The notes under the pieces were generated by a model that was given only the letters and a program-made list of their open reading frames with translations, did no database searches and was not told the origin of the DNA. Below are positions 1-64,000 of a stretch of 64,000 nucleotides of DNA, piece after piece. How positions within the stretch are numbered: position 1 is the stretch's first letter; the number at the start of each line of letters is the position of its first letter. The position numbers and the translations under genes are program-made. Origin of the DNA: Arthrobacter hankyongi (GTDB taxonomy: Bacteria > Actinomycetota > Actinomycetes > Actinomycetales > Micrococcaceae); assembly GCF_022012395.1 (NCBI RefSeq), contig NZ_JAKLTQ010000011.1:62001-126000 (forward strand), given 5' to 3'.

Positions 1-672
1 GTCCCGGCCGGGCCGGCCTCGGCTGCCGTGGCCTACAACGTGTACCGCGGTCCGAACCTCAGCCGGCGCGTCATGCTCACCTATGATGACTGTCCGCGGA
101 CGCTGGGCGCCTTCAAGAGCGTTGTCGGTTACGCGAAAAAGAAGAACATCGGTCTGGTCATCGCGCCGACCGGCAACTGCATCCGCCGGTTCCTGGACCG
201 CACCGGCGTTAACATCGCCCAGTACGCCCGCGACCGCGGCCAGTATGTGATCAACCACAGCATCACGCACCCGGACCTGCGCAAGCTCAGCTGCGCCGCC
301 GTCGCCCGCGAAATCTCGCGGGCCCCCGGAGCGGGAAGCAACTACGGCCGCCCGCCCTACGGCGCGGTGAACGCCAAGGTCCGCTGCGGTTATGCCCGCG
401 CCGGGATGAAGATCTGGCTCTGGGGCACCGATACCCGGGACTGGACCGGCAAGAGCCGCGCGCAGGTGGTGGCCGCTGCGGCCGGTGCCGGCTCCGGCGG
501 GACCGTCCTGATGCACATGGCCTGGAACGGCTTCAGCCCGGCCGCCATCGGGCAGATCAGGGCCCGGCTCGCCGACCGCGGCCTGAAACCGTGCCGGGCC
601 TACCGGGGCATGGACAACCGGGGCCGGATCATTCCCACTACCAAGAAGCTGCCCTCACGCCTGCCCTGCTGA
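1..672 (+). CDS. Polysaccharide deacetylase (NodB-like), 5' end cut by the window
   Basis: The frame is open from the first base, so the gene starts outside the window. The first visible residues, ending PASAA before VAYN, look like the end of a signal peptide, which suggests a secreted cell-envelope enzyme. A NodB-type core follows: TYDDCP (usually T-F-D-D-G-P), the metal-binding NHSITH motif (H-x3-H) and RPPYG, with a C-terminal LMHMAW block. These are the motifs of carbohydrate esterase family 4, which removes N-acetyl groups from chitin, peptidoglycan or related glycans. The Gly-to-Cys change directly after the Asp pair is odd. About 215 residues are visible, normal for a single deacetylase domain. 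Family call is firm; substrate unknown. Confidence 0.8.
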   Translation, partial: VPAGPASAAVAYNVYRGPNLSRRVMLTYDDCPRTLGAFKSVVGYAKKKNIGLVIAPTGNCIRRFLDRTGVNIAQYARDRGQYVINHSITHPDLRKLSCAAVAREISRAPGAGSNYGRPPYGAVNAKVRCGYARAGMKIWLWGTDTRDWTGKSRAQVVAAAAGAGSGGTVLMHMAWNGFSPAAIGQIRARLADRGLKPCRAYRGMDNRGRIIPTTKKLPSRLPC

Positions 673-696
673 ACTCCCTGCAGGCTGCAACTTCCG

Positions 697-1783
<1,087 letters not shown>

Positions 1784-1954
1784 TGAAGACCTGGAGGTTC
1801 GGGCCGGAATGCGGCGCCAGTCTCGTGGACAAATGCAATAAGTGACTGCTCCGGGCCGCGGCCGGCACGGACGGACCCCGCCCATCAGCGTCCCTAGCCG
1901 GATCGGCCTTCGCGGCCTAGGGTGATCGTGTAAGGACTATCAGGAAGGAACGCT

Positions 1955-2257
1955 GTGTTTACCCTGCGGATAGAGCACACCGTCAGAGACTTCCGGATGT
2001 GGATGCGGGCGTTCGACAGGGACCTGCTTGGCCGCGGGGCCGCCGGTGTCAGGTCGTACAAGATCTCCCGGCCGCTGGATGAGAAGAACGTCGCGATCCT
2101 GGAACTCGACTTCGACACCGAAGAGGCTGCCGCAGAATTCCTGCCACGGCTGCAAAACGAGGTGTGGAAGAGCGACCTCATGTCTCAGGCGCTGGCCGAA
2201 GCGCCCGTCACCAAAATCGTCGAGACGATTGCCATGGAGAGCCTGGCCGCACCCTAG
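1955..2257 (+). CDS. Small conserved protein, possible ferredoxin-like (ABM/Dabb-type) fold
   Basis: 100 residues starting at GTG, preceded by AAGGAAGGAA-type purines at about the right distance. The protein has a beta-alpha-beta pattern (FTLRIEHTV; DFRMWMRAFD; AGVRSYKISRPL; VAILELDFDT; AAAEFLPRL) resembling single-domain ferredoxin-like-fold proteins of the antibiotic-monooxygenase/stress-responsive type. No catalytic motif is evident. It is flanked by debris and has no operon partner, but the frame is clean and codon use is normal. The fold assignment is by eye and the function is unknown. Confidence 0.55.
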   Translation: MFTLRIEHTVRDFRMWMRAFDRDLLGRGAAGVRSYKISRPLDEKNVAILELDFDTEEAAAEFLPRLQNEVWKSDLMSQALAEAPVTKIVETIAMESLAAP

Positions 2258-2571
2258 TGCTGTCTTCCAGCAGCCTGCCGGCACGCCCCGAACCTTACGA
2301 TCGACGGAGCCGATTTCCTACTCACCTGTCATCAACCCTCAAGAACAATCCTGCTCATCCGGCACGGGTTGCCCGGTTCGTCCTGATCTGCGATCCCGAA
2401 AACAGCCAGGTCCCGGTCTGTCCGGCCCGGTAGCCGTAACTGCACGAAGAGCCGGGCTGCCGTCTGCTGGTCAGCCTGCAGCCGTTAGAATTTTTCGGAC
2501 AAACGCCGGTAACAGCGCAAATGTCTGCTCGAACTCGGCGAATCGCGCCCGCTAGGAACACGCCTCGCTGA
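2258..2571. other. Gap with no recognisable gene
   Basis: No coding frame with recognisable family features on either strand. The stretch runs from the end of the small conserved protein into the IS21 remnant. A short AT-richer segment around 2485-2500 stands out from the surroundings. No RNA gene or terminator seen. Confidence 0.4.
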
Positions 2572-2825
2572 TACTGACCTCACACCTGGGCTTTGCCCGC
2601 TGGGGGACGTGTTCGGCGATCAGGTCGTCGCCGCAGCAATGATCGACCGAATCGTCCACCACGTCGAAGTCGTCACGCTCAAGGGGTCCAGCTATCGGCT
2701 CAGGAACCATCAGATCGACTCGATGTCCTCGACAAGACCCGAAACTGCGGCAGAATAGTTCCCGTCAACGTGGCTCACTTTTCCACCCACGAAACGGCTC
2801 ACTATTGGACCGGCGCTGACACGCC
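2572..2825 (+). mobile_element. IS21-family remnant (IstB C-terminus plus right end)
   Basis: A frame reading GDVFGDQVVAAAMIDRIVHH and then EVVTLKGSSYRL matches the C-terminus of IstB, the AAA+ helper of IS21-family transposition. About 45 residues survive from a protein of about 250, and IstA is absent. Downstream, the doubled TGGCTCACTTTT / CGGCTCACTATT words ending CGCTGACA resemble the repeated motifs of an IS21 right end. The element is dead, but it marks a past insertion in this debris field. Confidence 0.6.
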
Positions 2826-3074
2826 TCAGGACGGGGATTGTTCCCCCATCCTCCTTCAGGTATGAGCAGGCTGACCATGGTTTTCCATGCCAATACCCGA
2901 CACAATCCGCCAGTCTGGAAATGTCTGCGATGATTTTCCGCATTCTTCGCCTGCATCCTTGACTGTGGAACTGTTGTTTGTGAACCTGCGGAACGACACA
3001 TTCCGGGCACTGAACGAGGCATTCCTCCAGGCACCGTTGGGGCTATCTCTGGAGCTAGCGTAGGCCGCCGGGCT

Positions 3075-3240
3075 CGCGCAGGCGCCGCAGGCTTTTCCGA
3101 CGGCGCGCCCTCGGTGAACTGCCGATCATGCCCGGACTTGGCGATGGTACGAACGTCGTCGGGGTGATCCCCGTGCGCCTGCAGCAGGCCGCGAACCCCG
3201 TCCATCGGATGCGTGGAGTGCCCGATAGTGAAGACGGCCC
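3075..3240 (-). pseudogene. DUF488 N-terminal fragment
   Basis: On the minus strand a frame reads VFTIGHSTHPMDGVRGLLQA and then DVRTIAKSGHDRQF. This is the N-terminal signature of DUF488 (TIGHST...LVDVRTIPKSRHNPQF). Homology stops soon after QFTEGAPSEKP, and the C-terminal CAE..WWRCHR block is missing here. A matching C-terminal half of the same family occurs alone at about 46.6 kb on the plus strand. The function of the family is not established. The fragment is non-functional as it stands. Confidence 0.55.
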
Positions 3241-3652
3241 GCCCCTCATCGCATGATGCTTCGGTGCTTCCTTCGCGGACCGTCCGTCCGCGCACCCGGT
3301 GCCATGGCCGTGCCCGGCGGTCCCGGGTCCGGGCGCATTACAGAGCGCCCGGCCGGCAGGCACCTCCTGATGTCTGAGGACTCGGATCCTTATGATGGCG
3401 GGGCGGGCGGAACAGGTCGGGCTGAGGACAGTCGCATGGGGCGGCAGCGCCTGCGACAGCCACCCGGGAATCGGGCGGCATTATAAGCGATCATTGCGCA
3501 CAAAATCGCCGGACATAGTAATTTAATCAAATCGATGTAATAATTAGATGCGGGTTGCCCACCCGGACGGCGGCGTGAGAGTCCATCGTGGGGGCATTGA
3601 TGACTACGTCAATGCGTGCAGGCGGCCGGGTGCCGCCGGGGATTCAAGGGGA

Positions 3653-3925
3653 ATGGTCGGCATGGCAGGGCGGTTTGAAATATACGCGGACGGCACGGAT
3701 TTCAGGTTCCGGCTGACGGGAGAGGACCATGAGGTTCTGGCCGTCTCCGGTCTGTTCCGGGACAAGGCCGGGGCGGCGGCGGCCATCTTTGCAGTGCGGG
3801 AAAACGCCGCGGCAGGGCAGATCGTGGAGAAGTCGGCACCGTCCACGGCGGAACCCGCCCAGGGCGGGCGCCATGACCGGCCCACGGGGCGTCGCCGACT
3901 GGCCGGGGCGCCGCTGCATGCGTGA
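3653..3925 (+). CDS. YegP-like DUF1508 domain protein
   Basis: One DUF1508 repeat: GRFEIYADGTDFRFRLTGED, then EVLAVSGLFRDKAGAAAAI and VRENAA. E. coli YegP carries two such repeats; this protein has one plus a basic tail. Two in-frame ATGs (3653 and 3662) are possible; the AAGGGGA before them is better spaced for 3662. Its stop lies inside the start of the next gene (8-base overlap), so the two may be translationally coupled. The domain is common in small bacterial proteins of unknown role. Confidence 0.6.
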   Translation: MVGMAGRFEIYADGTDFRFRLTGEDHEVLAVSGLFRDKAGAAAAIFAVRENAAAGQIVEKSAPSTAEPAQGGRHDRPTGRRRLAGAPLHA

Positions 3926-4244
3926 GCTGCGCAGAGGGACCGTCCCGGCTGTGCGGTCGAAGCTGAAGGTCCTGGTCCGGCTCGACTTGGACATGGCCGC
4001 GGCGCACATCCAGGTCCGCGGCACGGTCACGGAGCACAACCTGGGGGTGGTCTACACGGTGGCACGGCGCGCCTGCACGTTCGCTGGCGGCCTGGCCGTG
4101 GTTCTTGACCTGCGCCAGGCGGCGGTAGGCACCGGTCCGATGGCGGACCTGCACTCGGCTCGCGGGGCGGGGCAGCTGCCCCCAGCCACCGGTCCGGCGT
4201 CCGTGCCGTGCCGGCTCGAGCTCCTGGAGCCGGCCGCGGCGTAG
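3918..4244 (+). CDS. Small hypothetical protein, possibly STAS-like
   Basis: 108 residues if translation begins at the ATG overlapping the end of the DUF1508 gene. The N-terminal half (LKVLVRLDLDMAAAHIQVRG, VVYTVARRACTFAGGLAVVL) has alternating strands and helices that could form a STAS-like or related alpha/beta fold; the C-terminal third is low-complexity Ala/Pro. Support comes only from overlap with its neighbour and codon bias. I do not recognise a specific function. Confidence 0.4.
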   Translation: MRELRRGTVPAVRSKLKVLVRLDLDMAAAHIQVRGTVTEHNLGVVYTVARRACTFAGGLAVVLDLRQAAVGTGPMADLHSARGAGQLPPATGPASVPCRLELLEPAAA

Positions 4245-4368
4245 GACGGCAGCCGGCGACGCCCGCACGGTAACTGCCGGCGGGCCGCCTGACGGGGCCC
4301 ACCGGTGCGTCCTGTCTGGAAAGTCCCAGCCACCGTGCCGGTGCCCTCAGGCGTCGTCCGGTAGGAAC

Positions 4369-4512
4369 GCACCGTGGACGCAAAAGCGACCTGACCCGCC
4401 CCGACAGCCAAACTTCGCCGGCCGGCCGCCGCAGGGGAAAAGGAGACCGGTCTCGCCCGGGAGTTCGGCATCGGCCGCGAAACACTGTATCACTACCATG
4501 GAACCGACAGGC
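4369..4512 (+). pseudogene. Serine recombinase C-terminal HTH remnant
   Basis: The frame AAAGEKETGLAREFGIGRE followed by TLYHY is typical of the C-terminal helix-turn-helix of Tn3-type resolvases and DNA invertases. A shifted frame just upstream (GRKSDL) could be the preceding linker, so a frameshift is likely. No catalytic N-terminal domain is present here. An N-terminal YARIS fragment of a serine recombinase lies at about 15.5 kb on the same strand. Confidence 0.5.
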
Positions 4513-4642
4513 TAGTGCCGCCGCACCGATTCTCGCCGCCGGTGCGGATTCCGGTGCGGGCAGCGGGTCGGATCCGCAGATAGCTGGGCGTGACGGGCAT
4601 GCGGTTATCCACGCCGTCGTTCGCGGTGATTAAGCTGGCGGT

Positions 4643-5539
4643 ATGAATGGTTGCTTTCCCGGGCGTTTTGACCGGGTGGTGCTGATCTACAATCCGGATG
4701 CCAGCAAAGTCCCGAGGTATCTGGCCGAACAGCTGCGCGAGGACCTCGCCCTGCGGCTGCCGGATGTGCCGGTCCAGGTGCGGCACACGGAATCGGCCGG
4801 CCATGCCCGCGAACTGGCGCGCGCCGCCGCGGAGGACGGCGGGCCGCTGATTGTTTCCGTCAGCGGCGACGGCGGATTCAACGAAGTGGTCAACGGGGTG
4901 ATGGATGTGCCGGGCACCGGGGCAGTGTGCGCCGTAATGGCCGGCGGCAATGCCAATGACCACCGCCGCAGCACCCGCCGGCAGGGCCTGATCGACGCGA
5001 TTGCCGGGGGTGAGGTTCGGCGGATCGACCTGCTGAGGCTGCGGGTTTGCACCGGGCCACAGGAGTGGTCGCGCTATGCACACTCCTATATTGGGTTCGG
5101 CCTGACACCACTGATGGCCATCGGGATCGAAGAGGGCCAGAAGGGGGTGTTAAAGGAGCTCGTCTCGGTAGCCCGTACGGTCGCCGGATTGCGGCCCTTC
5201 GAGATCACCCGGGACGACGGTGCCCGGGCGAGGCTGGACAGCCTGGTGCTCGCCAATATCCAGGACATCGCCAAGTATGGCAGGCTGAGCGAGTCCGGCG
5301 ATCCAGCGGACGGGAAGTTCGAAGTGGTGATGCTGCCGCCTGCCAGCAGGTGGCGCATGGCACTGATGACCCTCCGCGCGGTGACGGTGGGCCTGGGCGA
5401 ACAGCCCAGTGTCAGCCGTTACGAATTCAGCACCACGGACAGCATCCCTGTCCAGACCGACGGTGAAATCATGACCGTCGGCGCCGCGTCGGACGTACTG
5501 GTGGAGTCGGTGCCCGGAGCCTTGGCCGTTATCGGCTGA
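4643..5539 (+). CDS. Diacylglycerol kinase-family lipid kinase
   Basis: 298 residues. The N-terminus carries the DAGK catalytic fold: VVLIYNPDAS, then SVSGDGGFNEVVNGVM (the GDG nucleotide-binding motif) and VMAGGNANDHRRS (the GGxAND variant of the GGT-x-N-D motif). The C-terminal part forms the beta-sandwich of YegS/DgkB/sphingosine kinase-like enzymes. It probably phosphorylates a membrane lipid or lipid-like polyisoprenoid using ATP. It stands alone, with the frameshifted LapA-like gene converging on it. Substrate cannot be told from sequence. Confidence 0.8.
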   Translation: MNGCFPGRFDRVVLIYNPDASKVPRYLAEQLREDLALRLPDVPVQVRHTESAGHARELARAAAEDGGPLIVSVSGDGGFNEVVNGVMDVPGTGAVCAVMAGGNANDHRRSTRRQGLIDAIAGGEVRRIDLLRLRVCTGPQEWSRYAHSYIGFGLTPLMAIGIEEGQKGVLKELVSVARTVAGLRPFEITRDDGARARLDSLVLANIQDIAKYGRLSESGDPADGKFEVVMLPPASRWRMALMTLRAVTVGLGEQPSVSRYEFSTTDSIPVQTDGEIMTVGAASDVLVESVPGALAVIG

Positions 5540-5604
5540 AGGCGTCCAGGTGGCTGTCCGCCTGAACGGAGCTTCCTGCCGTTGGCCGGATACCTGCCGT
5601 CCGT

Positions 5605-6037
5605 TCAGCGGGACTGATGGCGCATTCGGTTCCGGTCCGTCGGGTTCTTCTGCGCGCCCGCCCTAACCTGGATGCTCCGGGCGGCACCGGTCGCGGCGGT
5701 TAGGAGTCCGCCGCCGACGGCCGCGATGAACAGGGCCAGGCGACGATTGACCGCGCTCCCGAAGCTGAAGTACCGCAGGGTGACCTGATCCTGGTTTTGG
5801 GCGATGACGATGATCAGCAGCACCAGACGCATCAGGTCGGCAAAGGTGGCCGTCCAGATCATGCCGGCCCGGGTAACCCGCGGCTTCTCCTCCAGGTCCC
5901 TGTCGCCGCTTCGGGTCGCCTGGGTTTGTCCTTCCGACCTTCGGCACGACAGTTACGTCGGAAGCGCCGGACTTTCCGGGGCCTCGTGAGCGGCGGCCTC
6001 TCGTGTGGGAACGCCGTGTGCGCGGTTCGAAGGCCAT
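5605..6037 (-). pseudogene. LapA/DUF1049-like membrane protein, frameshifted
   Basis: A strong start (AAAGGAGAGAAACT then ATG at 6037) opens a polar N-terminus (MAFEPRTRRSHTRG). Around 5900 the natural continuation moves to another frame, LEEKPRVTRAGMIWTATF, then two membrane helices (LVLLIIVIAQNQDQVTLRYF; LALFIAAVGGGLLTAATGAA), the LapA/DUF1049 arrangement. Family members commonly have a charged N-terminal tail before TRAG and the first helix, so joining the frames makes one normal protein of about 140 residues. Either a real frameshift or a sequencing error explains the break; an internal start at 5862 could still yield the two-helix core of 85 residues. Confidence 0.6.
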
Positions 6038-6458
6038 AGTTTCTCTCCTTTCGTGGCAGCTGTCTCGTGGCAATGGGCGGGTTGTCGGCTGCTTCCTGCG
6101 AGATACCGTGGTAGGACACAACCGGGCTGAAATTTTCAAGAAGCCGGAAATGTCTTACGGGGATCTCTTGTATGCCCGGCTTGCGAGACGCCCTGGCATT
6201 CCGCCGTGCCCGACTCCGGGTGCGCTGAGTATTTCCAATTGATGTTCAGCCCGAGCCTGCCCACTTTTCGCCGTATGGGACCGTGCGGTCACAGCGCGGA
6301 CGGGTTGCGGTCCGGAAATCAGTTGCCGCGGGCGCGTTTCACGAGGAGGGCCGGGTTTCGCGCCTGAGATCACCCGCGGCGATTCCCGTCCCGGGCCTGG
6401 ACAGCCGCCAAGCCGGACTGCGCTATTGCCGCGCATTGTGGCTTCCGGTTACCCGGGG
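6038..6458. other. Intergenic gap, nothing recognisable
   Basis: About 420 bases between the LapA-like gene (reading away) and the desaturase stop. No coding frame on either strand shows family features. The upstream regulatory region of the LapA-like gene presumably lies here; no clear promoter hexamers were found. Confidence 0.4.
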
Positions 6459-7568
6459 TCAGTCGGGGCGGTAGATGTCGGCGACGGGGCAGTGGAAGGG
6501 GTCGGTGGCGGCGATGCCGACGCCGTTGAGGTAGCGCACGATCGTGGCGTAGGAGGAGATCAGGCCGGTTTCGGTGTAGGTGATGTCGTGCGTCCGGCAG
6601 TACCGGCGCACCATGGCGGCGGCTTTGCGCAGGCTGGGTCGGGGCATGTCCGGGAACAGGTGGTGTTCGGTCTGGCGGTTCAGCCCGCCCATGAGCAGGT
6701 CCATGATGATGCCGCCGCGGATGTTGCGGGACGCGGTGACCTGGCGGGTGACGAAGTCCGGCCGGGCCGACTTGGGGTAGATGGGCATGCCCTTGTGGTT
6801 GGGCGCGAAGGAGGCGCCCATGTAGAACCCGAACACGGCGATCTGGACGCCGATGAAGGCCAGGGCCAGGCCCACGGGCAGGAACAGGAAGACGACGCCG
6901 AGCAGCAGCGCGAAACGGGTAACCAGGAGCGGGATCTCAACCCAGCGGCGGTCTGCGGCCCGGTTGCGGATAAGGTACCTGACCGAATCCACGTACAGGC
7001 TGAAACCCAGGAACAGCAGCAGCGGAAACAGCAGCCAGCCCTGGACCCGGGTCACGTGGACCATCATTCCGCGCCTGCCGGCAGCTGCCTCGGGGTGGAA
7101 GGCGACGGCGCCGGTGTGGATGTCCGGGTCCTTGTCCACCTGGTTGGGGAAGCCGTGGTGCCGGGTGTGCTTGCGCACCCACATGGCGTAGCTGATGCCG
7201 ACCAGGCCGGTACCGATAAGTCTGGCCGCCCATTCATTGACCCGTTTGGAGGCGAAGACCTGCCGGTGGGCCGCTTCGTGGGCCAGGAAGCTGAACTGGG
7301 TGAACAGGATGCCCAGCACCGCGGCGATTATCAGTTGGGCCCATGTGCGGCCCAGCAGCGCGAAGCCCGTCCATGCCGAACACAGCAGCAGCATGAGCAC
7401 GCCAAACAGGGTGATGTAGTAGCCGCGCCGGCGCCGCAGCAGGCCCGCGTCGCGTATCCGGGCAGCCAGCGCCAGATATCCGGCGGCAATAGCGTTCGGC
7501 TCTTTGGAAGTCGGGGCAGGCCCGGCATGGGCATCTTCCGGACGGGATGCGGAATGGTGAGCGTCCAT
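6459..7568 (-). CDS. Membrane fatty acid desaturase
   Basis: 369 residues from the ATG at 7568. The three histidine boxes of membrane di-iron desaturases are present: HEAAH near residue 96, HTRHH near 133 and QTEHH near 298, with hydrophobic helices between the second and third boxes (LLFPLLLFLGFSLYVDSV; LLLGVVFLFLPVGLALAFIG). The enzyme family introduces a double bond into acyl chains using O2 and electrons from ferredoxin or cytochrome b5-like donors. DesA3-like actinobacterial delta-9 desaturases are the nearest type I recognise. No dedicated electron-transfer partner is adjacent. The N-terminal 40 residues are hydrophilic. Confidence 0.85.
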   Translation of the reverse strand: MDAHHSASRPEDAHAGPAPTSKEPNAIAAGYLALAARIRDAGLLRRRRGYYITLFGVLMLLLCSAWTGFALLGRTWAQLIIAAVLGILFTQFSFLAHEAAHRQVFASKRVNEWAARLIGTGLVGISYAMWVRKHTRHHGFPNQVDKDPDIHTGAVAFHPEAAAGRRGMMVHVTRVQGWLLFPLLLFLGFSLYVDSVRYLIRNRAADRRWVEIPLLVTRFALLLGVVFLFLPVGLALAFIGVQIAVFGFYMGASFAPNHKGMPIYPKSARPDFVTRQVTASRNIRGGIIMDLLMGGLNRQTEHHLFPDMPRPSLRKAAAMVRRYCRTHDITYTETGLISSYATIVRYLNGVGIAATDPFHCPVADIYRPD

Positions 7569-7792
7569 GGGTACCTCGAAACTGCCAAGGGGCCTCCATG
7601 ATCCGCAGTACCGAACCGCCGGCCCTGAGCTTTCAGGATACCTTCGGCGCCTGCTTTTGGGCCAGCAGAACGTGACTTGGGTCTCGTCCGACGCCGTCAT
7701 CGTCCGGAAGCTGCGCCGGGCCCTTGGACGGCGGGGGTGTCGGGCGCATCCTGAGAGGGAACCATCCGGTGCGGGCTGAAGGACGGCTACCA

Positions 7793-8983
7793 ATGACGCG
7801 ATCAACACGAATCGAGGCCCTGCGGGGGCGCGGGCTCTGGGCCGACGGCCTTGGCCGGGCGGCAACCAGGGCCGGACAGCTGCTGCTGCTGCTGGCCGCC
7901 GCAGGGGTTGGCGTGTACGGCCTGACACGGCTCAAACTGGTCGTGATACCGCTGATGGTCGCGCTCATTCTGGCGGCCGCCCTGAACCCCGTCGTCGGAT
8001 TCCTTCGGCGCAGGGGTTTGCCCGACGCGCTGGCCACGTGGGTTACGTTCCTGGCCGCCGTCGTGGTGCTGGGCGGCGTTGTCACCGGCATCGTTTTCGC
8101 CGTTCGCAGCGAGTGGGACGAGCTGGCCGCTGCCGCTGCCGCGGGGCTGCAGGAGCTGCGGAAGTTTGTCGTGTCCGGGCCGTTCCCCGTCGACCAGGCG
8201 GCGATTGACCGGGCGGTCGCGGCAGCCGCAGATTTTGCCACGAGCAGCCGGTTCGGTGCCGGCGCGCTGGTAGGTGTCTCGACCGCTGCGGAGGTCGTGA
8301 CCGGCATCCTGTTCGGCGCCGTCGTGCTGTTCTACTTCCTGAAGGACGGCGGACGGATCTGGGCCTTCTTCCTCAGGCCATTCCACGGCGGTCACCTGGC
8401 CAAGATGCGCAGGTCGGGGGTCACGACGCTTCAGGTGCTGGGCCAGTACGTGCGGGGCACCGCGATCATTGCCCTGACGGAATCCGTCGTCATCGGCGTG
8501 GCGCTTCTGATACTGCGGGTGCCCCTGGCACTGCCGCTGGCCGTCGTCGTGTTCCTCGGCGGTTTTGTCCCAGTGGTCGGAGCCACCGTGGCCGGGGTCC
8601 TGGCCGCCTTGGTCGCGCTGGTCGCCAACGGGCCCGGCGTGGCCCTGATTGTTGTGGCGGTGGTGGTCGGCGTGAACCAGCTCGACGGCCACGTGCTCCA
8701 GCCGATCGTGATGGGCAGGTCGCTGCGGCTGCATGCGCTGGTGATCCTGTTCGCTCTGGCCGCCGGCGTCATCCTGGCCGGGATCATCGGCGCGGTGCTG
8801 GCCGTGCCACTGACGGCCGTGGCCTGGGCGGTGATCAAGGTCTGGACGCAGGCCCCCGCCGATACCCTGCCGGCCACAACCCGGGAAAACGGCCGCTCCA
8901 CGGCGCTGTGGAAACCAATGATTGCCGAACGCAAGGCCATCAGGGCTGCCGGCATCGGAAGGATGTCTCGCAGCGGCCAGTAA
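7793..8983 (+). CDS. AI-2E family (PerM-type) transporter
   Basis: 396 residues starting at ATG 7793 after a GAAGGA site. The pattern is that of the AI-2E/PerM family: two N-terminal helices (LLLLLAAAGVGVYGL; LVVIPLMVALILAAALNPVV), a soluble stretch, FGAVVLFYFLKDGGRIW, then a block of C-terminal helices with PLALPLAVVVFLGGFVPVVG and HVLQPIVMGRSLRLHALVI. Members export small molecules or act as Na+/H+ antiporters; the substrate of this one is unknown. The family is ancient and the gene looks intact. It stands alone. Confidence 0.8.
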   Translation: MTRSTRIEALRGRGLWADGLGRAATRAGQLLLLLAAAGVGVYGLTRLKLVVIPLMVALILAAALNPVVGFLRRRGLPDALATWVTFLAAVVVLGGVVTGIVFAVRSEWDELAAAAAAGLQELRKFVVSGPFPVDQAAIDRAVAAAADFATSSRFGAGALVGVSTAAEVVTGILFGAVVLFYFLKDGGRIWAFFLRPFHGGHLAKMRRSGVTTLQVLGQYVRGTAIIALTESVVIGVALLILRVPLALPLAVVVFLGGFVPVVGATVAGVLAALVALVANGPGVALIVVAVVVGVNQLDGHVLQPIVMGRSLRLHALVILFALAAGVILAGIIGAVLAVPLTAVAWAVIKVWTQAPADTLPATTRENGRSTALWKPMIAERKAIRAAGIGRMSRSGQ

Positions 8984-9055
8984 GCCACCGGAAGCGGCCC
9001 GGCAGCCGCAGAACTGTTCGATGGGGGCGGCCGGCTCTGGGGCGGCCCGAACCTG

Positions 9056-9466
9056 TCACGGCGGCGGAGCCCATAGCCCTTTCTTCCTCTTGAAAATGGC
9101 GTAGAGGGCTGCGCCCATAACGGCCATCAGGGAGAGCGTGCAGGAATAGCCAGAGGACGGGCCTGCCCGGGCATGTGGTCGAAATTCGTGCCGTAGATGG
9201 TAGCGGGCCGGCCGCACGACCACGAACAGGGTGTCTTCGTAGCGTTCGATTTTGGAGCGCCGGCGACCGGTGAAGGCGTCCTCGACGGCGAGGTGGTGGA
9301 GGCCGAATTCCGCCGCCACGGACTGCCGCTCTGCCGGTTCCGGCCGGTAAAGGCCGATCCACGCCATGCCGCCGTGTTAGTGCATTACATGGTAGGTCTC
9401 TTCCAGGCCGGCCGGAGCAGCGGTCCTGTGACCGCCGATATAGACCGCGTTATCGATCACTGTCAT
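9056..9466 (-). pseudogene. corA magnesium transporter remnant with internal deletion
   Basis: From an ATG at 9466 the frame reads MTVIDNAVYIGG, hits a stop where CorA proteins continue, then goes on as GMAWIGLYRPEP, VAAEFGLHHLAVEDA and KIERYEDTLFVVVRPARY, the CorA N-terminal domain. The text then jumps to the CorA pore signature (YGTNFDHMP, normally YGMNF), and after a further frame change to the end (LMAVMGAALYAIFKRKK). Most of the cytoplasmic funnel, roughly 200 residues, is deleted. It is a clear relic of a magnesium/cobalt channel gene. Confidence 0.75.
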
Positions 9467-9682
9467 TAGCTGAACGCCCTCTTCGTAATTGTGCTGCAAT
9501 TCTCTGCATCAAGCCGGGAGCCTGCCGCCGGGGGAATAATCCTATGGCCGGAAAGATTCCATCTGGGTCCGGTGGCGTCTGTGGGAGCCGGTGACCGGGA
9601 CAGCCGCGGGGCGCGGGGGAGGCGGGTGTTCCGTGGCCCGTGCCCGGGGGACGTTTGAGCGTTCCGGTGGGAACATGGGTTT

Positions 9683-10132
9683 ATGAGCATCAACGTTTCC
9701 TCCGGAACGCCGGCCGGGGACACCTCGCCGGGTTCAACGCTGCGGCTGACGACCGTGGTGGCGGTTTCGCGTGAAGTCTACGCAGGTCAGGCCCCTGAGA
9801 GGTACACGGTTTCGGCCGTCTTTTCCCGGCGGGTCAACCCGGCCGAGAGCCGGCTCATCCAAGGCCCGACGGCCCACGAGCGACTGGCGGAGCAGGGCTA
9901 CGGACACGTCAGCCTGGTGATCGATGACCGGCGGCTGGAGATTGTGAACACCAGCCTGGAAGAGCTGAAAGCCGGTTTGGCCTCGGTGATCGGGGCCCTC
10001 GTTCGGGAAATCAGCGAGCAGACTCGGCATGAGCAGCAGCAACGGGACGACGAGACCCTGTCCAAGAGCAGGGCCGACGAGGCCCGCCGGAAGGAGATTG
10101 AGGCGTTGGCAAGCGAGATTTCCTTCGAGTAG
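9683..10132 (+). CDS. Hypothetical protein with charged C-terminal helix
   Basis: 149 residues, not recognised. The N-terminal half has beta-strand character (LRLTTVVAVSREVYA; YTVSAVFSRRV; HVSLVIDDRRLEIVN); the C-terminal 60 residues are strongly helical and charged (LVREISEQTRHEQQQR through EIEALASEISFE) and could form a coiled coil. The frame is clean with normal codon use. It lies between the corA relic and an IS5-like remnant, so context gives no hint of role. Confidence 0.5.
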   Translation: MSINVSSGTPAGDTSPGSTLRLTTVVAVSREVYAGQAPERYTVSAVFSRRVNPAESRLIQGPTAHERLAEQGYGHVSLVIDDRRLEIVNTSLEELKAGLASVIGALVREISEQTRHEQQQRDDETLSKSRADEARRKEIEALASEISFE

Positions 10133-10146
10133 GCCTATTCTGTGAA

Positions 10147-10640
10147 TCATCGCAGCCACGGGACGGTGGCGGCGAAGATCAGTTCCGCACGGCAGCAGGC
10201 CACGTGTTCGGTATAGCGGACGGCCTCGGGTCTGGACCGGGGATGCCGCGGCCGGGACTCGCCGATCGCCTCCAGCAGACGGTTGTCCCCATCCCGGGCG
10301 TCAGGACCACGCCCGGGGCCGGCTGCGCAGTCCATGGCCGGATGGATCCTCGAACCTGGTCCCCGCGGGTGCGTCCTGTCCCAGGTCTTCTCCCATGTCC
10401 CGTCCAAGGTTCTTTTCCGCAGCTGCACGCGCACCGTCTTCCACGCCCCATAGCGTTCGGGCAGATCCCGCCACGGGGCGCCAGTGGACAGAATAAACAG
10501 GATCACGTTGACCACCTTCCGGTGGTTCCGCCGGTCTGAGTGTGCCGGAGGAATAGGAACAATCCTGGCGATGACTGCCTGGCCTGCGGAGGAGTTCCAG
10601 GCGGGGCAGTTTGGATATTCGGCCCATCCTGCCTGCTGTT
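10147..10640 (-). mobile_element. IS5-family transposase remnant
   Basis: The minus strand encodes the N-terminal zinc-ribbon/DUF4096-like signature of IS5-group transposases: VVNVILFILSTGAPWRDLPE, then AWKTVRVQLRKRTLDGTWE, and at the far end EHVACCRAELIFAATVPWLR, like the usual C-terminus of ISL2/IS1031-type enzymes. The catalytic middle is missing and what remains is rearranged, so the element is inactive. Inverted ends were not identified. Confidence 0.6.
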
Positions 10641-10779
10641 TCGGGACAGGACAGTCCCCCTGCCGGGCGCCGATAACTGTCCCGCCACAGATAAACGGCG
10701 GTGGATCGGCTGCGGGGCGGCTTTTAGGTCTAGTGTGAAAAGTGTCGGCAACAAGGCCGGCGGGCGGCAGGGATTCACC

Positions 10780-11256
10780 ATGAATACAGCTATTTCCGGA
10801 CCAGAACACTTCTCGCAACCCCTCGAAATTCCCTGTGCCCCTCCGGCAGTCCGTGACGCCGGCCATCTTCCTGTGGATGGGGATGCGGTTGAAAGCGTCA
10901 AACTTCATCGGCGCCGCATAAGCCCGGCCGGGGGCCAGGCAGCAGGAAAAGCGTTAGCGCAGTATGCCGCGGCCAAGTCCCTGCGCGGCAGGAAGGACAA
11001 GCCCGCTCTCTCCAGGCTTCCGGAGGATCCGATTCAAGGGGAATATCAGCTGGAGGTCTACCTGAGCGGCGGGGCCAAGACACGCGTCCACATGCCGCGC
11101 ATGGATCTCCGAGACGCCCAGACGTGGTCGGCGAGACAGATTGACTCCGCCGACGCCAGCTTCGCTGCAATCTACATTCCGGAATACGGCAGCGACCGGT
11201 TCGGCTCTGGCTCCCTGGTGTCCAACTACAACAGGGATGTCGGCTGGTACCTGTAA
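10780..11256 (+). CDS. Hypothetical protein
   Basis: 158 residues from ATG 10780, which has only a weak upstream purine run; longer in-frame starts exist but run into the IS5 remnant. The C-terminal half is well ordered (EYQLEVYLSGGAKTRVHMPR; ASFAAIYIPEYGSDRFGSG; YNRDVGWYL) and looks like a real folded domain; the N-terminal half is Ala/Arg-rich. I recognise no family. Confidence 0.4.
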   Translation: MNTAISGPEHFSQPLEIPCAPPAVRDAGHLPVDGDAVESVKLHRRRISPAGGQAAGKALAQYAAAKSLRGRKDKPALSRLPEDPIQGEYQLEVYLSGGAKTRVHMPRMDLRDAQTWSARQIDSADASFAAIYIPEYGSDRFGSGSLVSNYNRDVGWYL

Positions 11257-11702
11257 GAACATGCAGCCCCCGAGAACGTTAGGTGGGCCAAGGGCCCAGC
11301 ACTCGGCCAAATGCGGGGTAGTCGCCGGTACTGACGTGACCACGACCAAACCGTGAGGGACCCGAGACTTTTTGCGATGGCTCCTCTTAATCAGGCTGAA
11401 GAGCATTACGGCATACGGTGCCTCGGCCGCCAGCCACGGGTGTTCTCCGGATCCTGGGTCCCTTGGAATATACCTGCCAGCCAGCTCGTCGCTTGGCTAC
11501 CGCCGCGAGAACAGGTTCGCGAACGGTAAGAGTGCGCCAATATGCCGATAACCGAGCGACGTAATTCCACAGCCATCCGGCGATGGCGGGCGAAACATTT
11601 GCAGGGGATCGCTTCCGGCAAGGGGAGCAGTCTGGATGCGGGCAACGGGGGGTGCAACGTGCACACTTTCGCCGTCGTGCCGGACCGTACATCGGCCGGA
11701 CC
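11257..11702. other. Gap with no recognisable gene
   Basis: About 445 bases between the hypothetical protein and the second tRNA-like repeat. Frames on both strands lack family features. Base composition is slightly lower in GC around 11340-11400 than in the neighbours. Confidence 0.4.
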
Positions 11703-11807
11703 GGGCCGGATCCGGCAGGCGCTCGCGGGCGCCCTGTGTTTGCGGGGGCGGGAAACCGGTTCGAGTTCCACCTCGGGCACAGAATTTCCCTTGGTCAGAG
11801 GGGTTTT
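11703..11807 (+). repeat. tRNA-3'-end-like repeat, copy 2
   Basis: Direct repeat of 1519-1622. The shared core is GGAAACCGGTTCGAG followed by TTCCACCTCGGGCACAGA here and TCCCATCTCGGGCACAGA in the first copy. The bases that differ between copies partly compensate within a small stem (GGGA...TCCC versus GGAA...TTCC), suggesting relics of related structured RNA genes rather than one recent duplication. No complete tRNA can be folded here by eye. Confidence 0.4.
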
Positions 11808-12199
11808 TCCTCGTCGAGTGCGTTCACTCTGTGCACGGAAGCCTCTGGCTTTCGGTTCCAGGAGGTGTGCAGGGTCCCGGCGGGCTATGGAGTTACCCGG
11901 TTGGGGTAGTTGCGGGCCTGCCCCGTGCTGCTGGACTATGCCGACGTTTTTGGCGCTTTTGGAAAACCGATACGGGGTAGACATTGGCCCGTTCTACGAT
12001 TTGTGGCGCGGAGCGCGCGCCGGCCCGATGGCGGGACATCGTCCGGCCGCCGTGTAAACGGCTGGCCCGGAATGGCTTGCTGTTGGCAGGCTGGATGGTC
12101 TTGGCCCGGATACAGATGAGCCGGGTCCCTGACCAAAGCGCGGACGGTCCTCAGGCGTCGGCAGCGGCAGATGCCGCCCCGCTGGCCCCATGGCGGGGG
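11808..12199. other. Gap with no recognisable gene
   Basis: About 390 bases downstream of the second tRNA-like repeat and before the stop of the SDR operon. No integrase, terminator or coding frame with family features is visible. Confidence 0.4.
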
Positions 12200-14513
<2,314 letters not shown>

Positions 14514-14525
14514 CAGCTTCTCCCT

Positions 14526-15026
14526 TTAGCGGCCCGGAAGCCGGGTCTTGATTTCCTGGAGCACCCAGCCGTTGCCATCCGGATCGCTGAATGAGGCGAA
14601 CGAGCCGTAATCGCGGTGTTCCGGAGCCGGCCCGTCGACGCGTCCCTTCTTCCCGGCATGGTGGAAGATGCCCGTGGCGTCGTGAAACGTCTCGCTGACA
14701 TCGACGCCGCGCGCGATCAGATCGGCACGGGCCACGTCGATGTCGTACACGGCCAGGTGCAGACCCTGCAACGAGCCCGGCGGCGCTGAGGTAACCCCCT
14801 CGCCGAAGATGATCGAGCAGCCGGAACCCGGGGGCGTGAACTGCATGAGCCGGTAGCCTTCCTCCACGGCTCCTTCGGCGTCCAACCGCCAGCCAAGTCC
14901 GCCGTAGAAGCGCTTCGCCCGGTCCACATCCGAGACCGGCACGACCACGACCTCGAGCCTGAACTCCCCGGACTTCACCGGCGGGCTGCCAGTTGCGCTT
15001 TGGCTGCTTTCGTCGACGGTACTCAT
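14526..15026 (-). CDS. VOC-superfamily (glyoxalase-like) protein
   Basis: 166 residues with one vicinal-oxygen-chelate domain: LEVVVVPVSDVDRAKRFYGG, GCSIIFGEG, GLHLAVYDIDVARADL, and FASFSDPDGNGWVLQEI at the end. Such domains bind a metal and act in glyoxalase, dioxygenase or resistance chemistry, and often are simply binding proteins. It is the first gene of a four-gene minus-strand operon (VOC, 55-residue protein, flavoprotein, SDR). The intergenic region upstream should hold the operon promoter. Confidence 0.8.
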   Translation of the reverse strand: MSTVDESSQSATGSPPVKSGEFRLEVVVVPVSDVDRAKRFYGGLGWRLDAEGAVEEGYRLMQFTPPGSGCSIIFGEGVTSAPPGSLQGLHLAVYDIDVARADLIARGVDVSETFHDATGIFHHAGKKGRVDGPAPEHRDYGSFASFSDPDGNGWVLQEIKTRLPGR

Positions 15027-15495
15027 CCCGGCCTCCCTCGATGGGGCGCGCCATGAAAGGGCGGCACCGGACTCACCGGCGACCCGGAATAGGCGTGCCG
15101 GCGGCGGGCTTCAGGCCAATGCTGCGGGGCTTGCGCTGCGGGGGTCGCCATGCGCTTTTCCTTGTCGCCCCCCGGCCGATCTTCGCCCGAGGACGCTGCC
15201 CTCGGGAGCCTACCTTGGCCTCATCCGGGAGGAAAGTCAAGGGAGCCGCCCACCCTTGTTGACCTCCCGCAACCGGCGTATGCTCGCAGCCGTTTAGCCG
15301 CTCGCGCCGCAGCGTGAAAGGCGTTTAATCGTGCGCTCTGACATTGCACCTGGCGGTTCCCGGTGGATCGTTCACCAGAACATGCCATTCTTCCGTGCCT
15401 GACAGTTCTTCAGACACTGCTGGTGGCCTCTACCGTTCTTGGTGCCACCGCAGAAATATTCCGGTGGGACGTCAAGTGCCTGTCCATGCACTGAG
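15027..15495. other. Upstream region of the VOC operon
   Basis: About 470 bases between the VOC start and a recombinase remnant. It should hold the VOC operon promoter on the minus strand. A TTGACC at about 15259 on the plus strand is followed by TATGCT after only 14 bases, too short for a normal promoter. No gene recognised. Confidence 0.35.
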
Positions 15496-15590
15496 TGCCC
15501 TGCAATCTATGCCAGAATCTCTGCCGACCTGGAGCAGGCGGGCAAAGGTGTCGCCCGCCAGTTGAAAGACTTGACGACCGTTTGCGATCT
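15496..15590 (+). pseudogene. Serine recombinase N-terminal fragment
   Basis: A frame reads AIYARISADLEQAGKGVARQ then LKD, closely matching the YARIS-SD...GV-RQ-ED N-terminus of large serine recombinases/resolvases (the Ser of ARIS is the nucleophile). Only about 30 residues remain before the DUF2306 frame takes over. Together with the C-terminal resolvase HTH at 4.4 kb this records past site-specific integration. Confidence 0.5.
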
Positions 15591-16247
15591 CGACCCTCCC
15601 CGTGGCTTGTGCCCACCGGGCTGATTCTTCTCAGCTTCCTTCCCATCTTGGGCGGGGCGGCGCGTCTCACGGAGTTGACGATCGGTGCCGAGATCACACC
15701 GCAGAACGAGCGGTTCTTTGATGCACCTGTACCGGTGTTTCTTCACATCGTCAGTGTCACCGTGTACTCCTTGCTCGGCGCGTTTCAGTTCGTTTCCTCA
15801 CTGCGTGCTCGGAGCTGGCACAGGGTCGCCGGGCGCGTGCTCGTGCCTGCTGGCTTGCTGGCAGCGTTTTCCGGCCTCTGGTTGGCGCTCGTTTACTTCC
15901 TGGCGAATGACGGCACCATCCTGCTTATCTTGCGGTTGATCATCGGCTCGTCCAAGGTGGTGAGTATCGCCCGCGGGTTGTCCTACATGATGCGATCGCG
16001 GGACTTCGTTCGGCACCGCGGGTGGATGACTCGTTCTTACGCAATCGGTGCAGCCGCCGGCACTGAGGCACTCCTCATCATCGGACCCGAAATCCTTTTC
16101 AACCCACCGGATAGCACGGCCCAGGTCGTGTTCACGGGCGCGGCGTGGGTTATCAACCTCGCCGTGGCCGAGTATGTCATCCACCGTCGGGCTCGCGCGG
16201 CTGCCGACGACGATCCAGGGGTCTATGCGGTCACCGCGATCGACTGA
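15582..16247 (+). CDS. DUF2306-type membrane protein
   Basis: About 221 residues if the TTG at 15582 is the start; a GTG at 15609 is an alternative, while the longer GTG start at 15495 falls in recombinase debris. Helices include LVPTGLILLSFLPILGGAAR, PVFLHIVSVTVYSLLGAFQF, VLVPAGLLAAFSGLWLALVY and LIIGPEILF. H-based motifs (HIVSVTVYSLLGAFQF; RHRGWMTRSYAIG) match DUF2306 four-to-six-helix membrane proteins, whose conserved histidines suggest haem or quinone binding. Function unknown. The N-terminus may have been altered by the insertion next to it. Confidence 0.65.
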   Translation: MRSRPSPWLVPTGLILLSFLPILGGAARLTELTIGAEITPQNERFFDAPVPVFLHIVSVTVYSLLGAFQFVSSLRARSWHRVAGRVLVPAGLLAAFSGLWLALVYFLANDGTILLILRLIIGSSKVVSIARGLSYMMRSRDFVRHRGWMTRSYAIGAAAGTEALLIIGPEILFNPPDSTAQVVFTGAAWVINLAVAEYVIHRRARAAADDDPGVYAVTAID

Positions 16248-16789
16248 GTCTGCGGCGTACGCAGCTGCACTCCCTGTGAGCCGGACCCGCACCACACCCG
16301 CAAGCCTGATCGTGCGCTGGGGGGGGCACGGTCCCGGTCAGTTGCCGGGTTGCCCTTGACTGCGGGCGAGGGGTTATCGCGCGGGCCCCAAGTATTCATT
16401 TGCTCCGGAGAGGATGAGGCAGGCGGCCAGCGGAAGGTGTGGAACGGGACGGTGACCTTGTGCATCAGCTGGCGGATGAGCGGCGCGGCGGCTGCCAGGC
16501 TCCCGAGTATCCCGATCTCTTCCCCTGCCGCGTTGAAGACCATGGGCATGGCGATCCCGCCGCTGTCCTGGACGTGAAGCTCGCCGAGCACTGCCGGCAT
16601 GGTTCTGTAGGTGTTGGCGGTCGCCTTCAGCGTGACCCTGGGGCCATCCTGGTTGTTTCCCACGTCCACCCCGTCGGGGAGCGGGAGGTGCATCAGGAAT
16701 TCGGCCTGCTCGTTACCGGCAGGATGGGTGGCCAGGTACTGGCGGTCGAGAGTCTTCAGACGACCCCCTGCATGCGGAATCCTGCGCAT
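16223..16789 (-). CDS. Hypothetical protein
   Basis: 188 residues. The first 115 are well ordered (HPAGNEQAEFLMHLPLPDGV; PRVTLKATANTYRTMP; GGIAMPMVFNAAGEEIGILG; LAAAAPLIRQLMHKV) and look like a folded beta-rich domain; the tail is low-complexity and may be over-read past the natural end. It converges on the DUF2306 gene with a 25-base overlap and diverges from the hypothetical at 16833. I do not recognise the family. Confidence 0.5.
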   Translation of the reverse strand: MRRIPHAGGRLKTLDRQYLATHPAGNEQAEFLMHLPLPDGVDVGNNQDGPRVTLKATANTYRTMPAVLGELHVQDSGGIAMPMVFNAAGEEIGILGSLAAAAPLIRQLMHKVTVPFHTFRWPPASSSPEQMNTWGPRDNPSPAVKGNPATDRDRAPPSARSGLRVWCGSGSQGVQLRTPQTQSIAVTA

Positions 16790-16832
16790 AGCTCACCGGC
16801 GGCCGGCCGCGGTCGGGGAGTAGCGTGGAGTG

Positions 16833-17336
16833 ATGGACGTCAACGAACTCAGTGCCCGGATCCAGGAACAGTACCGCGGGGAGCTGACGGCTTTCCGGCA
16901 GGAGCTCTTCGGTCCCGAGGAGATTCTTGTTGTCCGCGGCGAGAGCGTGCCGGAGCAGCGTTTTGCCAGCATGGGACGGGTGGTATCGCTGGAGGAGCCC
17001 GGGGTCAGCCTGACCCTGGTCGGCGAGGTGACCGACCTGGGCTGGACCGCTGAGGATCCGATCGTGTCCGGTGCATGCGTGACCGTATCCATCGCCGGCC
17101 ATGACCGGGGCACCGACGCCCGGGCATCGCTCCCCGCGGACGAGACGGATGCCTGGCTGCAGGCGGTCATTGGTGCGGAGAGGGTCAGGCACGCCTACCG
17201 GGCCGGGAGCCTCAGCGGGGCGGACGGCCGGCCCGGCACCGTCTACTACCGCCTGTTCCTGGACACTGAAGGGAATCCGATCCCTAAGCCGGACAGCTTC
17301 GAGGAACCGGAACTGCGGCCCATGGACGAACTCTAG
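16833..17336 (+). CDS. Hypothetical protein
   Basis: 167 residues starting at ATG 16833 (a GTG directly before it is also possible). The sequence is acidic (MDVNELSARIQEQYRGEL; DEPELRPMDEL-like end) with mixed strand/helix character and no transmembrane segment, so it should be cytosolic. No family recognised. It lies divergently from the 16.2-16.8 kb hypothetical, and its end faces the lipoprotein relic. Confidence 0.5.
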   Translation: MDVNELSARIQEQYRGELTAFRQELFGPEEILVVRGESVPEQRFASMGRVVSLEEPGVSLTLVGEVTDLGWTAEDPIVSGACVTVSIAGHDRGTDARASLPADETDAWLQAVIGAERVRHAYRAGSLSGADGRPGTVYYRLFLDTEGNPIPKPDSFEEPELRPMDEL

Positions 17337-17387
17337 GGGCAGGTCCTGGTGATTTCCCGATAGAGCCGGCAGCACGGCCGCAGCGGC

Positions 17388-17840
17388 CTACCTCGCTTGG
17401 GCCGGTGCGACCGCAACCGCCCACTTGCCTTCGGCATCGGCGCCGTCGACAGTTGCTTTCAGTTGGCGAACCGGGAGATTCATCATGGCGTTGACGGCCG
17501 TGCCGCAGTCGGTGCTGCCGGCGCCGATCGTCCCGTCGGCGCTGGAGATCTTCAGCGTGACCGTGCTGGGGCCTTCGCACACCAGCGCGATGCGGTACCA
17601 GCCGGGTTCCGCGGGCGTGAACTCCAAGGCTCCTGCCGCACCGGGCGCGATGCCGCCTGCCGCGCGGGTGGCCCCCGGCGTCTGCCAGAACTCCTTGCCC
17701 AGCGTCTTCTCTGCCCAGTCCAGGTGCTCGAGCTCAATCACCACCGGAGCGGTCGAAGTGGCCGGAGCCGCCCCGGGTTCTTCACCGGCACCTGCCCTCC
17801 GAAGAAGGCACCATCGGGGCAACCAGTTCCCACTGGGCAT
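17388..17840 (-). pseudogene. Secreted lipoprotein gene relic, copy 1 (left of the biosynthetic cluster)
   Basis: The reading frame carries VVIELEHLDWAEKTLGKEFW, GALEFTPAEPGWYRIALVC, STVTLKISSADGT and a C-terminal AEGKWAVAVAP. A second, more damaged copy lies at 29.56-29.96 kb in the same orientation. In that copy the upstream part is a lipoprotein signal with an LSAC lipobox; here the equivalent position reads RRAGAGEEPG, so the signal peptide and Cys are lost although the body frame is open. Function unknown. Probably inactive for want of export. Confidence 0.55.
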
Positions 17841-17924
17841 CGGAAAGAACGGAATAGCGCGATTTCACCCATCAATCATGCAAACACGCTTCGACGCCGA
17901 TTAGGAGAGACGCCCTGGAGTGCC

Positions 17925-17957
17925 AATAACGGCGCAATAACGGCGCGATAACGGGGA
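17925..17957 (+). promoter_or_regulatory. Three 11-base direct repeats upstream of the cluster
   Basis: AATAACGGCGC occurs twice back to back (17925-17935, 17936-17946) followed by GATAACGGGG in the same phase. An 11-base period is one helical turn, the spacing used by SARP-type activators at antibiotic cluster promoters, where repeats sit just upstream of the -10 region. The repeats end about 137 bases before the first gene. A CATATC at about 17978 could be a -10. No SARP gene is in the window. Confidence 0.4.
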
Positions 17958-18093
17958 TGGGGGTTCACTGAAAAAGCATATCGAACACTTGCAGCTTGAT
18001 GGGGTTCTTGGGGAGAAAAGCGATGCTCACTGATCGAATCCGCCATTCCCTGGCGACCCTGACCAAGCTCATGGCAGGGGAACGAGGAAGAAC

Positions 18094-19161
18094 ATGGCGA
18101 TTATTAAGGATCCGCACCTGTTCAACGAGCAGAGCCTGTTCGTCGACCTGGAAGGGGTGCTGGGCTGGCGCCTCTACCTGAAGATCGAGGGGTTCAATTT
18201 CGCCGGCTCAATCAAGCTCAAGCCCGCGCGGGAGATGGTCGAGCGCGCCGAGCGGGAGGGGCTGATCGGCCCCGGCTCCACCCTCGTGGAGTCCTCCTCG
18301 GGCAACCTCGGCGTCGCGCTCAGCATGATCGCCGCCAGCAAGGGATACCGCTTCGTGTGTGTGATCGATCCGCGCTGCAACCCGGCAACCCGGCAACTCA
18401 TGGAGTCGCTCGGAGCACAGGTAGACCTGGTCACCGAACCGGATCCCGTCGACGGTTTCCTCGGAGCCCGGCTCAACCACGTGCGGGAACTGTGCGCGTC
18501 CGACGAGCGGTACATCTGGCTCAACCAGTACACCAATCCCGGCAACTGGGGAGCGCACTACCGCTGGACTGCCCCCGAGATCTCCAATCAGTTCCCCCAG
18601 CTGGACGTGCTATTCGTGGGAGCCGGGACAACGGGGACCTTGATGGGCTGCGCGCGGTACTTCCGTGAGCACCGGCCCGACGTCCGGATTGTCGCGGTCG
18701 ACGCCGCAGGATCGGTCTCGTTCGGCGGCCAACCGGCCACCCGCCTGATCCCGGGACTCGGCATGGGCGTGCGGCCTCCGCAGCTCGACGAGTCCTTTAT
18801 CGATGACGTGGTGATGGTCGAAGAACCGGACACGGTGCGCGCCTGCCACCGCCTCGCGGCCGCCGGCTTCATGCTCGGTGGCTCCACCGGGACCGTGGTC
18901 CACGGTGCCATGTCCTGGCTCGCCGGCCACGACGCCCAGGACCTGACGGCGGTGGCCATCTCCCCGGACATGGGCCGTCCCTACCTGGACACTGTCTACA
19001 ACCCCGACTGGGTGCACGATCATTTCGGGGCCGAAGCGCTAGCAACCGCCGATGTGACAGGGGCTCCGGGCCGACGGTCCGACCCGGTGTCGGAGCCACA
19101 GCACACAGCACCCGTGGCCGATTATGCCGCCACCGCCGCACTAGGGAGTTTCCTGCAGTGA
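18094..19161 (+). CDS. sbnA: SbnA-like N-(2-amino-2-carboxyethyl)-L-glutamate synthase
   Basis: 355 residues, a PLP-dependent cysteine-synthase-fold enzyme. The PLP lysine is in NFAGSIKLKPA (about residue 41); VESSSGNLGVALSMIAASKG binds the substrate carboxylate, VGAGTTGTLMGCARYF the phosphate. Relatives closest in arrangement, with a SbnB gene nearby, are SbnA enzymes that join O-phospho-L-serine and L-glutamate into ACEGA, the precursor of L-2,3-diaminopropionate. GAGGAAGAAC precedes the ATG. It is the first gene of the operon, and its TGA overlaps the GTG of the next gene. The C-terminal 40 residues are an extra Ala/Pro tail. Confidence 0.85.
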   Translation: MAIIKDPHLFNEQSLFVDLEGVLGWRLYLKIEGFNFAGSIKLKPAREMVERAEREGLIGPGSTLVESSSGNLGVALSMIAASKGYRFVCVIDPRCNPATRQLMESLGAQVDLVTEPDPVDGFLGARLNHVRELCASDERYIWLNQYTNPGNWGAHYRWTAPEISNQFPQLDVLFVGAGTTGTLMGCARYFREHRPDVRIVAVDAAGSVSFGGQPATRLIPGLGMGVRPPQLDESFIDDVVMVEEPDTVRACHRLAAAGFMLGGSTGTVVHGAMSWLAGHDAQDLTAVAISPDMGRPYLDTVYNPDWVHDHFGAEALATADVTGAPGRRSDPVSEPQHTAPVADYAATAALGSFLQ

Positions 19162-22100
19162 AAGTGCGCCTCGACAACCTGCAGGGCGCTCCGTGTTCCA
19201 CACCTCCCACGAATCCCCCCATTCCTGGGACAACCGCGGCTCCGGCCGGGAACGGCTCTCCAGCCACGCCGGCCACGGGTGCGGCCGTTGCCTTGGAGCG
19301 CCGGCTGGCCGATCTTCTCGCATCGGTGGTGGAGAAGGACAACGTCCCCGTGGACGCCAACTTCTTCTACGAATTGGGCGCGGACTCGCTGGTTATGGCG
19401 AAGTTCTGCGCCAGGGTGCGCAAGCAGCCGGATCTGCCCCAGGTGTCCATCAAGGACATCTACCAGAACCCAACGATCTCGGCTCTGGCCGCGGCCCTTG
19501 CACCGGCGGAAGAGGCGGCGGCGCAAGTGCAGGTGCAGGACCGGCTGGCCGAGGTGCTGTCCGGCGTGCTGGACGTCGAGCACGTGCCGGTGGATGCCAA
19601 CTTCTTCCAGGACCTGGGCGCGGACTCGCTGGTTATGGCGAAGTTCTGCGCCAGGGTGCGCAAGCAGCCGGATCTGCCCCAGGTGTCCATCAAGGACATC
19701 TACCAGAACCCAACGATCTCGGCGCTGGCCGCGGCCCTTGCACCGGCGGAAGAGGCGGCGGCGCAAGTGCAGGTGCAGGACCGGCTGGCCGAGGTGCTGT
19801 CCGGCGTGCTGGACGTCGAGCACGTGCCGGTGGATGCCAACTTCTTCCAGGACCTGGGCGCGGACTCGCTGGTCATGGCGAAGTTCTGCGCCAGGGTGCG
19901 CAAGCAGCCGGATCTGCCCCAGGTGTCCATGAAGGAGATCTACAGCAACCCGAATATCTCCGCGCTGGCAGCGGCCCTGCAGGTTCCCCCGCAGCAGGAT
20001 AAGGAGACGGAGCCCTCGCCGGCCGTCGCCTCCGTTCCGGAGATGCCGCCGCCTATGGACGCACGGACCTGGGAATATGTCGTCTGCGGCGCCCTGCAAG
20101 TGCTCGTCTACATCGGCTATTGCCTGCTCGCCGGACTCATCACGGTCGTGGGGTACCTGTGGTTGTTCCCGAACGCGGCGTCGGGTAACCACGACTGGTT
20201 GAGCCATGGCACGCCCTTCTGGGAGCTCTACTTCCGATCAATTGCCTACACCGCTGCGACGTTCGTACTGATGTGCATTCTGCCGGTGGCCGCCAAGTGG
20301 ATTTTCATTGGGCGCTTCCAGCCCAGGGAGATCCGCATCTGGAGTCTGGCCTACTTCCGGTTCTGGCTGGTCAAGGCATTGATGCGCACCTCTCCTCTCT
20401 CGCTGATGGCCGGTTCGCCGCTAACCACCTTCTACCTGAGGGCCATGGGGGCAAAGGTCGGCCGCAACGTGATGATCATGACCAATCGGCTGCCGATCTG
20501 CACCGACCTGCTGACGATCGGCGAGGGGACGGTGATCCGCAAGGACGCCCTGCTCAACGGATACCGTGCCCACGGCGGAGTCATCCAGTTGGGTGGGGTC
20601 ACGCTGGGCCGGGACGTGATCATCGGCGAGGGGAGCGTCCTGGACATCGACACGTCAATGGGTGACCGCTCGCAACTTGGCCACCGGTCCACTCTCTACA
20701 CCGGCCAAACCGTGCCCGACGGCGAGCGGTGGCACGGTTCGCCGGGCAGGCCCGGGACTGCGGACTACGCGACGGTCGAGCCGACGCCCTACCGGCCGTG
20801 GCGGCGGGGATGGTTTGCCGTGTCCCAGCTCCTAAGCACGATCGGGTTGGGCCGCACTATGTGGGGACTGGTGATCACGCTGGTCATCCTAGCGAACCCC
20901 AACATCGCGGGCCTTCTGGAGCCGAAGGAGTGGGCGTTCACCAACTGGGTCTTCTACGCGGACGCCATCGCCTACGCCGGACTGGCCGTTTTCGGTGGAA
21001 CGGTCGTGGCGTTGGTCCTCATTAGGACCCTGCCGCGGCTGCTCCAACTCGCGCTGAAGCCCGACACGGTGTATCCGCTGTTCGGGCTGCGTGACGCGGC
21101 GGCACGGGCGGTTTCCAAGATGACCAACAGTCCCATGCTCGGGGCCTTGTTCGGCGACAGTTCCTACGTAGTGAACTACGTGCGGGCGATCGGGTACCGC
21201 CAGCCGCAGGTCCAACAGACGGGCTCGAATTTCGGCACGGGGTTCAAGCACGACAACCCGTTCCTTTCGACCATCGGCACCGGCACGATGATCGCCGACG
21301 GGGTGTCATTCATGAACACCGAGTACTCGGCCACGTCGTTCAAGCTCAGTGGTGTGGCGATCGGTGCTCACAACTTCCTGGGCAACGCCGTTCTGTACCC
21401 CGCCGAAGCCAAGACCGGGGACAACTGTCTGCTCGCGACCAAGGTCATGGTCCCCGTCGACGGGCCGGTGCGCCAGGACGTGGGCCTGCTCGGATCGCCG
21501 GCGTTCGAGATCCCCCGCTCCGTGCTGCGGGACACCCTCCCCGAGGAGCAGAGGAGCCGCGCCGACCTCCGCCGGGACCTGGCGGCCAAGAACGGCCACA
21601 ACCTGCGCACCATGGCCCTCCTGATGCTGGCACGGTGGTTCAACGCCACGCTGGCCCTGCTGGTGATGTTCGCCGGCCTCGAACTGTCCGACCAATTCGG
21701 TTTCCTTGCCATCAGCGCGTCGTTCGTCGTGATGCTCGTGCTCGGCGTGCTGGTCCCCATCGGCATTCAGCACCTCGCAACAGGGTTCCGGCGGCTCCGG
21801 CCCCAGCTGTGCTCCATCTACAACCCCTACTTCTGGTGGCACGAGCGGTACTGGAAGCTGCAGGCCCAGAGCCGGTACGCGGCGCTCTTGAATGGAACCC
21901 CGTTCAAGGCACTGTTCTGGCGTCTGCTGGGTGTGCGGATCGGCTCCCGGGTCTTCGACGACGGATGCGGGATCGTCGAGCGGTCCCTGGTGACGATCGG
22001 CTCCCGCTGCACGCTGAACAACGGCACCACGATCCAGTCCCATTCCCAAGAGGACGGGATGTTTAAGTCCGACTACAACGTCATCGGAGACGACGTCACG

Positions 22101-22283
22101 CTCGGCGTCGCCGCCTTTGTCCACTACGGCGTGACCATTGAAGACGGTGCCGTTGTCACCGCCGACTCCTTCGTGATGAAGGGGACGACCCTCTCTCGGG
22201 GAACCCTGTGGGGTGGCAACCCGGCCGAAGAGGTCCGAACTGCCGCCATGTTCCCCGTCGCACTGGAAAGGCCCGGATCATGA
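19158..22283 (+). CDS. Triple-carrier-domain Pls-type membrane synthetase subunit
   Basis: 1041 residues beginning at the GTG that overlaps the sbnA stop. Residues about 45-280 contain three carrier domains, each with LGADSLVMAKFCARVRK, phosphopantetheine serines near 77, 157 and 237. From about 305 on, membrane helices (VLVYIGYCLLAGLITVVGYL and others) alternate with three left-handed beta-helix hexapeptide segments (about 427-535, 705-785, 925-1030), the C-terminal layout of Pls/PosA-type non-ribosomal peptide synthetases such as epsilon-poly-L-lysine synthetase, where it forms peptide bonds iteratively. The adenylation domain, normally fused at the N-terminus, is absent and instead encoded by the next gene; three carriers rather than one are unusual. 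No thioesterase. Confidence 0.8.
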   Translation: MKVRLDNLQGAPCSTPPTNPPIPGTTAAPAGNGSPATPATGAAVALERRLADLLASVVEKDNVPVDANFFYELGADSLVMAKFCARVRKQPDLPQVSIKDIYQNPTISALAAALAPAEEAAAQVQVQDRLAEVLSGVLDVEHVPVDANFFQDLGADSLVMAKFCARVRKQPDLPQVSIKDIYQNPTISALAAALAPAEEAAAQVQVQDRLAEVLSGVLDVEHVPVDANFFQDLGADSLVMAKFCARVRKQPDLPQVSMKEIYSNPNISALAAALQVPPQQDKETEPSPAVASVPEMPPPMDARTWEYVVCGALQVLVYIGYCLLAGLITVVGYLWLFPNAASGNHDWLSHGTPFWELYFRSIAYTAATFVLMCILPVAAKWIFIGRFQPREIRIWSLAYFRFWLVKALMRTSPLSLMAGSPLTTFYLRAMGAKVGRNVMIMTNRLPICTDLLTIGEGTVIRKDALLNGYRAHGGVIQLGGVTLGRDVIIGEGSVLDIDTSMGDRSQLGHRSTLYTGQTVPDGERWHGSPGRPGTADYATVEPTPYRPWRRGWFAVSQLLSTIGLGRTMWGLVITLVILANPNIAGLLEPKEWAFTNWVFYADAIAYAGLAVFGGTVVALVLIRTLPRLLQLALKPDTVYPLFGLRDAAARAVSKMTNSPMLGALFGDSSYVVNYVRAIGYRQPQVQQTGSNFGTGFKHDNPFLSTIGTGTMIADGVSFMNTEYSATSFKLSGVAIGAHNFLGNAVLYPAEAKTGDNCLLATKVMVPVDGPVRQDVGLLGSPAFEIPRSVLRDTLPEEQRSRADLRRDLAAKNGHNLRTMALLMLARWFNATLALLVMFAGLELSDQFGFLAISASFVVMLVLGVLVPIGIQHLATGFRRLRPQLCSIYNPYFWWHERYWKLQAQSRYAALLNGTPFKALFWRLLGVRIGSRVFDDGCGIVERSLVTIGSRCTLNNGTTIQSHSQEDGMFKSDYNVIGDDVTLGVAAFVHYGVTIEDGAVVTADSFVMKGTTLSRGTLWGGNPAEEVRTAAMFPVALERPGS
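19381..19930 (+). repeat. 240-base tandem repeat encoding carrier domains
   Basis: The segment 19381-19620 is repeated at 19621-19860 with a single base difference I can see (GGCTCTGG versus GGCGCTGG), and a partial third unit runs to about 19930 with one further change. Each unit encodes an 80-residue carrier-domain period. Such identity at synonymous sites means recent duplication or ongoing gene conversion, and copy number could vary between strains or assemblies. Confidence 0.9.
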
Positions 22284-24871
22284 CCACTACCTCTGCGCTT
22301 ACCTGCCGAACCGTTGCCGACCACTCGGGCCCGGGCGACGACCGGACTGCCCCCGCAGGTGCCGCGCCGACGGCGATTCCCAGGTGGACACAGGACCGCC
22401 AGCGGGGTCAGGGGCGGGTCGAAGTGACGGTTCCCGAGGAACTGCGCCAGGCCGTGCGGACACTGTCCCGCACGCTGGACGCGACCCCTGCGTCGATCTG
22501 GATGGCAGCTCATGCACGGGTGCTCCAGGCGCTGTCCGGTGAAACAGAGGTCACCATCGGCTGCATGGACGCGTCGGGGACCTGGCCATGCGAACTCGAT
22601 CTGGGACTAGGCTCCTGGCATGCGCTGGTCTCCGCGGCGCGCATCCGGCAGGTCCAGGCCCACGCCGAGCGGGCCGGGGGGCCGCAGGCGGGGCAGCCGC
22701 CGGCTTCCGGGACGTACGAGGTGGTACTCAGCACCCACCATGACGAGGATTCCGAGCTCGCGGAAGGCCTCGTCCTGGGAGTGTCCCTCCGCGGCGCAGC
22801 TGGCGACGCGTTGAGCCTGCGCTACCGGCGCAACGTCCTGGATGAAGGCGCAGCCCTCCGGATCGCCGGCTATCACCTCGCCGCACTCCGCCATCTGGTC
22901 GCCGAACCCGAGGCGGATCCTGCTGACGCCGACCTCGTCGGCCTGGATGAGCGGCGCTTCCAGCTCGAGCAGCTCGCCGGGCCCGAGCGGCCTCGGCCCC
23001 AACGCCGCTTCCACGAGCTGTTCGAGGAGCGGGTCCGGCAGCATCCCGAGCGCATCGCGGCGGTCCAGGACGCGCGGGAGTGGACGTACGCGGAGCTGAA
23101 CGCCCGCGCCAACCGGGTCGCCCGCGCCCTGCTCGCGCGGGGGCTGCGGGCGGAGGACATCGTGGCGGTCGTCGCCGAACGGGACCTGGAGTGGATGGCC
23201 GCCGTCATCGGCATCTTCAAGGCCGGAGGCGCGTACCTGCCGCTCGAACCGCACTTCCCAGCCGACCGAATCGCCAGAACGTTGACCCGTGCCGGGGCTC
23301 GGGTGGTGCTGAGCGAAGGCGGCAGCACCACCACGCTTGACGTGGCACTCGACGGGATGTCTGCAGTGACGAGGCTTCTGTTCGAAGACATCGAGGCCGA
23401 GGGGCACGCCGCGGACGATCTCGGCATGGACGTGCAGCCGGACCAACTCGCCTACGTCTACTTCACCTCGGGCTCCACCGGCGAACCAAAGGGCGCGATG
23501 TGCGAGCACGACGGAATGCTGAACCACCTGTACGCCAAGATCGAGGACCTGGGGATCGGCCCCGGCGACGTCGTCGCCCAGAGTGCCCCCCAATGCTTCG
23601 ACATCTCGCTGTGGCAACTGGTCTCGGCCCTGCTCGTCGGAGGCCGCACACTCATCGTGGAGCAAGACAGCATCCTCGACGTCGAGAGGTTTGTCGACAC
23701 AGTGAAACGGGGCGAAGTGGCGGTCTTCCAGGTCGTCCCGTCATACCTGGATGCAGTGGTGGCGTATCTGGACGGCAAACCCCGGGCCCTGCCGCACCTC
23801 CGCTGTGTCTCGGCGACCGGGGAGGCCCTGAAACGTGAACTGGTCCGCCGCTGGTTCGACGTGATGCCGAACGTTAAGCTGGTCAACGCCTACGGACTGA
23901 CGGAGACCTCGGACGACACGAACCACGAGGTGATGAGCGCCGCGCCTGCGGGCGGCTCGGTGCCACTGGGCCCGCCGATCCCGAACGTCCGGATCCACAT
24001 CGTCGACGAGCAGCAGCGGCTCGTGCCGCTCGGAGCGCCGGGCGAGATCGCCTTCTCCGGGGTGTGCGTGGGCCGCGGCTACATCAACGACCCGGAGCGC
24101 ACGGCACAGTCCTACTTCACCGACCCCTACGTGGCCGGTTCGCGGCTCTACCGGGCTGGCGACTACGGCCGCTGGTCCCCGGACGGCAAGCTGGAGTACA
24201 TGGGCCGGCGGGACAACCAGGTGAAGATCTCCGGGTTCCGCATCGAGATCGGCGACATCGAGAACGCGCTGTTGCGGGTTCCCGGAGTCCGCGACGGCGC
24301 CGTCGTCGTCGGCGAGAGTGCCGGGCAGTCCAAGTTCCTGGTGGCCTTCTACTCCGGCAACCGGCCCCTCGAGGTCGATGAAATCCGCAACGGGATGGCT
24401 ACGCGGGTACCAGGCTACATGGTTCCGTCGGCGTACAGGTGGCAGGAAAGCCTGCCCCTGACCGGAAACGGGAAGATCGACCGGAAGGCATTGACCCGCA
24501 TAGCGGGGGAGGTCGTTCCCGAGACCGGCGCCGCCACGGAAGCCCTTTCAGCCACTGAGCAGCGGCTCGCCGAGGCATGGGCGACGGTGCTCGGCCTACC
24601 GGCGGGCCGGATCGGCAGGCAGGACTCGTTCTTTGCACTGGGCGGGACCTCGCTGTCCGCGGTGAAGCTCGCCGTCCTGCTCAAGCGCGCGGTGTCGATC
24701 AAGGACATCATGCAGACGCCCGTCCTGGCGGATCTGGCGACCCTGCTTGAGGCCTCGTCCCTGACGGGCGCTGCCGTTCCGTCCGCCCCGCGCGCGGCGG
24801 GAGCCGCGGCGGAGCCCGACTCCATGGCCCCGGTGGGAGGGCCGGTGGCCAATCCCACCCGCTACCCATAA
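22280..24871 (+). CDS. NRPS adenylation-thiolation protein with partial condensation domain
   Basis: 863 residues from the ATG that overlaps the previous stop. Residues about 35-230 resemble the back half of a condensation domain without the HHxxxDG motif. The adenylation domain follows: LPLEPHFPADR, YFTSGSTGEPKG (about 393), FDISLWQ (about 440), NAYGLTETSDD (about 535), GRRDNQVKISGFRIE, and the lysine in LTGNGKIDRK (about 731). A thiolation domain with GGTSLS (Ser about 789) ends it. Reading the ten pocket positions by eye gives D-I-W-Q-S-T-A-D-D-K, close to diaminobutyrate-type pockets, so a short diamino acid such as diaminopropionate is the expected substrate. It presumably loads the triple-carrier partner. 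Confidence 0.85.
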   Translation: MTTTSALTCRTVADHSGPGDDRTAPAGAAPTAIPRWTQDRQRGQGRVEVTVPEELRQAVRTLSRTLDATPASIWMAAHARVLQALSGETEVTIGCMDASGTWPCELDLGLGSWHALVSAARIRQVQAHAERAGGPQAGQPPASGTYEVVLSTHHDEDSELAEGLVLGVSLRGAAGDALSLRYRRNVLDEGAALRIAGYHLAALRHLVAEPEADPADADLVGLDERRFQLEQLAGPERPRPQRRFHELFEERVRQHPERIAAVQDAREWTYAELNARANRVARALLARGLRAEDIVAVVAERDLEWMAAVIGIFKAGGAYLPLEPHFPADRIARTLTRAGARVVLSEGGSTTTLDVALDGMSAVTRLLFEDIEAEGHAADDLGMDVQPDQLAYVYFTSGSTGEPKGAMCEHDGMLNHLYAKIEDLGIGPGDVVAQSAPQCFDISLWQLVSALLVGGRTLIVEQDSILDVERFVDTVKRGEVAVFQVVPSYLDAVVAYLDGKPRALPHLRCVSATGEALKRELVRRWFDVMPNVKLVNAYGLTETSDDTNHEVMSAAPAGGSVPLGPPIPNVRIHIVDEQQRLVPLGAPGEIAFSGVCVGRGYINDPERTAQSYFTDPYVAGSRLYRAGDYGRWSPDGKLEYMGRRDNQVKISGFRIEIGDIENALLRVPGVRDGAVVVGESAGQSKFLVAFYSGNRPLEVDEIRNGMATRVPGYMVPSAYRWQESLPLTGNGKIDRKALTRIAGEVVPETGAATEALSATEQRLAEAWATVLGLPAGRIGRQDSFFALGGTSLSAVKLAVLLKRAVSIKDIMQTPVLADLATLLEASSLTGAAVPSAPRAAGAAAEPDSMAPVGGPVANPTRYP

Positions 24872-24887
24872 AACGAAAGGACCTCTG

Positions 24888-25895
24888 ATGTCGACTCCTT
24901 CACCCAGGATCCAGTTCGAAGTGGAACGCCAAGCCGGACGGGCGCCGCTGCTTGTCGTCGAGAACGGCCACGACCCCGTGCGGTGGGCCGACGAGAACCG
25001 TGAGGCGCTGCGTGCGACAGTGGATGAGCACGGCGCCGTCCTGGTCCGGGGCCTGGGCCTTCGTGATCCAGCCGAAGTGGCCAATGCCTTCCAGCGGTTG
25101 GTTCCAAGTGGCCTCATGCCGGACCGCGAGGCTTTCGCCACCAGGCAGCCCTACTTGGACGGCGTGTACTCATCCCTCACGTGGCCCGCGAACCAGCCCA
25201 TGTGCATGCACCACGAGCTTAGCTACGCGCTCGAGTTCCCCGGACTGATGCTCTTCGCCTGCCTTCAGGCACCCCGCGTCGGTGGGGTGACCGGTGTGGC
25301 GGACGCCCACGCCGTGCTCGACGCCATACCCCAGGACATCGTCCGGCGGTTCGAAAGCGAGGGGTGGCTGCTCGCCCGAAGTTACAACGAGGACATCGGT
25401 GCCACCTACGAGGAGGCGTTCGGGGTCTCCGACCGCGCCGACGTCGAGAGCTACTGCCGGGCACACGAGATCGAGTTCGAGTGGCAGCCCGACGGGGAGC
25501 TGCGCACCCGGCAACGGCGCCCTGCCGTGGTTCGGCACCCGGAGACCGGCCAACGCTGTTGGTTCAACCAGGTCGCGTTCCTGAGCGAATGGACGATCGC
25601 ACCCGAGGTGCGGGAGTACCTGCTGGACGTCTACGGTCCCGACGGGCTGCCGTTCAACACCCGCTTCGGCAACGGCGAGCCGATCGGCGAGGACATCGTC
25701 GCCCTTCTGAACGAGGTCTACGAGGCCCACACCCTTCGAACCCCCTGGGAGACGGGGGACCTCATGCTGGTCGACAACATCCGCATGGCCCACAGCCGCG
25801 AGGCGTATGAGGGACCTCGGGAGGTCCTCGTCGGTATGGCCGAGCCGCGCAACATATTCGATCTCGATACCCACACCCAGGACGGTGCACGATGA
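24888..25895 (+). CDS. TauD/SyrP-like Fe(II)/alpha-KG dioxygenase
   Basis: 335 residues, AAAGGA site before the ATG. The iron triad is visible: H107-x-E109 in MCMHHELSYA and the distal His near 301 in MAHSREAYEG; an Arg (GPREVLVGM, about 310) should bind alpha-ketoglutarate. It belongs to the TauD/TfdA clan and resembles SyrP-type enzymes, which hydroxylate amino acids while tethered to carrier domains. It could hydroxylate the Dap unit or another residue on this synthetase. Its stop overlaps the SbnB start (ATGA). Whether it acts on a free or carrier-bound substrate is unknown. Confidence 0.8.
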   Translation: MSTPSPRIQFEVERQAGRAPLLVVENGHDPVRWADENREALRATVDEHGAVLVRGLGLRDPAEVANAFQRLVPSGLMPDREAFATRQPYLDGVYSSLTWPANQPMCMHHELSYALEFPGLMLFACLQAPRVGGVTGVADAHAVLDAIPQDIVRRFESEGWLLARSYNEDIGATYEEAFGVSDRADVESYCRAHEIEFEWQPDGELRTRQRRPAVVRHPETGQRCWFNQVAFLSEWTIAPEVREYLLDVYGPDGLPFNTRFGNGEPIGEDIVALLNEVYEAHTLRTPWETGDLMLVDNIRMAHSREAYEGPREVLVGMAEPRNIFDLDTHTQDGAR

Positions 25896-26959
25896 CAGAA
25901 TTCGCCACTTCCCCAGTCGCAGCGGCCGTAGAGCCGAAGACGGTTCCACCTTTCGCGGTCATTGCAGGGGCCCAGGTACAGCAGGTGCTCCAGGGGCGGG
26001 AGAAGCAGATCGTTGAGCTGGTCGAGCAGACCTACCGGGTGCATGCAGCTGGAGACTCGGTGAACCCCCCGTCCTACTTCCTGCGCTTCCCGGACCGGCC
26101 CACCTCGCGCATCATCGCCCTGCCCGCCTCGATCGGCGGACAGGTGGACGTTGACGGCATCAAGTGGGTCTCCAGCTTCCCGGACAACGTGGCGTCGGGG
26201 ATTCCGCGCGCCTCAGCGGTGTTGATCCTCAACGACCGGGCGACGGGCTACCCCTTCGCGTGCATGGAGAGCTCCATCATCAGCGCCTCCAGGACGGCTG
26301 CATCGGCCGCCGCGGCCGCGGACTGGCTCAGCCGGGGACGCGGGCGTCCCAGACGCATCGGGTTCTTCGGCGTTGGCCTCATTGCCCGCTACATCCACAC
26401 CTTCCTGAACGCGACCGACTGGTCCTTCGACGAGATCGGGGTGTTCGACCTCTCGGGCGAGAGCGCGGAGGGTTTCAAGGGCTATCTCGAACGCAGCGGC
26501 ACCCGGGCCCGGGTGACCGTGCACGACGGCCCCGAGCAGCTGATCAGAAGCAGCGACCTCGTCGTTTTCGCCACGGTGGCGAGCCGGCCGCACGTGTCCG
26601 ACACGACGTGGTTCGCGCACAACCCGCTGGTGCTGCACGTGTCCCTGCGCGACCTGGCCCCGGAGATTCTGCTGGCGTCGACCAACATCCTCGACGACGT
26701 CGACCACTGCTTGAAAGCCGGGACGTCGGCCCACCTCGCGGAGCAGATGGTCGGCCACCGGGACTTCGTGGACGGCACCTTGGCCGACGTCATGGAAGGC
26801 AAGGTCTCGCCGTCGGACGACCGCCCCATCGTGTTCTCGCCATTCGGCCTGGGCGTGCTCGACCTGGCAGTGGGCAAGTACGTCTACGACGAACTTGCCA
26901 GCAGCGGCCAGCTCCGGGTGGTCGAGGACTTCTTTTCCGAGTTGCGTCGGTACGGCTAA
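25892..26959 (+). CDS. sbnB: SbnB-like diaminopropionate synthase (ACEGA dehydrogenase)
   Basis: 355 residues of the ornithine cyclodeaminase/mu-crystallin family: PTSRIIALPASIGG, GIKWVSSFPDNV (the SbnB-type substrate loop), and the NAD-binding GFFGVGLIARYIHTF near residue 156; the end reads SPFGLGVLDLAVGKYVYDEL. SbnB oxidises ACEGA with NAD+, giving L-2,3-diaminopropionate plus alpha-ketoglutarate. Together with the SbnA-like enzyme this supplies Dap to the synthetase. It is translationally coupled to the dioxygenase upstream. Confidence 0.85.
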   Translation: MTEFATSPVAAAVEPKTVPPFAVIAGAQVQQVLQGREKQIVELVEQTYRVHAAGDSVNPPSYFLRFPDRPTSRIIALPASIGGQVDVDGIKWVSSFPDNVASGIPRASAVLILNDRATGYPFACMESSIISASRTAASAAAAADWLSRGRGRPRRIGFFGVGLIARYIHTFLNATDWSFDEIGVFDLSGESAEGFKGYLERSGTRARVTVHDGPEQLIRSSDLVVFATVASRPHVSDTTWFAHNPLVLHVSLRDLAPEILLASTNILDDVDHCLKAGTSAHLAEQMVGHRDFVDGTLADVMEGKVSPSDDRPIVFSPFGLGVLDLAVGKYVYDELASSGQLRVVEDFFSELRRYG

Positions 26960-27013
26960 CCCTGTGCGGCGCCAACCGCATTCATCGATTCGCACCCACC
27001 GAGGAGTGACACA

Positions 27014-28156
27014 ATGTTCTCGTTACCGCAGATGCTGGGGAATGTGTCCAAGGCCTACGTCCAGTCGCCTGATGACTGGGCGCGGTCGGTCACAGACGTC
27101 CTGCGGGACGCCGCGATCTACCACCAGGCCGGAAACGGCTTCTACCGCGCCCAGTGTGACGCGTTGGGAGTCGATCCCGCCGCGATCAACGACATCAACG
27201 ACCTGCAAGACCTGCCCTTGTTGCCGGTCGGCATGTTCAAGCGTCCCGACGCCCAGGTGCTGCTCACCTGCTCCCTGGCCGACGTCGAGACCGAAACCCG
27301 CTCCAGCGGAACCCGCGGTGCCCCCTCCGTCGCCCCCCGCAACAGCGAGACATTGACCCTGGCGCTGATCGGCCTGATCGGGACCTACCGGGAGTTCTTC
27401 AGCCTGTCCGGGGGCGCGGGACTTTTCTTGAACCCGTCGGACCCCGAAGCCTCGGAGATGGGACTGCTCAAGGACTTGAACATCCTGAACAGCGTCTTCG
27501 ACCACCACGCATACCTTGTTGCCGACCAGGCGTTCGACGTCAGCGAGGCCCTGGAGCACCTGCGCCGGTGGAAGGGCCACATGACCCGGCACATCGTCGG
27601 TCCGCCGTTCCTCATCGGCCGACTCCTCCGGTTCGTCGAACGGGAGAAGATCAATGTGCACTTGGACCCGTACAGCATGATCATTACTCTCGGCGGGTGG
27701 AAGCGGTACACGGCCGAGGCCATCCCTGACGAAGGCTTTCGGGAGCGGTGCCACGACTTGCTCGGCGTGCGCACGGAGAACGTGCGCGACATGTACGGGC
27801 TGATCGAGTCGAACATGCTCGCTGTCGAATGCCACCTGCATCGCAAGCACGTTCCGCCGTGGTGCTACATCTCCATCCGGGACCCTGGTCAGAGCGGCAT
27901 GGAGCTCGCCCCGGGGGAGACCGGCACCATCGCCGTACTGGACGCCCTCAGCACCAGCTACCCCGGTTTCCTCCTCACCGACGACATGGGCGACGTCGAG
28001 ACGGGCACCTGCGGGTGCGGCAGAACCGGCCAGGTCATCAACTTCCGCGGCCGGGGGCACGGCGGCGGGCTTGGCCACTGTCCCGTCAGCATCGAGCGCT
28101 ACCTCGGTTCGGCCACCACCACCAACGATGAGGCGCCGGCTCTCGTGAAGGCCTGA
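27014..28156 (+). CDS. LuxE-like acyl-protein synthetase
   Basis: 380 residues of the ANL superfamily, LuxE/PaaK type. Seen: DLPLLPVGMFKRPD, the nucleotide-binding RSSGTRGAPS (about 96-105), ITLGGWKRYT, YGLIESNMLAVECH and SYPGFLLTDDMGDV, then a Cys-rich turn (GTCGCGRTG). LuxE in luminous bacteria activates a fatty acid as acyl-AMP and holds it on a cysteine for reduction; related PaaK-like enzymes activate aromatic acids. As the last gene of the Dap operon it may attach an acyl or aryl group to a carrier or the product, or start the chain. No LuxC-type reductase is present. GAGGAGTGA site upstream of ATG. Confidence 0.75.
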   Translation: MFSLPQMLGNVSKAYVQSPDDWARSVTDVLRDAAIYHQAGNGFYRAQCDALGVDPAAINDINDLQDLPLLPVGMFKRPDAQVLLTCSLADVETETRSSGTRGAPSVAPRNSETLTLALIGLIGTYREFFSLSGGAGLFLNPSDPEASEMGLLKDLNILNSVFDHHAYLVADQAFDVSEALEHLRRWKGHMTRHIVGPPFLIGRLLRFVEREKINVHLDPYSMIITLGGWKRYTAEAIPDEGFRERCHDLLGVRTENVRDMYGLIESNMLAVECHLHRKHVPPWCYISIRDPGQSGMELAPGETGTIAVLDALSTSYPGFLLTDDMGDVETGTCGCGRTGQVINFRGRGHGGGLGHCPVSIERYLGSATTTNDEAPALVKA

Positions 28157-28168
28157 GTTCGCTGCGGC

Positions 28169-29257
28169 TCAGCCGGCGCCCTCTTCTGTTGCCGCGCCCT
28201 GGGCGAGGCCGCCCTCGATGCCGCCGAGTGAGACCGTCGCGCTCATGAGCGTTTCGGTCATCTGCTCCAGTACGGCCATGTCGACGTTCTGGATGGTGTC
28301 GCAGGCCCGGTGGTAGCACTCGTCGTACTGCTCCCCGGCCTGCCCGCCGAAGGTGCGCGCCTCGGCCTCGCTCTTGGTCCCCGCGTCGCCGGTGAACAGG
28401 CCCCCGGCCGGGATGCCGGCCTTCACGAACGCGTCGTAGTCCGAATCCCCGATGAACCCGAACGGCAGCGTCTGGACCCCCTCGGCCCGCAGGATGTCCT
28501 GGAACACCCGTTCGATGGCGCCAGACCCCTCGGGCCCGGCCTCCTTGCTGTCCGAGCCGTCGCCGTCGTACACGAAGGCCACCGCGTTCGGTGAGCCCAC
28601 CACGTCGACGTTCAAGTACGCGACGTGCGAGGCGGCCTCCTCGCGGGAGAGTTGCTCGACGTAGTATTCCGAGCCGTGCATTCCGTCCTCCTCGCCGCCC
28701 CAGAACGCGAACCGGATCCGCTCCCGCGACACGGCGCCCTCCTCCGCGAGCCGCAGCGCGACCTCGAGCACCGCGGCGACCCCGCTGCCGTTGTCGTTGA
28801 GCCCGGGTCCCTCCTCGACCGAGTCCAGGTGCGCGCCGAGTACCAGCATGCCGCCGGTGCCACTGCCGGTGTCGGTCAGGATGTTGAACGCGTCCACGGG
28901 GTTGCGCCGGCCGTAGCTGAACTCCTGCCGCCGCGGCTTGTACCCCGCCGCACGCAACTGCTCCTCAACGTACGCCGCGGACGCCTCGTAGCCCCTGGTG
29001 GCGTCGGCCCGGTTCCCACCATTCGCGTCCGCCGCCGCCTGCAACGCCTTCAGGTGCCGGGTCAGCGCACTGGGCTCCACTACTTCCTGCACGAATGAAG
29101 GGTCCGGCGGGGCCTCCACCCTCACAGGCGGCCGTGGCTCGCCAGAACATGCGGCAACACCGCCGGCCAGTGCCGCGCACAGCGCAACGGTCCACAGCCG
29201 GGTGCGGTGATGAGGATGGTTGTGGAAACGCTGGGGAACGGATTCTGCACGTCGCAT
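28169..29257 (-). CDS. M28-family metallopeptidase, lipoprotein
   Basis: 362 residues from ATG 29257 with a GGAGAAACC site. The N-terminus is a lipoprotein signal (LWTVALCAALAGGVAAC; lipobox G-V-A-A-C), so the enzyme is anchored outside the membrane. Zinc ligands of the M28 fold are visible: VLGAHLDSV (His/Asp), LNDNGSG (Asp), FWGGEEDGMHG (Glu-Glu) and CYHRACDT (His). Family members are aminopeptidases. It converges on the biosynthetic operon with 12 bases between stops. It could trim or degrade extracellular peptides, conceivably including the cluster product, but nothing shows that. Confidence 0.85.
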   Translation of the reverse strand: MRRAESVPQRFHNHPHHRTRLWTVALCAALAGGVAACSGEPRPPVRVEAPPDPSFVQEVVEPSALTRHLKALQAAADANGGNRADATRGYEASAAYVEEQLRAAGYKPRRQEFSYGRRNPVDAFNILTDTGSGTGGMLVLGAHLDSVEEGPGLNDNGSGVAAVLEVALRLAEEGAVSRERIRFAFWGGEEDGMHGSEYYVEQLSREEAASHVAYLNVDVVGSPNAVAFVYDGDGSDSKEAGPEGSGAIERVFQDILRAEGVQTLPFGFIGDSDYDAFVKAGIPAGGLFTGDAGTKSEAEARTFGGQAGEQYDECYHRACDTIQNVDMAVLEQMTETLMSATVSLGGIEGGLAQGAATEEGAG

Positions 29258-29562
29258 GTGGTTTCTCCCCAAGTCTGCGTCCTGGTCGCTGGTGGCAAAT
29301 ACTACACTTCGGCGGTCCGCCAGAAACAAGCTGCAGCCCACAGCGGCGGTAACCATCGTCTTTCGAACCGTTGCGGAACACCGGCGGCGCACCGGGTGTG
29401 CGCCAACGCCGCGGCCATGTCCATCCATCATGCCCTCCGTGTCGCTTGCGATCCTTGGACGGCCTACACTACGGAAACGTCGCCGGACGTTAGATTGGTT
29501 CCACATAAGTGTTTGCTGTGTTTCATCGCTTTCGCAGACATCGGTCCGAGGCATCCTTGCCC

Positions 29563-29962
29563 CGCAGGCGGACCGGGAGCGCCATTATGGTGTTGGCGGC
29601 AATGCCGCAGTCAGTGCTGCCGACGGCGAGCGGGCCGTCGGCGCTGGAGATTTTCAGCGTGACCGTGCTGGGGCCTTGGCACACCAGCGCGATGCGGTAC
29701 CTGCCGGGCGCGGCGGGCGTGAACTCGAGGGTTCCCTCCTTGCCGGGGCGATGCCGCCTGCCGCGCGGGTGGCCCCGGCGTCTGCCAGAGTTCCTTGCCC
29801 AGGGCCTTCTCTGCCCAGTCCAGATGCTCGCGCTCAATTATGACCGGAGTGGACGGCGTGGCGGGCGTATCCCCGGGTGCTTCTCCGGGCACCTGCACAC
29901 GCGGACAGTGACATAAGCAGGGCCGCTGCTGCACAGGTGCGGATCGTCGAAGGGAGGGCCAT
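29563..29962 (-). pseudogene. Secreted lipoprotein gene relic, copy 2 (right of the biosynthetic cluster)
   Basis: From ATG 29962 the frame gives a lipoprotein signal (MALPSTIRTCAAAALLMS then LSAC). A frameshift near 29890 moves the body into another frame (VIIEREHLDWAEKALGKELW), and another near 29760 into a third (GTLEFTPAAPGRYRIALVC, STVTLKISSADG). The C-terminus is truncated near 29565. By eye about 85-90 percent of bases match 17.46-17.80 kb in the same orientation. Copy 1 keeps the body open but lacks the signal, copy 2 keeps the signal but has a broken body. Confidence 0.6.
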
Positions 29963-30177
29963 GGCGGCAGCCCAGCAGCCTTCAAAGCGAACGCGGCGGC
30001 AGCTTCGCAGTGTCGGCGGCACCCAGCTGGCGACGCCGATGCTGCGGCGAAGTCCCGTCCGGGTTGAACGTGGCCTCGACGGACTTCATCCGGTGGTACT
30101 GCTCTCCGGCTCAGCAATGTCACCGGCACCCATGGCTTCGTACATCGATTCGTAGACGGCCCTCACCGGCCTGTCGG

Positions 30178-31203
30178 TCACGGTCGGCTCCGACGTCGTG
30201 CCAGTGGGGTGAGTTCGTGTGCGCCGTAGCTGTTGTCGTCGGGGTTGACGGTGACGCCGGGCGCGACGAGCTTGTCGATGCGGTCCAGGATTTCGGTAGG
30301 CAGAGTGACCTCGGCGGCGGGGAGGTAGGACCCCAACTGCTCCATGGTGCGCGGTCCGACGATCGCGGCCGTGACGCCTGGATGGTTGATCACGAACGCA
30401 ATGGCCAGTTCGATGAGCGTAAGCCCGGCCTGTTCGGCCAGCTGGGCGAGTTCTTCGACGATGTCGAGCTTGCGCTGGTTGGCTGGGCTTGTCATATCGA
30501 AACGGGCGCCCGGGCGGGCACTGGAGGTGGGCGCGGATGCGGAGTCTTTCCGCCACCGTCCTGAAAGCCAGCCGCCGGCCAGCGGGCTGTAAGTGAGGGT
30601 GCCCATTCCGTGGCGCTGGACGGCGGGCAGGATGTCTTCTTCGATGCCGCGGACCAGGATGGAGTAGGGCGGCTGTTCGGTGACGAACCGTTCCAGGTTG
30701 CGCGCCTTCGAGGCCCATTGGGCCTCGACGATCTGCGATCCGGAGTAGGACGAGGAGCCGATGTACCGGATCTTTCCTTGGCGGACCAGGTCGGTGAGTG
30801 CGCCGAGGGTTTCTTCCACGTCGGTGTCAGGGCTGGGCCGGTGGACCTGGTAGAGGTCGATGTGGTCGGTGTTCAGGCGGCGCAGGGAGTTCTCGACTTC
30901 GCGAATGATCCAGCGGCGGGATCCTCCGCGCTGGTTCGGGTCCTCGCTCATGGGCATGAAGAACCTCGTGGCGAGGAAGACATCGTCGCGGCGCCCGGAC
31001 AGCGCCCCGCCGACGATCTCCTCCGAGGCCCCGCCGGAGTAGACGTCGGCGGTGTCGACGAAATTGATCCCCGCGTCAAGGGCGCGGTGGATGATGCGGG
31101 TGCAATCGGCGCGGTCGTCGTTGCCCCAGGGGCCAAACATCATCGCACCGAGGCACAGGGGGCTGACCCGCACGCCGGTGCGGCCAAGGGAACGGTATTC
31201 CAT
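30178..31203 (-). CDS. Aldo/keto reductase (YajO-like)
   Basis: 341 residues. MEYRSLGRTGVRVSPLCLGA, INFVDTADVYSGGASE (catalytic Asp and Tyr), HIDLYQVHRPSP (catalytic His), and VNPDDNSYGAHEL at the end define the AKR family, subgroup with a C-terminal NPDD motif. Position three of the tetrad, normally Lys in LATKxx, reads LATRFFMPM, an Arg. That would weaken hydride-transfer chemistry in most AKRs. NADPH binding (IVGPRTMEQLGSYL) is intact. The next gene on the same strand is another AKR, 20 bases upstream, so they probably share a transcript. Confidence 0.8.
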   Translation of the reverse strand: MEYRSLGRTGVRVSPLCLGAMMFGPWGNDDRADCTRIIHRALDAGINFVDTADVYSGGASEEIVGGALSGRRDDVFLATRFFMPMSEDPNQRGGSRRWIIREVENSLRRLNTDHIDLYQVHRPSPDTDVEETLGALTDLVRQGKIRYIGSSSYSGSQIVEAQWASKARNLERFVTEQPPYSILVRGIEEDILPAVQRHGMGTLTYSPLAGGWLSGRWRKDSASAPTSSARPGARFDMTSPANQRKLDIVEELAQLAEQAGLTLIELAIAFVINHPGVTAAIVGPRTMEQLGSYLPAAEVTLPTEILDRIDKLVAPGVTVNPDDNSYGAHELTPLARRRSRP

Positions 31204-31223
31204 AAGTGGCTTCTTCTTTCTGG

Positions 31224-32105
31224 TCAGGCTTCGGGGATGATCATCGCGAACCGCTCCGGGTGGGCCTCGTCGGGGTCCGGTCCGTTTCGCACGCCGGTGT
31301 CGAGCGCGTCGATGGATGCGAGTTCCTCAACGCTGAGCTCGAAGTCGAAGACGTCGAAGTTCTCGGCGATGCGGACAGGGTTGGTCGATTTCGGGATGGC
31401 CGAGCGGCCCTGCTGCAGGTGCCAGTGCAGCATGACCTGCGCCGGAGTCTTACCGTGCGCCTGCGCGATGGCGGCGATGACCGGGTCCTGCATGACGTTC
31501 CTCCGGCTCTCACCCCACCCGGGGTAGAAGGTGATCCCGCCGATCGGCGACCAGGCCTGGGTGACGATGCCGTTCCCGGCGTCGGCTGCCTGGACATCCG
31601 GCTGGGTGAAGTAGGGGTGCAGCTCGATCTGGTTGACCGCCGGGACGATGCCGGTTTCGGCCAGCAGCTGTTCCAGGTGGTGCGGCATGAAATTGCTGAC
31701 GCCGATGGCGCACACTCGGCCGTCGGCGAGCAGGGCCTCCAGCGCCTTGTATGCGGCGATGGACTTCCCGAACCGGTCAGGAGCGGGCTGATGCAGGATG
31801 AGCAGGTCCAGGTGGTCCACGCCAAGCTTGCCGGTCGCCTTCTCCCAGGCATGCAGCGTCTCGTTGTAGCCGTAGTCGCTGACCCAGACTTTGGTTTCGA
31901 TGAATACGTCCGTGCGGTCGACGCCGGAGCGGCGGATGCCTTCGCCGACCTCCCGCTCGTTGCCATACGCGGCGGCGGTGTCGATGTGCCGGTAGCCGGC
32001 GGCCAGTGCGGCCTCGACTGCGGCTGTTGTCTGTTCCGGCGGGCTTTGGAAGACGCCGAGCCCGAGTGCGGGCATGTTGACGCCGTTGTTGAGTGTGATG
32101 TTCAT
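31224..32105 (-). CDS. Aldo/keto reductase (2,5-diketo-D-gluconate reductase type)
   Basis: 293 residues. GYRHIDTAAAYGNEREVGEG supplies Asp and Tyr, VFIETKVWVSDYG the Lys, and LDLLILHQPAP the His; the NADPH site is AIPKSTNPVRIAEN. These are the features of the 2,5-diketogluconate reductase subgroup, which reduces small aldehydes and ketones with NADPH. A short zinc alcohol dehydrogenase tail lies directly upstream on the same strand. The pair of AKRs, the ADH relic and the MFS exporter with its XRE regulator nearby suggest a small-carbonyl detoxification locus. Confidence 0.85.
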   Translation of the reverse strand: MNITLNNGVNMPALGLGVFQSPPEQTTAAVEAALAAGYRHIDTAAAYGNEREVGEGIRRSGVDRTDVFIETKVWVSDYGYNETLHAWEKATGKLGVDHLDLLILHQPAPDRFGKSIAAYKALEALLADGRVCAIGVSNFMPHHLEQLLAETGIVPAVNQIELHPYFTQPDVQAADAGNGIVTQAWSPIGGITFYPGWGESRRNVMQDPVIAAIAQAHGKTPAQVMLHWHLQQGRSAIPKSTNPVRIAENFDVFDFELSVEELASIDALDTGVRNGPDPDEAHPERFAMIIPEA

Positions 32106-32123
32106 GGAATCCCGGTCCTGTCG

Positions 32124-32235
32124 TTACGGGCGGATGAGTACTTTGAGCGCTTCGCGGCCGGCCATGGCCCGGTAGCCGGTGGGAATCCTTACTAAGTTGT
32201 TGGCCGGTTTCCAGTCAACGCCGGCCAGGCATTTT
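32124..32235 (-). pseudogene. Zinc alcohol dehydrogenase C-terminal relic
   Basis: The minus strand reads PANNLVRIPTGYRAMAGREA then LKVLIRP and a TAA, the usual C-terminus of zinc-dependent alcohol dehydrogenases (GYxAMxxRxAIKVLLRP). Upstream only a few more residues can be followed; the catalytic and Rossmann domains are gone. It sits between the AKR pair and the MFS gene. Confidence 0.55.
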
Positions 32236-32289
32236 TTGGGAGTCACCGTTGATCCGGGTATTGACAGACCCCCTTTCGGGGTTGGCTGT

Positions 32290-33750
32290 TCAGCGGGCCG
32301 GCACGGCCAGCGGCGTGGGCTGTTCCGCGGATAGTGCCTTGGCGCGGTAGGCAGCCAGGTCTGCGGGCAGGATGAGCGCCGCGGTCACGGCCAGAGCAAG
32401 CAACAGCAGGACGCTGCCCGTTGTCAGCGCCGCGCTGACCTGTGCCGCGAGGTGCGCCGCAGCCAGACCCTCCGTAGGGATGGTGGCCGCGGCCGCGACC
32501 GCGATGCCCAGCCCCAGGCAGGTGCCCACCTGGTGGAAGGTGTTGACCAGTCCGGACGCGGCGCCGGCGTCGGCCGCGGGAGCACCGATGATCCCGAACG
32601 ATGTCAGCGGCGCGAAGGCGAACCCCTGGCCTGCACCGATGAGGACCATCGGCAGGGCGACGCCGGTCCAATAGGACGAGCCGACCCCGGCGCGGCTGAG
32701 CCACAACATCCCGGTGAGGGCGATCACAATTCCGGCCAAAAGGGCAACCGAGCCCGGCAGCCGACGCACCAGGGGCGGGATGCCCATCGCGACGGCGAAG
32801 TTCACGGCGGTCATCGGCAGGAACCCGAGACCGGCCTGCAGCGGATCGAAACCGAGCACTTCCTGCATGAACTGGGTCGTGAAGAAGAAGAACCCGATCA
32901 TCGCCCCCAGGTACAGGAACCGCGCCACGTAGGCGCCCGTGCGGCGGCGGCTCGCGAACAGGCGCAGGGGCATGATCGGCTGGGCGGCCTTGCGTTCGAT
33001 CAGCACGAACACAATCAGGAGTACGACGCCGGCGCTGGCGGCCGCGGCGGTGACCGGCGAGTTCCAGCCGGCTTCGGCGGTATTGATGATCCCGAACTCG
33101 AGGGCCCCGACGCCGAGGGTGGCGCTGAGGGCACCGAACAGATCGAAGCGTCCGCGCGCCCGTCCGGTCTCGGAGAGGAAACGGGGTGCCAGCGCGATCA
33201 TTGCCGCACCGATGGGCACGTTGACAAAGAACCCGGCCCGCCAGGAAATCCAATGGGCCAGCGCGCCGCCGATGACCAGTCCCAAGCTGGCGCCGATCCC
33301 TGCGGTGGCACCATACAAGGCGACGGCGCGGGTGCGCTCGCGGCCTTCGGGGAAGCTCGCGGTGAGCAGGGACAGCGAGGCCGGCGCGACGATAGCCGCC
33401 CCGATGCCCTGGACCGCCCGGCCGGAGATCGCCCACCATCCCGCCGGGGCCAGTCCAATCAGCAGGGACGCGAGGGAGAACACCACCAGCCCCAACACGA
33501 ATACGCGCCGTCGCCCGAGCAGGTCTCCGGCCCGGGCACCGAGAAGCAGCAGGCCGCCGAAGACCAGCGTGTAGGCGTCCTGGACCCACGACAGCTCGCC
33601 GGCGCCCAGGCGCAGGTTGGCCTGCAGGCTGGGCAGCGCGGTGAAGATGACCGAGTTGTCCAGCAGGATCATGAAGTAGCTGGCCAGGATGACAGCCAGG
33701 ATCGCCGCCGGGTGGGCAGGCCTTGTGGGTGCAGGTTTCGTGCTGTCCAT
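32290..33750 (-). CDS. MFS drug-efflux transporter, DHA2 (14-helix) type
   Basis: 486 residues from ATG 33750. Fourteen hydrophobic segments can be counted; LLDNSVIFTALPSLQANLRL (motif D1-like), GARAGDLLGRRRVFVLG (motif A) and GATAGIGASLGLVIGGALA (motif C, antiporter signature) identify a DHA2 proton-coupled exporter. Substrate unknown, probably hydrophobic cations or a toxic small molecule. It is divergent from an XRE regulator 93 bases away, the usual layout of a locally regulated efflux pump. Confidence 0.85.
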   Translation of the reverse strand: MDSTKPAPTRPAHPAAILAVILASYFMILLDNSVIFTALPSLQANLRLGAGELSWVQDAYTLVFGGLLLLGARAGDLLGRRRVFVLGLVVFSLASLLIGLAPAGWWAISGRAVQGIGAAIVAPASLSLLTASFPEGRERTRAVALYGATAGIGASLGLVIGGALAHWISWRAGFFVNVPIGAAMIALAPRFLSETGRARGRFDLFGALSATLGVGALEFGIINTAEAGWNSPVTAAAASAGVVLLIVFVLIERKAAQPIMPLRLFASRRRTGAYVARFLYLGAMIGFFFFTTQFMQEVLGFDPLQAGLGFLPMTAVNFAVAMGIPPLVRRLPGSVALLAGIVIALTGMLWLSRAGVGSSYWTGVALPMVLIGAGQGFAFAPLTSFGIIGAPAADAGAASGLVNTFHQVGTCLGLGIAVAAAATIPTEGLAAAHLAAQVSAALTTGSVLLLLALAVTAALILPADLAAYRAKALSAEQPTPLAVPAR

Positions 33751-33843
33751 GCAACCGTGGTTCCTTAGCGTCAGGAAGTCACGCCCGTTCCGGGTAATGC
33801 CAGTGCCTCCCTCGGTGAGCGGTCCCGGCGTAGCGTGGCAGGC

Positions 33844-34725
33844 ATGACACATAGCGACGACGTGCGGCAATTCCTGACCTCCCGCCGTGCCCGGATCACG
33901 CCCGAGGAAGCCGGGCTGCCCGCCTACGGCGGTAACCGGCGCGTCACCGGGCTGCGCCGCGAGGAAGTCGCCATGCTGGCCGGGATGAGCATCGACTACT
34001 ACATCCGCCTCGAGCGCGGAAACCTCTCCGGCGCTTCGGACAGCGTCCTGGAAGCCCTCGCCCGCGCCCTGAAGCTCGACGACGCCGAAACGGCCCACCT
34101 TTTCGATCTGGCCCGCGCCGCCACCGTTTCTCCCCGGGTCCGGCGCAAGCGCAGCCCGCACACGGTGCGGCCCAGCGTCCAGCGTGTCATCGATGCGATC
34201 ACCACGGCCCCGGCCTGGGTCCGCAACGACCGTGGGGACGTCCTGGCCGCCAACGAACTCGGCCGCGCCCTGTACCTGGACATGATGGCAGAAAAGAGCA
34301 CCCCGCCGAACAGTGCACGGTTCACCTTCCTGAACCCGAAAGCGCGGGATTTCTTCGCTGATTGGGAACGCAGCGCCGACGACATTGTCGCCGTACTTCG
34401 GTCCACCGCCGGGAAGAACCCCTATGACAAGGACCTCACCGACCTGATCGGCGAACTCTCAACCCGCAGCGAAGAGTTCCGCACCCGCTGGGCCCGGCAC
34501 GACGTCAAGTACCACCGCACCGGCCGCAAACGCCTCCACCACCCAATCGTGGGCGACCTGGACCTGAGCTACGAAGCCCTCGAGCTCCCCGGCGACCCGG
34601 GGCTGAGGATCAACGTGTACACGGCCGACCCCAACACGCCGTCGGAAGACGCCTTGAAAGTCCTGGCCAGCTGGGCCGCCACCCAGCGGGACACCACGCA
34701 GATCCCCCTCAAGGAGAAGAAATGA
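33844..34725 (+). CDS. XRE-family regulator with MmyB-like ligand domain
   Basis: 293 residues from ATG 33844 (GTG 33835 in frame is an alternative). The N-terminal HTH (RRVTGLRREEVAMLAGMSID, YYIRLERGN) binds DNA; the C-terminal two thirds (APAWVRNDRGDVLAANELGR; RALYLDMMAE; TFLNPKARDFFADWE; DLDLSYEALELPGDPGLRIN) is the MmyB-like domain that may bind fatty acids or other ligands. Its likely targets are its own promoter and the divergent MFS gene. Its stop overlaps the next gene's ATG (ATGA), so an NAD(P)-binding protein is co-translated. Confidence 0.85.
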   Translation: MTHSDDVRQFLTSRRARITPEEAGLPAYGGNRRVTGLRREEVAMLAGMSIDYYIRLERGNLSGASDSVLEALARALKLDDAETAHLFDLARAATVSPRVRRKRSPHTVRPSVQRVIDAITTAPAWVRNDRGDVLAANELGRALYLDMMAEKSTPPNSARFTFLNPKARDFFADWERSADDIVAVLRSTAGKNPYDKDLTDLIGELSTRSEEFRTRWARHDVKYHRTGRKRLHHPIVGDLDLSYEALELPGDPGLRINVYTADPNTPSEDALKVLASWAATQRDTTQIPLKEKK

Positions 34726-35501
34726 CCAGCGGCCCCTCCACCGTGCTCATCGTCGGCGCCACCGGCAGCGTCGGACGCTACGCGGTAGCCGCGGCGCTGC
34801 GCCAGGGTTACGCCGTGCGGGCCCTCGTGCGTAACAGGGCCCGCGTGCTCCCGGATAGTGTCGAACTCGCCGTCGGTGACCTGACCCGCCCCGACACCCT
34901 CGGCCCTGCCGTCGAGGGTGTCGGGGCGATCGTCTTCACCCACGGATCCACCACCAGAGAACGCGACGTACGGGATAACGACTACGCCGGCGTCGCCAAC
35001 ATCCTCCGCGCGCTGGGCGGCCGCCGCGTCCGCTTCGCCCTGATGACCGCCATCGGCACCACCCGCCCGGGTGTCGCCTACGCTCAGTGGAAGCTGCGCA
35101 GCGAGCGGCTCGTCCGTGCCAGCGGCAACCCCTACACGATCGTGCGGCCCGGCTGGTTCGACTACAACCAGCCCGGACAGCGGAAGATCGGCATGCTCCA
35201 GGGCGATAAACGACAATCCGGCTCACCGGCCGACGGCGTTATCGCCCGGGACCAGATCGCCCGCGTCCTCATCGACAGCCTGCACCTCGATGCCGCCGAC
35301 CACAAAACCCTCGAACTCATCGCCGACCACGGAACCGAGCAGGACGACCTCACCGCCGTCTTCAACACACTCACGCCCGACCCAGGTGAATCTCTCGACG
35401 CGGCCGAAGATACTGTCGACCTACCTGTCACCGGCGAACCCGCTACGCTCCGTCAGGACCTCGCCGCCATCTCGGCAGGAGACCACAGAGCTCACGGGTA
35501 G
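34722..35501 (+). CDS. Atypical SDR / NmrA-like NAD(P)-binding protein
   Basis: 259 residues. The N-terminal VLIVGATGSVGRYAVAAALR is a GxxGxxG dinucleotide motif of the atypical SDR (NmrA/HSCARG-like) type, with VRALVRNRARVLPDSVELAV following. Near the middle VAYAQWKLRSERLVRASG keeps a Y-x3-K arrangement. Such proteins reduce small ketones or sense redox state. Its translation is coupled to the MmyB-type regulator upstream, suggesting it belongs to the same stress response as the divergent exporter. Confidence 0.75.
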   Translation: MTSGPSTVLIVGATGSVGRYAVAAALRQGYAVRALVRNRARVLPDSVELAVGDLTRPDTLGPAVEGVGAIVFTHGSTTRERDVRDNDYAGVANILRALGGRRVRFALMTAIGTTRPGVAYAQWKLRSERLVRASGNPYTIVRPGWFDYNQPGQRKIGMLQGDKRQSGSPADGVIARDQIARVLIDSLHLDAADHKTLELIADHGTEQDDLTAVFNTLTPDPGESLDAAEDTVDLPVTGEPATLRQDLAAISAGDHRAHG

Positions 35502-35544
35502 AGTCTGAGCTGCTTTCCGGCGGGGACCGGGGTGATCCGGCATC

Positions 35545-35907
35545 AGGTACGCCAGTCGAGGGCGCCGCCGGTTTGCCCCGGCGCTCATTGCCGCGTCGCT
35601 GGGGGAGGGGGACTTCGTCCGGCGGCTCCACGGGCCGTTCCCCTGACTGACCTTCCTGACCCGCACGGAGCAGGAGCAGTCTGCCGCAGAAGCCTTGGAC
35701 GTGGCACGCGGCTGCGCCACCGTCGGGCACTTTGGCCCGCTCGGCGTCGTGATCCCGGTCTGGGAGGCGACCGCGGCGGCCGTTGCCGATGGAATTCCGT
35801 TCATCACGCGCGAGGCCGAAAAGGGCTGGCAGGACGCCAAAGTGACGGCGGCCAACCTGCTGGCCGTGGCAGGGGACTATCTGACGGCCCATCCCGACGG
35901 GGGATGA
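35545..35907 (+). pseudogene. Hypothetical gene broken by an in-frame stop
   Basis: One frame can be followed as FAPALIAASLGEGDFVRRLH, a TGA near 35645, then FLTRTEQEQSAAEALDVARG, GPLGVVIPVWEATAAAVADG and KVTAANLLAVAGDYLTAHP to a stop. The part after the stop codon could start at GTG 35695 and give 70 residues. Codon use is coding-like on both sides of the TGA, so a once longer protein of about 120 residues seems to have been inactivated. I do not recognise the family. Confidence 0.4.
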
Positions 35908-35921
35908 TCACAGTCCCGCGG

Positions 35922-37898
35922 TCAGCCGACGTGAACCCAAGGGCGCTTGGTGACGTCTGGTTCTGCTTCGCGCAGCACCTCGCGGGTGACGGGTGCGATC
36001 TCGCCTTCGCCCAGGAACAGGAAACGCAGGAGGTTGATGACGGGGTTCCCCTCGGTCCACCGGAAGTAGATGTGCGGCATCAGGCCTGTCACGTCCCTGA
36101 TGTGCAGCAGCACGGAGGCGATGGTGTTCGGCACCACGGGCCCGTGCACCTCCAGGATGGGGTAGCCGTGCCGGATGACGCCACGGACCTCCAGGGCCGT
36201 TTCGAAGTCGGAGGAATCATCCACGATCACTTCCAGGAACAATGCCTGCCGGTCCACGGGCAGGTGGCTGACCTTCATGGCCGAAGCCAGTTTGTCCCGG
36301 TAGGCTTCGGCGTTCAGGCGCAGGGGCTCGTGGGCGATGATGACGATGGGTCCCTCGTCGGCGTCGGCGACGAATTCCAGTGCCTGCTGGTCAAGACGGA
36401 CGTGGGTGGCGTGGAGTTCGAAGGAACGCAGGATCCGGGAGAGCAGCGAGATCACGATGATGCCCAGAATGAAGAAAGTCGCGATCCGGATACCTTCGGG
36501 CCGTTCGAAGATGTTGGCGACCGTGGTGTAGATGAACACTATCGCGATGACCCCGAATCCGGCGGTGCGCCGATGTTGCTTCCGGCGGCGGGCCGAAAGT
36601 GTGACGGCAACTGCTGCGGAGGTCATCAGCACCAGCACGCCGGTGGCGTAGGCGCCGCCTTGGGCGTCGACATCGGCCTCGAAAAGATAGGTGATCAGGA
36701 ACCCGGTCACGGTGAAAACCAGTACCAGTGGCCGCACGGCCCGGGCCCATTCGGGGGCCATCCCGTAGCGGGGCAGGTACCGCGGCACAAGGTTCAGCAG
36801 CCCTGCCATCGCGGAGGCACCGGCGAACCAGAGGATGGCGATGGTGCTCAAGTCGTACACTGTGCCGAAGCCGTTACCCAGGTACTCATGGGCCAGGAAC
36901 GCCAGGGCGCGGCCGTTGGCTTGGCCGCCGGGCTCGAACTCCTGGGCCGGGATCAGGACCACGGTGGTGAAGCTCGTGGTGACCAGGAAGGAACTCATGA
37001 TGACGGCGGCCGTCGTCAGCAGGCGCCGGGCCCCCTTGATCCGGCCGGCAGGATTCTCCTCGGTGTCGCCGGCGTGCCCGCGGATCTGCGGCATCACGGC
37101 GACCCCGGTTTCGAAGCCGGAGAGGCCCAGGGCCAGTTTGGGGAAGACCAGCAGTGCGATCCCGACAACCATGAATGGGCTTCCATGCGAGGTGGTGAGG
37201 GCAAGCCACCAGTCCCCGACGGCCACCGGATGGGTAAAAACCTCGACTACAGTCGTGGCTACCACCACCACGTTCAGGCCCAGGTATATGGCTACCAGGG
37301 CCACGGCGACGCCGATCGCCTCCCTGAAGCCCCGGAGGAACACCGCAGCAAGCAGAGCCAGCAGGAACAGTGTGACGGGAACGTTTTGTCCCTGCAGCCA
37401 GCCGGGGGCAAAGGGGTTCTGAATCGCGTGGGCGGTGGCGTCGGCGGCGGAGAGGGTCATCGTGATCATGAAGTCCGTAGCGGCGAACCCTAGCAGGACC
37501 AGGACCAGGAACTTGCCGCCCCAGCGCGGCAGCAGGCGTTCGAGCATCGCAATGGATCCTTCTCCTCGGGGGCTTTCGTCGGCAACCCGGCGGTAGACAG
37601 GAAGGGCGCCCAGCACGGTGACGGCCACCAGCACCAGGGTTGCAAGCGGGGAGATCGCACCCGCGGCCAGCGCGGCGATGGCCGGCTGGTATCCCAGAGT
37701 GGAAAAGTAGTCGACGCCCGTCAGGCACATCACCTGCCACCACGCATGCTTCTTCAGATGGGAACCGCTCACCGCGCCCGGCCCCAGATGGGATCCCTTG
37801 GCATCCTGCAGGCCGAACAGCAGCCAGCTCCTGAACCTCGCGCCGGCCCCGGGACGTGGCGCCGAAGGATCCGCCGGCGGCAAGCTCAACGTGGTCAT
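35922..37898 (-). CDS. APC-superfamily permease with C-terminal cytosolic domain
   Basis: 658 residues. Twelve helices fill roughly residues 60-480 ([60 protein letters not shown] with the APC-type broken helix). The last 170 residues are soluble ([60 protein letters not shown]). Related proteins move amino acids or, in the KimA group, potassium with protons; the soluble tail argues for a regulated transporter. Substrate not predictable. Single gene with an AAAGGA site. Confidence 0.8.
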
Positions 37899-38256
37899 CT
37901 GATCCTTTCCGCGCGATGCCCGGCACCGCGGCCACCGACAGCGGCAACACCGGCCAGCCCGCTGTGCGGCTGTCTACCGTTCCATGACAGCACCGGCCGG
38001 GCTGTTCCGTGACGGTCCTAACGCTTTCCTTACGCGAACCAGCCGGAAATTAACGCCTGCCTAACGCAGTGCGTGACGAGGGCAGCACTTTGCTTCAGGA
38101 GCCGGCAGCCAGTCCGTGGTCAGGTTTCGTCCAGCCAGGTTGGGGATACTTGGCCACTGGGCAGGACTGGCGCCTGAAAACAGATCGACAGGCTAAGGGC
38201 GGTCTTCCTTGTTTCGCTGAAGCTGGAACCGCCCGGAGGCAGGTTTCGGAGGTTAT

Positions 38257-39393
38257 ATGACGTTGCTGGTTGATGAAACGGTCGCTGTGACTGAGCGGCA
38301 AACTACTGTGCGCCCAAGGCTTGAGGGCCTGGACGTTCTTCGCGGGGCTGCCATTGGTGCGGTGCTGCTGGGGCACTCCTGGCCCGGAATATTCCAAGGT
38401 GCCGGCATCGTGGGCGTCATTGTCTTCTTCGTGCTGAGCGGTTACCTGATCACGGGCGTACTGCTCAGGGATGTGGAACGTCATGGCAAGATCCGGTACG
38501 GCCGCTTTTATGCGCATCGGGCCTTCCGCCTGTTGCCGGCGCTGCTCTGCTTCCTCAGTGTCTACGCCATCGTGGAACTGACGGCCGACGTCCTCGGGGA
38601 CCGGTCCAGGGGAATCATCGGCTATACACTGCTCGCCGGTTTCGGCTACCTGAAGGACATACCGCTGCCGTTCGACGTCAGCATGGCTATCGGACCACTC
38701 TGGACACTGTCGGTAGAAGAACAGTTCTACCTGATCTGGCCGGCACTGCTGCTGCTCGCCCTGCGGCGCAACCGCCAGGTACGGCTCATCGGCTGGTCTG
38801 CCGCCGTCGTCCTGTCCCTCATGACGGCGAGCGTGCTGGCGATGCTGATCCTGGCTCCGGACCTTCACTCCCTGGTTTACGCGCTGCCGACGACGTGGGG
38901 GCTGGGGCTGATCGTCGGTTCGGCGCTGCGCCTGTACCGGGACCGGGTGTTTTGGTGGTTCTCCGACTCCAGGTTCAGGCTGTCGGCCCTGCTTGGCTCG
39001 ACCCTCGTCCTGGCCGCGCTGATGTTCTTTCCCAAGGCCAACGAAACGCCGGCCTTCTTCTTCGCGGGAGGTCCGCTCGCTATGGCTGCCGCGGCCATAC
39101 TGGTGGTCGTGGCTGCCTCACGCACCCGTGCGATGCCGAAGCAGACGCGCGCTTTGCAGGCGCTGGGAACGGTTTCCTACGCGGCGTACCTGTGGAACTA
39201 CGTCGTCATTCTTTGGCTCCATGGATCGACAGCTGATTTGCCGCCAATTGTGGCTGTGTCGGCAATCCTGCTGACCCTGCTCCTAGCGGTCGTCAGCTGG
39301 CACACGGTCGAAAGACTGGGACGTATGGCGCGGGACCGGTTCGACAAGTCCCGTCCGGACCAGCGGCAGGCCGCCAGCGCCCTTGTTGCCTAG
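38257..39393 (+). CDS. Membrane acyltransferase (acyltransferase_3 / OafA type)
   Basis: 378 residues with a GGAGG site just before the ATG. The catalytic loop GLDVLRGAAIGAVLLGHSW (Arg and His) and LWTLSVEEQFYLIWP are the hallmark motifs of acyltransferase_3 proteins; about ten helices follow. Such enzymes transfer acetyl or other short acyl groups from the cytoplasm onto cell-surface sugars, peptidoglycan or exported antibiotics. There is no fused SGNH domain. It stands alone between the APC permease and the DMFase-like lipoprotein; substrate unknown. Confidence 0.85.
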   Translation: MTLLVDETVAVTERQTTVRPRLEGLDVLRGAAIGAVLLGHSWPGIFQGAGIVGVIVFFVLSGYLITGVLLRDVERHGKIRYGRFYAHRAFRLLPALLCFLSVYAIVELTADVLGDRSRGIIGYTLLAGFGYLKDIPLPFDVSMAIGPLWTLSVEEQFYLIWPALLLLALRRNRQVRLIGWSAAVVLSLMTASVLAMLILAPDLHSLVYALPTTWGLGLIVGSALRLYRDRVFWWFSDSRFRLSALLGSTLVLAALMFFPKANETPAFFFAGGPLAMAAAAILVVVAASRTRAMPKQTRALQALGTVSYAAYLWNYVVILWLHGSTADLPPIVAVSAILLTLLLAVVSWHTVERLGRMARDRFDKSRPDQRQAASALVA

Positions 39394-39718
39394 TCCGGAC
39401 CTGGCTGAAAACGCCGGGGAACTAAGCACCCTGGCCGGCTGCTCAGCGCGGTCAGCAGACGAACTGGGCTGGGCGTAGGTGTGACCTAGGTGGTCCGGCG
39501 GTTGGGGAGGATGCCGGACCCGCGCCACTGCACCGGCCGGGTGTGCGGCGGCGTGGTCCCGGAGAGGCGGGCGCGGCCGTTGAACGGTTGAGCCGCTACG
39601 GTCACCTTGCGCACACCGGCCCGGGATTTCCTGGTGGAACAGCACGCCCCGGTCCTGTCAGGTTCTTTGCCTCATACTGTCAGGGTCTTCATCCCCGTTC
39701 TTCAGCCTTCTTTAGGTA
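39394..39718. other. Gap between the acyltransferase and the DMFase-like gene
   Basis: About 325 bases without a recognisable gene. It should hold the promoter of the DMFase-like lipoprotein on the plus strand; no clear -35/-10 pair was found. Confidence 0.4.
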
Positions 39719-39865
39719 ATGGGCGCTAGTTTCGGCCTGACGCGTGGATGGAAGTCCGATGGGATCAACGCATTCTTCATTTGGTGGCGGGGGCAGCGCA
39801 GGCCGGGCATCGTCGAGCGTGCCGGGTGCGTACCGGGCCGGCGGTGGGCCGGAAGCAGGCCGGCA

Positions 39866-41386
39866 GTGAACGGGCCGGTGGACGGGCCGGGCCGGCGGGA
39901 AGTGCTCGCCGGCGCGCTGGCGGCCATTGCCCTGGCCGGCTGCGGCGGGGTTCCGCGCGGCCGGCTGGCGGCGGCGGCACGGGCGGTGCCGGCCGCCGGT
40001 TCTGCGCACCGGGCTCCCGCAGGGGCATTCAGCTATCAGGCGGAGAACCGGCTTCCGGGCACCTCTGGCGGGCGGGGCCCCGAGCGCTGGATCAGCGACG
40101 GACGGCTCGAGGGGTTCCTGGACCGCACCGCCTCCACTCCCGGGCACCGCGTCCTGCGGCTGTACGCCAGCTCCATCCTGGGCGCGGCAGGCATCCAGGC
40201 GTTCCGGCTGGGTTACTACGGCGGCACCGGCCGGCGGCTGGTCTGGGAAGCCGGCCCGGTCCGGATCCGGCAGCAGCAGCCGCTGACGGTGGACCAACAG
40301 ACACGGATGGTGTCCTGCCCCTGGGAAGCCACGGCCGAGATCGACACGGCGGCCTGGCCGGAGGGTTTCTACCATCTGGTGCTGACCTCGCCGGGGGCCC
40401 GTGACCACCTGATCCCGCTCGTGGTGGAATCACCGGCCCTGCACGGCCGCACCGTGATCGCCTTCAACGACACCACCATGCAGGCCTACAACCACTGGGG
40501 CGGCTACTCCCTTTATGGGGGCCCGGACCACAGGTTCGCGGACCGCGCCTACAAGGTCTGCTTCGACCGGCCGTACCTGGACTTCGACGAACCCGACAAG
40601 CACGACACCCCGCTGGTGCGGGCTGCCGAGGCGCTGGACGATGACGGGCTGTCGCTGGGCTACACCACCGAGTCGCGCCTCGCGGCACATTCCGGGCTGC
40701 TGGCCGGCAGCCGGGCCGTGCTGTTCTCCGGGCATTCGGAGTACTGGTCCGTGCCGATGCGCCGCGGCATCGAGGCCGCCCGGGACAGCGGGACCAATGT
40801 GGTGTTCTTCGGTGCCAACAGCTGCTACTGGAAGACCCGCTCGGTGTCTTCGGCCCTGGGCCCGGGCCGGGTCATCGCCTGCTACAAGAGGGCGTGGCTC
40901 GACCCGCTGCTGCACAGCCGCCCGGACCTGGTGACCGTCCGCTGGCGGGACAGCCCGAGCCCGGATCCGGAAAGCCGGCTCACCGGTGCCCTCTATGCGG
41001 ACCTGCACGCCGTCGGGGAGTTCACCGCCGCCGAACCGGGCTTCTTCGCGTTTGCCGGCACCGGGGCGTCCCGCCGCCAGGGCTTCCCCGGCCTGGTGGG
41101 CGGGGAAGTGGACCGTGTCCTGCCCGGCTACCCGGTACCCCGAGACCTGCGCATCTTCGCCCACTCACCGGCCTCCGGCGACCGCGACCGGCACGGCTGG
41201 TCCGATGCCACCGTGTACATCGCCAAATCCGGCGCCGGTGTCCTGAACCTGGCCTCCATGAACTGGCTGCCGGCCCAGGCCGATCCCCGCACCCCGGAGC
41301 CGTCCCGCCGCATGGGCCTGCGTGTCACGCAGAACATTATCCGCGCCGTCGCCGCCGGGCCTCTCGGTCCCCGCATCGTGGCCTGA
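39866..41386 (+). CDS. N,N-dimethylformamidase beta-subunit-like lipoprotein
   Basis: 506 residues if translation starts at GTG 39866; ATG 39719 gives a longer form. The shorter start gives a tidy signal: PGRREVLAGALAAIALAGC, with twin-arginine and lipobox LAGC, so it is probably a Tat-exported lipoprotein. The body matches the DMFase beta-subunit C-terminal domain family: IAFNDTTMQAYNHWGGYSLY, LLAGSRAVLFSGHSEYWSVP, NVVFFGANSCYWKTR and LNLASMNWLPAQ. True dimethylformamidase is cytosolic and has two subunits; this exported single protein more likely acts on another extracellular substrate or is a structural relative. Confidence 0.7.
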   Translation: MNGPVDGPGRREVLAGALAAIALAGCGGVPRGRLAAAARAVPAAGSAHRAPAGAFSYQAENRLPGTSGGRGPERWISDGRLEGFLDRTASTPGHRVLRLYASSILGAAGIQAFRLGYYGGTGRRLVWEAGPVRIRQQQPLTVDQQTRMVSCPWEATAEIDTAAWPEGFYHLVLTSPGARDHLIPLVVESPALHGRTVIAFNDTTMQAYNHWGGYSLYGGPDHRFADRAYKVCFDRPYLDFDEPDKHDTPLVRAAEALDDDGLSLGYTTESRLAAHSGLLAGSRAVLFSGHSEYWSVPMRRGIEAARDSGTNVVFFGANSCYWKTRSVSSALGPGRVIACYKRAWLDPLLHSRPDLVTVRWRDSPSPDPESRLTGALYADLHAVGEFTAAEPGFFAFAGTGASRRQGFPGLVGGEVDRVLPGYPVPRDLRIFAHSPASGDRDRHGWSDATVYIAKSGAGVLNLASMNWLPAQADPRTPEPSRRMGLRVTQNIIRAVAAGPLGPRIVA

Positions 41387-41454
41387 CCCGCGGGATCCGC
41401 ACAACGTCGTGCCGCCGCCGCTGCAGGGTACTCCCGTACGGCAGCCGACGGTAG

Positions 41455-43968
<2,514 letters not shown>

Positions 43969-43977
43969 CCGAGTCGT

Positions 43978-44009
43978 CCGGGGCCGGCTGCAGTTGCGAC
44001 CGGCCCCGG
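43978..44009 (+). terminator. Hairpin after katG
   Basis: CCGGGGCCGG at 43978-43987 pairs perfectly with CCGGCCCCGG at 44000-44009 around a 12-base loop, 10 bases past the katG stop. There is no T-tract, common in high-GC actinobacteria. Confidence 0.6.
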
Positions 44010-44170
44010 AGCGGCCGGCTGATTGTGTCCAGGGGGTCATGATCAGCCGGGGGCCGATCATGTCCGTCTTGCCGCGGGTGGGTCCGTGCTCACGGGGCTT
44101 CTTTCAATGGAGCATGACGACGAGGTGCCAGAAGCTATTTGGGTTGGCGCTGATATTCAGGTGGCTCGAG

Positions 44171-44815
44171 TCAGTGGCGGCGTTTGGCCCTGACGACCAC
44201 ATCGTGGACCAAGGTCGGGTGGCCGCCTGGACCGGACACGGTCCGGTGCGACTCCTGCGCGGTAGCGATCTCCCAGACCGTTGGGTCCAGACGCGCCGTG
44301 ATGTCGGCAGCTGTCACCGAGGCTGACGCGGGCGGCTCACCGCCATCGAGTCCATGCCCAGGCTCGCCGGTGGAGCCATGGTGGTGGAGGTGGCCAACGA
44401 TGAGCAGGGTGCCCGCAGGTGCGACCCAGGCCGCAATGCGGTCGTAGAACTCCAGTTGAGGCATCTCGGGGTGCGCGTAGTGTGTGGTGACCAGGTCGTA
44501 CTGTGTGTCCGGCTCCCAGACGGAAAGATCCGCCTGGACCCACTGCACTTGCCCGGCAACGCCACTGGCGGCCGCGCGCTCCTCCGCGAGATCGAGTGCC
44601 GCGGCTGCGACGTCCGCTGCGGTGACCTGCCAGCCGCGTGCGGCGAGCCAGATCGCCTCGGCACCGGCACCGCAGCCGGCGTCGATGGCCGTTCCGGGTG
44701 TGAGGTCGCTGACCTCCTGAAGCAGGTGCGGGTTGGGCCGGCTGGTGCTCATGGACGCGGCACGGCCGCCTTGCCAGATCTGGTCCCAGTACTTCTTATC
44801 GAACGAGTGCGTCAT
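44171..44815 (-). CDS. Class I SAM-dependent methyltransferase
   Basis: 214 residues, ATG 44815 overlapping the stop of the upstream flavoprotein by one base. Motif I is AIDAGCGAGAEAIWLAARGW, then VTAADVAAAALDLAEERA, VQADLSVWEPDTQYDLVTTH and GTLLIVGHLHHHG. It belongs with small-molecule methyltransferases of the UbiE/TehB type; relatives next to XRE-cupin regulators and flavin reductases occur in many actinobacteria. Substrate unknown; with a redox partner it may detoxify an electrophile, thiol or metalloid (inference). Confidence 0.8.
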   Translation of the reverse strand: MTHSFDKKYWDQIWQGGRAASMSTSRPNPHLLQEVSDLTPGTAIDAGCGAGAEAIWLAARGWQVTAADVAAAALDLAEERAAASGVAGQVQWVQADLSVWEPDTQYDLVTTHYAHPEMPQLEFYDRIAAWVAPAGTLLIVGHLHHHGSTGEPGHGLDGGEPPASASVTAADITARLDPTVWEIATAQESHRTVSGPGGHPTLVHDVVVRAKRRH

Positions 44816-45783
44816 CAGGCGTCTGCCTTCGCGGTTTGGGCGTCGGCCAGCGTGGCTACTGCCCGATCCAGGTCTTCCATCACAAGGTCGGAGTTGATGT
44901 GCTGAGCCGCGCGGGCGCCCTCTGCGGCGGCACCACTGACCTGCGCGGCCAGATCGGTGGCGTTGCCTGCGACCCAAACGCCTGGAACGGCGGTCTTCCC
45001 GAAGGCGTCAGCTTCGATGAAGGAGCCGGCCGGTTGGGTTTTCGGCTCGATGCCGATTCCGGCGAACGGCTCCATGCGGGCAACCATCCGGGTGGCCACG
45101 ACTACGGCATCGACATCGATGACCTGACCATCGACCAGCCGGACGCCGTTCAGGCGATCGCCGTCGATCTCCAGTCGCGAGATTGCGCCGGCGACCACTG
45201 GAATGTTGAGCGCATCCAGCTGCTCGCGCTCCTGTGGCCCGAGCTGATGGATCCCCGCGAACAGCACGACGTCGGCACTCCAGTGGCGGAACAGGAGCGC
45301 CTTGTGCACCGCCATCGGCCCCGTGGCCAGCACGCCGATCCTGCGATCGCGGGCCTCCCAGCCGTGGCAGCAAGGGCAGTGCAACACTCCGCGGCCCCAC
45401 TGCTCCCGTACCCCGGGGATGTCGGGCAGTTCGTCCACCAATCCGGTGGCGATCAGGAGACGTCGGGTCTGGAGGGCCGCCCCATCGCGGAGCACGACCG
45501 CGAACCCGTACGACTTGCAGCGGACGTCGACCACTTCACCCGCGATGATCTCACCGCCGTACCCCAGGACTTCCTCGCGTCCGCGAGCCAGCAGCTCCAG
45601 GGGGCTCACGCCCTCCAAGGCCAGCAAGCCGTGCACCCTGTCGGCGGGCGCGTTCCTCGGCTGACCTGCATCGACCACGGTCACCGAACGGCGGGCGCGC
45701 GTCAAGGTCAACGCGGCGCTGAGGCCTGCGGCGCCGGCCCCCACAACCACCACGTCTCTGATCAAGTCCTCTTGCTCTGTCAT
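44815..45783 (-). CDS. Thioredoxin-reductase-like FAD oxidoreductase with CPCC motif
   Basis: 322 residues from ATG 45783 (GGAGG seven bases upstream; an ATG 39 bases further out is less likely). FAD motif VVVGAGAAGLSAALTLTRA, redox region VLHCPCCHGWEARD, and VWVAGNATDLAAQVSGAAAE at the end. Thioredoxin reductases have C-A-T-C; here C-P-C-C-H-G, a subgroup also close to bacillithiol-disulfide reductase-like enzymes. It probably reduces a small disulfide or acts as a flavin oxidase; the partner is unknown. It is divergent from an XRE-cupin regulator across an 18-base palindrome. Confidence 0.8.
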   Translation of the reverse strand: MTEQEDLIRDVVVVGAGAAGLSAALTLTRARRSVTVVDAGQPRNAPADRVHGLLALEGVSPLELLARGREEVLGYGGEIIAGEVVDVRCKSYGFAVVLRDGAALQTRRLLIATGLVDELPDIPGVREQWGRGVLHCPCCHGWEARDRRIGVLATGPMAVHKALLFRHWSADVVLFAGIHQLGPQEREQLDALNIPVVAGAISRLEIDGDRLNGVRLVDGQVIDVDAVVVATRMVARMEPFAGIGIEPKTQPAGSFIEADAFGKTAVPGVWVAGNATDLAAQVSGAAAEGARAAQHINSDLVMEDLDRAVATLADAQTAKADA

Positions 45784-45867
45784 GTCCGGCCTCCAAAGAA
45801 TCTGCAGGTTCCGGTTCAGCAACCTGCTTCTTGATGATGGCTAGCGGTAGGTTCAAAGCGCAAACAT

Positions 45868-45885
45868 TTTTGCCAAATGGCAAAA
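45868..45885. promoter_or_regulatory. Perfect palindrome between the XRE-cupin gene and the flavoprotein operon
   Basis: TTTTGCCAAATGGCAAAA: arms of 8 bases (TTTTGCCA / TGGCAAAA) around a 2-base centre, ending seven bases before the regulator's ATG and 85 bases from the flavoprotein start. AT-rich in a GC-rich region. A dyad at that place is a typical autoregulated XRE operator. Confidence 0.6.
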
Positions 45886-45892
45886 TGGAAGC

Positions 45893-46486
45893 ATGGACGA
45901 AACCGACCGTACCCTCAAGGCAGTGGGGCCACGGCTTAAGCATCTGCGTCAGGGGCGCGACATTACCCTGAACGACCTCGCCGATGAGACCGGGATCTCG
46001 ATCAGCACGCTTTCGAGGCTCGAAGCCGGACTCCGGCGCCCCACGCTTGAACAGCTGCTACCCCTGGCCCGCGCGTACGGGGTCACTCTGGATGAGCTTG
46101 TCGATGCACCGCCGACAGGGGACCCGCGCATCAACCTGCGTCCGATCCCCACCAACGACGGCCGCACGATCCTGCCCCTGAGCCGCCGGCCCGGAGGAAT
46201 CCAAGCCTACAAGTTCATCCTCCCCGCCGGACGCGACGACGACGAGCCTGACCTGCGCACCCACGAAGGCTACGACTGGGCATTCGTCCTCAACGGTAAG
46301 CTCCGGCTCGTGCTCGGGCAGTACGACCTCATCCTCAAGCCCGGCGAGGCCGCCGAATTCGACACCCGCACACCGCACTGGTTCGGAGCCACCAGCTCAG
46401 GACCCGTGGAGTTCCTAAGCCTCGTTGGCAAACAGGGTGAACGGGCGCACCTCCGGGCCGCACCGAAGCGCCACCTATCCAACTAG
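45893..46486 (+). CDS. XRE-cupin transcriptional regulator
   Basis: 197 residues. N-terminal HTH (GPRLKHLRQGRDITLNDLAD, ETGISISTLSRLEAGLRRPT) and a C-terminal cupin barrel (THEGYDWAFVLNGKLRLVLG; LILKPGEAAEFDTRTPHWFG) that binds a small effector, possibly with a metal through the His residues. Regulators of this type usually repress a divergent operon, here the flavoprotein/methyltransferase pair. The palindrome directly in front of its own start suggests autoregulation. Confidence 0.85.
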   Translation: MDETDRTLKAVGPRLKHLRQGRDITLNDLADETGISISTLSRLEAGLRRPTLEQLLPLARAYGVTLDELVDAPPTGDPRINLRPIPTNDGRTILPLSRRPGGIQAYKFILPAGRDDDEPDLRTHEGYDWAFVLNGKLRLVLGQYDLILKPGEAAEFDTRTPHWFGATSSGPVEFLSLVGKQGERAHLRAAPKRHLSN

Positions 46487-46562
46487 ATGATTTGTCACCG
46501 GCCCGGCATGCTCGACCGGGCGCCGCGACGCAGGCGAGTGTGCGCCCGGCGCGCGGCGATCA

Positions 46563-46895
46563 ATGGGGACACCCCCAGCCGGTGCCGCCGGCACGAATGA
46601 CTTCCGGCGCCTGCTGCCGGCGGCCGCGGGCCGCCGCCGCCTATATGCGCTCCCGGGCTTTGCCGCCGCATTGGCCTGCGTGCTCGCGGAAGCGGCGGAA
46701 CGGCGCAGCGCCATCATGTGCCGTGAGACGGTGTGGTGGCGCTGCCACCGGCGGCTGATCGCCGACCACGCGCTGCTGCTCGACTGCGCGGAGCCGGTGC
46801 ACCTGATGCCGCCGGGCCGGATGACGGCGCATCAGCCGCCCGAGGGTGTACGGGCGGCGGGGGAGCAGTTGATTTACGACGCCGTACCCGGCTGA
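46563..46895 (+). pseudogene. DUF488 C-terminal half
   Basis: From an ATG at 46563 the frame reads LYALPGFAAALACVLAEAAE, then RRSAIMCRETVWWRCHRRLIAD, the conserved DUF488 C-terminal block (MCAEALWWRCHR). The N-terminal TIGHST part is missing, and the text before residue 20 is low complexity. The family's N-terminal half occurs alone at about 3.1 kb. Expressed alone, the protein would lack half of its fold. Confidence 0.55.
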
Positions 46896-47009
46896 TTGCC
46901 GATTCCCGCGGTGGGCAGTTCCTCCGTGCCCTGCCCGTGTGGTCCGGGTGCGGCACCCTGGGGCGGTCCTTCCGCCCGCTCCAGGGGCCTGGCCGGCACG
47001 GCGGCTGGC

Positions 47010-48212
47010 CTAACCGGCCAGCCAGGTGTCGGGGCCAAAGAGCTCGTAGTGGATCCTGGCGGCGGGAATTCCGGAGTCGATGGCTTCGTGGCGGATCTTT
47101 TTCATGAAGGCCACCGGTCCGCACAGATAGAGCGTGGCGTCATCCGGCAACTCGACCTCGCGCAGGGACATGAACCCCGGCCGGGCATCGCCTTCGGGCT
47201 GCTCCAGCCACAGGTGCAGCGTGGCGCTGTCCAGGCTCGCAACGTCGTCAATCATCTGGTTCCGGAGGGCCCAGTTCTCAAGGCGGGTGTCCGCATGGAG
47301 CACCAGGATGTCCCGGTCCGTTTCCTGAGCTGCCACGGACCGGAGGATCGATGCGGTGTGGGCACAGCCGATGCCTGCGGAGGCCAGCACCACCGGCCCG
47401 CCGTCGTCCTTCAGAGTAATCTCGCCGAAGGGGTTGGACAGTTCCAGCGTGTCGCCGGTCTGGACCCGCTGGTACAGGATCGGGGAGACCTCCCCGCCCT
47501 CGATGAGCTTCACGGTGATTATCCGCCGTGTTCCCGCATCTGCCGACAGCGAGTACTGGCGCACTTGGCGGGTGCCGTCATCTACCGGCACCTTGACCCC
47601 CACATATTGTCCGGCATGGGCGGGTGTGGCCGGCGTGTTATCGGCCGGTTCGAGGGTGAGCGTGACGGCGTGCAAGCCTGCTGGGCGTTTGTCCACGACA
47701 CGCCAGGGGGTCCACATTTTGTCATTGGCCTGCTCGTTGTAGAGGCCCTTTTCCAGCTTGATCAGGGCGTGGGCCATGAGCCAGTAGACCTCGGTCCAGG
47801 CCGTTGCCATGTCCGGAGTGAGTACGCCTTCCAGATCCTCGGCGATTGCCGCAAAGAGGTGCTCGTAGACGACCTGGTACTGTTCCTCCGTTACACCCAG
47901 GGAACCATGTTTGTTGGCGATGTGGGTGAGCATCTGTTCCGGCAGGGTGTCGGGGCTGTCCACCAGATGCGCGGCGAAGACGGCGATGCTGCCGGCCAGC
48001 GCCTGCTGCTGCCTGCCGGACAGTTGGGTTTTCTCGTCACTGTGCCGCCCAGTGACCCGGGGCCGCTGGTTGCTGCGGTTGAACATTCCGTCCAGCAGTT
48101 CGGGATGCGCTGCAAAAAGGCGGGCGTAGAACTTGGGTGTGATTTCCTCGATCCGTGAACCAACGAGGGGCAGGGTTAGTTCAATGATCCGCAGGGACTT
48201 TTCGGAGAGCAT
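47010..48212 (-). CDS. hmp: Flavohemoglobin (nitric oxide dioxygenase)
   Basis: 400 residues. The globin domain has LIDE-like LTLPLVGSRIEEITPKFYAR and proximal His in HIANKHGSLGV (about residue 102); the FAD domain carries RQYSLSADAG, and the NAD domain SAGIGCAHTASILRS and LYLCGPVAFMKK. It converts NO to nitrate with O2 and NADH. Compared with E. coli Hmp there is an insertion of about 15 residues between SNQR and GRQQQAL (TGRHSDEK region), before the proximal helix. Upstream are a TATAGT and an inverted repeat that may be regulatory. Confidence 0.9.
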   Translation of the reverse strand: MLSEKSLRIIELTLPLVGSRIEEITPKFYARLFAAHPELLDGMFNRSNQRPRVTGRHSDEKTQLSGRQQQALAGSIAVFAAHLVDSPDTLPEQMLTHIANKHGSLGVTEEQYQVVYEHLFAAIAEDLEGVLTPDMATAWTEVYWLMAHALIKLEKGLYNEQANDKMWTPWRVVDKRPAGLHAVTLTLEPADNTPATPAHAGQYVGVKVPVDDGTRQVRQYSLSADAGTRRIITVKLIEGGEVSPILYQRVQTGDTLELSNPFGEITLKDDGGPVVLASAGIGCAHTASILRSVAAQETDRDILVLHADTRLENWALRNQMIDDVASLDSATLHLWLEQPEGDARPGFMSLREVELPDDATLYLCGPVAFMKKIRHEAIDSGIPAARIHYELFGPDTWLAG

Positions 48213-48263
48213 TAGGAATCCTCGGCTAGCGATCCGGGGCCGTGGCCGAACCCGGCACTGAAT

Positions 48264-48290
48264 CCCGATCTGGAAGTTGCAAACATCGGG
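48264..48290 (-). promoter_or_regulatory. Candidate operator and -10 upstream of hmp
   Basis: CCCGAT at 48264-48269 and ATCGGG at 48285-48290 are inverted arms separated by 15 bases. On the minus strand a TATAGT hexamer (48299-48294) sits just upstream, a plausible -10, which places the dyad over the start point about 50-75 bases before the hmp ATG. The -35 region (TCTGCC) is poor. NsrR-type control is possible but no consensus match was seen. Confidence 0.3.
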
Positions 48291-48299
48291 CTCACTATA

Positions 48300-48887
48300 C
48301 CGCGTGGAAGGATCAGGGCAGATCAGCGCCCCTCCGCCCGGATACCGGCGGTGCTGAAAACCGGGTCCGTCTGCTGTTGTACAGATCCGTGATGACCATG
48401 CCATCCGGTTCCCGGCCGAAGGCTCCGCGGGAGCAGCGCAGTGCGTGGCGCTGGCCATGTCCTCCAGCATGGTGGATACGATCCCCCTGTCCACCGCTGG
48501 CGCCGCTGCCGAGGCCGGTTCTCGACCCGAAGAGCGCCCGCGCATGACGAAGGTCTTCCTGCATTGGGAATTCTCAATGATCCTGACCGGCCCCCCCTGG
48601 TGATGGTTCCAGGCTCGTGCTGCCGGCCATGCTGCAGGATCTCATTGACTTGCCAAGCTGCAGTTCGACGTTCGCCTGGGCTCCATAGACAACCGGCGGA
48701 GCATGGTCAGCGATTCCAGGCCTCAAGGCTTGGGGCGAAAGCTGCCACGCCGGACCCTGCCGCGGCCAAAACCTGGGATCGCGTCACGGAATTCGATGGC
48801 TGGACGGTGTTCCATTACGCAACCATCCGGCGGATCGGCCCGGAGATGCCGCGGTGGGGCCGGGTAACAGGGGCGGGAAGCCCGGGT
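48300..48887. other. Gap with degenerate coding debris
   Basis: About 590 bases between the hmp promoter region and the hypothetical at 48888. Short coding-like patches appear on both strands without a coherent frame or recognised family. It looks like decayed gene sequence. Confidence 0.35.
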
Positions 48888-49352
48888 TCAGTACTCGCCC
48901 TTGATCACAAAGTAGGAGCCGCGGATCACCCCGGCCAGCTTCGACTTTTGGCGCGCGAACTTGAACTTTGATTCGAGCTCCTCGGGAACCTCCATGCCCT
49001 CGGCAAGCTTGAACCCCACGGCGCGCTTCGTGCCGTCCCCGATCCCGTACATCACGTTGACCGACAGCCCGGACTCGTAGAACACATATGCCATCCGGAT
49101 GCCGTCGACTTCGAAGGACGTAACCTCCAGCGGAGCGGCGGAGATCACGATGTTGCGCTCCTGGGCGAGGATGCGGTTCACCCAGTCGAGCGTTTCCGGC
49201 TCCTCGCCTGCCGTTTGGACGGTGAATACGTGATCGTACTTGTTCTTGTAATAGCGTGCCTCGTTGGCACGCAGTCCTGCCAGCGCCTCCGCCACTGGGG
49301 ACGATTCCACGCCCACGGTGGACACGTTCTGGAAGTCTACGGTGTATGGCAT
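48888..49352 (-). CDS. Hypothetical protein
   Basis: 154 residues with a strong GGAGGGCGC site before the ATG. Beta-rich sequence (MPYTVDFQNVSTVGV; NIVISAAPLEVTSFEVDGIR; MAYVFYESGLSVNVMYGIGD; LAGVIRGSYFVIKGEY) with a basic middle (KFKFARQKSKL). Looks like a well-expressed, folded cytosolic protein. No family recognised and no operon partner. Confidence 0.55.
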   Translation of the reverse strand: MPYTVDFQNVSTVGVESSPVAEALAGLRANEARYYKNKYDHVFTVQTAGEEPETLDWVNRILAQERNIVISAAPLEVTSFEVDGIRMAYVFYESGLSVNVMYGIGDGTKRAVGFKLAEGMEVPEELESKFKFARQKSKLAGVIRGSYFVIKGEY

Positions 49353-49720
49353 GCGCCCTCCTGGTCATGGTTCATTGCTCTCCCCACCCTAGCGTCCGGC
49401 ACCGCGGCAGGGCTTCTCCGTTCCTGCTCGATCCGGACCGGTGCATCCGCCTCTGCCGTCAGGTCCCCGGCCATTACCCGGGTGCGGACCCGACATGCCC
49501 CCGGTGTCGTCATCAGGCACCGGCGAGCAGGGCCAAGGACGTGCGGATCCAGCCCGGAAGGGTGCACTCATTGGCCAGGGTGAAGCACGGATATCGGTTG
49601 TGTCGGCCATCGCTGGAGCATCTGCAGGACAGCAACCGCCCGGCGTTCTGCAGCCACGACGTAGGAGCAGGGGTCTGCCCCCGGGGTGCGCCGTCGCAGC
49701 GGGCACCCCGGGATCGTATG
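49353..49720. other. Gap before the P450 stop
   Basis: About 370 bases with no recognisable gene. It should hold the promoter of the hypothetical on the minus strand and the end of the P450 transcript. Confidence 0.35.
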
Positions 49721-50911
49721 TTAGGCGGCGGTGATGCGGACCGGCAGTGATTCGAATCCGCGGAGCACGTTGTGCAGGATCGGCACCGGCGCCCCCTCGG
49801 GTTCGATGGTGGCCACGCGTTCGAGCAACTGCTGCAGGACGATCTCCATTTCCAGGCGCGCGATCGGCTGGCCGACGCACTGGTGCAGTCCCATGCCGAA
49901 GGCCACGTGGCCGGAGGCGCTGCGGTCGAGGTCGAACTCGTCGGCGTTGTCCCCCCACTTGCGCGGGTCACGGTTGGCGGCGCCGATGAAGACCAGCACC
50001 TTGGCACCGGCCGGGAGCTTCACCCCGCCGAGTTCGGTGTCCACCGCCACGGTGCGGTGGAACTTCTGGAATGGCGATTCCACGCGCAGCGCCTCGTCCA
50101 CGGCGAACCTGGCCAGCTTGGGGTTCTGCCGCAGCCGTGCCCAGGCCTCGGGATAGCGCGCCAGCACCGAGAGGGTGTTGCCGATGCCGAAGACGGTGGT
50201 GTCGACGCCGGCCGAGAGCAGTGCGCGCACCAGCAGCGTGGCCTGCTGTTCGGTGATCAGCCCGTCCCGGACCCGGTCCCAGATGCGCGCGCCGAAGCCG
50301 GTGTCGTTGAGGTTCTCCCGTTCGCAGTTGCGCATCACGGCAGCGGCGTGTTCGTCGCCGTGCGCGAAGGCCTGCTGGAAAATGTAGTTTTCCGGCCCGA
50401 AGGCATTGAAGACCATGTTGCCGTAGGGCAGCAGGTGTTCTCGGCCCTCGTCGGGGATGCCGACGGCGTCCGGAAAGACCCGCAGCGGATACTTCTCCGC
50501 CAGGTCGGTCACGGCGTCGAAGCGGTCACGGCGGGCCAGCTCCTCGGTCAGCTCGACGGCCGGCGGGGTGAAGGGCTCGCGCAGGGCCCGGACCGTGCCG
50601 GGGTTGATCACCCCGGTCAGGGCCCGGCGCATCACGGTGTGGATCGGCGGGTCCGATTCCAGGATGCTGGGCGGACGCCAACCGGAGTCCTTGCGGATGT
50701 CGCGCGGGCCGAGGCCGCCGGAGGAGATGTAGGTTTCGAAGTCGGTCAGGACCTCGTAGACCTCCTGGTACCCGGCGACGGCGTAGCTGCCGGTCGTTTC
50801 GAGCCAGGATACCGGGCCGGCATCGCGGAGCCGGGCAAGGAAGGGATAGGGGTCGAGGATATTGGCCGTATCGAAGGGATCGTCGGCCAGTACGGTTGGT
50901 TCGTGCATCAT
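49721..50911 (-). CDS. Cytochrome P450
   Basis: 396 residues from ATG 50911 (a TTG nine bases earlier is closer to the AGGAG site). I-helix oxygen-binding ALLSAGVDTTVFG (A-G-x-D-T), ExxR in EALRVESPF, and haem-ligand FGMGLHQCVGQPIARLE are present. It is the last gene of an operon with a phthalate-dioxygenase-reductase-type protein and an MFS importer. Such two-component P450s commonly O-demethylate or hydroxylate methoxylated aromatic acids. The exact substrate is unknown; nearby aldehyde and alcohol dehydrogenases fit aromatic catabolism. Confidence 0.9.
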   Translation of the reverse strand: MMHEPTVLADDPFDTANILDPYPFLARLRDAGPVSWLETTGSYAVAGYQEVYEVLTDFETYISSGGLGPRDIRKDSGWRPPSILESDPPIHTVMRRALTGVINPGTVRALREPFTPPAVELTEELARRDRFDAVTDLAEKYPLRVFPDAVGIPDEGREHLLPYGNMVFNAFGPENYIFQQAFAHGDEHAAAVMRNCERENLNDTGFGARIWDRVRDGLITEQQATLLVRALLSAGVDTTVFGIGNTLSVLARYPEAWARLRQNPKLARFAVDEALRVESPFQKFHRTVAVDTELGGVKLPAGAKVLVFIGAANRDPRKWGDNADEFDLDRSASGHVAFGMGLHQCVGQPIARLEMEIVLQQLLERVATIEPEGAPVPILHNVLRGFESLPVRITAA

Positions 50912-50949
50912 GGCGGTCAAGACTGCTCCTGGAACGTGCGGGCTATGGG

Positions 50950-51936
50950 CTAGAGATCGAGGACAAGCCGCGGACATCCGGCGGCGGCGCGGGACACGCA
51001 GACGAGCATGACCTCGCCGGCCTCGCGGTCCTCCTCGGTCAGGACGGAGTCGCGGTGTTCCGGCTCCCCGGAGATGATCTGCGTCTCGCAGGTTCCGCAC
51101 AGGCCGCCGCGGCAGGAGGACAGTACCCGGATGCCGACCTCCTCGACGGCTTCGAGGATGCTCTTGTCGGTCGGCACGGTCACCGTGGTGCCGGTGCGGG
51201 CCAGTTCGACCTCGAATGCTTCGCTGGCCGCGCCGGCCCCGAGGGATGAGGCAACGAAGCGCTCGGTGTGCAGGGCCCCCGGAGGCCAGCCCATGCAGCG
51301 CTCCTCGATGGCGCCGAGCAGGCCCGAGGGTCCGCAGGCATAGACGAGCATGTGGGCGCGGGGCAGTCCGAGGATGGCATCGAGGTCCATGCGCCCGGTT
51401 TCGTCCTCGGCGATGATCTGGATCCGCTCCGGTCCGTAGCGCTCGAGCAGCCGGTCCGCGAAGGCCATGGTTGCCCGGCTGCGCCCGCCGTAGACCAGCC
51501 GCCAGTCCTTTCCGGCCCGCTGGGCGGCTTCGAGCATGGGGATCAGCGGTGTGATGCCGATACCGCCGGCGACGAACAGGTAGCGGCGGGAGTCCAGCAT
51601 CGGGAAGTTGTTGCGCGGTGCCGAAATGGTCAGCGGGCTGCCGGGCAGCAGTTCATGGACCGCCTGCGATCCGCCGCGGGAATCGGGCACCCGGAGCACG
51701 CCGATCCGCAGATGGTCCAGCTCCTCCGGGGACGAGCACAGGGAATACTGGCGCACCAGGTCCCCGCCGAGGTGGACGTCGACGTGCGCCCCCGGCTGCC
51801 ACGGCTGGAACGGCTCACCGTCCAGCCGCCTCAGGACCAGAGACACCACCTGGTCGGCGACGGTCTCCACCTGGTCGATGACGACGTCGATGGTCGCCAT
51901 TGCCGTTTCGGTCGTCGCTGCTGCCGTTGCGGTCAT
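50950..51936 (-). CDS. VanB/phthalate dioxygenase reductase-type electron-transfer protein
   Basis: 328 residues, AAGGAAGTGA before ATG 51936. Flavin motif RQYSLCSSPEE, NAD motif VAGGIGITPLIPMLEAAQ, and at the C-terminus a plant-type 2Fe-2S cluster (CRGGLCGTCET with a later Cys). This order (flavin, NAD, C-terminal ferredoxin) is that of VanB and phthalate dioxygenase reductase, usually partners of Rieske oxygenases. Here the neighbour is a P450, 38 bases downstream, so it probably reduces that P450 directly, as in fused class VII P450-PFOR systems but as separate proteins. Confidence 0.9.
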   Translation of the reverse strand: MTATAAATTETAMATIDVVIDQVETVADQVVSLVLRRLDGEPFQPWQPGAHVDVHLGGDLVRQYSLCSSPEELDHLRIGVLRVPDSRGGSQAVHELLPGSPLTISAPRNNFPMLDSRRYLFVAGGIGITPLIPMLEAAQRAGKDWRLVYGGRSRATMAFADRLLERYGPERIQIIAEDETGRMDLDAILGLPRAHMLVYACGPSGLLGAIEERCMGWPPGALHTERFVASSLGAGAASEAFEVELARTGTTVTVPTDKSILEAVEEVGIRVLSSCRGGLCGTCETQIISGEPEHRDSVLTEEDREAGEVMLVCVSRAAAGCPRLVLDL

Positions 51937-52031
51937 CGGTACTCACTTCCTTGCTGTGGTGTGCCGGCAGCACGGTGCCGGCGGAAAACTCGATCGGGCG
52001 GGGGTGTGCGTCGGGGCGCCCACCCCCGGGG

Positions 52032-53399
52032 CTAGACTTCCAAGCCCAGCCGCTTGCGGTCGCGCTGCTGGTTGATGAATAGCATGGACAGGATGCCAGC
52101 ACCGACCATCATCGCGCCGGTGAGCACGAAGGCGTGCTCGTAGCCGGCGGCAGGGGTGGATGCCGCCCCGATCAGGATGCCCACGATGGCCGGGGCCAGC
52201 AGGCCGCCGCTGGTCAGGATGGCGTTGCCGTACTGCAGCATGGCCCCGCGCTGGCCGATGGTGGTTGTTTCGGCTACGACCAGGTAGGTCAGCGCGAAGA
52301 TCGAAGGGGCGGTGCCGAAGCCGAACATAAAGCACACGATGGCCAGCCACGGCTGGTCGGCCGTGGTACCGGCCAGCACCATCAGTCCGGAGAACAGCGC
52401 GGTGGAGCCGAGCACCAGGCCACGGGAATAGCGGGTGCGGATGCCGCGGGCGCCAAGCATCTGGGTCAGCCAGCTCAACCCGACGGTGGCCACGGTGCCC
52501 CAGATCGCGGGCAGCGCGATCAGCGAGCCGCCCTGCTGGGTGCTCATGCCCATCACCTTCTCGAAGTAGGCCGGCAGCCAGGTCATCGCGACCGTGAACG
52601 TCCAGTAGGCCAGGAACGCGGTGAGCACGGACAGCAGCCAGCTCGGCGTGGCGAAGGAACGCCAGTACGAGATCTTCCGGTCCGCCGCGGCCAAGGCCTG
52701 CTCGCCGGCTTCTTCGCCGGCGGCGATGCCCTCGATCTCGCGTTCGGCCCGCAGCGAAGTGTAGGGGCCCTCCTTGCCGATGAAGTACCAGGCCGCGGCC
52801 CAGACGACGCCGATGAAGGCCAGGAAGACGAACGTGGACTTCCAGCCGAATTCGGCGGCGATCCAGGCCAGCACCGGGGCGAAGACCACGATGCCCAGGG
52901 TCACGCCGGCGGATGCCAGGGCGGCCGGCGTGGCGCTCTTGCTGCTGGGGAACCACTTGTACACGGCGTGCATGGTGATCGGCGCCAGCGGGCCCTCGCC
53001 GGCACCCAGCAGCAGGCGGCTGGCCCAGAGGGCCGGCAGGGAAGCGAAGACGAAGATCGGCACCTGCGCCACGGACCAGACCAGGCACAAAACCAGCAGG
53101 ATCCATTTGGAACTGATCCGGTTGGCGATCGGTGCGGCGACGAGTTGGGCGACGCCGAAAAGCACGAAGACGGCACTGCCGAGCAGGCCGAACTGCTCCG
53201 GGGTGATGCCCAGGGCTTTCATCAGGGGCACGGCGACGATGCCGAGGATGGCCTTGTCCGCCCAGCTGATCATCATGAGGATCAGCAGGAAGACAGTGAT
53301 GATCCAGCCGCGCCGGGCGCGGCGGCGGGCCTCCCAGTGTGCCGGATCCGCGGGGTCGACATTGACCTGCGGGGCAAGGCGGGTTGAGTGGATAGCCAT
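52032..53399 (-). CDS. MFS transporter, ACS (anion:cation symporter) type
   Basis: 455 residues, twelve helices. WIITVFLLILMMISWADKAI at the N-terminus and LPALWASRLLLGAGEGPLAP before the middle loop are typical of the ACS family, which imports organic acids (hexuronates, phthalate, aromatic carboxylates) with protons. First gene of the operon with the reductase and the P450; a dyad at 53496-53514, matching that near 55.4 kb, lies in its promoter region. It should import the substrate that the P450 attacks. Confidence 0.85.
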   Translation of the reverse strand: MAIHSTRLAPQVNVDPADPAHWEARRRARRGWIITVFLLILMMISWADKAILGIVAVPLMKALGITPEQFGLLGSAVFVLFGVAQLVAAPIANRISSKWILLVLCLVWSVAQVPIFVFASLPALWASRLLLGAGEGPLAPITMHAVYKWFPSSKSATPAALASAGVTLGIVVFAPVLAWIAAEFGWKSTFVFLAFIGVVWAAAWYFIGKEGPYTSLRAEREIEGIAAGEEAGEQALAAADRKISYWRSFATPSWLLSVLTAFLAYWTFTVAMTWLPAYFEKVMGMSTQQGGSLIALPAIWGTVATVGLSWLTQMLGARGIRTRYSRGLVLGSTALFSGLMVLAGTTADQPWLAIVCFMFGFGTAPSIFALTYLVVAETTTIGQRGAMLQYGNAILTSGGLLAPAIVGILIGAASTPAAGYEHAFVLTGAMMVGAGILSMLFINQQRDRKRLGLEV

Positions 53400-53495
53400 A
53401 AGAAATCCTGTCTGGAGCGACGGCGGTCACCGCCGGCTGTGACGTGAAATACGTGAGTTCGATGCTAGGTGTCCTGCGCCACAGCCAAGGTCTTG

Positions 53496-53514
53496 TTTTC
53501 CATCCAACGGAAAG
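53496..53514. promoter_or_regulatory. Candidate IclR operator upstream of the MFS-reductase-P450 operon
   Basis: TTTTCCATCCAACGGAAAG; on the other strand CTTTCCGTTGGATGGAAAA. It differs from the perfect palindrome at 55374-55392 at only two positions. It lies about 100 bases upstream of the MFS start. Confidence 0.65.
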
Positions 53515-53554
53515 ATTGGCCGGAGCGGACCTGAGCCGCGGCCGGTGCCGTCCG

Positions 53555-54373
53555 TCAGCCGGCGGTCCCGAGCCGCCGGGCGATGCCGCGCGCCGCGATG
53601 TTCAGCACCGGAACCACTGCCCCGAGGGAGGCCGGGCGGCCCCGGGTGACCACGCCCAGCGCAGCAGCCAGCTGGTGGTTCGGCAGGAGCACCGGCACGG
53701 CGATGCCGAAATTGTCCGGTCCCGCCTCCTCCAGGGTGGTCGCATAGCCCTGCGTCCGCACCTGTTCCACCTCGGCGGTGAGGATCTTTGGATCGGTGAT
53801 GGTGCGCGGCGTGTGCGGTTCGAGCCGGGCGGCTGCGGCCGCAAACAGGCCCCCGGGCCCGAAGGCGAGCATGATTTTGCCGGCCGCGCTGCCATGGAGC
53901 GAGAGCCGGGCCCCGACGCGCCGGAACGGCGTCCCGGCGCCGGTGCCGGACATCCGCTCGACGAGCAGGACCTCGTCCCCGTCCAGGATGAAGAGGTTGA
54001 CAACGTTCTGGGTGACGAAGAGCACGTCCTGCATGAACGGCGCGGCGACTTCGGCGATGTTCTGCTGCGCCGGGGCCAGCAGGCCCAGGCGCCAGATCCG
54101 CTGGCCGATCCGGTACAGGCCGCGCTGCTTCTCCAGCCCGCCCCAGACGACGAGCTCCCCGGCCAGCCGGTGGGCGGTCGCCACGGGCAGCCCGGCCCGG
54201 CGGGCCATCGCACTGAGGGTCTGGGCGGAATGTTGGGCATCGAAGGTGCCCAACAGGGCCAGGGCCCGGGACGTCACGCTTGCGGGCGCGGCGGACGCAG
54301 CGCCGTCTTCTGCGGCTGGAACCGGCCTGTCCGGCCCGCGGTCTGCGCGTCTGCGCGGGGCAGCGTTGGCCAT
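53555..54373 (-). CDS. IclR-family transcriptional regulator
   Basis: 272 residues from ATG 54373 with GGAAAGGAC upstream. The wHTH (VTSRALALLGTFDAQHSAQT, LSAMARRAGLPVATAHRLAG) is followed by the IclR effector domain (VNLFILDGDEVLLVERMSGT, LHGSAAGKIMLAFGP, GYATTLEEAGPDNFGIAVPV). It sits between the two sets of catabolic genes and most likely controls both through the twin dyads at 53.5 and 55.4 kb. The effector is presumably the aromatic substrate or a breakdown product. Confidence 0.9.
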   Translation of the reverse strand: MANAAPRRRADRGPDRPVPAAEDGAASAAPASVTSRALALLGTFDAQHSAQTLSAMARRAGLPVATAHRLAGELVVWGGLEKQRGLYRIGQRIWRLGLLAPAQQNIAEVAAPFMQDVLFVTQNVVNLFILDGDEVLLVERMSGTGAGTPFRRVGARLSLHGSAAGKIMLAFGPGGLFAAAAARLEPHTPRTITDPKILTAEVEQVRTQGYATTLEEAGPDNFGIAVPVLLPNHQLAAALGVVTRGRPASLGAVVPVLNIAARGIARRLGTAG

Positions 54374-54499
54374 ACGCACCGTCCTTTCCGCCGGCGCCCC
54401 GGCAGATGCGGGCGCCGCCACCGTCCAGTTTAATGCGCGGCTCAACGAACGATGCCGGGGCGCCTTGAGGTGGAAGGCGGCCCCGGCATCGCGGGCCCG

Positions 54500-55300
54500 C
54501 TACGCGTTCTGCTGGGCGAATACGGAGCCGCGGTAGGCGGCCAGGCCGCCGTCGACACGGATGTCGGAGCCGTTGACCCAGGCGGATTCGGGGCGCAGCA
54601 GGAAGTCGACCACGCGGGCGATATCCTCCGGCTCGCCGAAGCGGCCTACGAGCTTGCCGGCACCTTCGACCTTGTCGCGGCCGTGGTCCTGCTTGAAGTC
54701 CTCGAGGATCGGGGTGGCAACCGGGCCCGGGCTGACGCTGTTGACGCGGATGCGGCGTGGCAGCAGTTCGGCAGCCAGATGCTCGGTGAGGAAACGGACG
54801 CACTGCTTGGAGAAGAGATAGGACTCTGCGGTGATTTCCTCGTCGCCGGCCACCGCATCCAAGGCCGACTCCTGGTCTTCGGCGAGGGCGACTTCTGCAC
54901 ACCGGTCCCTGACCGTGCGCCACTGCACGCCGACGTTGGAGGCCAGATTGACGACGGCGGACCCTTCGGCCATAAGCGGTGCGAGGGCGCGGACCAGCCC
55001 GCGCACGCCGAAGACGTTCACCGCCAGTACGGTGCGCCACGGGGCGGTGCCGGGGACACCGGCAATGTTGGCCAGGCCGGCAACACCTTGTGGAGCGGCT
55101 GCGGCCACGGCGGCCGCGGCCGCTTCCACGCCCGCGTTGGTGGAGAGATCAGCCTGGATGAACACTCCGTCGAAGGCCGTGGGTGCGTTGCGGTCGATAC
55201 CGATCAGCGGCGCACCGCGTCCGGCCAGGACCTGGGCGGTGCGGGCACCGATACCGGAGGCGACTCCGGTAATGACGATGGGCAGCTGGTCGGCGGCCAT
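54500..55300 (-). CDS. SDR, coniferyl-alcohol-dehydrogenase-like
   Basis: 266 residues from ATG 55300. IVITGVASGIGARTAQVLAG binds NAD(P); LANIAGVPGTAPW carries the NAG-like motif; catalytic Tyr and Lys are in AESYLFSKQCVRFL. The overall pattern (GIDRN after the first strand, an insertion before YLFSK) resembles bacterial coniferyl-alcohol and 3-alpha-hydroxysteroid dehydrogenases. It oxidises an alcohol to an aldehyde, which the divergent aldehyde dehydrogenase could take further. The dyad at 55374-55392 lies between the two genes. Confidence 0.8.
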   Translation of the reverse strand: MAADQLPIVITGVASGIGARTAQVLAGRGAPLIGIDRNAPTAFDGVFIQADLSTNAGVEAAAAAVAAAAPQGVAGLANIAGVPGTAPWRTVLAVNVFGVRGLVRALAPLMAEGSAVVNLASNVGVQWRTVRDRCAEVALAEDQESALDAVAGDEEITAESYLFSKQCVRFLTEHLAAELLPRRIRVNSVSPGPVATPILEDFKQDHGRDKVEGAGKLVGRFGEPEDIARVVDFLLRPESAWVNGSDIRVDGGLAAYRGSVFAQQNA

Positions 55301-55373
55301 GGGTAACTCCTTGGGGTAGGACGTGATGTGCTTCACTCCATGGTGGCAACCTGCAGGCGCCGCGGTCGGGCGT

Positions 55374-55392
55374 CTTTCCATTGGATGGAAAG
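55374..55392. promoter_or_regulatory. Candidate IclR operator between the SDR and aldehyde dehydrogenase genes
   Basis: CTTTCCATTGGATGGAAAG: perfect 8-base arms (CTTTCCAT / ATGGAAAG) around TGG. It lies 74 bases upstream of the SDR start and 70 bases upstream of the aldehyde dehydrogenase start, so one protein could control both. Confidence 0.7.
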
Positions 55393-55461
55393 CGCTGTGC
55401 GCGATGTGACGCAAACCATGAACACTGGAGGGGATCTTCCCCATGCCGAAAGGACCTTCCC

Positions 55462-56841
55462 ATGACGGCGACCCATTACGACGTACTGGATCCGGCAACC
55501 CTCCAGATCGTGGGCCAGGCCCCCGAGCACACCGAGCAGGACGTGGCGGTAGCTGTTGCCGCCGCCGGCACCGCCGCTCCCGCCTGGGCCGCCGACCGCG
55601 AGGCCCGCCGCGGTGCACTGCGCGCCTGCGCCGCACTGATCCGGCGCGACCTGGACCGGCTGGCCACCCTGCTTTCCCGCGAGCAGGGCAAGCCAAAGAC
55701 CGACGCCGCCGGCGAGTTCACCGTGGCCGCCGGCTTGTTCGAGTATTACGCGGACCTGGCCTGGGATGAGATCGAGCCGCTGGCTCCGCGCGCGGACCGC
55801 ACCCTGGAGGTGCACTACCGGCCGGTCGGCGTCGTTGGCACCGTCACCCCGTGGAACTTCCCCATCTCGCTGCTCTGCGTCAAGCTGGCCCCCGCCTTGG
55901 TCGCCGGGTGCACCGTGGTAGCCAAGCCATCGCCGTCGACGGCGCTGTCTACCATCGCCCTGGTGCAGCTGCTCAACGAGGCGCTGCCCGCAGGCGTGCT
56001 GCAGGTGCGCACCAGCTCCCGCCGGACCGTGAACGTCGCGCTGAGCACGCTGCCCGGTATCCGGAAGATTTCGTTTACCGGCTCCACGGAGGTCGGCATC
56101 GCCATCGCCCAGCAGGCCGCTCCCACGGTCAAGCGCGTCACCTTGGAGCTTGGCGGCAACGACCCCGCGATCGTGCTTGAGGATGCCGATGCCGAGATCA
56201 CTGCCCGCGGCATCGTCGGCAGCGCCTTCCGCAATGCCGGCCAGGTCTGCATGGCCGTCAAGCGTGTGTATGTTCCGCGCAGCCGCCGCCACGAGCTGGC
56301 CGAGGCCATCGCCGCCGAGGCCGCCCGGCACGTGGTCGGCCACGGGATCGCTGCCGGCACCACCATGGGTCCCATGCACACCGCCTCCCAGCTGCAGCTG
56401 GTCCGCGGCCTGGTCGATTCCGCCGTCGGCTCCGGTGCCCGCGTGATCACCGGCGGCACCCGCGGCTGCGACCTGCCCGGCCATTTCCTGTCGCCGACCG
56501 TCGTCGTCGACGCCGAACCAGGCATGGACCTGGTCGATCAGGAACAGTTCGGCGCGGCCCTGCCGATCGTCGCCTATGACGACCTCGACGCCACTGTGGC
56601 CCAGGCCAACGCCGGCGAATTCGGGCTCGGGGCGTCCGTGTGGAGCCCTGATGCCGCACGTGCCCACGCCGTAGCCTCCAGGCTGGAGGCCGGAACCGTC
56701 TGGATCAACCAGCACACCCTGGTCGAGCCCGATGCGCCGTTCGGAGGCTGGAAGGCCTCCGGCATCGGCCGCGAGCGCGGACGGTGGGGCCTGGACGAGT
56801 ACCTCGAGACCCGCGTCATCAATGCCCGCGCGCATTCCTAG
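55462..56841 (+). CDS. NAD(P)-dependent aldehyde dehydrogenase
   Basis: 459 residues from ATG 55462 after GAAAGGACC. GTVTPWNFPISLLCVKLAPA is the cofactor loop with Asn, VTLELGGNDPAIVLEDAD has the catalytic Glu, and FRNAGQVCMAVKRVYVPR holds the catalytic Cys. It oxidises an aldehyde to a carboxylic acid. Downstream follow a metallo-hydrolase and a second MFS gene, separated by 30 and 3 bases, forming a plus-strand operon under the 55.4 kb dyad. Confidence 0.9.
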   Translation: MTATHYDVLDPATLQIVGQAPEHTEQDVAVAVAAAGTAAPAWAADREARRGALRACAALIRRDLDRLATLLSREQGKPKTDAAGEFTVAAGLFEYYADLAWDEIEPLAPRADRTLEVHYRPVGVVGTVTPWNFPISLLCVKLAPALVAGCTVVAKPSPSTALSTIALVQLLNEALPAGVLQVRTSSRRTVNVALSTLPGIRKISFTGSTEVGIAIAQQAAPTVKRVTLELGGNDPAIVLEDADAEITARGIVGSAFRNAGQVCMAVKRVYVPRSRRHELAEAIAAEAARHVVGHGIAAGTTMGPMHTASQLQLVRGLVDSAVGSGARVITGGTRGCDLPGHFLSPTVVVDAEPGMDLVDQEQFGAALPIVAYDDLDATVAQANAGEFGLGASVWSPDAARAHAVASRLEAGTVWINQHTLVEPDAPFGGWKASGIGRERGRWGLDEYLETRVINARAHS

Positions 56842-56871
56842 AACCATCTGCTTTCTTCCGAAGGACATCAC

Positions 56872-57798
56872 ATGAGCGTCGAACTGATCACCCTGGGCAC
56901 TGCCGCCGGCCCGGCCATCCGCGGTCCGGAGAACGGCATCTCCAGCGCCCTCGTGGTCGACGGTGCCTTCTATATGGTCGACTTCGGGCTCGGCTGCACC
57001 CGTGCTGCCCATCAGGCCGGGCTGCGCGGCAAGGACCTGGCCGCCGGCTTCGTCACCCATCTGCACTCGGACCACGTGGTGGAGCTGCCCGGCTTCCTGC
57101 TGTGGAACTGGGGCAGCCCGGTGGATGGTTTCACCGCTCCGGTCTCGATCCTGGGCCCGGGCCGGGACGAGACCCATCCAGCCGGCGACAGCCTGGCCGG
57201 TACCAGCGAACTCGTGGCACACGCCTTGAAGGCGTACTCCTACGACATCGACATCCGCGTGCACGACGAGGCGCGTCCGGACTTGGCCTCCCTGCTGCGC
57301 ACCGTAGACCTGGCCACCCCGGCCCACGGCTCGGCGGACGCTGCCCGCCCGTTCGACGTCTACGAGGACAGCCGGGTCAAGGTCACCGGCATTCTCGTGG
57401 AACACCCGCCCGTCCGCCCGGCCCTGGCCTTCCGCTTCGATACCGATGCCGGTTCGGTGGTGTTCTCCGGCGACACCGCCGAGTGTGCCTCCCTGGCCGT
57501 GCTGGCCTCCGGGGCCGACGTGCTGGTCCACGAGGCAGTGAACCTGGACTTCTACGCGGGCAAGGGCTTCGCCCCGGCGTTCCTGAACCACCAGCAAATC
57601 TCCCACACCACGCCGGAGGGCGCCGGCCGCGTGGCCGCCGCCGCCGGCGTCGGGCGCCTGGTGCTCTCCCACCTGGCCGGCCGCGCCGAACCCGAGTGGT
57701 GGAGCAGCCGCGCCTGCGCCTATTTTGACGGTCCAGTGGACGTGGCTGCCAGCGGGCAGCGTTTCGCCGTCGGTGCCGCCTTGGCATCCGCAGTCTAA
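56872..57798 (+). CDS. Metallo-beta-lactamase-fold hydrolase
   Basis: 308 residues. The zinc motif FVTHLHSDHVVELPGFL (H-x-H-x-D-H), VFSGDTAECASL (Asp) and VLSHLAGRAEPEWW (His) identify an MBL fold close to RNase Z-like and AtsA-type hydrolases. In a catabolic operon it most likely opens a lactone or hydrolyses an ester. The substrate cannot be inferred from the sequence. Confidence 0.85.
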   Translation: MSVELITLGTAAGPAIRGPENGISSALVVDGAFYMVDFGLGCTRAAHQAGLRGKDLAAGFVTHLHSDHVVELPGFLLWNWGSPVDGFTAPVSILGPGRDETHPAGDSLAGTSELVAHALKAYSYDIDIRVHDEARPDLASLLRTVDLATPAHGSADAARPFDVYEDSRVKVTGILVEHPPVRPALAFRFDTDAGSVVFSGDTAECASLAVLASGADVLVHEAVNLDFYAGKGFAPAFLNHQQISHTTPEGAGRVAAAAGVGRLVLSHLAGRAEPEWWSSRACAYFDGPVDVAASGQRFAVGAALASAV

Positions 57799-57801
57799 GC
57801 T

Positions 57802-59061
57802 GTGGGACGGCCCGCCCTCAAAGAGGCACGCCCCGCGGCGGACACCGCGGCCTCGCACGGCGCTTGGCTGGCGGTCCTGGCCGCAGGCATCGCAGCCGCG
57901 ATGCACATTTGGAAGCTGCCCGGAGCCCTGGCGGTGGTGCAGCATGACCTGTCACTGACCCTGGTGCAGGCGGGCCTGCTCGTGGGCGTGATCCAGGCCG
58001 CCAGCATCGCTGGCGGGCTTCCGGTCGCCTTGGCCGGAGAGGCTTTCGGGCTGCGGCGCATGCTGCTGCTCGGTCTGGTGCTGCTCAGCGCAGGCTCGGT
58101 GACGGGGGCTCTCGCTCCGGACGTCGTGCTGCTGCTGGCCTCCCGGGCGCTGGAAGGCGTCGGGTTCCTGCTGGCAGTGGTCGTGGCACCGGCCCTGATC
58201 CGCCAAGTCGCCCCGCCACGGCAGCTCAATATGGCGCTGACCGGCTGGGCCACCTTCCACGGTGTGGCTTCGCTGATCGGGCTCGCGGCCGGGGCCTTCT
58301 TTCTCCAGGCAGCGGGCTGGCGCCCCTGGTGGCTGGCAATGGCGGTGCTCACGCTGGCGCCGGTCCCGTTCATTCTGGCCCGGGTACCCGCAGACGGTGC
58401 TGCCCGGGCAGCGCAGTGGCGCGATTCGGTGTGCAAGGTCCGGCGCACCGTCGCCACAGTCCGGCCTTGGCTCACCGGGATTGTCTTCGCCTGCTATACC
58501 GCCCAGTGGATGGCGCTGCTGGGCTTCCTGCCCTCGATCTACCAGTCCAGCGGACTGACCGGTGTCTGGCCCGGACTGCTGAGCGCGGCAGTCGGCGGCG
58601 CCAACGCCATCGGCGCTGCAGCTGCCGGCCCGCTGCTGCAGTGGGGAACCACCGAGCGCAAGATCGTTTTCTGGACCTTCCTGGCCATGGCGGCAACGTC
58701 CTGGGCGACCTTTGCCGTCCGCTGGGAGAACCTCGCGGGAGGTTTCGCCGTCCAGTTGCTGCTGATCGTGGCCTTCTCCGCTGCCGGCGGCCTGATCCCT
58801 GCCGCCCTGACCCGGTACTCGGTCACCATTGCCCCGCCGGGCGGCTCGGTCCCGGCTGTGCTGGGGCTGACCCAGCAGGTCTTCAACGTCGGCAACTTCG
58901 CCGGCCCGATGGTCGTGGCCGCGCTCGCGGCCGCCACCGGAGGCTGGCACGCCACCTGGTGGATGACCTGCGGGCTCAGCATCCTGGGCATTGCCCTGCT
59001 GCCAGCGCTCAGCCAACCGCAGTACCGGGACGAACATGGGCGGGAACTGGAACGCATGTAG
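57802..59061 (+). CDS. MFS transporter
   Basis: 419 residues, GTG start three bases after the MBL stop. Twelve helices (LAVLAAGIAAAMHIWKLPGA; LTLVQAGLLVGVIQAASIAG; LRRMLLLGLVLLSAGSVTGA; GVASLIGLAAGAFFLQAAGW). It resembles the CynX/NIMT and AraJ-like MFS groups. As part of the catabolic operon it may import substrate or export a waste product. The first helix pair is short of a classical motif A. Confidence 0.75.
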   Translation: MGRPALKEARPAADTAASHGAWLAVLAAGIAAAMHIWKLPGALAVVQHDLSLTLVQAGLLVGVIQAASIAGGLPVALAGEAFGLRRMLLLGLVLLSAGSVTGALAPDVVLLLASRALEGVGFLLAVVVAPALIRQVAPPRQLNMALTGWATFHGVASLIGLAAGAFFLQAAGWRPWWLAMAVLTLAPVPFILARVPADGAARAAQWRDSVCKVRRTVATVRPWLTGIVFACYTAQWMALLGFLPSIYQSSGLTGVWPGLLSAAVGGANAIGAAAAGPLLQWGTTERKIVFWTFLAMAATSWATFAVRWENLAGGFAVQLLLIVAFSAAGGLIPAALTRYSVTIAPPGGSVPAVLGLTQQVFNVGNFAGPMVVAALAAATGGWHATWWMTCGLSILGIALLPALSQPQYRDEHGRELERM

Positions 59062-59196
59062 GGGGCTGCCGCCTGTGGGGGAGCGGCCTGTCGGCGTCCC
59101 GGATCCGGTACCAAGTCGGCGGACCGTTGGCGTGGATCCCTTCTCCTCGGCCGAAAGGTATCGGCTCCGCAGCCGTCCGGGTGTCAGAATCCTCAC

Positions 59197-59973
59197 ATGG
59201 CCAAGGAACGCAGAGAACTGAAGAGCGTTGGATATGAGATCTTCATCGGTATCCTTTCGATCCTGTCGATCCTCAATCTTGTGCTCTTGTATGTCGCGCA
59301 GGAGAACTCGATCGAGACCGTGCTGACGGTGATGAACGCCCTTTTCAGCGGGATCTTCCTCGTCGACTTCCTTTACCGGATCGCCACCGCGCCAGCGGCG
59401 GGCGCCTATTTCTTCAAGCACTTCGGCTGGGCCGACCTGCTGGCCAGCCTGCCTTTCGCGCAGTTCAAGATCCTGCGCGTGTTCCGGCTGGTCCGGGTGT
59501 TCCGCCTGCTCCGCGAGGTCGGCATCCGCACGGTCGGCCGCACGCTGAGCAAAGACCGGGCCGGCAGTTCCCTGTACATCCTGCTGCTCATGGGCATTTT
59601 CGTACTGGAATTCGGAAGCCTCTCGATGCTCCGCGTCGAGCAGGGCGCCCCGGGGGCCAACATCAAGACCGCCTCGGACGCCCTCTGGTACACGATCGTC
59701 ACGATCTCGACAGTTGGCTACGGTGACCAATATCCGGTCACCAATGCGGGCCGTCTCATTGGGTCAGGCGTCATCGTGATTGGTGTCGGCATCTTCGGCA
59801 CCTTCACCGGTTACCTGGCCAACTTCTTCCTGTCCCCGAAGAAGAATCCCGCACCGCCGGTCGACGCGGCCGACACGGGTGCCGAGACGGTCGAAGGGCT
59901 CCAGTTGCGTCTGGAAGAGTCCGAAGCCAAGCTCGCCGAGATCAGGAAGCTGCTTGCCGAGCCGGACAGGTGA
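59197..59973 (+). CDS. Voltage-gated-type potassium channel
   Basis: 258 residues. Six helices with an S4-like arginine-rich segment (FKILRVFRLVRVFRLLREVG, about residues 88-108), pore filter ISTVGYGDQYPV near residue 171, and a C-terminal coiled coil (LQLRLEESEAKLAEIRKLLA). It should form a K+-selective tetramer in the inner membrane. The coiled coil is a likely tetramerisation tail. Together with the downstream ClC transporter and glutamate decarboxylase it could help set membrane potential during acid stress. Confidence 0.85.
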   Translation: MAKERRELKSVGYEIFIGILSILSILNLVLLYVAQENSIETVLTVMNALFSGIFLVDFLYRIATAPAAGAYFFKHFGWADLLASLPFAQFKILRVFRLVRVFRLLREVGIRTVGRTLSKDRAGSSLYILLLMGIFVLEFGSLSMLRVEQGAPGANIKTASDALWYTIVTISTVGYGDQYPVTNAGRLIGSGVIVIGVGIFGTFTGYLANFFLSPKKNPAPPVDAADTGAETVEGLQLRLEESEAKLAEIRKLLAEPDR

Positions 59974-60279
59974 CCGTCAACAGAGTCCCTGCTTGGATGT
60001 TTCTGCACGGTTGTATTTGCCACCGCGTACCTACGATCCGGACCGGTCCGAGGGGCCCGCGAACCATGTCGGTGTTCGTTGGTTCTCTTTCACCCGCATT
60101 GGGTGAAGACTGCCCCCAATGGAAGCGCTACGGTGGCGAACGACCAGTGAAGGAGAAGAGGTGTTCAACTGTTGCCGCAGGTGCACCAAACCTGTTCTCT
60201 CGCTCCTCTTGGCGCGGCCGCCTGCCGGGGAGGCGGCTTTTAGCCGGATGATGGCCGGGTCCGTGCCGGATTGCCGGGA
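59974..60279. other. Gap between the channel and the ClC fusion gene
   Basis: About 305 bases without a gene. It should hold the promoter of the ClC/gadB pair on the plus strand. The stretch 60147-60160 is purine-rich. No clear terminator for the channel gene was seen. Confidence 0.35.
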
Positions 60280-62352
60280 ATGAGCGGGCCTGCCGCGCCG
60301 CCGGCCAGCATCGATCCGGTCGCCGTGATCCGTTCCAGGCCGTACATTGCTGCGCTCTTGTTGGCAGCGGTACTGGGCGTTCCCATCTCGATCATTGCGT
60401 ACGCTTTTCTCGCTTTGGTCGCGACGCTCCAGCGGTTCGTCTTCGTCGGGCTTCCGGATCAGGTCTTCGGGGGTCCTGCTCCTGCGTGGTGGCCGGTTCC
60501 ATGGTTGGTGCTGTGCGGGCTGTTGACGGCGCTGACCATCCGTTTTTTGCCGGGAACCGGAGGGCATTCACCTGCTTTCGGATTCAAGACAGGCGGCGGT
60601 CCGCCCAGCGGGCGGGAATTGGCGGGCATCGTTCTCGCGGCGCTGACCACGCTCAGCCTGGGTGCGGTGCTCGGGCCCGAGGGGCCGTTGATCGCGATCG
60701 GTGGCGGCCTCGGGGCGTTGGCGGTGCACCTGGTGAAGAAGGACGCTCCGCCGATGGCCCTGACGATCATAGCGTCGGCTGGGAGCTTCGCGGCGATCAG
60801 TACCCTGCTCGGGTCTCCGGTGCTCGGTGCATTCCTGATCATGGAGGCCGCCGGGATCGGGGGAATGACGCTGAGCCTGATGGCCTTGCCCGGACTGCTC
60901 GCATCCGGCGTCGGGGCGCTGGTGTTCGTCGGCTTGGACGGCTGGACCGGGTTGGGCAGTTTCTCGCTGGCGCTGCCCGTGGTGCCGCCTGCGGTGCCGC
61001 CGACGTTGGCGACGATGGGCTGGGCCGTGATCATGGGCGCGGCCGGTGCGCTGTTGGGATGGTTGATCCGCTGGGTCGCGCTGTCGCTTCGACCCATCGT
61101 GCATCTGAACCGGGTGTTGGTGACGTCTGCGCTCGGCCTGCTGATCGGTCTTACCGCAATGGTGTACCAGATGGTCTCCGGGCACAGCTTTACGCAGGTG
61201 CTGTTCTCGGGGCAGGACGCACTTCCGGAGCTGGTGGAACACGCCGCGGACTACTCGCTTGCTGTGTTGCTCCTGCTGATCGTTTGTAAGACCGTGGTCT
61301 ACGGGCTGTCGCTAAGCGCATTTCGTGGTGGGCCGGTGTTCCCGTCGATGTTCATCGGTGCGGCGCTCGGCATTGCTGCGAGCGGGTTGCCCGGAATGGA
61401 TCCCGCGGCAGGGATCGGCATGGGCATGGGAGCCATGTGCGCAGCCATGCTGCGGCTGCCGTTGACGTCGACGCTGCTGGCCACGCTGCTGCTGGGAGTG
61501 GACGGTGTGACCGTAACACCCCAGGTGGTGGTGGCCGTGGCGGTGGCCTTCGTGATCATCAATGTGCTCCCGGTCCCGGACCCGAGGTCACCCGTGGCGC
61601 CTGACGATGCCGGTGACGTCCGGCGGCGGGCTCCCTCGAGTACCGGCCATGCAACCGAAACCGCGAGCGCGGGCCGTTCGAACGGACGGGACCGGCGGAT
61701 CGCCTGGTTCTTCATCATCGGCTCGAGCCTGTTCGCCTTGGGGGCGGTGCCGCCATACGCCGAGGCCGTGGGACTACGCGTGGATGCGGTCACATTCTTC
61801 GTCGGTTCGCTGTTCTTCACCTGTGCGGCGTTCCTGCAGTACCGCGAAGCCGTTGACGCGCTACCGGCTGTGGGTGCCTCGCTGCGCCGTTCGTTTTGGG
61901 TATGGGCGCCGCGGAATCTCGGCTGGCTCGCGGCCGCGGTTCAACTTGCCGGCACGCTGTGGTTCAACTGGAGCACGGGAAACGCACTGCAGCTCAATCT
62001 CAGTGCGGCGCTGGCCGACCAGCGGGTGTGGCGGCCGGACGCTCTGGGTTCAATCGCCTTCCTCGTGTCCAGCGGTGTGGCGTTGCGGGAAGCTGGTCTC
62101 GGTGCCATAGCCGGCCGGCCCAAGCCTCGGACCTGGAATATCGGAATGATCAATCTGGCCGGCTCCGTCGCGTTCGGCATCTCGGCTGCCGCCGCTTTTG
62201 TCATACCGTCGAGCGGCGATCTCTGGAACGCCGAACTGTCCAACCTCGGCACCCTCGTGGGAGCCCTGTGCTTCCTCACCGGCGCGATTCTGATGCTGAA
62301 TCCAGAATCCACCGACGCCTCGGTTCCGGCGAACCGGGGAACTGAACCGTAA
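60280..62352 (+). CDS. ClC chloride transporter fused to a YrhK-like membrane domain
   Basis: 690 residues from ATG 60280 (a TTG nine bases earlier is possible). The first 440 residues are ClC: GTGGHSP (filter, in place of GSGIP), GAVLGPEGPLIAIGGGLGAL with the gating glutamate, and FRGGPVFPSMFIGAALG. After a charged linker (about 445-470) comes a second membrane unit starting RRIAWFFIIGSSLFALGAVP and with LQYREAVDALPAVG, a YrhK-like domain. Such fusions are known but uncommon. It is 30 bases before gadB, so a proton-coupled chloride exchanger for acid resistance is likely. Confidence 0.8.
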   Translation: MSGPAAPPASIDPVAVIRSRPYIAALLLAAVLGVPISIIAYAFLALVATLQRFVFVGLPDQVFGGPAPAWWPVPWLVLCGLLTALTIRFLPGTGGHSPAFGFKTGGGPPSGRELAGIVLAALTTLSLGAVLGPEGPLIAIGGGLGALAVHLVKKDAPPMALTIIASAGSFAAISTLLGSPVLGAFLIMEAAGIGGMTLSLMALPGLLASGVGALVFVGLDGWTGLGSFSLALPVVPPAVPPTLATMGWAVIMGAAGALLGWLIRWVALSLRPIVHLNRVLVTSALGLLIGLTAMVYQMVSGHSFTQVLFSGQDALPELVEHAADYSLAVLLLLIVCKTVVYGLSLSAFRGGPVFPSMFIGAALGIAASGLPGMDPAAGIGMGMGAMCAAMLRLPLTSTLLATLLLGVDGVTVTPQVVVAVAVAFVIINVLPVPDPRSPVAPDDAGDVRRRAPSSTGHATETASAGRSNGRDRRIAWFFIIGSSLFALGAVPPYAEAVGLRVDAVTFFVGSLFFTCAAFLQYREAVDALPAVGASLRRSFWVWAPRNLGWLAAAVQLAGTLWFNWSTGNALQLNLSAALADQRVWRPDALGSIAFLVSSGVALREAGLGAIAGRPKPRTWNIGMINLAGSVAFGISAAAAFVIPSSGDLWNAELSNLGTLVGALCFLTGAILMLNPESTDASVPANRGTEP

Positions 62353-62382
62353 CCCTCTTCAACAGTCCCTGAAGGAGAAGTG

Positions 62383-63762
62383 ATGTCAGTAAATTCCCAG
62401 CCAACGGATGCCGACGTGGCGCTGTTCGGCAATCGATTCATCACCCAGGAGGTTCCGAGCCGCGAGTTTCCGGAGACCGGTATTCCTGCCCAGGACGCTT
62501 TGCGGCTGGTGTCGGAGGATCTGGCGCTGGAGGGTGACCCGGCCCGGAACCTGGCGACCTTCGTGACGACATGGATGGAGCCGCAGGCCCAGCAGATCAT
62601 CGCCGCGAACCTTCACCGCAATTTCATCGACCACGCCGAATATCCCCGCACGGCCGAGATCGAGCAGCGCTGCATTCGGATGCTCGCCGACCTCTTCCAC
62701 GCGCCCGGCGAGACGACGGGGGCCCGGACCCAGGGATCATCCGAGGCGATCATGCTCGGCGGTCTGTCCCTGAAGTGGAACTGGCGCAAGCGCCGCGAGG
62801 CCGCCGGCGCGTCGACGTCGAACCCGAACCTGGTCTTCGGCGGCGACGTGCATGTCGTGTGGGAGAAGTTCTGCCGCTACTTCGACGTCGAGCCGCGGAT
62901 CGTGCCGCTGCGGCCGGGGAAGTACACGATCGGCCCGGACGACGTGCAGCCCCATGTCGATGAGAACACCATCGGTGTCGCAGCCGTGCTGGGTACGACG
63001 TTCACCGGGCACAAGGACGACATCGCCGGCATCAACGACCTGCTGCTGCAGATCAAGCGTGAGCGAGGCCTTGATGTTCCACTGCACGTGGACGGGGCCA
63101 GCGGGGGGTTCGTCTGGCCCTTCCTCTACCCGGACTCAGCGTGGGACTTCCGGCTCGAGCAGGTCCGCTCCATCAATGTCTCCGGGCACAAGTTCGGACT
63201 GGTCTATCCCGGCATCGGCTGGCTGGTCTTCCGGGAGACGGCCGACCTGGCCAAGGACCTCGTCTTCGAGGAGAACTACCTCGGCAAGACCGACTCGACC
63301 TTCACCCTGAACTTCTCCACCGGCTCGGCGATGGTTCTCGCCCAGTACTACAACTTCGTGCGCTATGGCCGCGCCGGTTACACCTACATCATGCAGAACA
63401 TGCAGGCCAATGCCCGCGTCCTCGCCGAGAAGTTGGACGCCATGGGCCGGTTCGAGATCATCGGCCGCACCGAGGAGCAGCTTCCCCTGGTCGCGTTCCG
63501 GCTCGCCGCCGAAACCGGGTACGACGAGTTCGACATTGCCTGGCAGCTTGCGGCCGAGCGCGGCTGGATGGTGCCGGCTTACACTTTGCCGCCGAATGCC
63601 CAAGACGTGACGATCATGCGGGCGCTGGTCAAGGAAACGCTGAGCCGCGAGCACGTCGACACGCTTGCCCGCGACATCGAAGAGGCGTGTTCCACGCTGG
63701 CCAAGAAGGGCGGCGCGCACGAATCCGAGCGAAACAAGATCGTTACCGGACCCGGCCATTGA
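62383..63762 (+). CDS. gadB: Glutamate decarboxylase
   Basis: 459 residues from ATG 62383 (GAAGGAGAAGTG just before). PLP-binding SINVSGHKFGLVYPGIGW (Lys about 269), substrate segment TQGSSEAIMLGGLSLKWNWR, and VDGASGGFVWPFLYPD identify group II PLP decarboxylases of the GadB type. It uses a cytosolic proton to turn glutamate into GABA and CO2, raising pH. No glutamate/GABA antiporter (GadC) is visible within the window. A 16-base-pair hairpin follows. Confidence 0.9.
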   Translation: MSVNSQPTDADVALFGNRFITQEVPSREFPETGIPAQDALRLVSEDLALEGDPARNLATFVTTWMEPQAQQIIAANLHRNFIDHAEYPRTAEIEQRCIRMLADLFHAPGETTGARTQGSSEAIMLGGLSLKWNWRKRREAAGASTSNPNLVFGGDVHVVWEKFCRYFDVEPRIVPLRPGKYTIGPDDVQPHVDENTIGVAAVLGTTFTGHKDDIAGINDLLLQIKRERGLDVPLHVDGASGGFVWPFLYPDSAWDFRLEQVRSINVSGHKFGLVYPGIGWLVFRETADLAKDLVFEENYLGKTDSTFTLNFSTGSAMVLAQYYNFVRYGRAGYTYIMQNMQANARVLAEKLDAMGRFEIIGRTEEQLPLVAFRLAAETGYDEFDIAWQLAAERGWMVPAYTLPPNAQDVTIMRALVKETLSREHVDTLARDIEEACSTLAKKGGAHESERNKIVTGPGH

Positions 63763-63799
63763 CCCGGCGCAACGGTGACGCACCGGGCCCGATATATCC

Positions 63800-63836
63800 G
63801 GCCGGACTCCGGCGGCGCACCCGCCGGAGTCCGGCC
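63800..63836 (+). terminator. Strong hairpin after gadB
   Basis: GGCCGGACTCCGGCGG at 63800-63815 pairs without a mismatch to CCGCCGGAGTCCGGCC at 63821-63836 over a 5-base loop. A 16-base-pair GC stem, 38 bases after the stop; no T-run. It may serve both strands. Confidence 0.75.
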
Positions 63837-63907
63837 GGCGCGCCTGTTCTTCGATGAATCGATCCCCGTACCGCACTGTCGGCACCGGGACGGTGCCGCG
63901 CTGGCTG

Positions 63908-64000
63908 TCAACGTCCTGGAGTGCCGGCCTCGGCCGCCGGTAGCCGCCGCGGATGATCGTGGAGCTCCATGGCTTCATGGATCTGCAGGGCAAACCACAG
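63908..64000 (-). CDS. Possible C-terminal end of a gene entering from the right
   Basis: The minus strand reads LWFALQIHEAMELHDHPRRL then PAAEAGTPGR and a TGA. It is open to the window edge, and codon use looks coding, but 30 residues are too few to recognise a family. It would converge on gadB around the hairpin. Confidence 0.25.
   Translation of the reverse strand: MWFALQIHEAMELHDHPRRLPAAEAGTPGR

Follow-up and report, generated by a model that had tools for sequence, protein, structure and literature searches.

Gene content of the locus

The window analysed here is a 64,000-nucleotide stretch of the Arthrobacter hankyongi genome (contig NZ_JAKLTQ010000011.1). Open reading frame calls and family profile searches place a predicted operon of six + strand genes at positions 18094-28156, encoding SbnA, a Pls protein lacking an adenylation (A) domain, a protein combining an A domain with a carrier (T) domain, a TauD dioxygenase, SbnB and LuxE. 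All six reading frames lie on the strand and at the positions given in the first-pass annotation, and the overlaps it described are real (GTGA at 19158-19161, ATGA at 22280-22283 and ATGA at 25892-25895). Its SbnA, SbnB, three-carrier Pls-type, A-T and LuxE-like calls are backed by profile matches. The features are as follows:

18094..19161, +, SbnA-type PLP enzyme, step 1 of L-2,3-diaminopropionate (Dap) synthesis (TIGR03945, 394 bits, cut-off 350)
19158..22283, +, A-less Pls with three T domains and TIGR02353 membrane core (three PP-binding stretches; TIGR02353, 660 bits)
19293..19514, +, T domain 1 of the Pls protein (LGADSL)
19530..19754, +, T domain 2 of the Pls protein (LGADSL)
19770..19991, +, T domain 3 of the Pls protein (LGADSL)
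20082..22226, +, Pls/PosA core (TIGR02353, residues 309-1023)
22280..24871, +, A-T protein (AMP-binding and PP-binding) carrying half a condensation domain at its N terminus
22415..22954, +, C-terminal lobe of a condensation (C) domain, without HHxxxDG (hhalign, Foldseek)
22994..24517, +, adenylation domain, code DIWQSTADDK
24551..24760, +, the A-T protein's own T domain (LGGTSL)
24888..25895, +, TauD-family Fe(II)/2-oxoglutarate dioxygenase (TauD, 160 bits)
25892..26959, +, SbnB-type dehydrogenase, step 2 of Dap synthesis (TIGR03944, 422 bits, cut-off 327)
27014..28156, +, LuxE-family acyl-adenylating ligase (PF04443, 116 bits)
28169..29554, -, M28 peptidase, putative lipoprotein, its true start probably at about 29257 (PF04389, 145 bits)

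The cut-offs of both equivalog models for Dap biosynthesis by SbnA and SbnB are thus exceeded. The 1041-residue Pls protein scores 660.5 bits against the Pls/PosA model TIGR02353, for which the cut-off is 423.1. It differs from the layout of that class, in which an A domain and one T domain are fused N-terminally, in that it has three T domains and no A domain was found in it. In published descriptions, a Pls core combines membrane segments with three beta-helix domains of acetyltransferase-like type, and profile searches detect hexapeptide (acetyltransferase-type) stretches in the core encoded here. By Pfam, the synthetase is free of condensation and thioesterase domains, as in the Pls/PosA class, and no match to Pfam Condensation occurs anywhere in the genome at E <= 0.001. 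The host genome has two A-less Pls genes but one A-T gene.

The A-T protein probably starts at the ATG at 22280, which overlaps the preceding stop, rather than with the longer GTG reading frame. Absent from its first-pass description is an N-terminal half condensation domain, which hhalign matches (94.9%, E 4.4e-8) to columns 227-431 of a 436-column template of three C domains; C-A didomains are the best Foldseek matches of the protein. HHxxxDG occurs in none of the 24 aligned A-T rows. Judged from its sequence, the half domain is catalytically dead, and it is probably a docking element. Because the A domain sits behind this dead half domain, it did not break off a Pls; it resembles that of a C-A-T type nonribosomal peptide synthetase (NRPS), not a relocated Pls A domain.

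The dioxygenase gene adjoins the A-T gene. TauD is the family shown, and the His-X-Asp/Glu...His pattern of SyrP-like hydroxylases is present. H108, E110 and H302, the predicted metal ligands, are invariant in all 23 aligned rows, and the structure model (pLDDT 84.7) has 1y0z as its best Foldseek match (E 9.6e-25). The LuxE gene exceeds the Pfam LuxE cut-off, and its NCBIfam LuxE score of 130 bits is far below the cut-off of 550. A siderophore reading was set aside, as no transporter or receptor family occurs among the 17 window reading frames scanned, five of which have no family match.

Conservation and origin of the split arrangement

Loci were collected in two ways. In one genome scan, 49 loci were picked by exact peptide patterns and are close relatives only, so the share with the split arrangement, 29 of 50 loci, says nothing about its frequency; in one of the 29, the Pls retains a truncated A domain. 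The second set comprises the best 20 dioxygenase regions after the window's genome and G017, drawn from dioxygenase matches at E <= 1e-40 in 48 of 394 genomes of the class, and 14 of these 20 are split. The A domain on a separate polypeptide, as first proposed, is therefore borne out: the split is kept in many species, with an invariant adenylation code. The gene set recurs widely among soil bacteria.

Among fully flanked split loci, SbnA is present in 20/20 and SbnB in 19/20; one locus (L043) has neither SbnB nor TauD within reach. The A-T/TauD/SbnB/SbnA set also occurs beside condensation-domain NRPS genes (L101 and L102), so that the set alone does not mean a polymer. In L098, the 20 kb examined contain the set but no Pls core. 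Clustering of reading frames, which misses some neighbours, gave no further gene common to most split loci. A targeted search beyond the clustering detected a Dab-transaminase (Dab, 2,4-diaminobutyrate) relative in L050 and an acyltransferase relative in L066.

The LuxE gene was first thought to be a part that defines the system. It is present in 9 of the 20 fully flanked split loci, absent from the other 11 and found in 0/20 loci of the second set, which rules it out as a core component. A thioesterase-like C-terminus is found on the A-T protein in L032, L033, L038 and L040 (Pfam was run on L032 alone) and in 6 of the 20 second-set loci (L085, L088, L090, L091, L093 and L098). Such fusions suggest the release of something held on the T domain of that protein, a step for which a plain polymer would have no need. 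LuxE, the thioesterase, the M28 peptidase and a membrane acyltransferase are best read as lineage-specific additions.

The triple carrier is not a defining trait either, as had been supposed, since A-less Pls relatives carry one to four T domains. With the code unchanged across this range, the carriers do not seem to count residues. Two further features of the T domains were considered and dropped. The GADS motif comes in 94 of 99 T domains first counted, but reads GANS in 8 of 14 second-set proteins, and so does not mark the split type or trans loading. Homogenised T repeats are not general, the repeats being no more alike within proteins than between them (0.74 versus 0.82).

Decayed Pls A domains are seen in two loci: in L036, inside the split cluster, the domain ends after the A5 motif, and in L033 a damaged domain lies beside the split set. 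A single branch parts fused from split forms in the core tree, with support of 98/96 (53 rows) and of 79/97 in a 56-row tree from which eleven Arthrobacter rows were dropped beforehand and for which the bootstrap had not fully settled. For both trees L053 (a fragment) and L049 (a probable frameshift), neither with an A domain in the same reading frame, were counted as fused forms. L049 was rejected as a second split, its A domain and T-core lying in frames that overlap, the pattern expected of a frameshift. In the 56-row tree L036 branches from within the A-less rows, so complete loss of the A domain may have occurred more than once. Gene distances correlate (r 0.77-0.95; 0/999 permutations as high).

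Adenylation code and predicted substrate

The pocket code DIWQSTADDK is identical at all ten positions in 24/24 aligned A-T rows and in 18/18 further relatives. A separate reading recovered the full code in 27 of 29 A-T rows, L026 and L056 being cut off; L019 and L069 are the same sequence, and the L034, L035 and L043 rows fall outside this reading and inside the 24-row alignment. A literature search for the code string gave no match. Eight of ten positions are shared with DIWELTADDK, the code of an A domain in an NRPS on a Streptomyces plasmid (L072), standing directly before genes annotated sbnA/sbnB. DIWQSTADDK and DIWQATCDDK codes also adjoin other PALP-type enzymes. The A-T protein has a strong NCBIfam match to SolG, whose substrate was predicted as serine by its authors (available text of PMC10204066 and PMC9765074), and SulM-A3 is given as a Dap-activating domain in the accessible part of PMC11298585. 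The code of the PDAP synthetase has Phe at position 2 and a class-conserved Glu at position 3 (PMC10522769, in the portion available), unlike the Ile and Trp found here. The substrate is predicted to be a short diamino acid, with Dap a strong favourite.

The same machinery could use Dab as its monomer instead. The nine positions seen of PvdL-A3, a Dab-activating domain, read DIWELTADD, seven of them as in the A-T code, and one split locus (L030) contains a 94-residue piece of a Dab-transaminase-like gene together with pieces of another Pls. With two Dab-transaminase queries, however, no split locus besides L030 scored above 70 bits; SbnA and SbnB are near-constant companions in fully flanked split loci, and DIWELTADDK itself precedes sbnA/sbnB in L072. 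Dab is an improbable monomer, the least probable of the alternatives weighed here. Six fused Pls loci have DFEC codes, and a Dab-transaminase relative lies near five of them, so a precursor gene nearby tends to go with the code in the Pls family.

Proposed pathway and alternatives

There is an even chance, in our judgement, that the locus encodes a split, Pls-type synthetase making an oxidised, Dap-based isopeptide. SbnA and SbnB would supply L-2,3-diaminopropionate. The separate A domain would activate it and charge both the T domain on the same polypeptide and, acting in trans, the T domains of the A-less Pls, which number one to four. The dioxygenase would oxidise Dap while it is bound to a carrier, most probably the one on the A-T protein, and the membrane-bound Pls core would join residues iteratively through the beta-amine, without condensation domains, so that an extracellular oligomer or polymer would result. 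That Dap is joined repeatedly is predicted from the Pls core alone; trans loading, oxidation and the product are likewise inferred. Of the originally proposed Dap polymerase with a split A domain, the separate A polypeptide and a short diamino acid substrate are retained; the triple carrier and LuxE as defining parts are not.

It may be, more tentatively, that the Dap-specific A-T protein with its dead C half, the dioxygenase, SbnB and SbnA form a plug-in cassette that hands oxidised Dap on to one of two partners: classical NRPSs, or an A-less Pls, whose product would be the first oxidised isopeptide polyamino acid. The product class would then be widespread, and the polymerase would seem to derive from a Dab-type Pls that lost its A domain and came to be fed in trans, a change of monomer with an unchanged polymerase.

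A less likely product, although a serious candidate, is not a polymer but a small molecule or a Dap peptide that is short and defined. Here the Pls core would couple the oxidised Dap unit to a partner in one or a few rounds, with a thioesterase or LuxE completing the product, as the thioesterase-like A-T C-termini in several loci and the same cassette beside multi-module NRPSs might lead one to expect. However, in the available text of PMC4668381, PMC10522769 and PMC8117764 the Pls/PosA core is described in homopolymer synthetases only. Carrier number also varies from one to four under an unchanged code. Distinctly improbable is a third arrangement, in which the product of the A-T protein, the dioxygenase and the thioesterase (or LuxE) would be a free modified amino acid, for the Pls core to couple to a cell-surface sugar, lipid or protein. 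Sets of an A-T-thioesterase protein and an oxygenase elsewhere do release modified amino acids, and the Pls core has hexapeptide (acetyltransferase-type) stretches, but the DFEC fused relatives beside Dab-transaminase relatives look like ordinary homopolymer synthetases, and the clustering gave no additional shared gene.

Pls-type enzymes link copies of a single amino acid to make antimicrobial polymers found in nature. Known natural polymers of diamino acids with isopeptide bonds are few. Poly-Dap is already known from Streptomyces albulus PD-1, where SbnA/B-like enzymes serve a fused Pls. As far as the accessible text goes, that system resembles the predicted oxidised-isopeptide system in its Pls core, its lack of C or thioesterase domains and its supply of Dap by cysteine-synthase-like and ornithine-cyclodeaminase-like enzymes; it differs in that A, T and core form one protein, the Dap genes are located elsewhere and no dioxygenase is described, in contrast to the TauD gene here (PMC4668381). 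The epsilon-PL synthetase Pls, PosA and the gamma-poly-Dab synthetases share the Pls core and an adjoining peptidase or dat gene (PMC8117764, in part). They are unlike the locus described here in having a fused A-T and one carrier. The A domain of ORF19 (streptothricin) is likewise its own polypeptide and serves a diamino acid isopeptide oligomer (beta-lysine), and no Pls core is known in that system. The joining of the residues, which takes place on a carrier protein, is done by ORF19 itself (PMC9606270, available text).

A Kitasatospora plasmid NRPS (L070) has adjacent A-T (57% identical) and TauD (50% identical) genes, but a C-T protein comes next, no Pls core lies in 30 kb, and a PALP fused to ATP-grasp replaces SbnA/SbnB. 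The dapdiamide system has Dap genes and an A-T protein, with its bonds made by ATP-grasp ligases. In dapdiamide/SyrP-type systems a nonheme iron dioxygenase acts on a carrier-tethered substrate (accessible part of PMC12451424), as is predicted here. No Pls core is known in those systems.

Pls-type synthetases in the literature carry their own A domain (PMC4668381, PMC10522769 and PMC8117764, as available). Here, and across many actinobacteria, the part that loads the monomer is encoded apart from the core and next to an oxygenase. If the A-T protein works in trans, a Pls core could be supplied by exchangeable A-T proteins; its monomer choice and joining would become testable in vitro, and a route to new cationic polymers would open.

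The M28 peptidase is a possible product-degrading or self-protection enzyme. Its family lies near seven distinct split-type loci including the window (L027 being rearranged), with 53-89% identity in the six others, and follows the fused Pls of L066, where identity to the window's M28 is 42%.

Genes of the cluster and its surroundings

All six plus-strand open reading frames (ORFs) of the cluster at 18094-28156, together with the overlaps claimed in the first-pass annotation, are present at their claimed positions in the window, and family searches identify them and their neighbors as follows.

ORF 1, + strand: SbnA (NCBIfam, 394 bits, cut-off 350)
ORF 2, + strand: Pls/PosA NRPS (NCBIfam, 660 bits, cut-off 423) with three PP-binding stretches (Pfam)
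ORF 3, + strand: AMP-binding and PP-binding (Pfam), the adenylation-carrier (A-T) protein
ORF 4, + strand: TauD dioxygenase (Pfam)
ORF 5, + strand: SbnB (NCBIfam, 422 bits, cut-off 327)
ORF 6, + strand: LuxE (Pfam)
Downstream of the cluster, opposite strand: M28 peptidase
Flanking ORFs (matches in 5 of 10 scanned): pyridine nucleotide-disulphide oxidoreductase, glyoxalase type, aldo/keto reductase, NAD(P)H-binding protein, acyltransferase

ATG 22280, which overlaps the stop codon of the preceding gene, is the probable start of the A-T protein. Across the window's own genome there are no matches to Condensation, and one gene of the cluster's A-T type is present versus two genes for Pls lacking an A domain (A-less). 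Exactly one A-T gene was likewise found in 10 of 10 genomes of the genus (E <= 1e-150). One of the genomes of this genus (G006) has a row in the 53-row Pls tree that is identical to the row of A. crystallopoietes BAB-32, and the genus is accordingly taken as Arthrobacter, broadly defined. The second A-less Pls of the window's genome, also with three carriers (L062:9918-13004, in the genome C29:14956-17994; 75% identical), is an orphan without an adjoining A-T gene, and orphans of similar kind occur in loci L015, L022, L042, L060 and L067. The lone A-T protein encoded in the genome may load these orphans.

Distribution of the split gene set

The cluster is a genuine split version of a familiar synthetase type, and this version is widespread. 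When the 1041-aa Pls was run against the species-genome collection, 49 loci emerged (50 counting the window), and the proposed division into an A-less Pls and a separate A-T protein is borne out in 29 of the 50, including one (L036) with a truncated Pls A domain; hosts include Kocuria, Geodermatophilus, Blastococcus and Pseudonocardia. Twenty of the 29 are well flanked, with no less than 6 kb on the upstream side and about 10 kb on the downstream side. All 20 contain SbnA, and 19 each contain the dioxygenase and SbnB, both being missing from L043.

When the dioxygenase served as query against 394 genomes of the class, 48 gave a match at E <= 1e-40. The best 20 regions among these, with the window's genome and G017 set aside, form a second set, 18 of them supplied by a single genus. 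Fourteen (L085-L097 and L099) encode A-less Pls, A-T protein, dioxygenase and SbnB, and 13 of these also SbnA; the contig of L097 ends too early. L098 has A-T-thioesterase (A-T-TE), dioxygenase, SbnB and SbnA, with no Pls core within 20 kb. No Pls core accompanies the A-T protein and dioxygenase of L100-L102; in L101 and L102 there are also SbnA/SbnB and adjoining NRPS genes with condensation (C) domains. In L103 and L104, a 45-46% identical dioxygenase lies amid NRPS genes, with no A-T protein carrying the DIWQSTADDK pocket code. At L101:7449-19901, the set adjoins an NRPS that contains methyltransferase domains. This locus is a candidate source of an already known peptide, which would show the product of the dioxygenase.

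Across 20 loci, the distances obtained for SbnA, Pls, A-T, dioxygenase and SbnB are correlated with one another (r 0.77-0.95), and 0 of 999 permutations reached the observed correlation for any of the 10 gene pairs. This is as for one inherited unit; shared host descent would also produce it. The arrangement in L027 (Arthrobacter ipis) is disrupted, with broken Pls pieces flanking an SbnA end, LuxE cut, and A-T, dioxygenase and SbnB missing from their usual positions.

Two features that the first-pass annotation treated as the essence of the system, LuxE and the triple carrier, are instead lineage-specific. LuxE occurs in 9 of the 20 well-flanked loci, all from Arthrobacter, Pseudarthrobacter or Citricoccus, and neither it nor the M28 gene was found within reach of the stretch in any of the 20 second-set regions. 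A-less Pls proteins of the first scan have 1, 2, 3 or 4 T domains, and 13 of the 14 in the second set have one. Because this number varies while code and partners stay unchanged, it most likely reflects capacity rather than length of product. Among the open PMC papers that the searches turned up, no title or abstract opening describes a multi-carrier, A-less Pls whose A-T partner is a protein of its own.

Origin of the split

The A-T protein was probably derived from a C-A-T module, since the window's A domain is mostly only 28-34% identical to the Pls A domains of these loci, half a C domain precedes it (the C-terminal lobe, template columns 227-431 of 436, 94.9% by hhalign), and the best structural matches of its AlphaFold2 model (pLDDT 80.9) are the C-A didomains of Txo2 and PvdL. 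The condensation motif HHxxxDG is absent from all 24 rows.

A single change from fused to split is favored. Fused and split-type cores lie on opposite sides of one branch in a 53-row tree (98/96) and in a 56-row tree (79/97, 82% of the bootstrap trees showing a single change). The direction is based on the existence of fused forms in other phyla and from decayed A domains: that of L036, in a split cluster, stops soon past the A5 motif and leads directly into T, and a Pls at L033:4862-9493, directly upstream of a complete split cluster, has an A domain damaged in the P-loop and C-terminal part. L036 falls within the A-less rows of the 56-row tree, so the final traces of the A domain may have disappeared on more than one occasion. 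An archaeal Pls (L049:8269-12448, Nitrosocosmicus MAG) is probably a frameshift rather than a true split, its A part and T-core part lying in overlapping frames.

Substrate, proposed mechanism and accessory genes

With pocket positions assigned by a GrsA sequence, the window's A-T code reads D-I-W-Q-S-T-A-D-D-K. It is invariant in 24 of 24 aligned A-T rows, 55 to 93% identical to the window's, and likewise in 18 of 18 relatives from the second set. The nearest PDB relatives of the region are entry 9n1u, LgrA and PvdL, and in the alignment PvdL-A3, the 2,4-diaminobutyrate (Dab) domain of pyoverdine, reads DIWELTADD. Three relatives came from plasmid records: a 57% identical Kitasatospora A-T protein (L070, DIWQATCDDK), after which comes a dioxygenase sharing 50% identity with the window's; a Streptomyces A-T-TE (L071, DIWQSTADDK) adjoining a PALP enzyme, lyase and kinase; and a Streptomyces domain (L072, DIWELTADDK) immediately upstream of annotated sbnA and sbnB. 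The code thus supports a short diamino acid well, and the Sbn genes make 2,3-diaminopropionate (Dap), the substrate originally proposed, the likely one. The PALP enzyme, argininosuccinate-lyase-like lyase and kinase at L071:7738-16064 and L070:18471-23168 look like another Dap route, from phosphoserine and aspartate with release of fumarate.

Among the fused Pls of these scans, whose codes differ from this one, six (L050, L051, L052, L063, L065 and L066) have DFEC codes, and a Dab-transaminase relative lies within the stretch in all but L063, confirmed by NCBIfam in the three tested (L051, L052 and L066); code and neighboring precursor gene therefore tend to go together in the Pls family. The split locus L030 (Pseudarthrobacter oxydans) complicates the picture, holding a 94-residue piece, 78% identical to the L066 transaminase, and pieces of a second Pls. 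These pieces (6758-7438 and 19515-19796) flank a complete split cluster on both sides and may be what is left of a Dab (poly-Dab) system once located there. At the edge of the L066 stretch, a Pls-type A-T protein with a DAES code lies near the DFEC Pls, whose other neighbors are the Dab transaminase, an M28 peptidase and a gene resembling acyltransferases. The genome also has a split set, and the species perhaps has three isopeptide systems.

In the proposed mechanism, SbnA/SbnB would make Dap by known chemistry, and the A-T protein would load the Pls carriers in trans, since the searches showed no further A domain conserved alongside those carriers. The Pls core, a type that links diamino acids held on T domains and needs neither C nor TE domains for this (PMC4668381, PMC10522769), would work iteratively. 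The dioxygenase may act on carrier-bound Dap, given that the L070 dioxygenase follows an A-T protein of the same type. If the enzyme hydroxylates the beta-carbon, an N-acyl hemiaminal would result after incorporation of the beta-amine into an isopeptide bond; desaturation would be the alternative. The expected metal ligands of the dioxygenase, H108, E110 and H302, are invariant in 23 of 23 rows, and its nearest solved fold is At3g21360.

A TE is fused to the A-T protein in some species, which argues that something is released from its carrier, perhaps an oxidised monomer that could serve as chain starter. In the Arthrobacter group, LuxE may activate a carboxylate serving as a cap for the chain. 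Seven distinct split-type loci (L014, L019, L023, L027, L028, L030 and the window) have an M28 peptidase nearby, on either side of the set and, in the six others, 53-89% identical to the window's; that downstream of the fused Pls in L066 is 42% identical. A degrading or protective role is possible by analogy with the Streptomyces pls operon, whose peptidase degrades the polymer and is thought to protect the host (PMC8117764). Related membrane proteins, 35-50% identical to that of L036, occur near split or fused Pls in L019, L025, L029, L036, L063, L066, L095 and L096. The L025 protein has no Pfam match at 1e-8, and those of L036 and L063 are HGSNAT-type acyltransferases (Pfam); it is possible that these proteins acylate or export the product.
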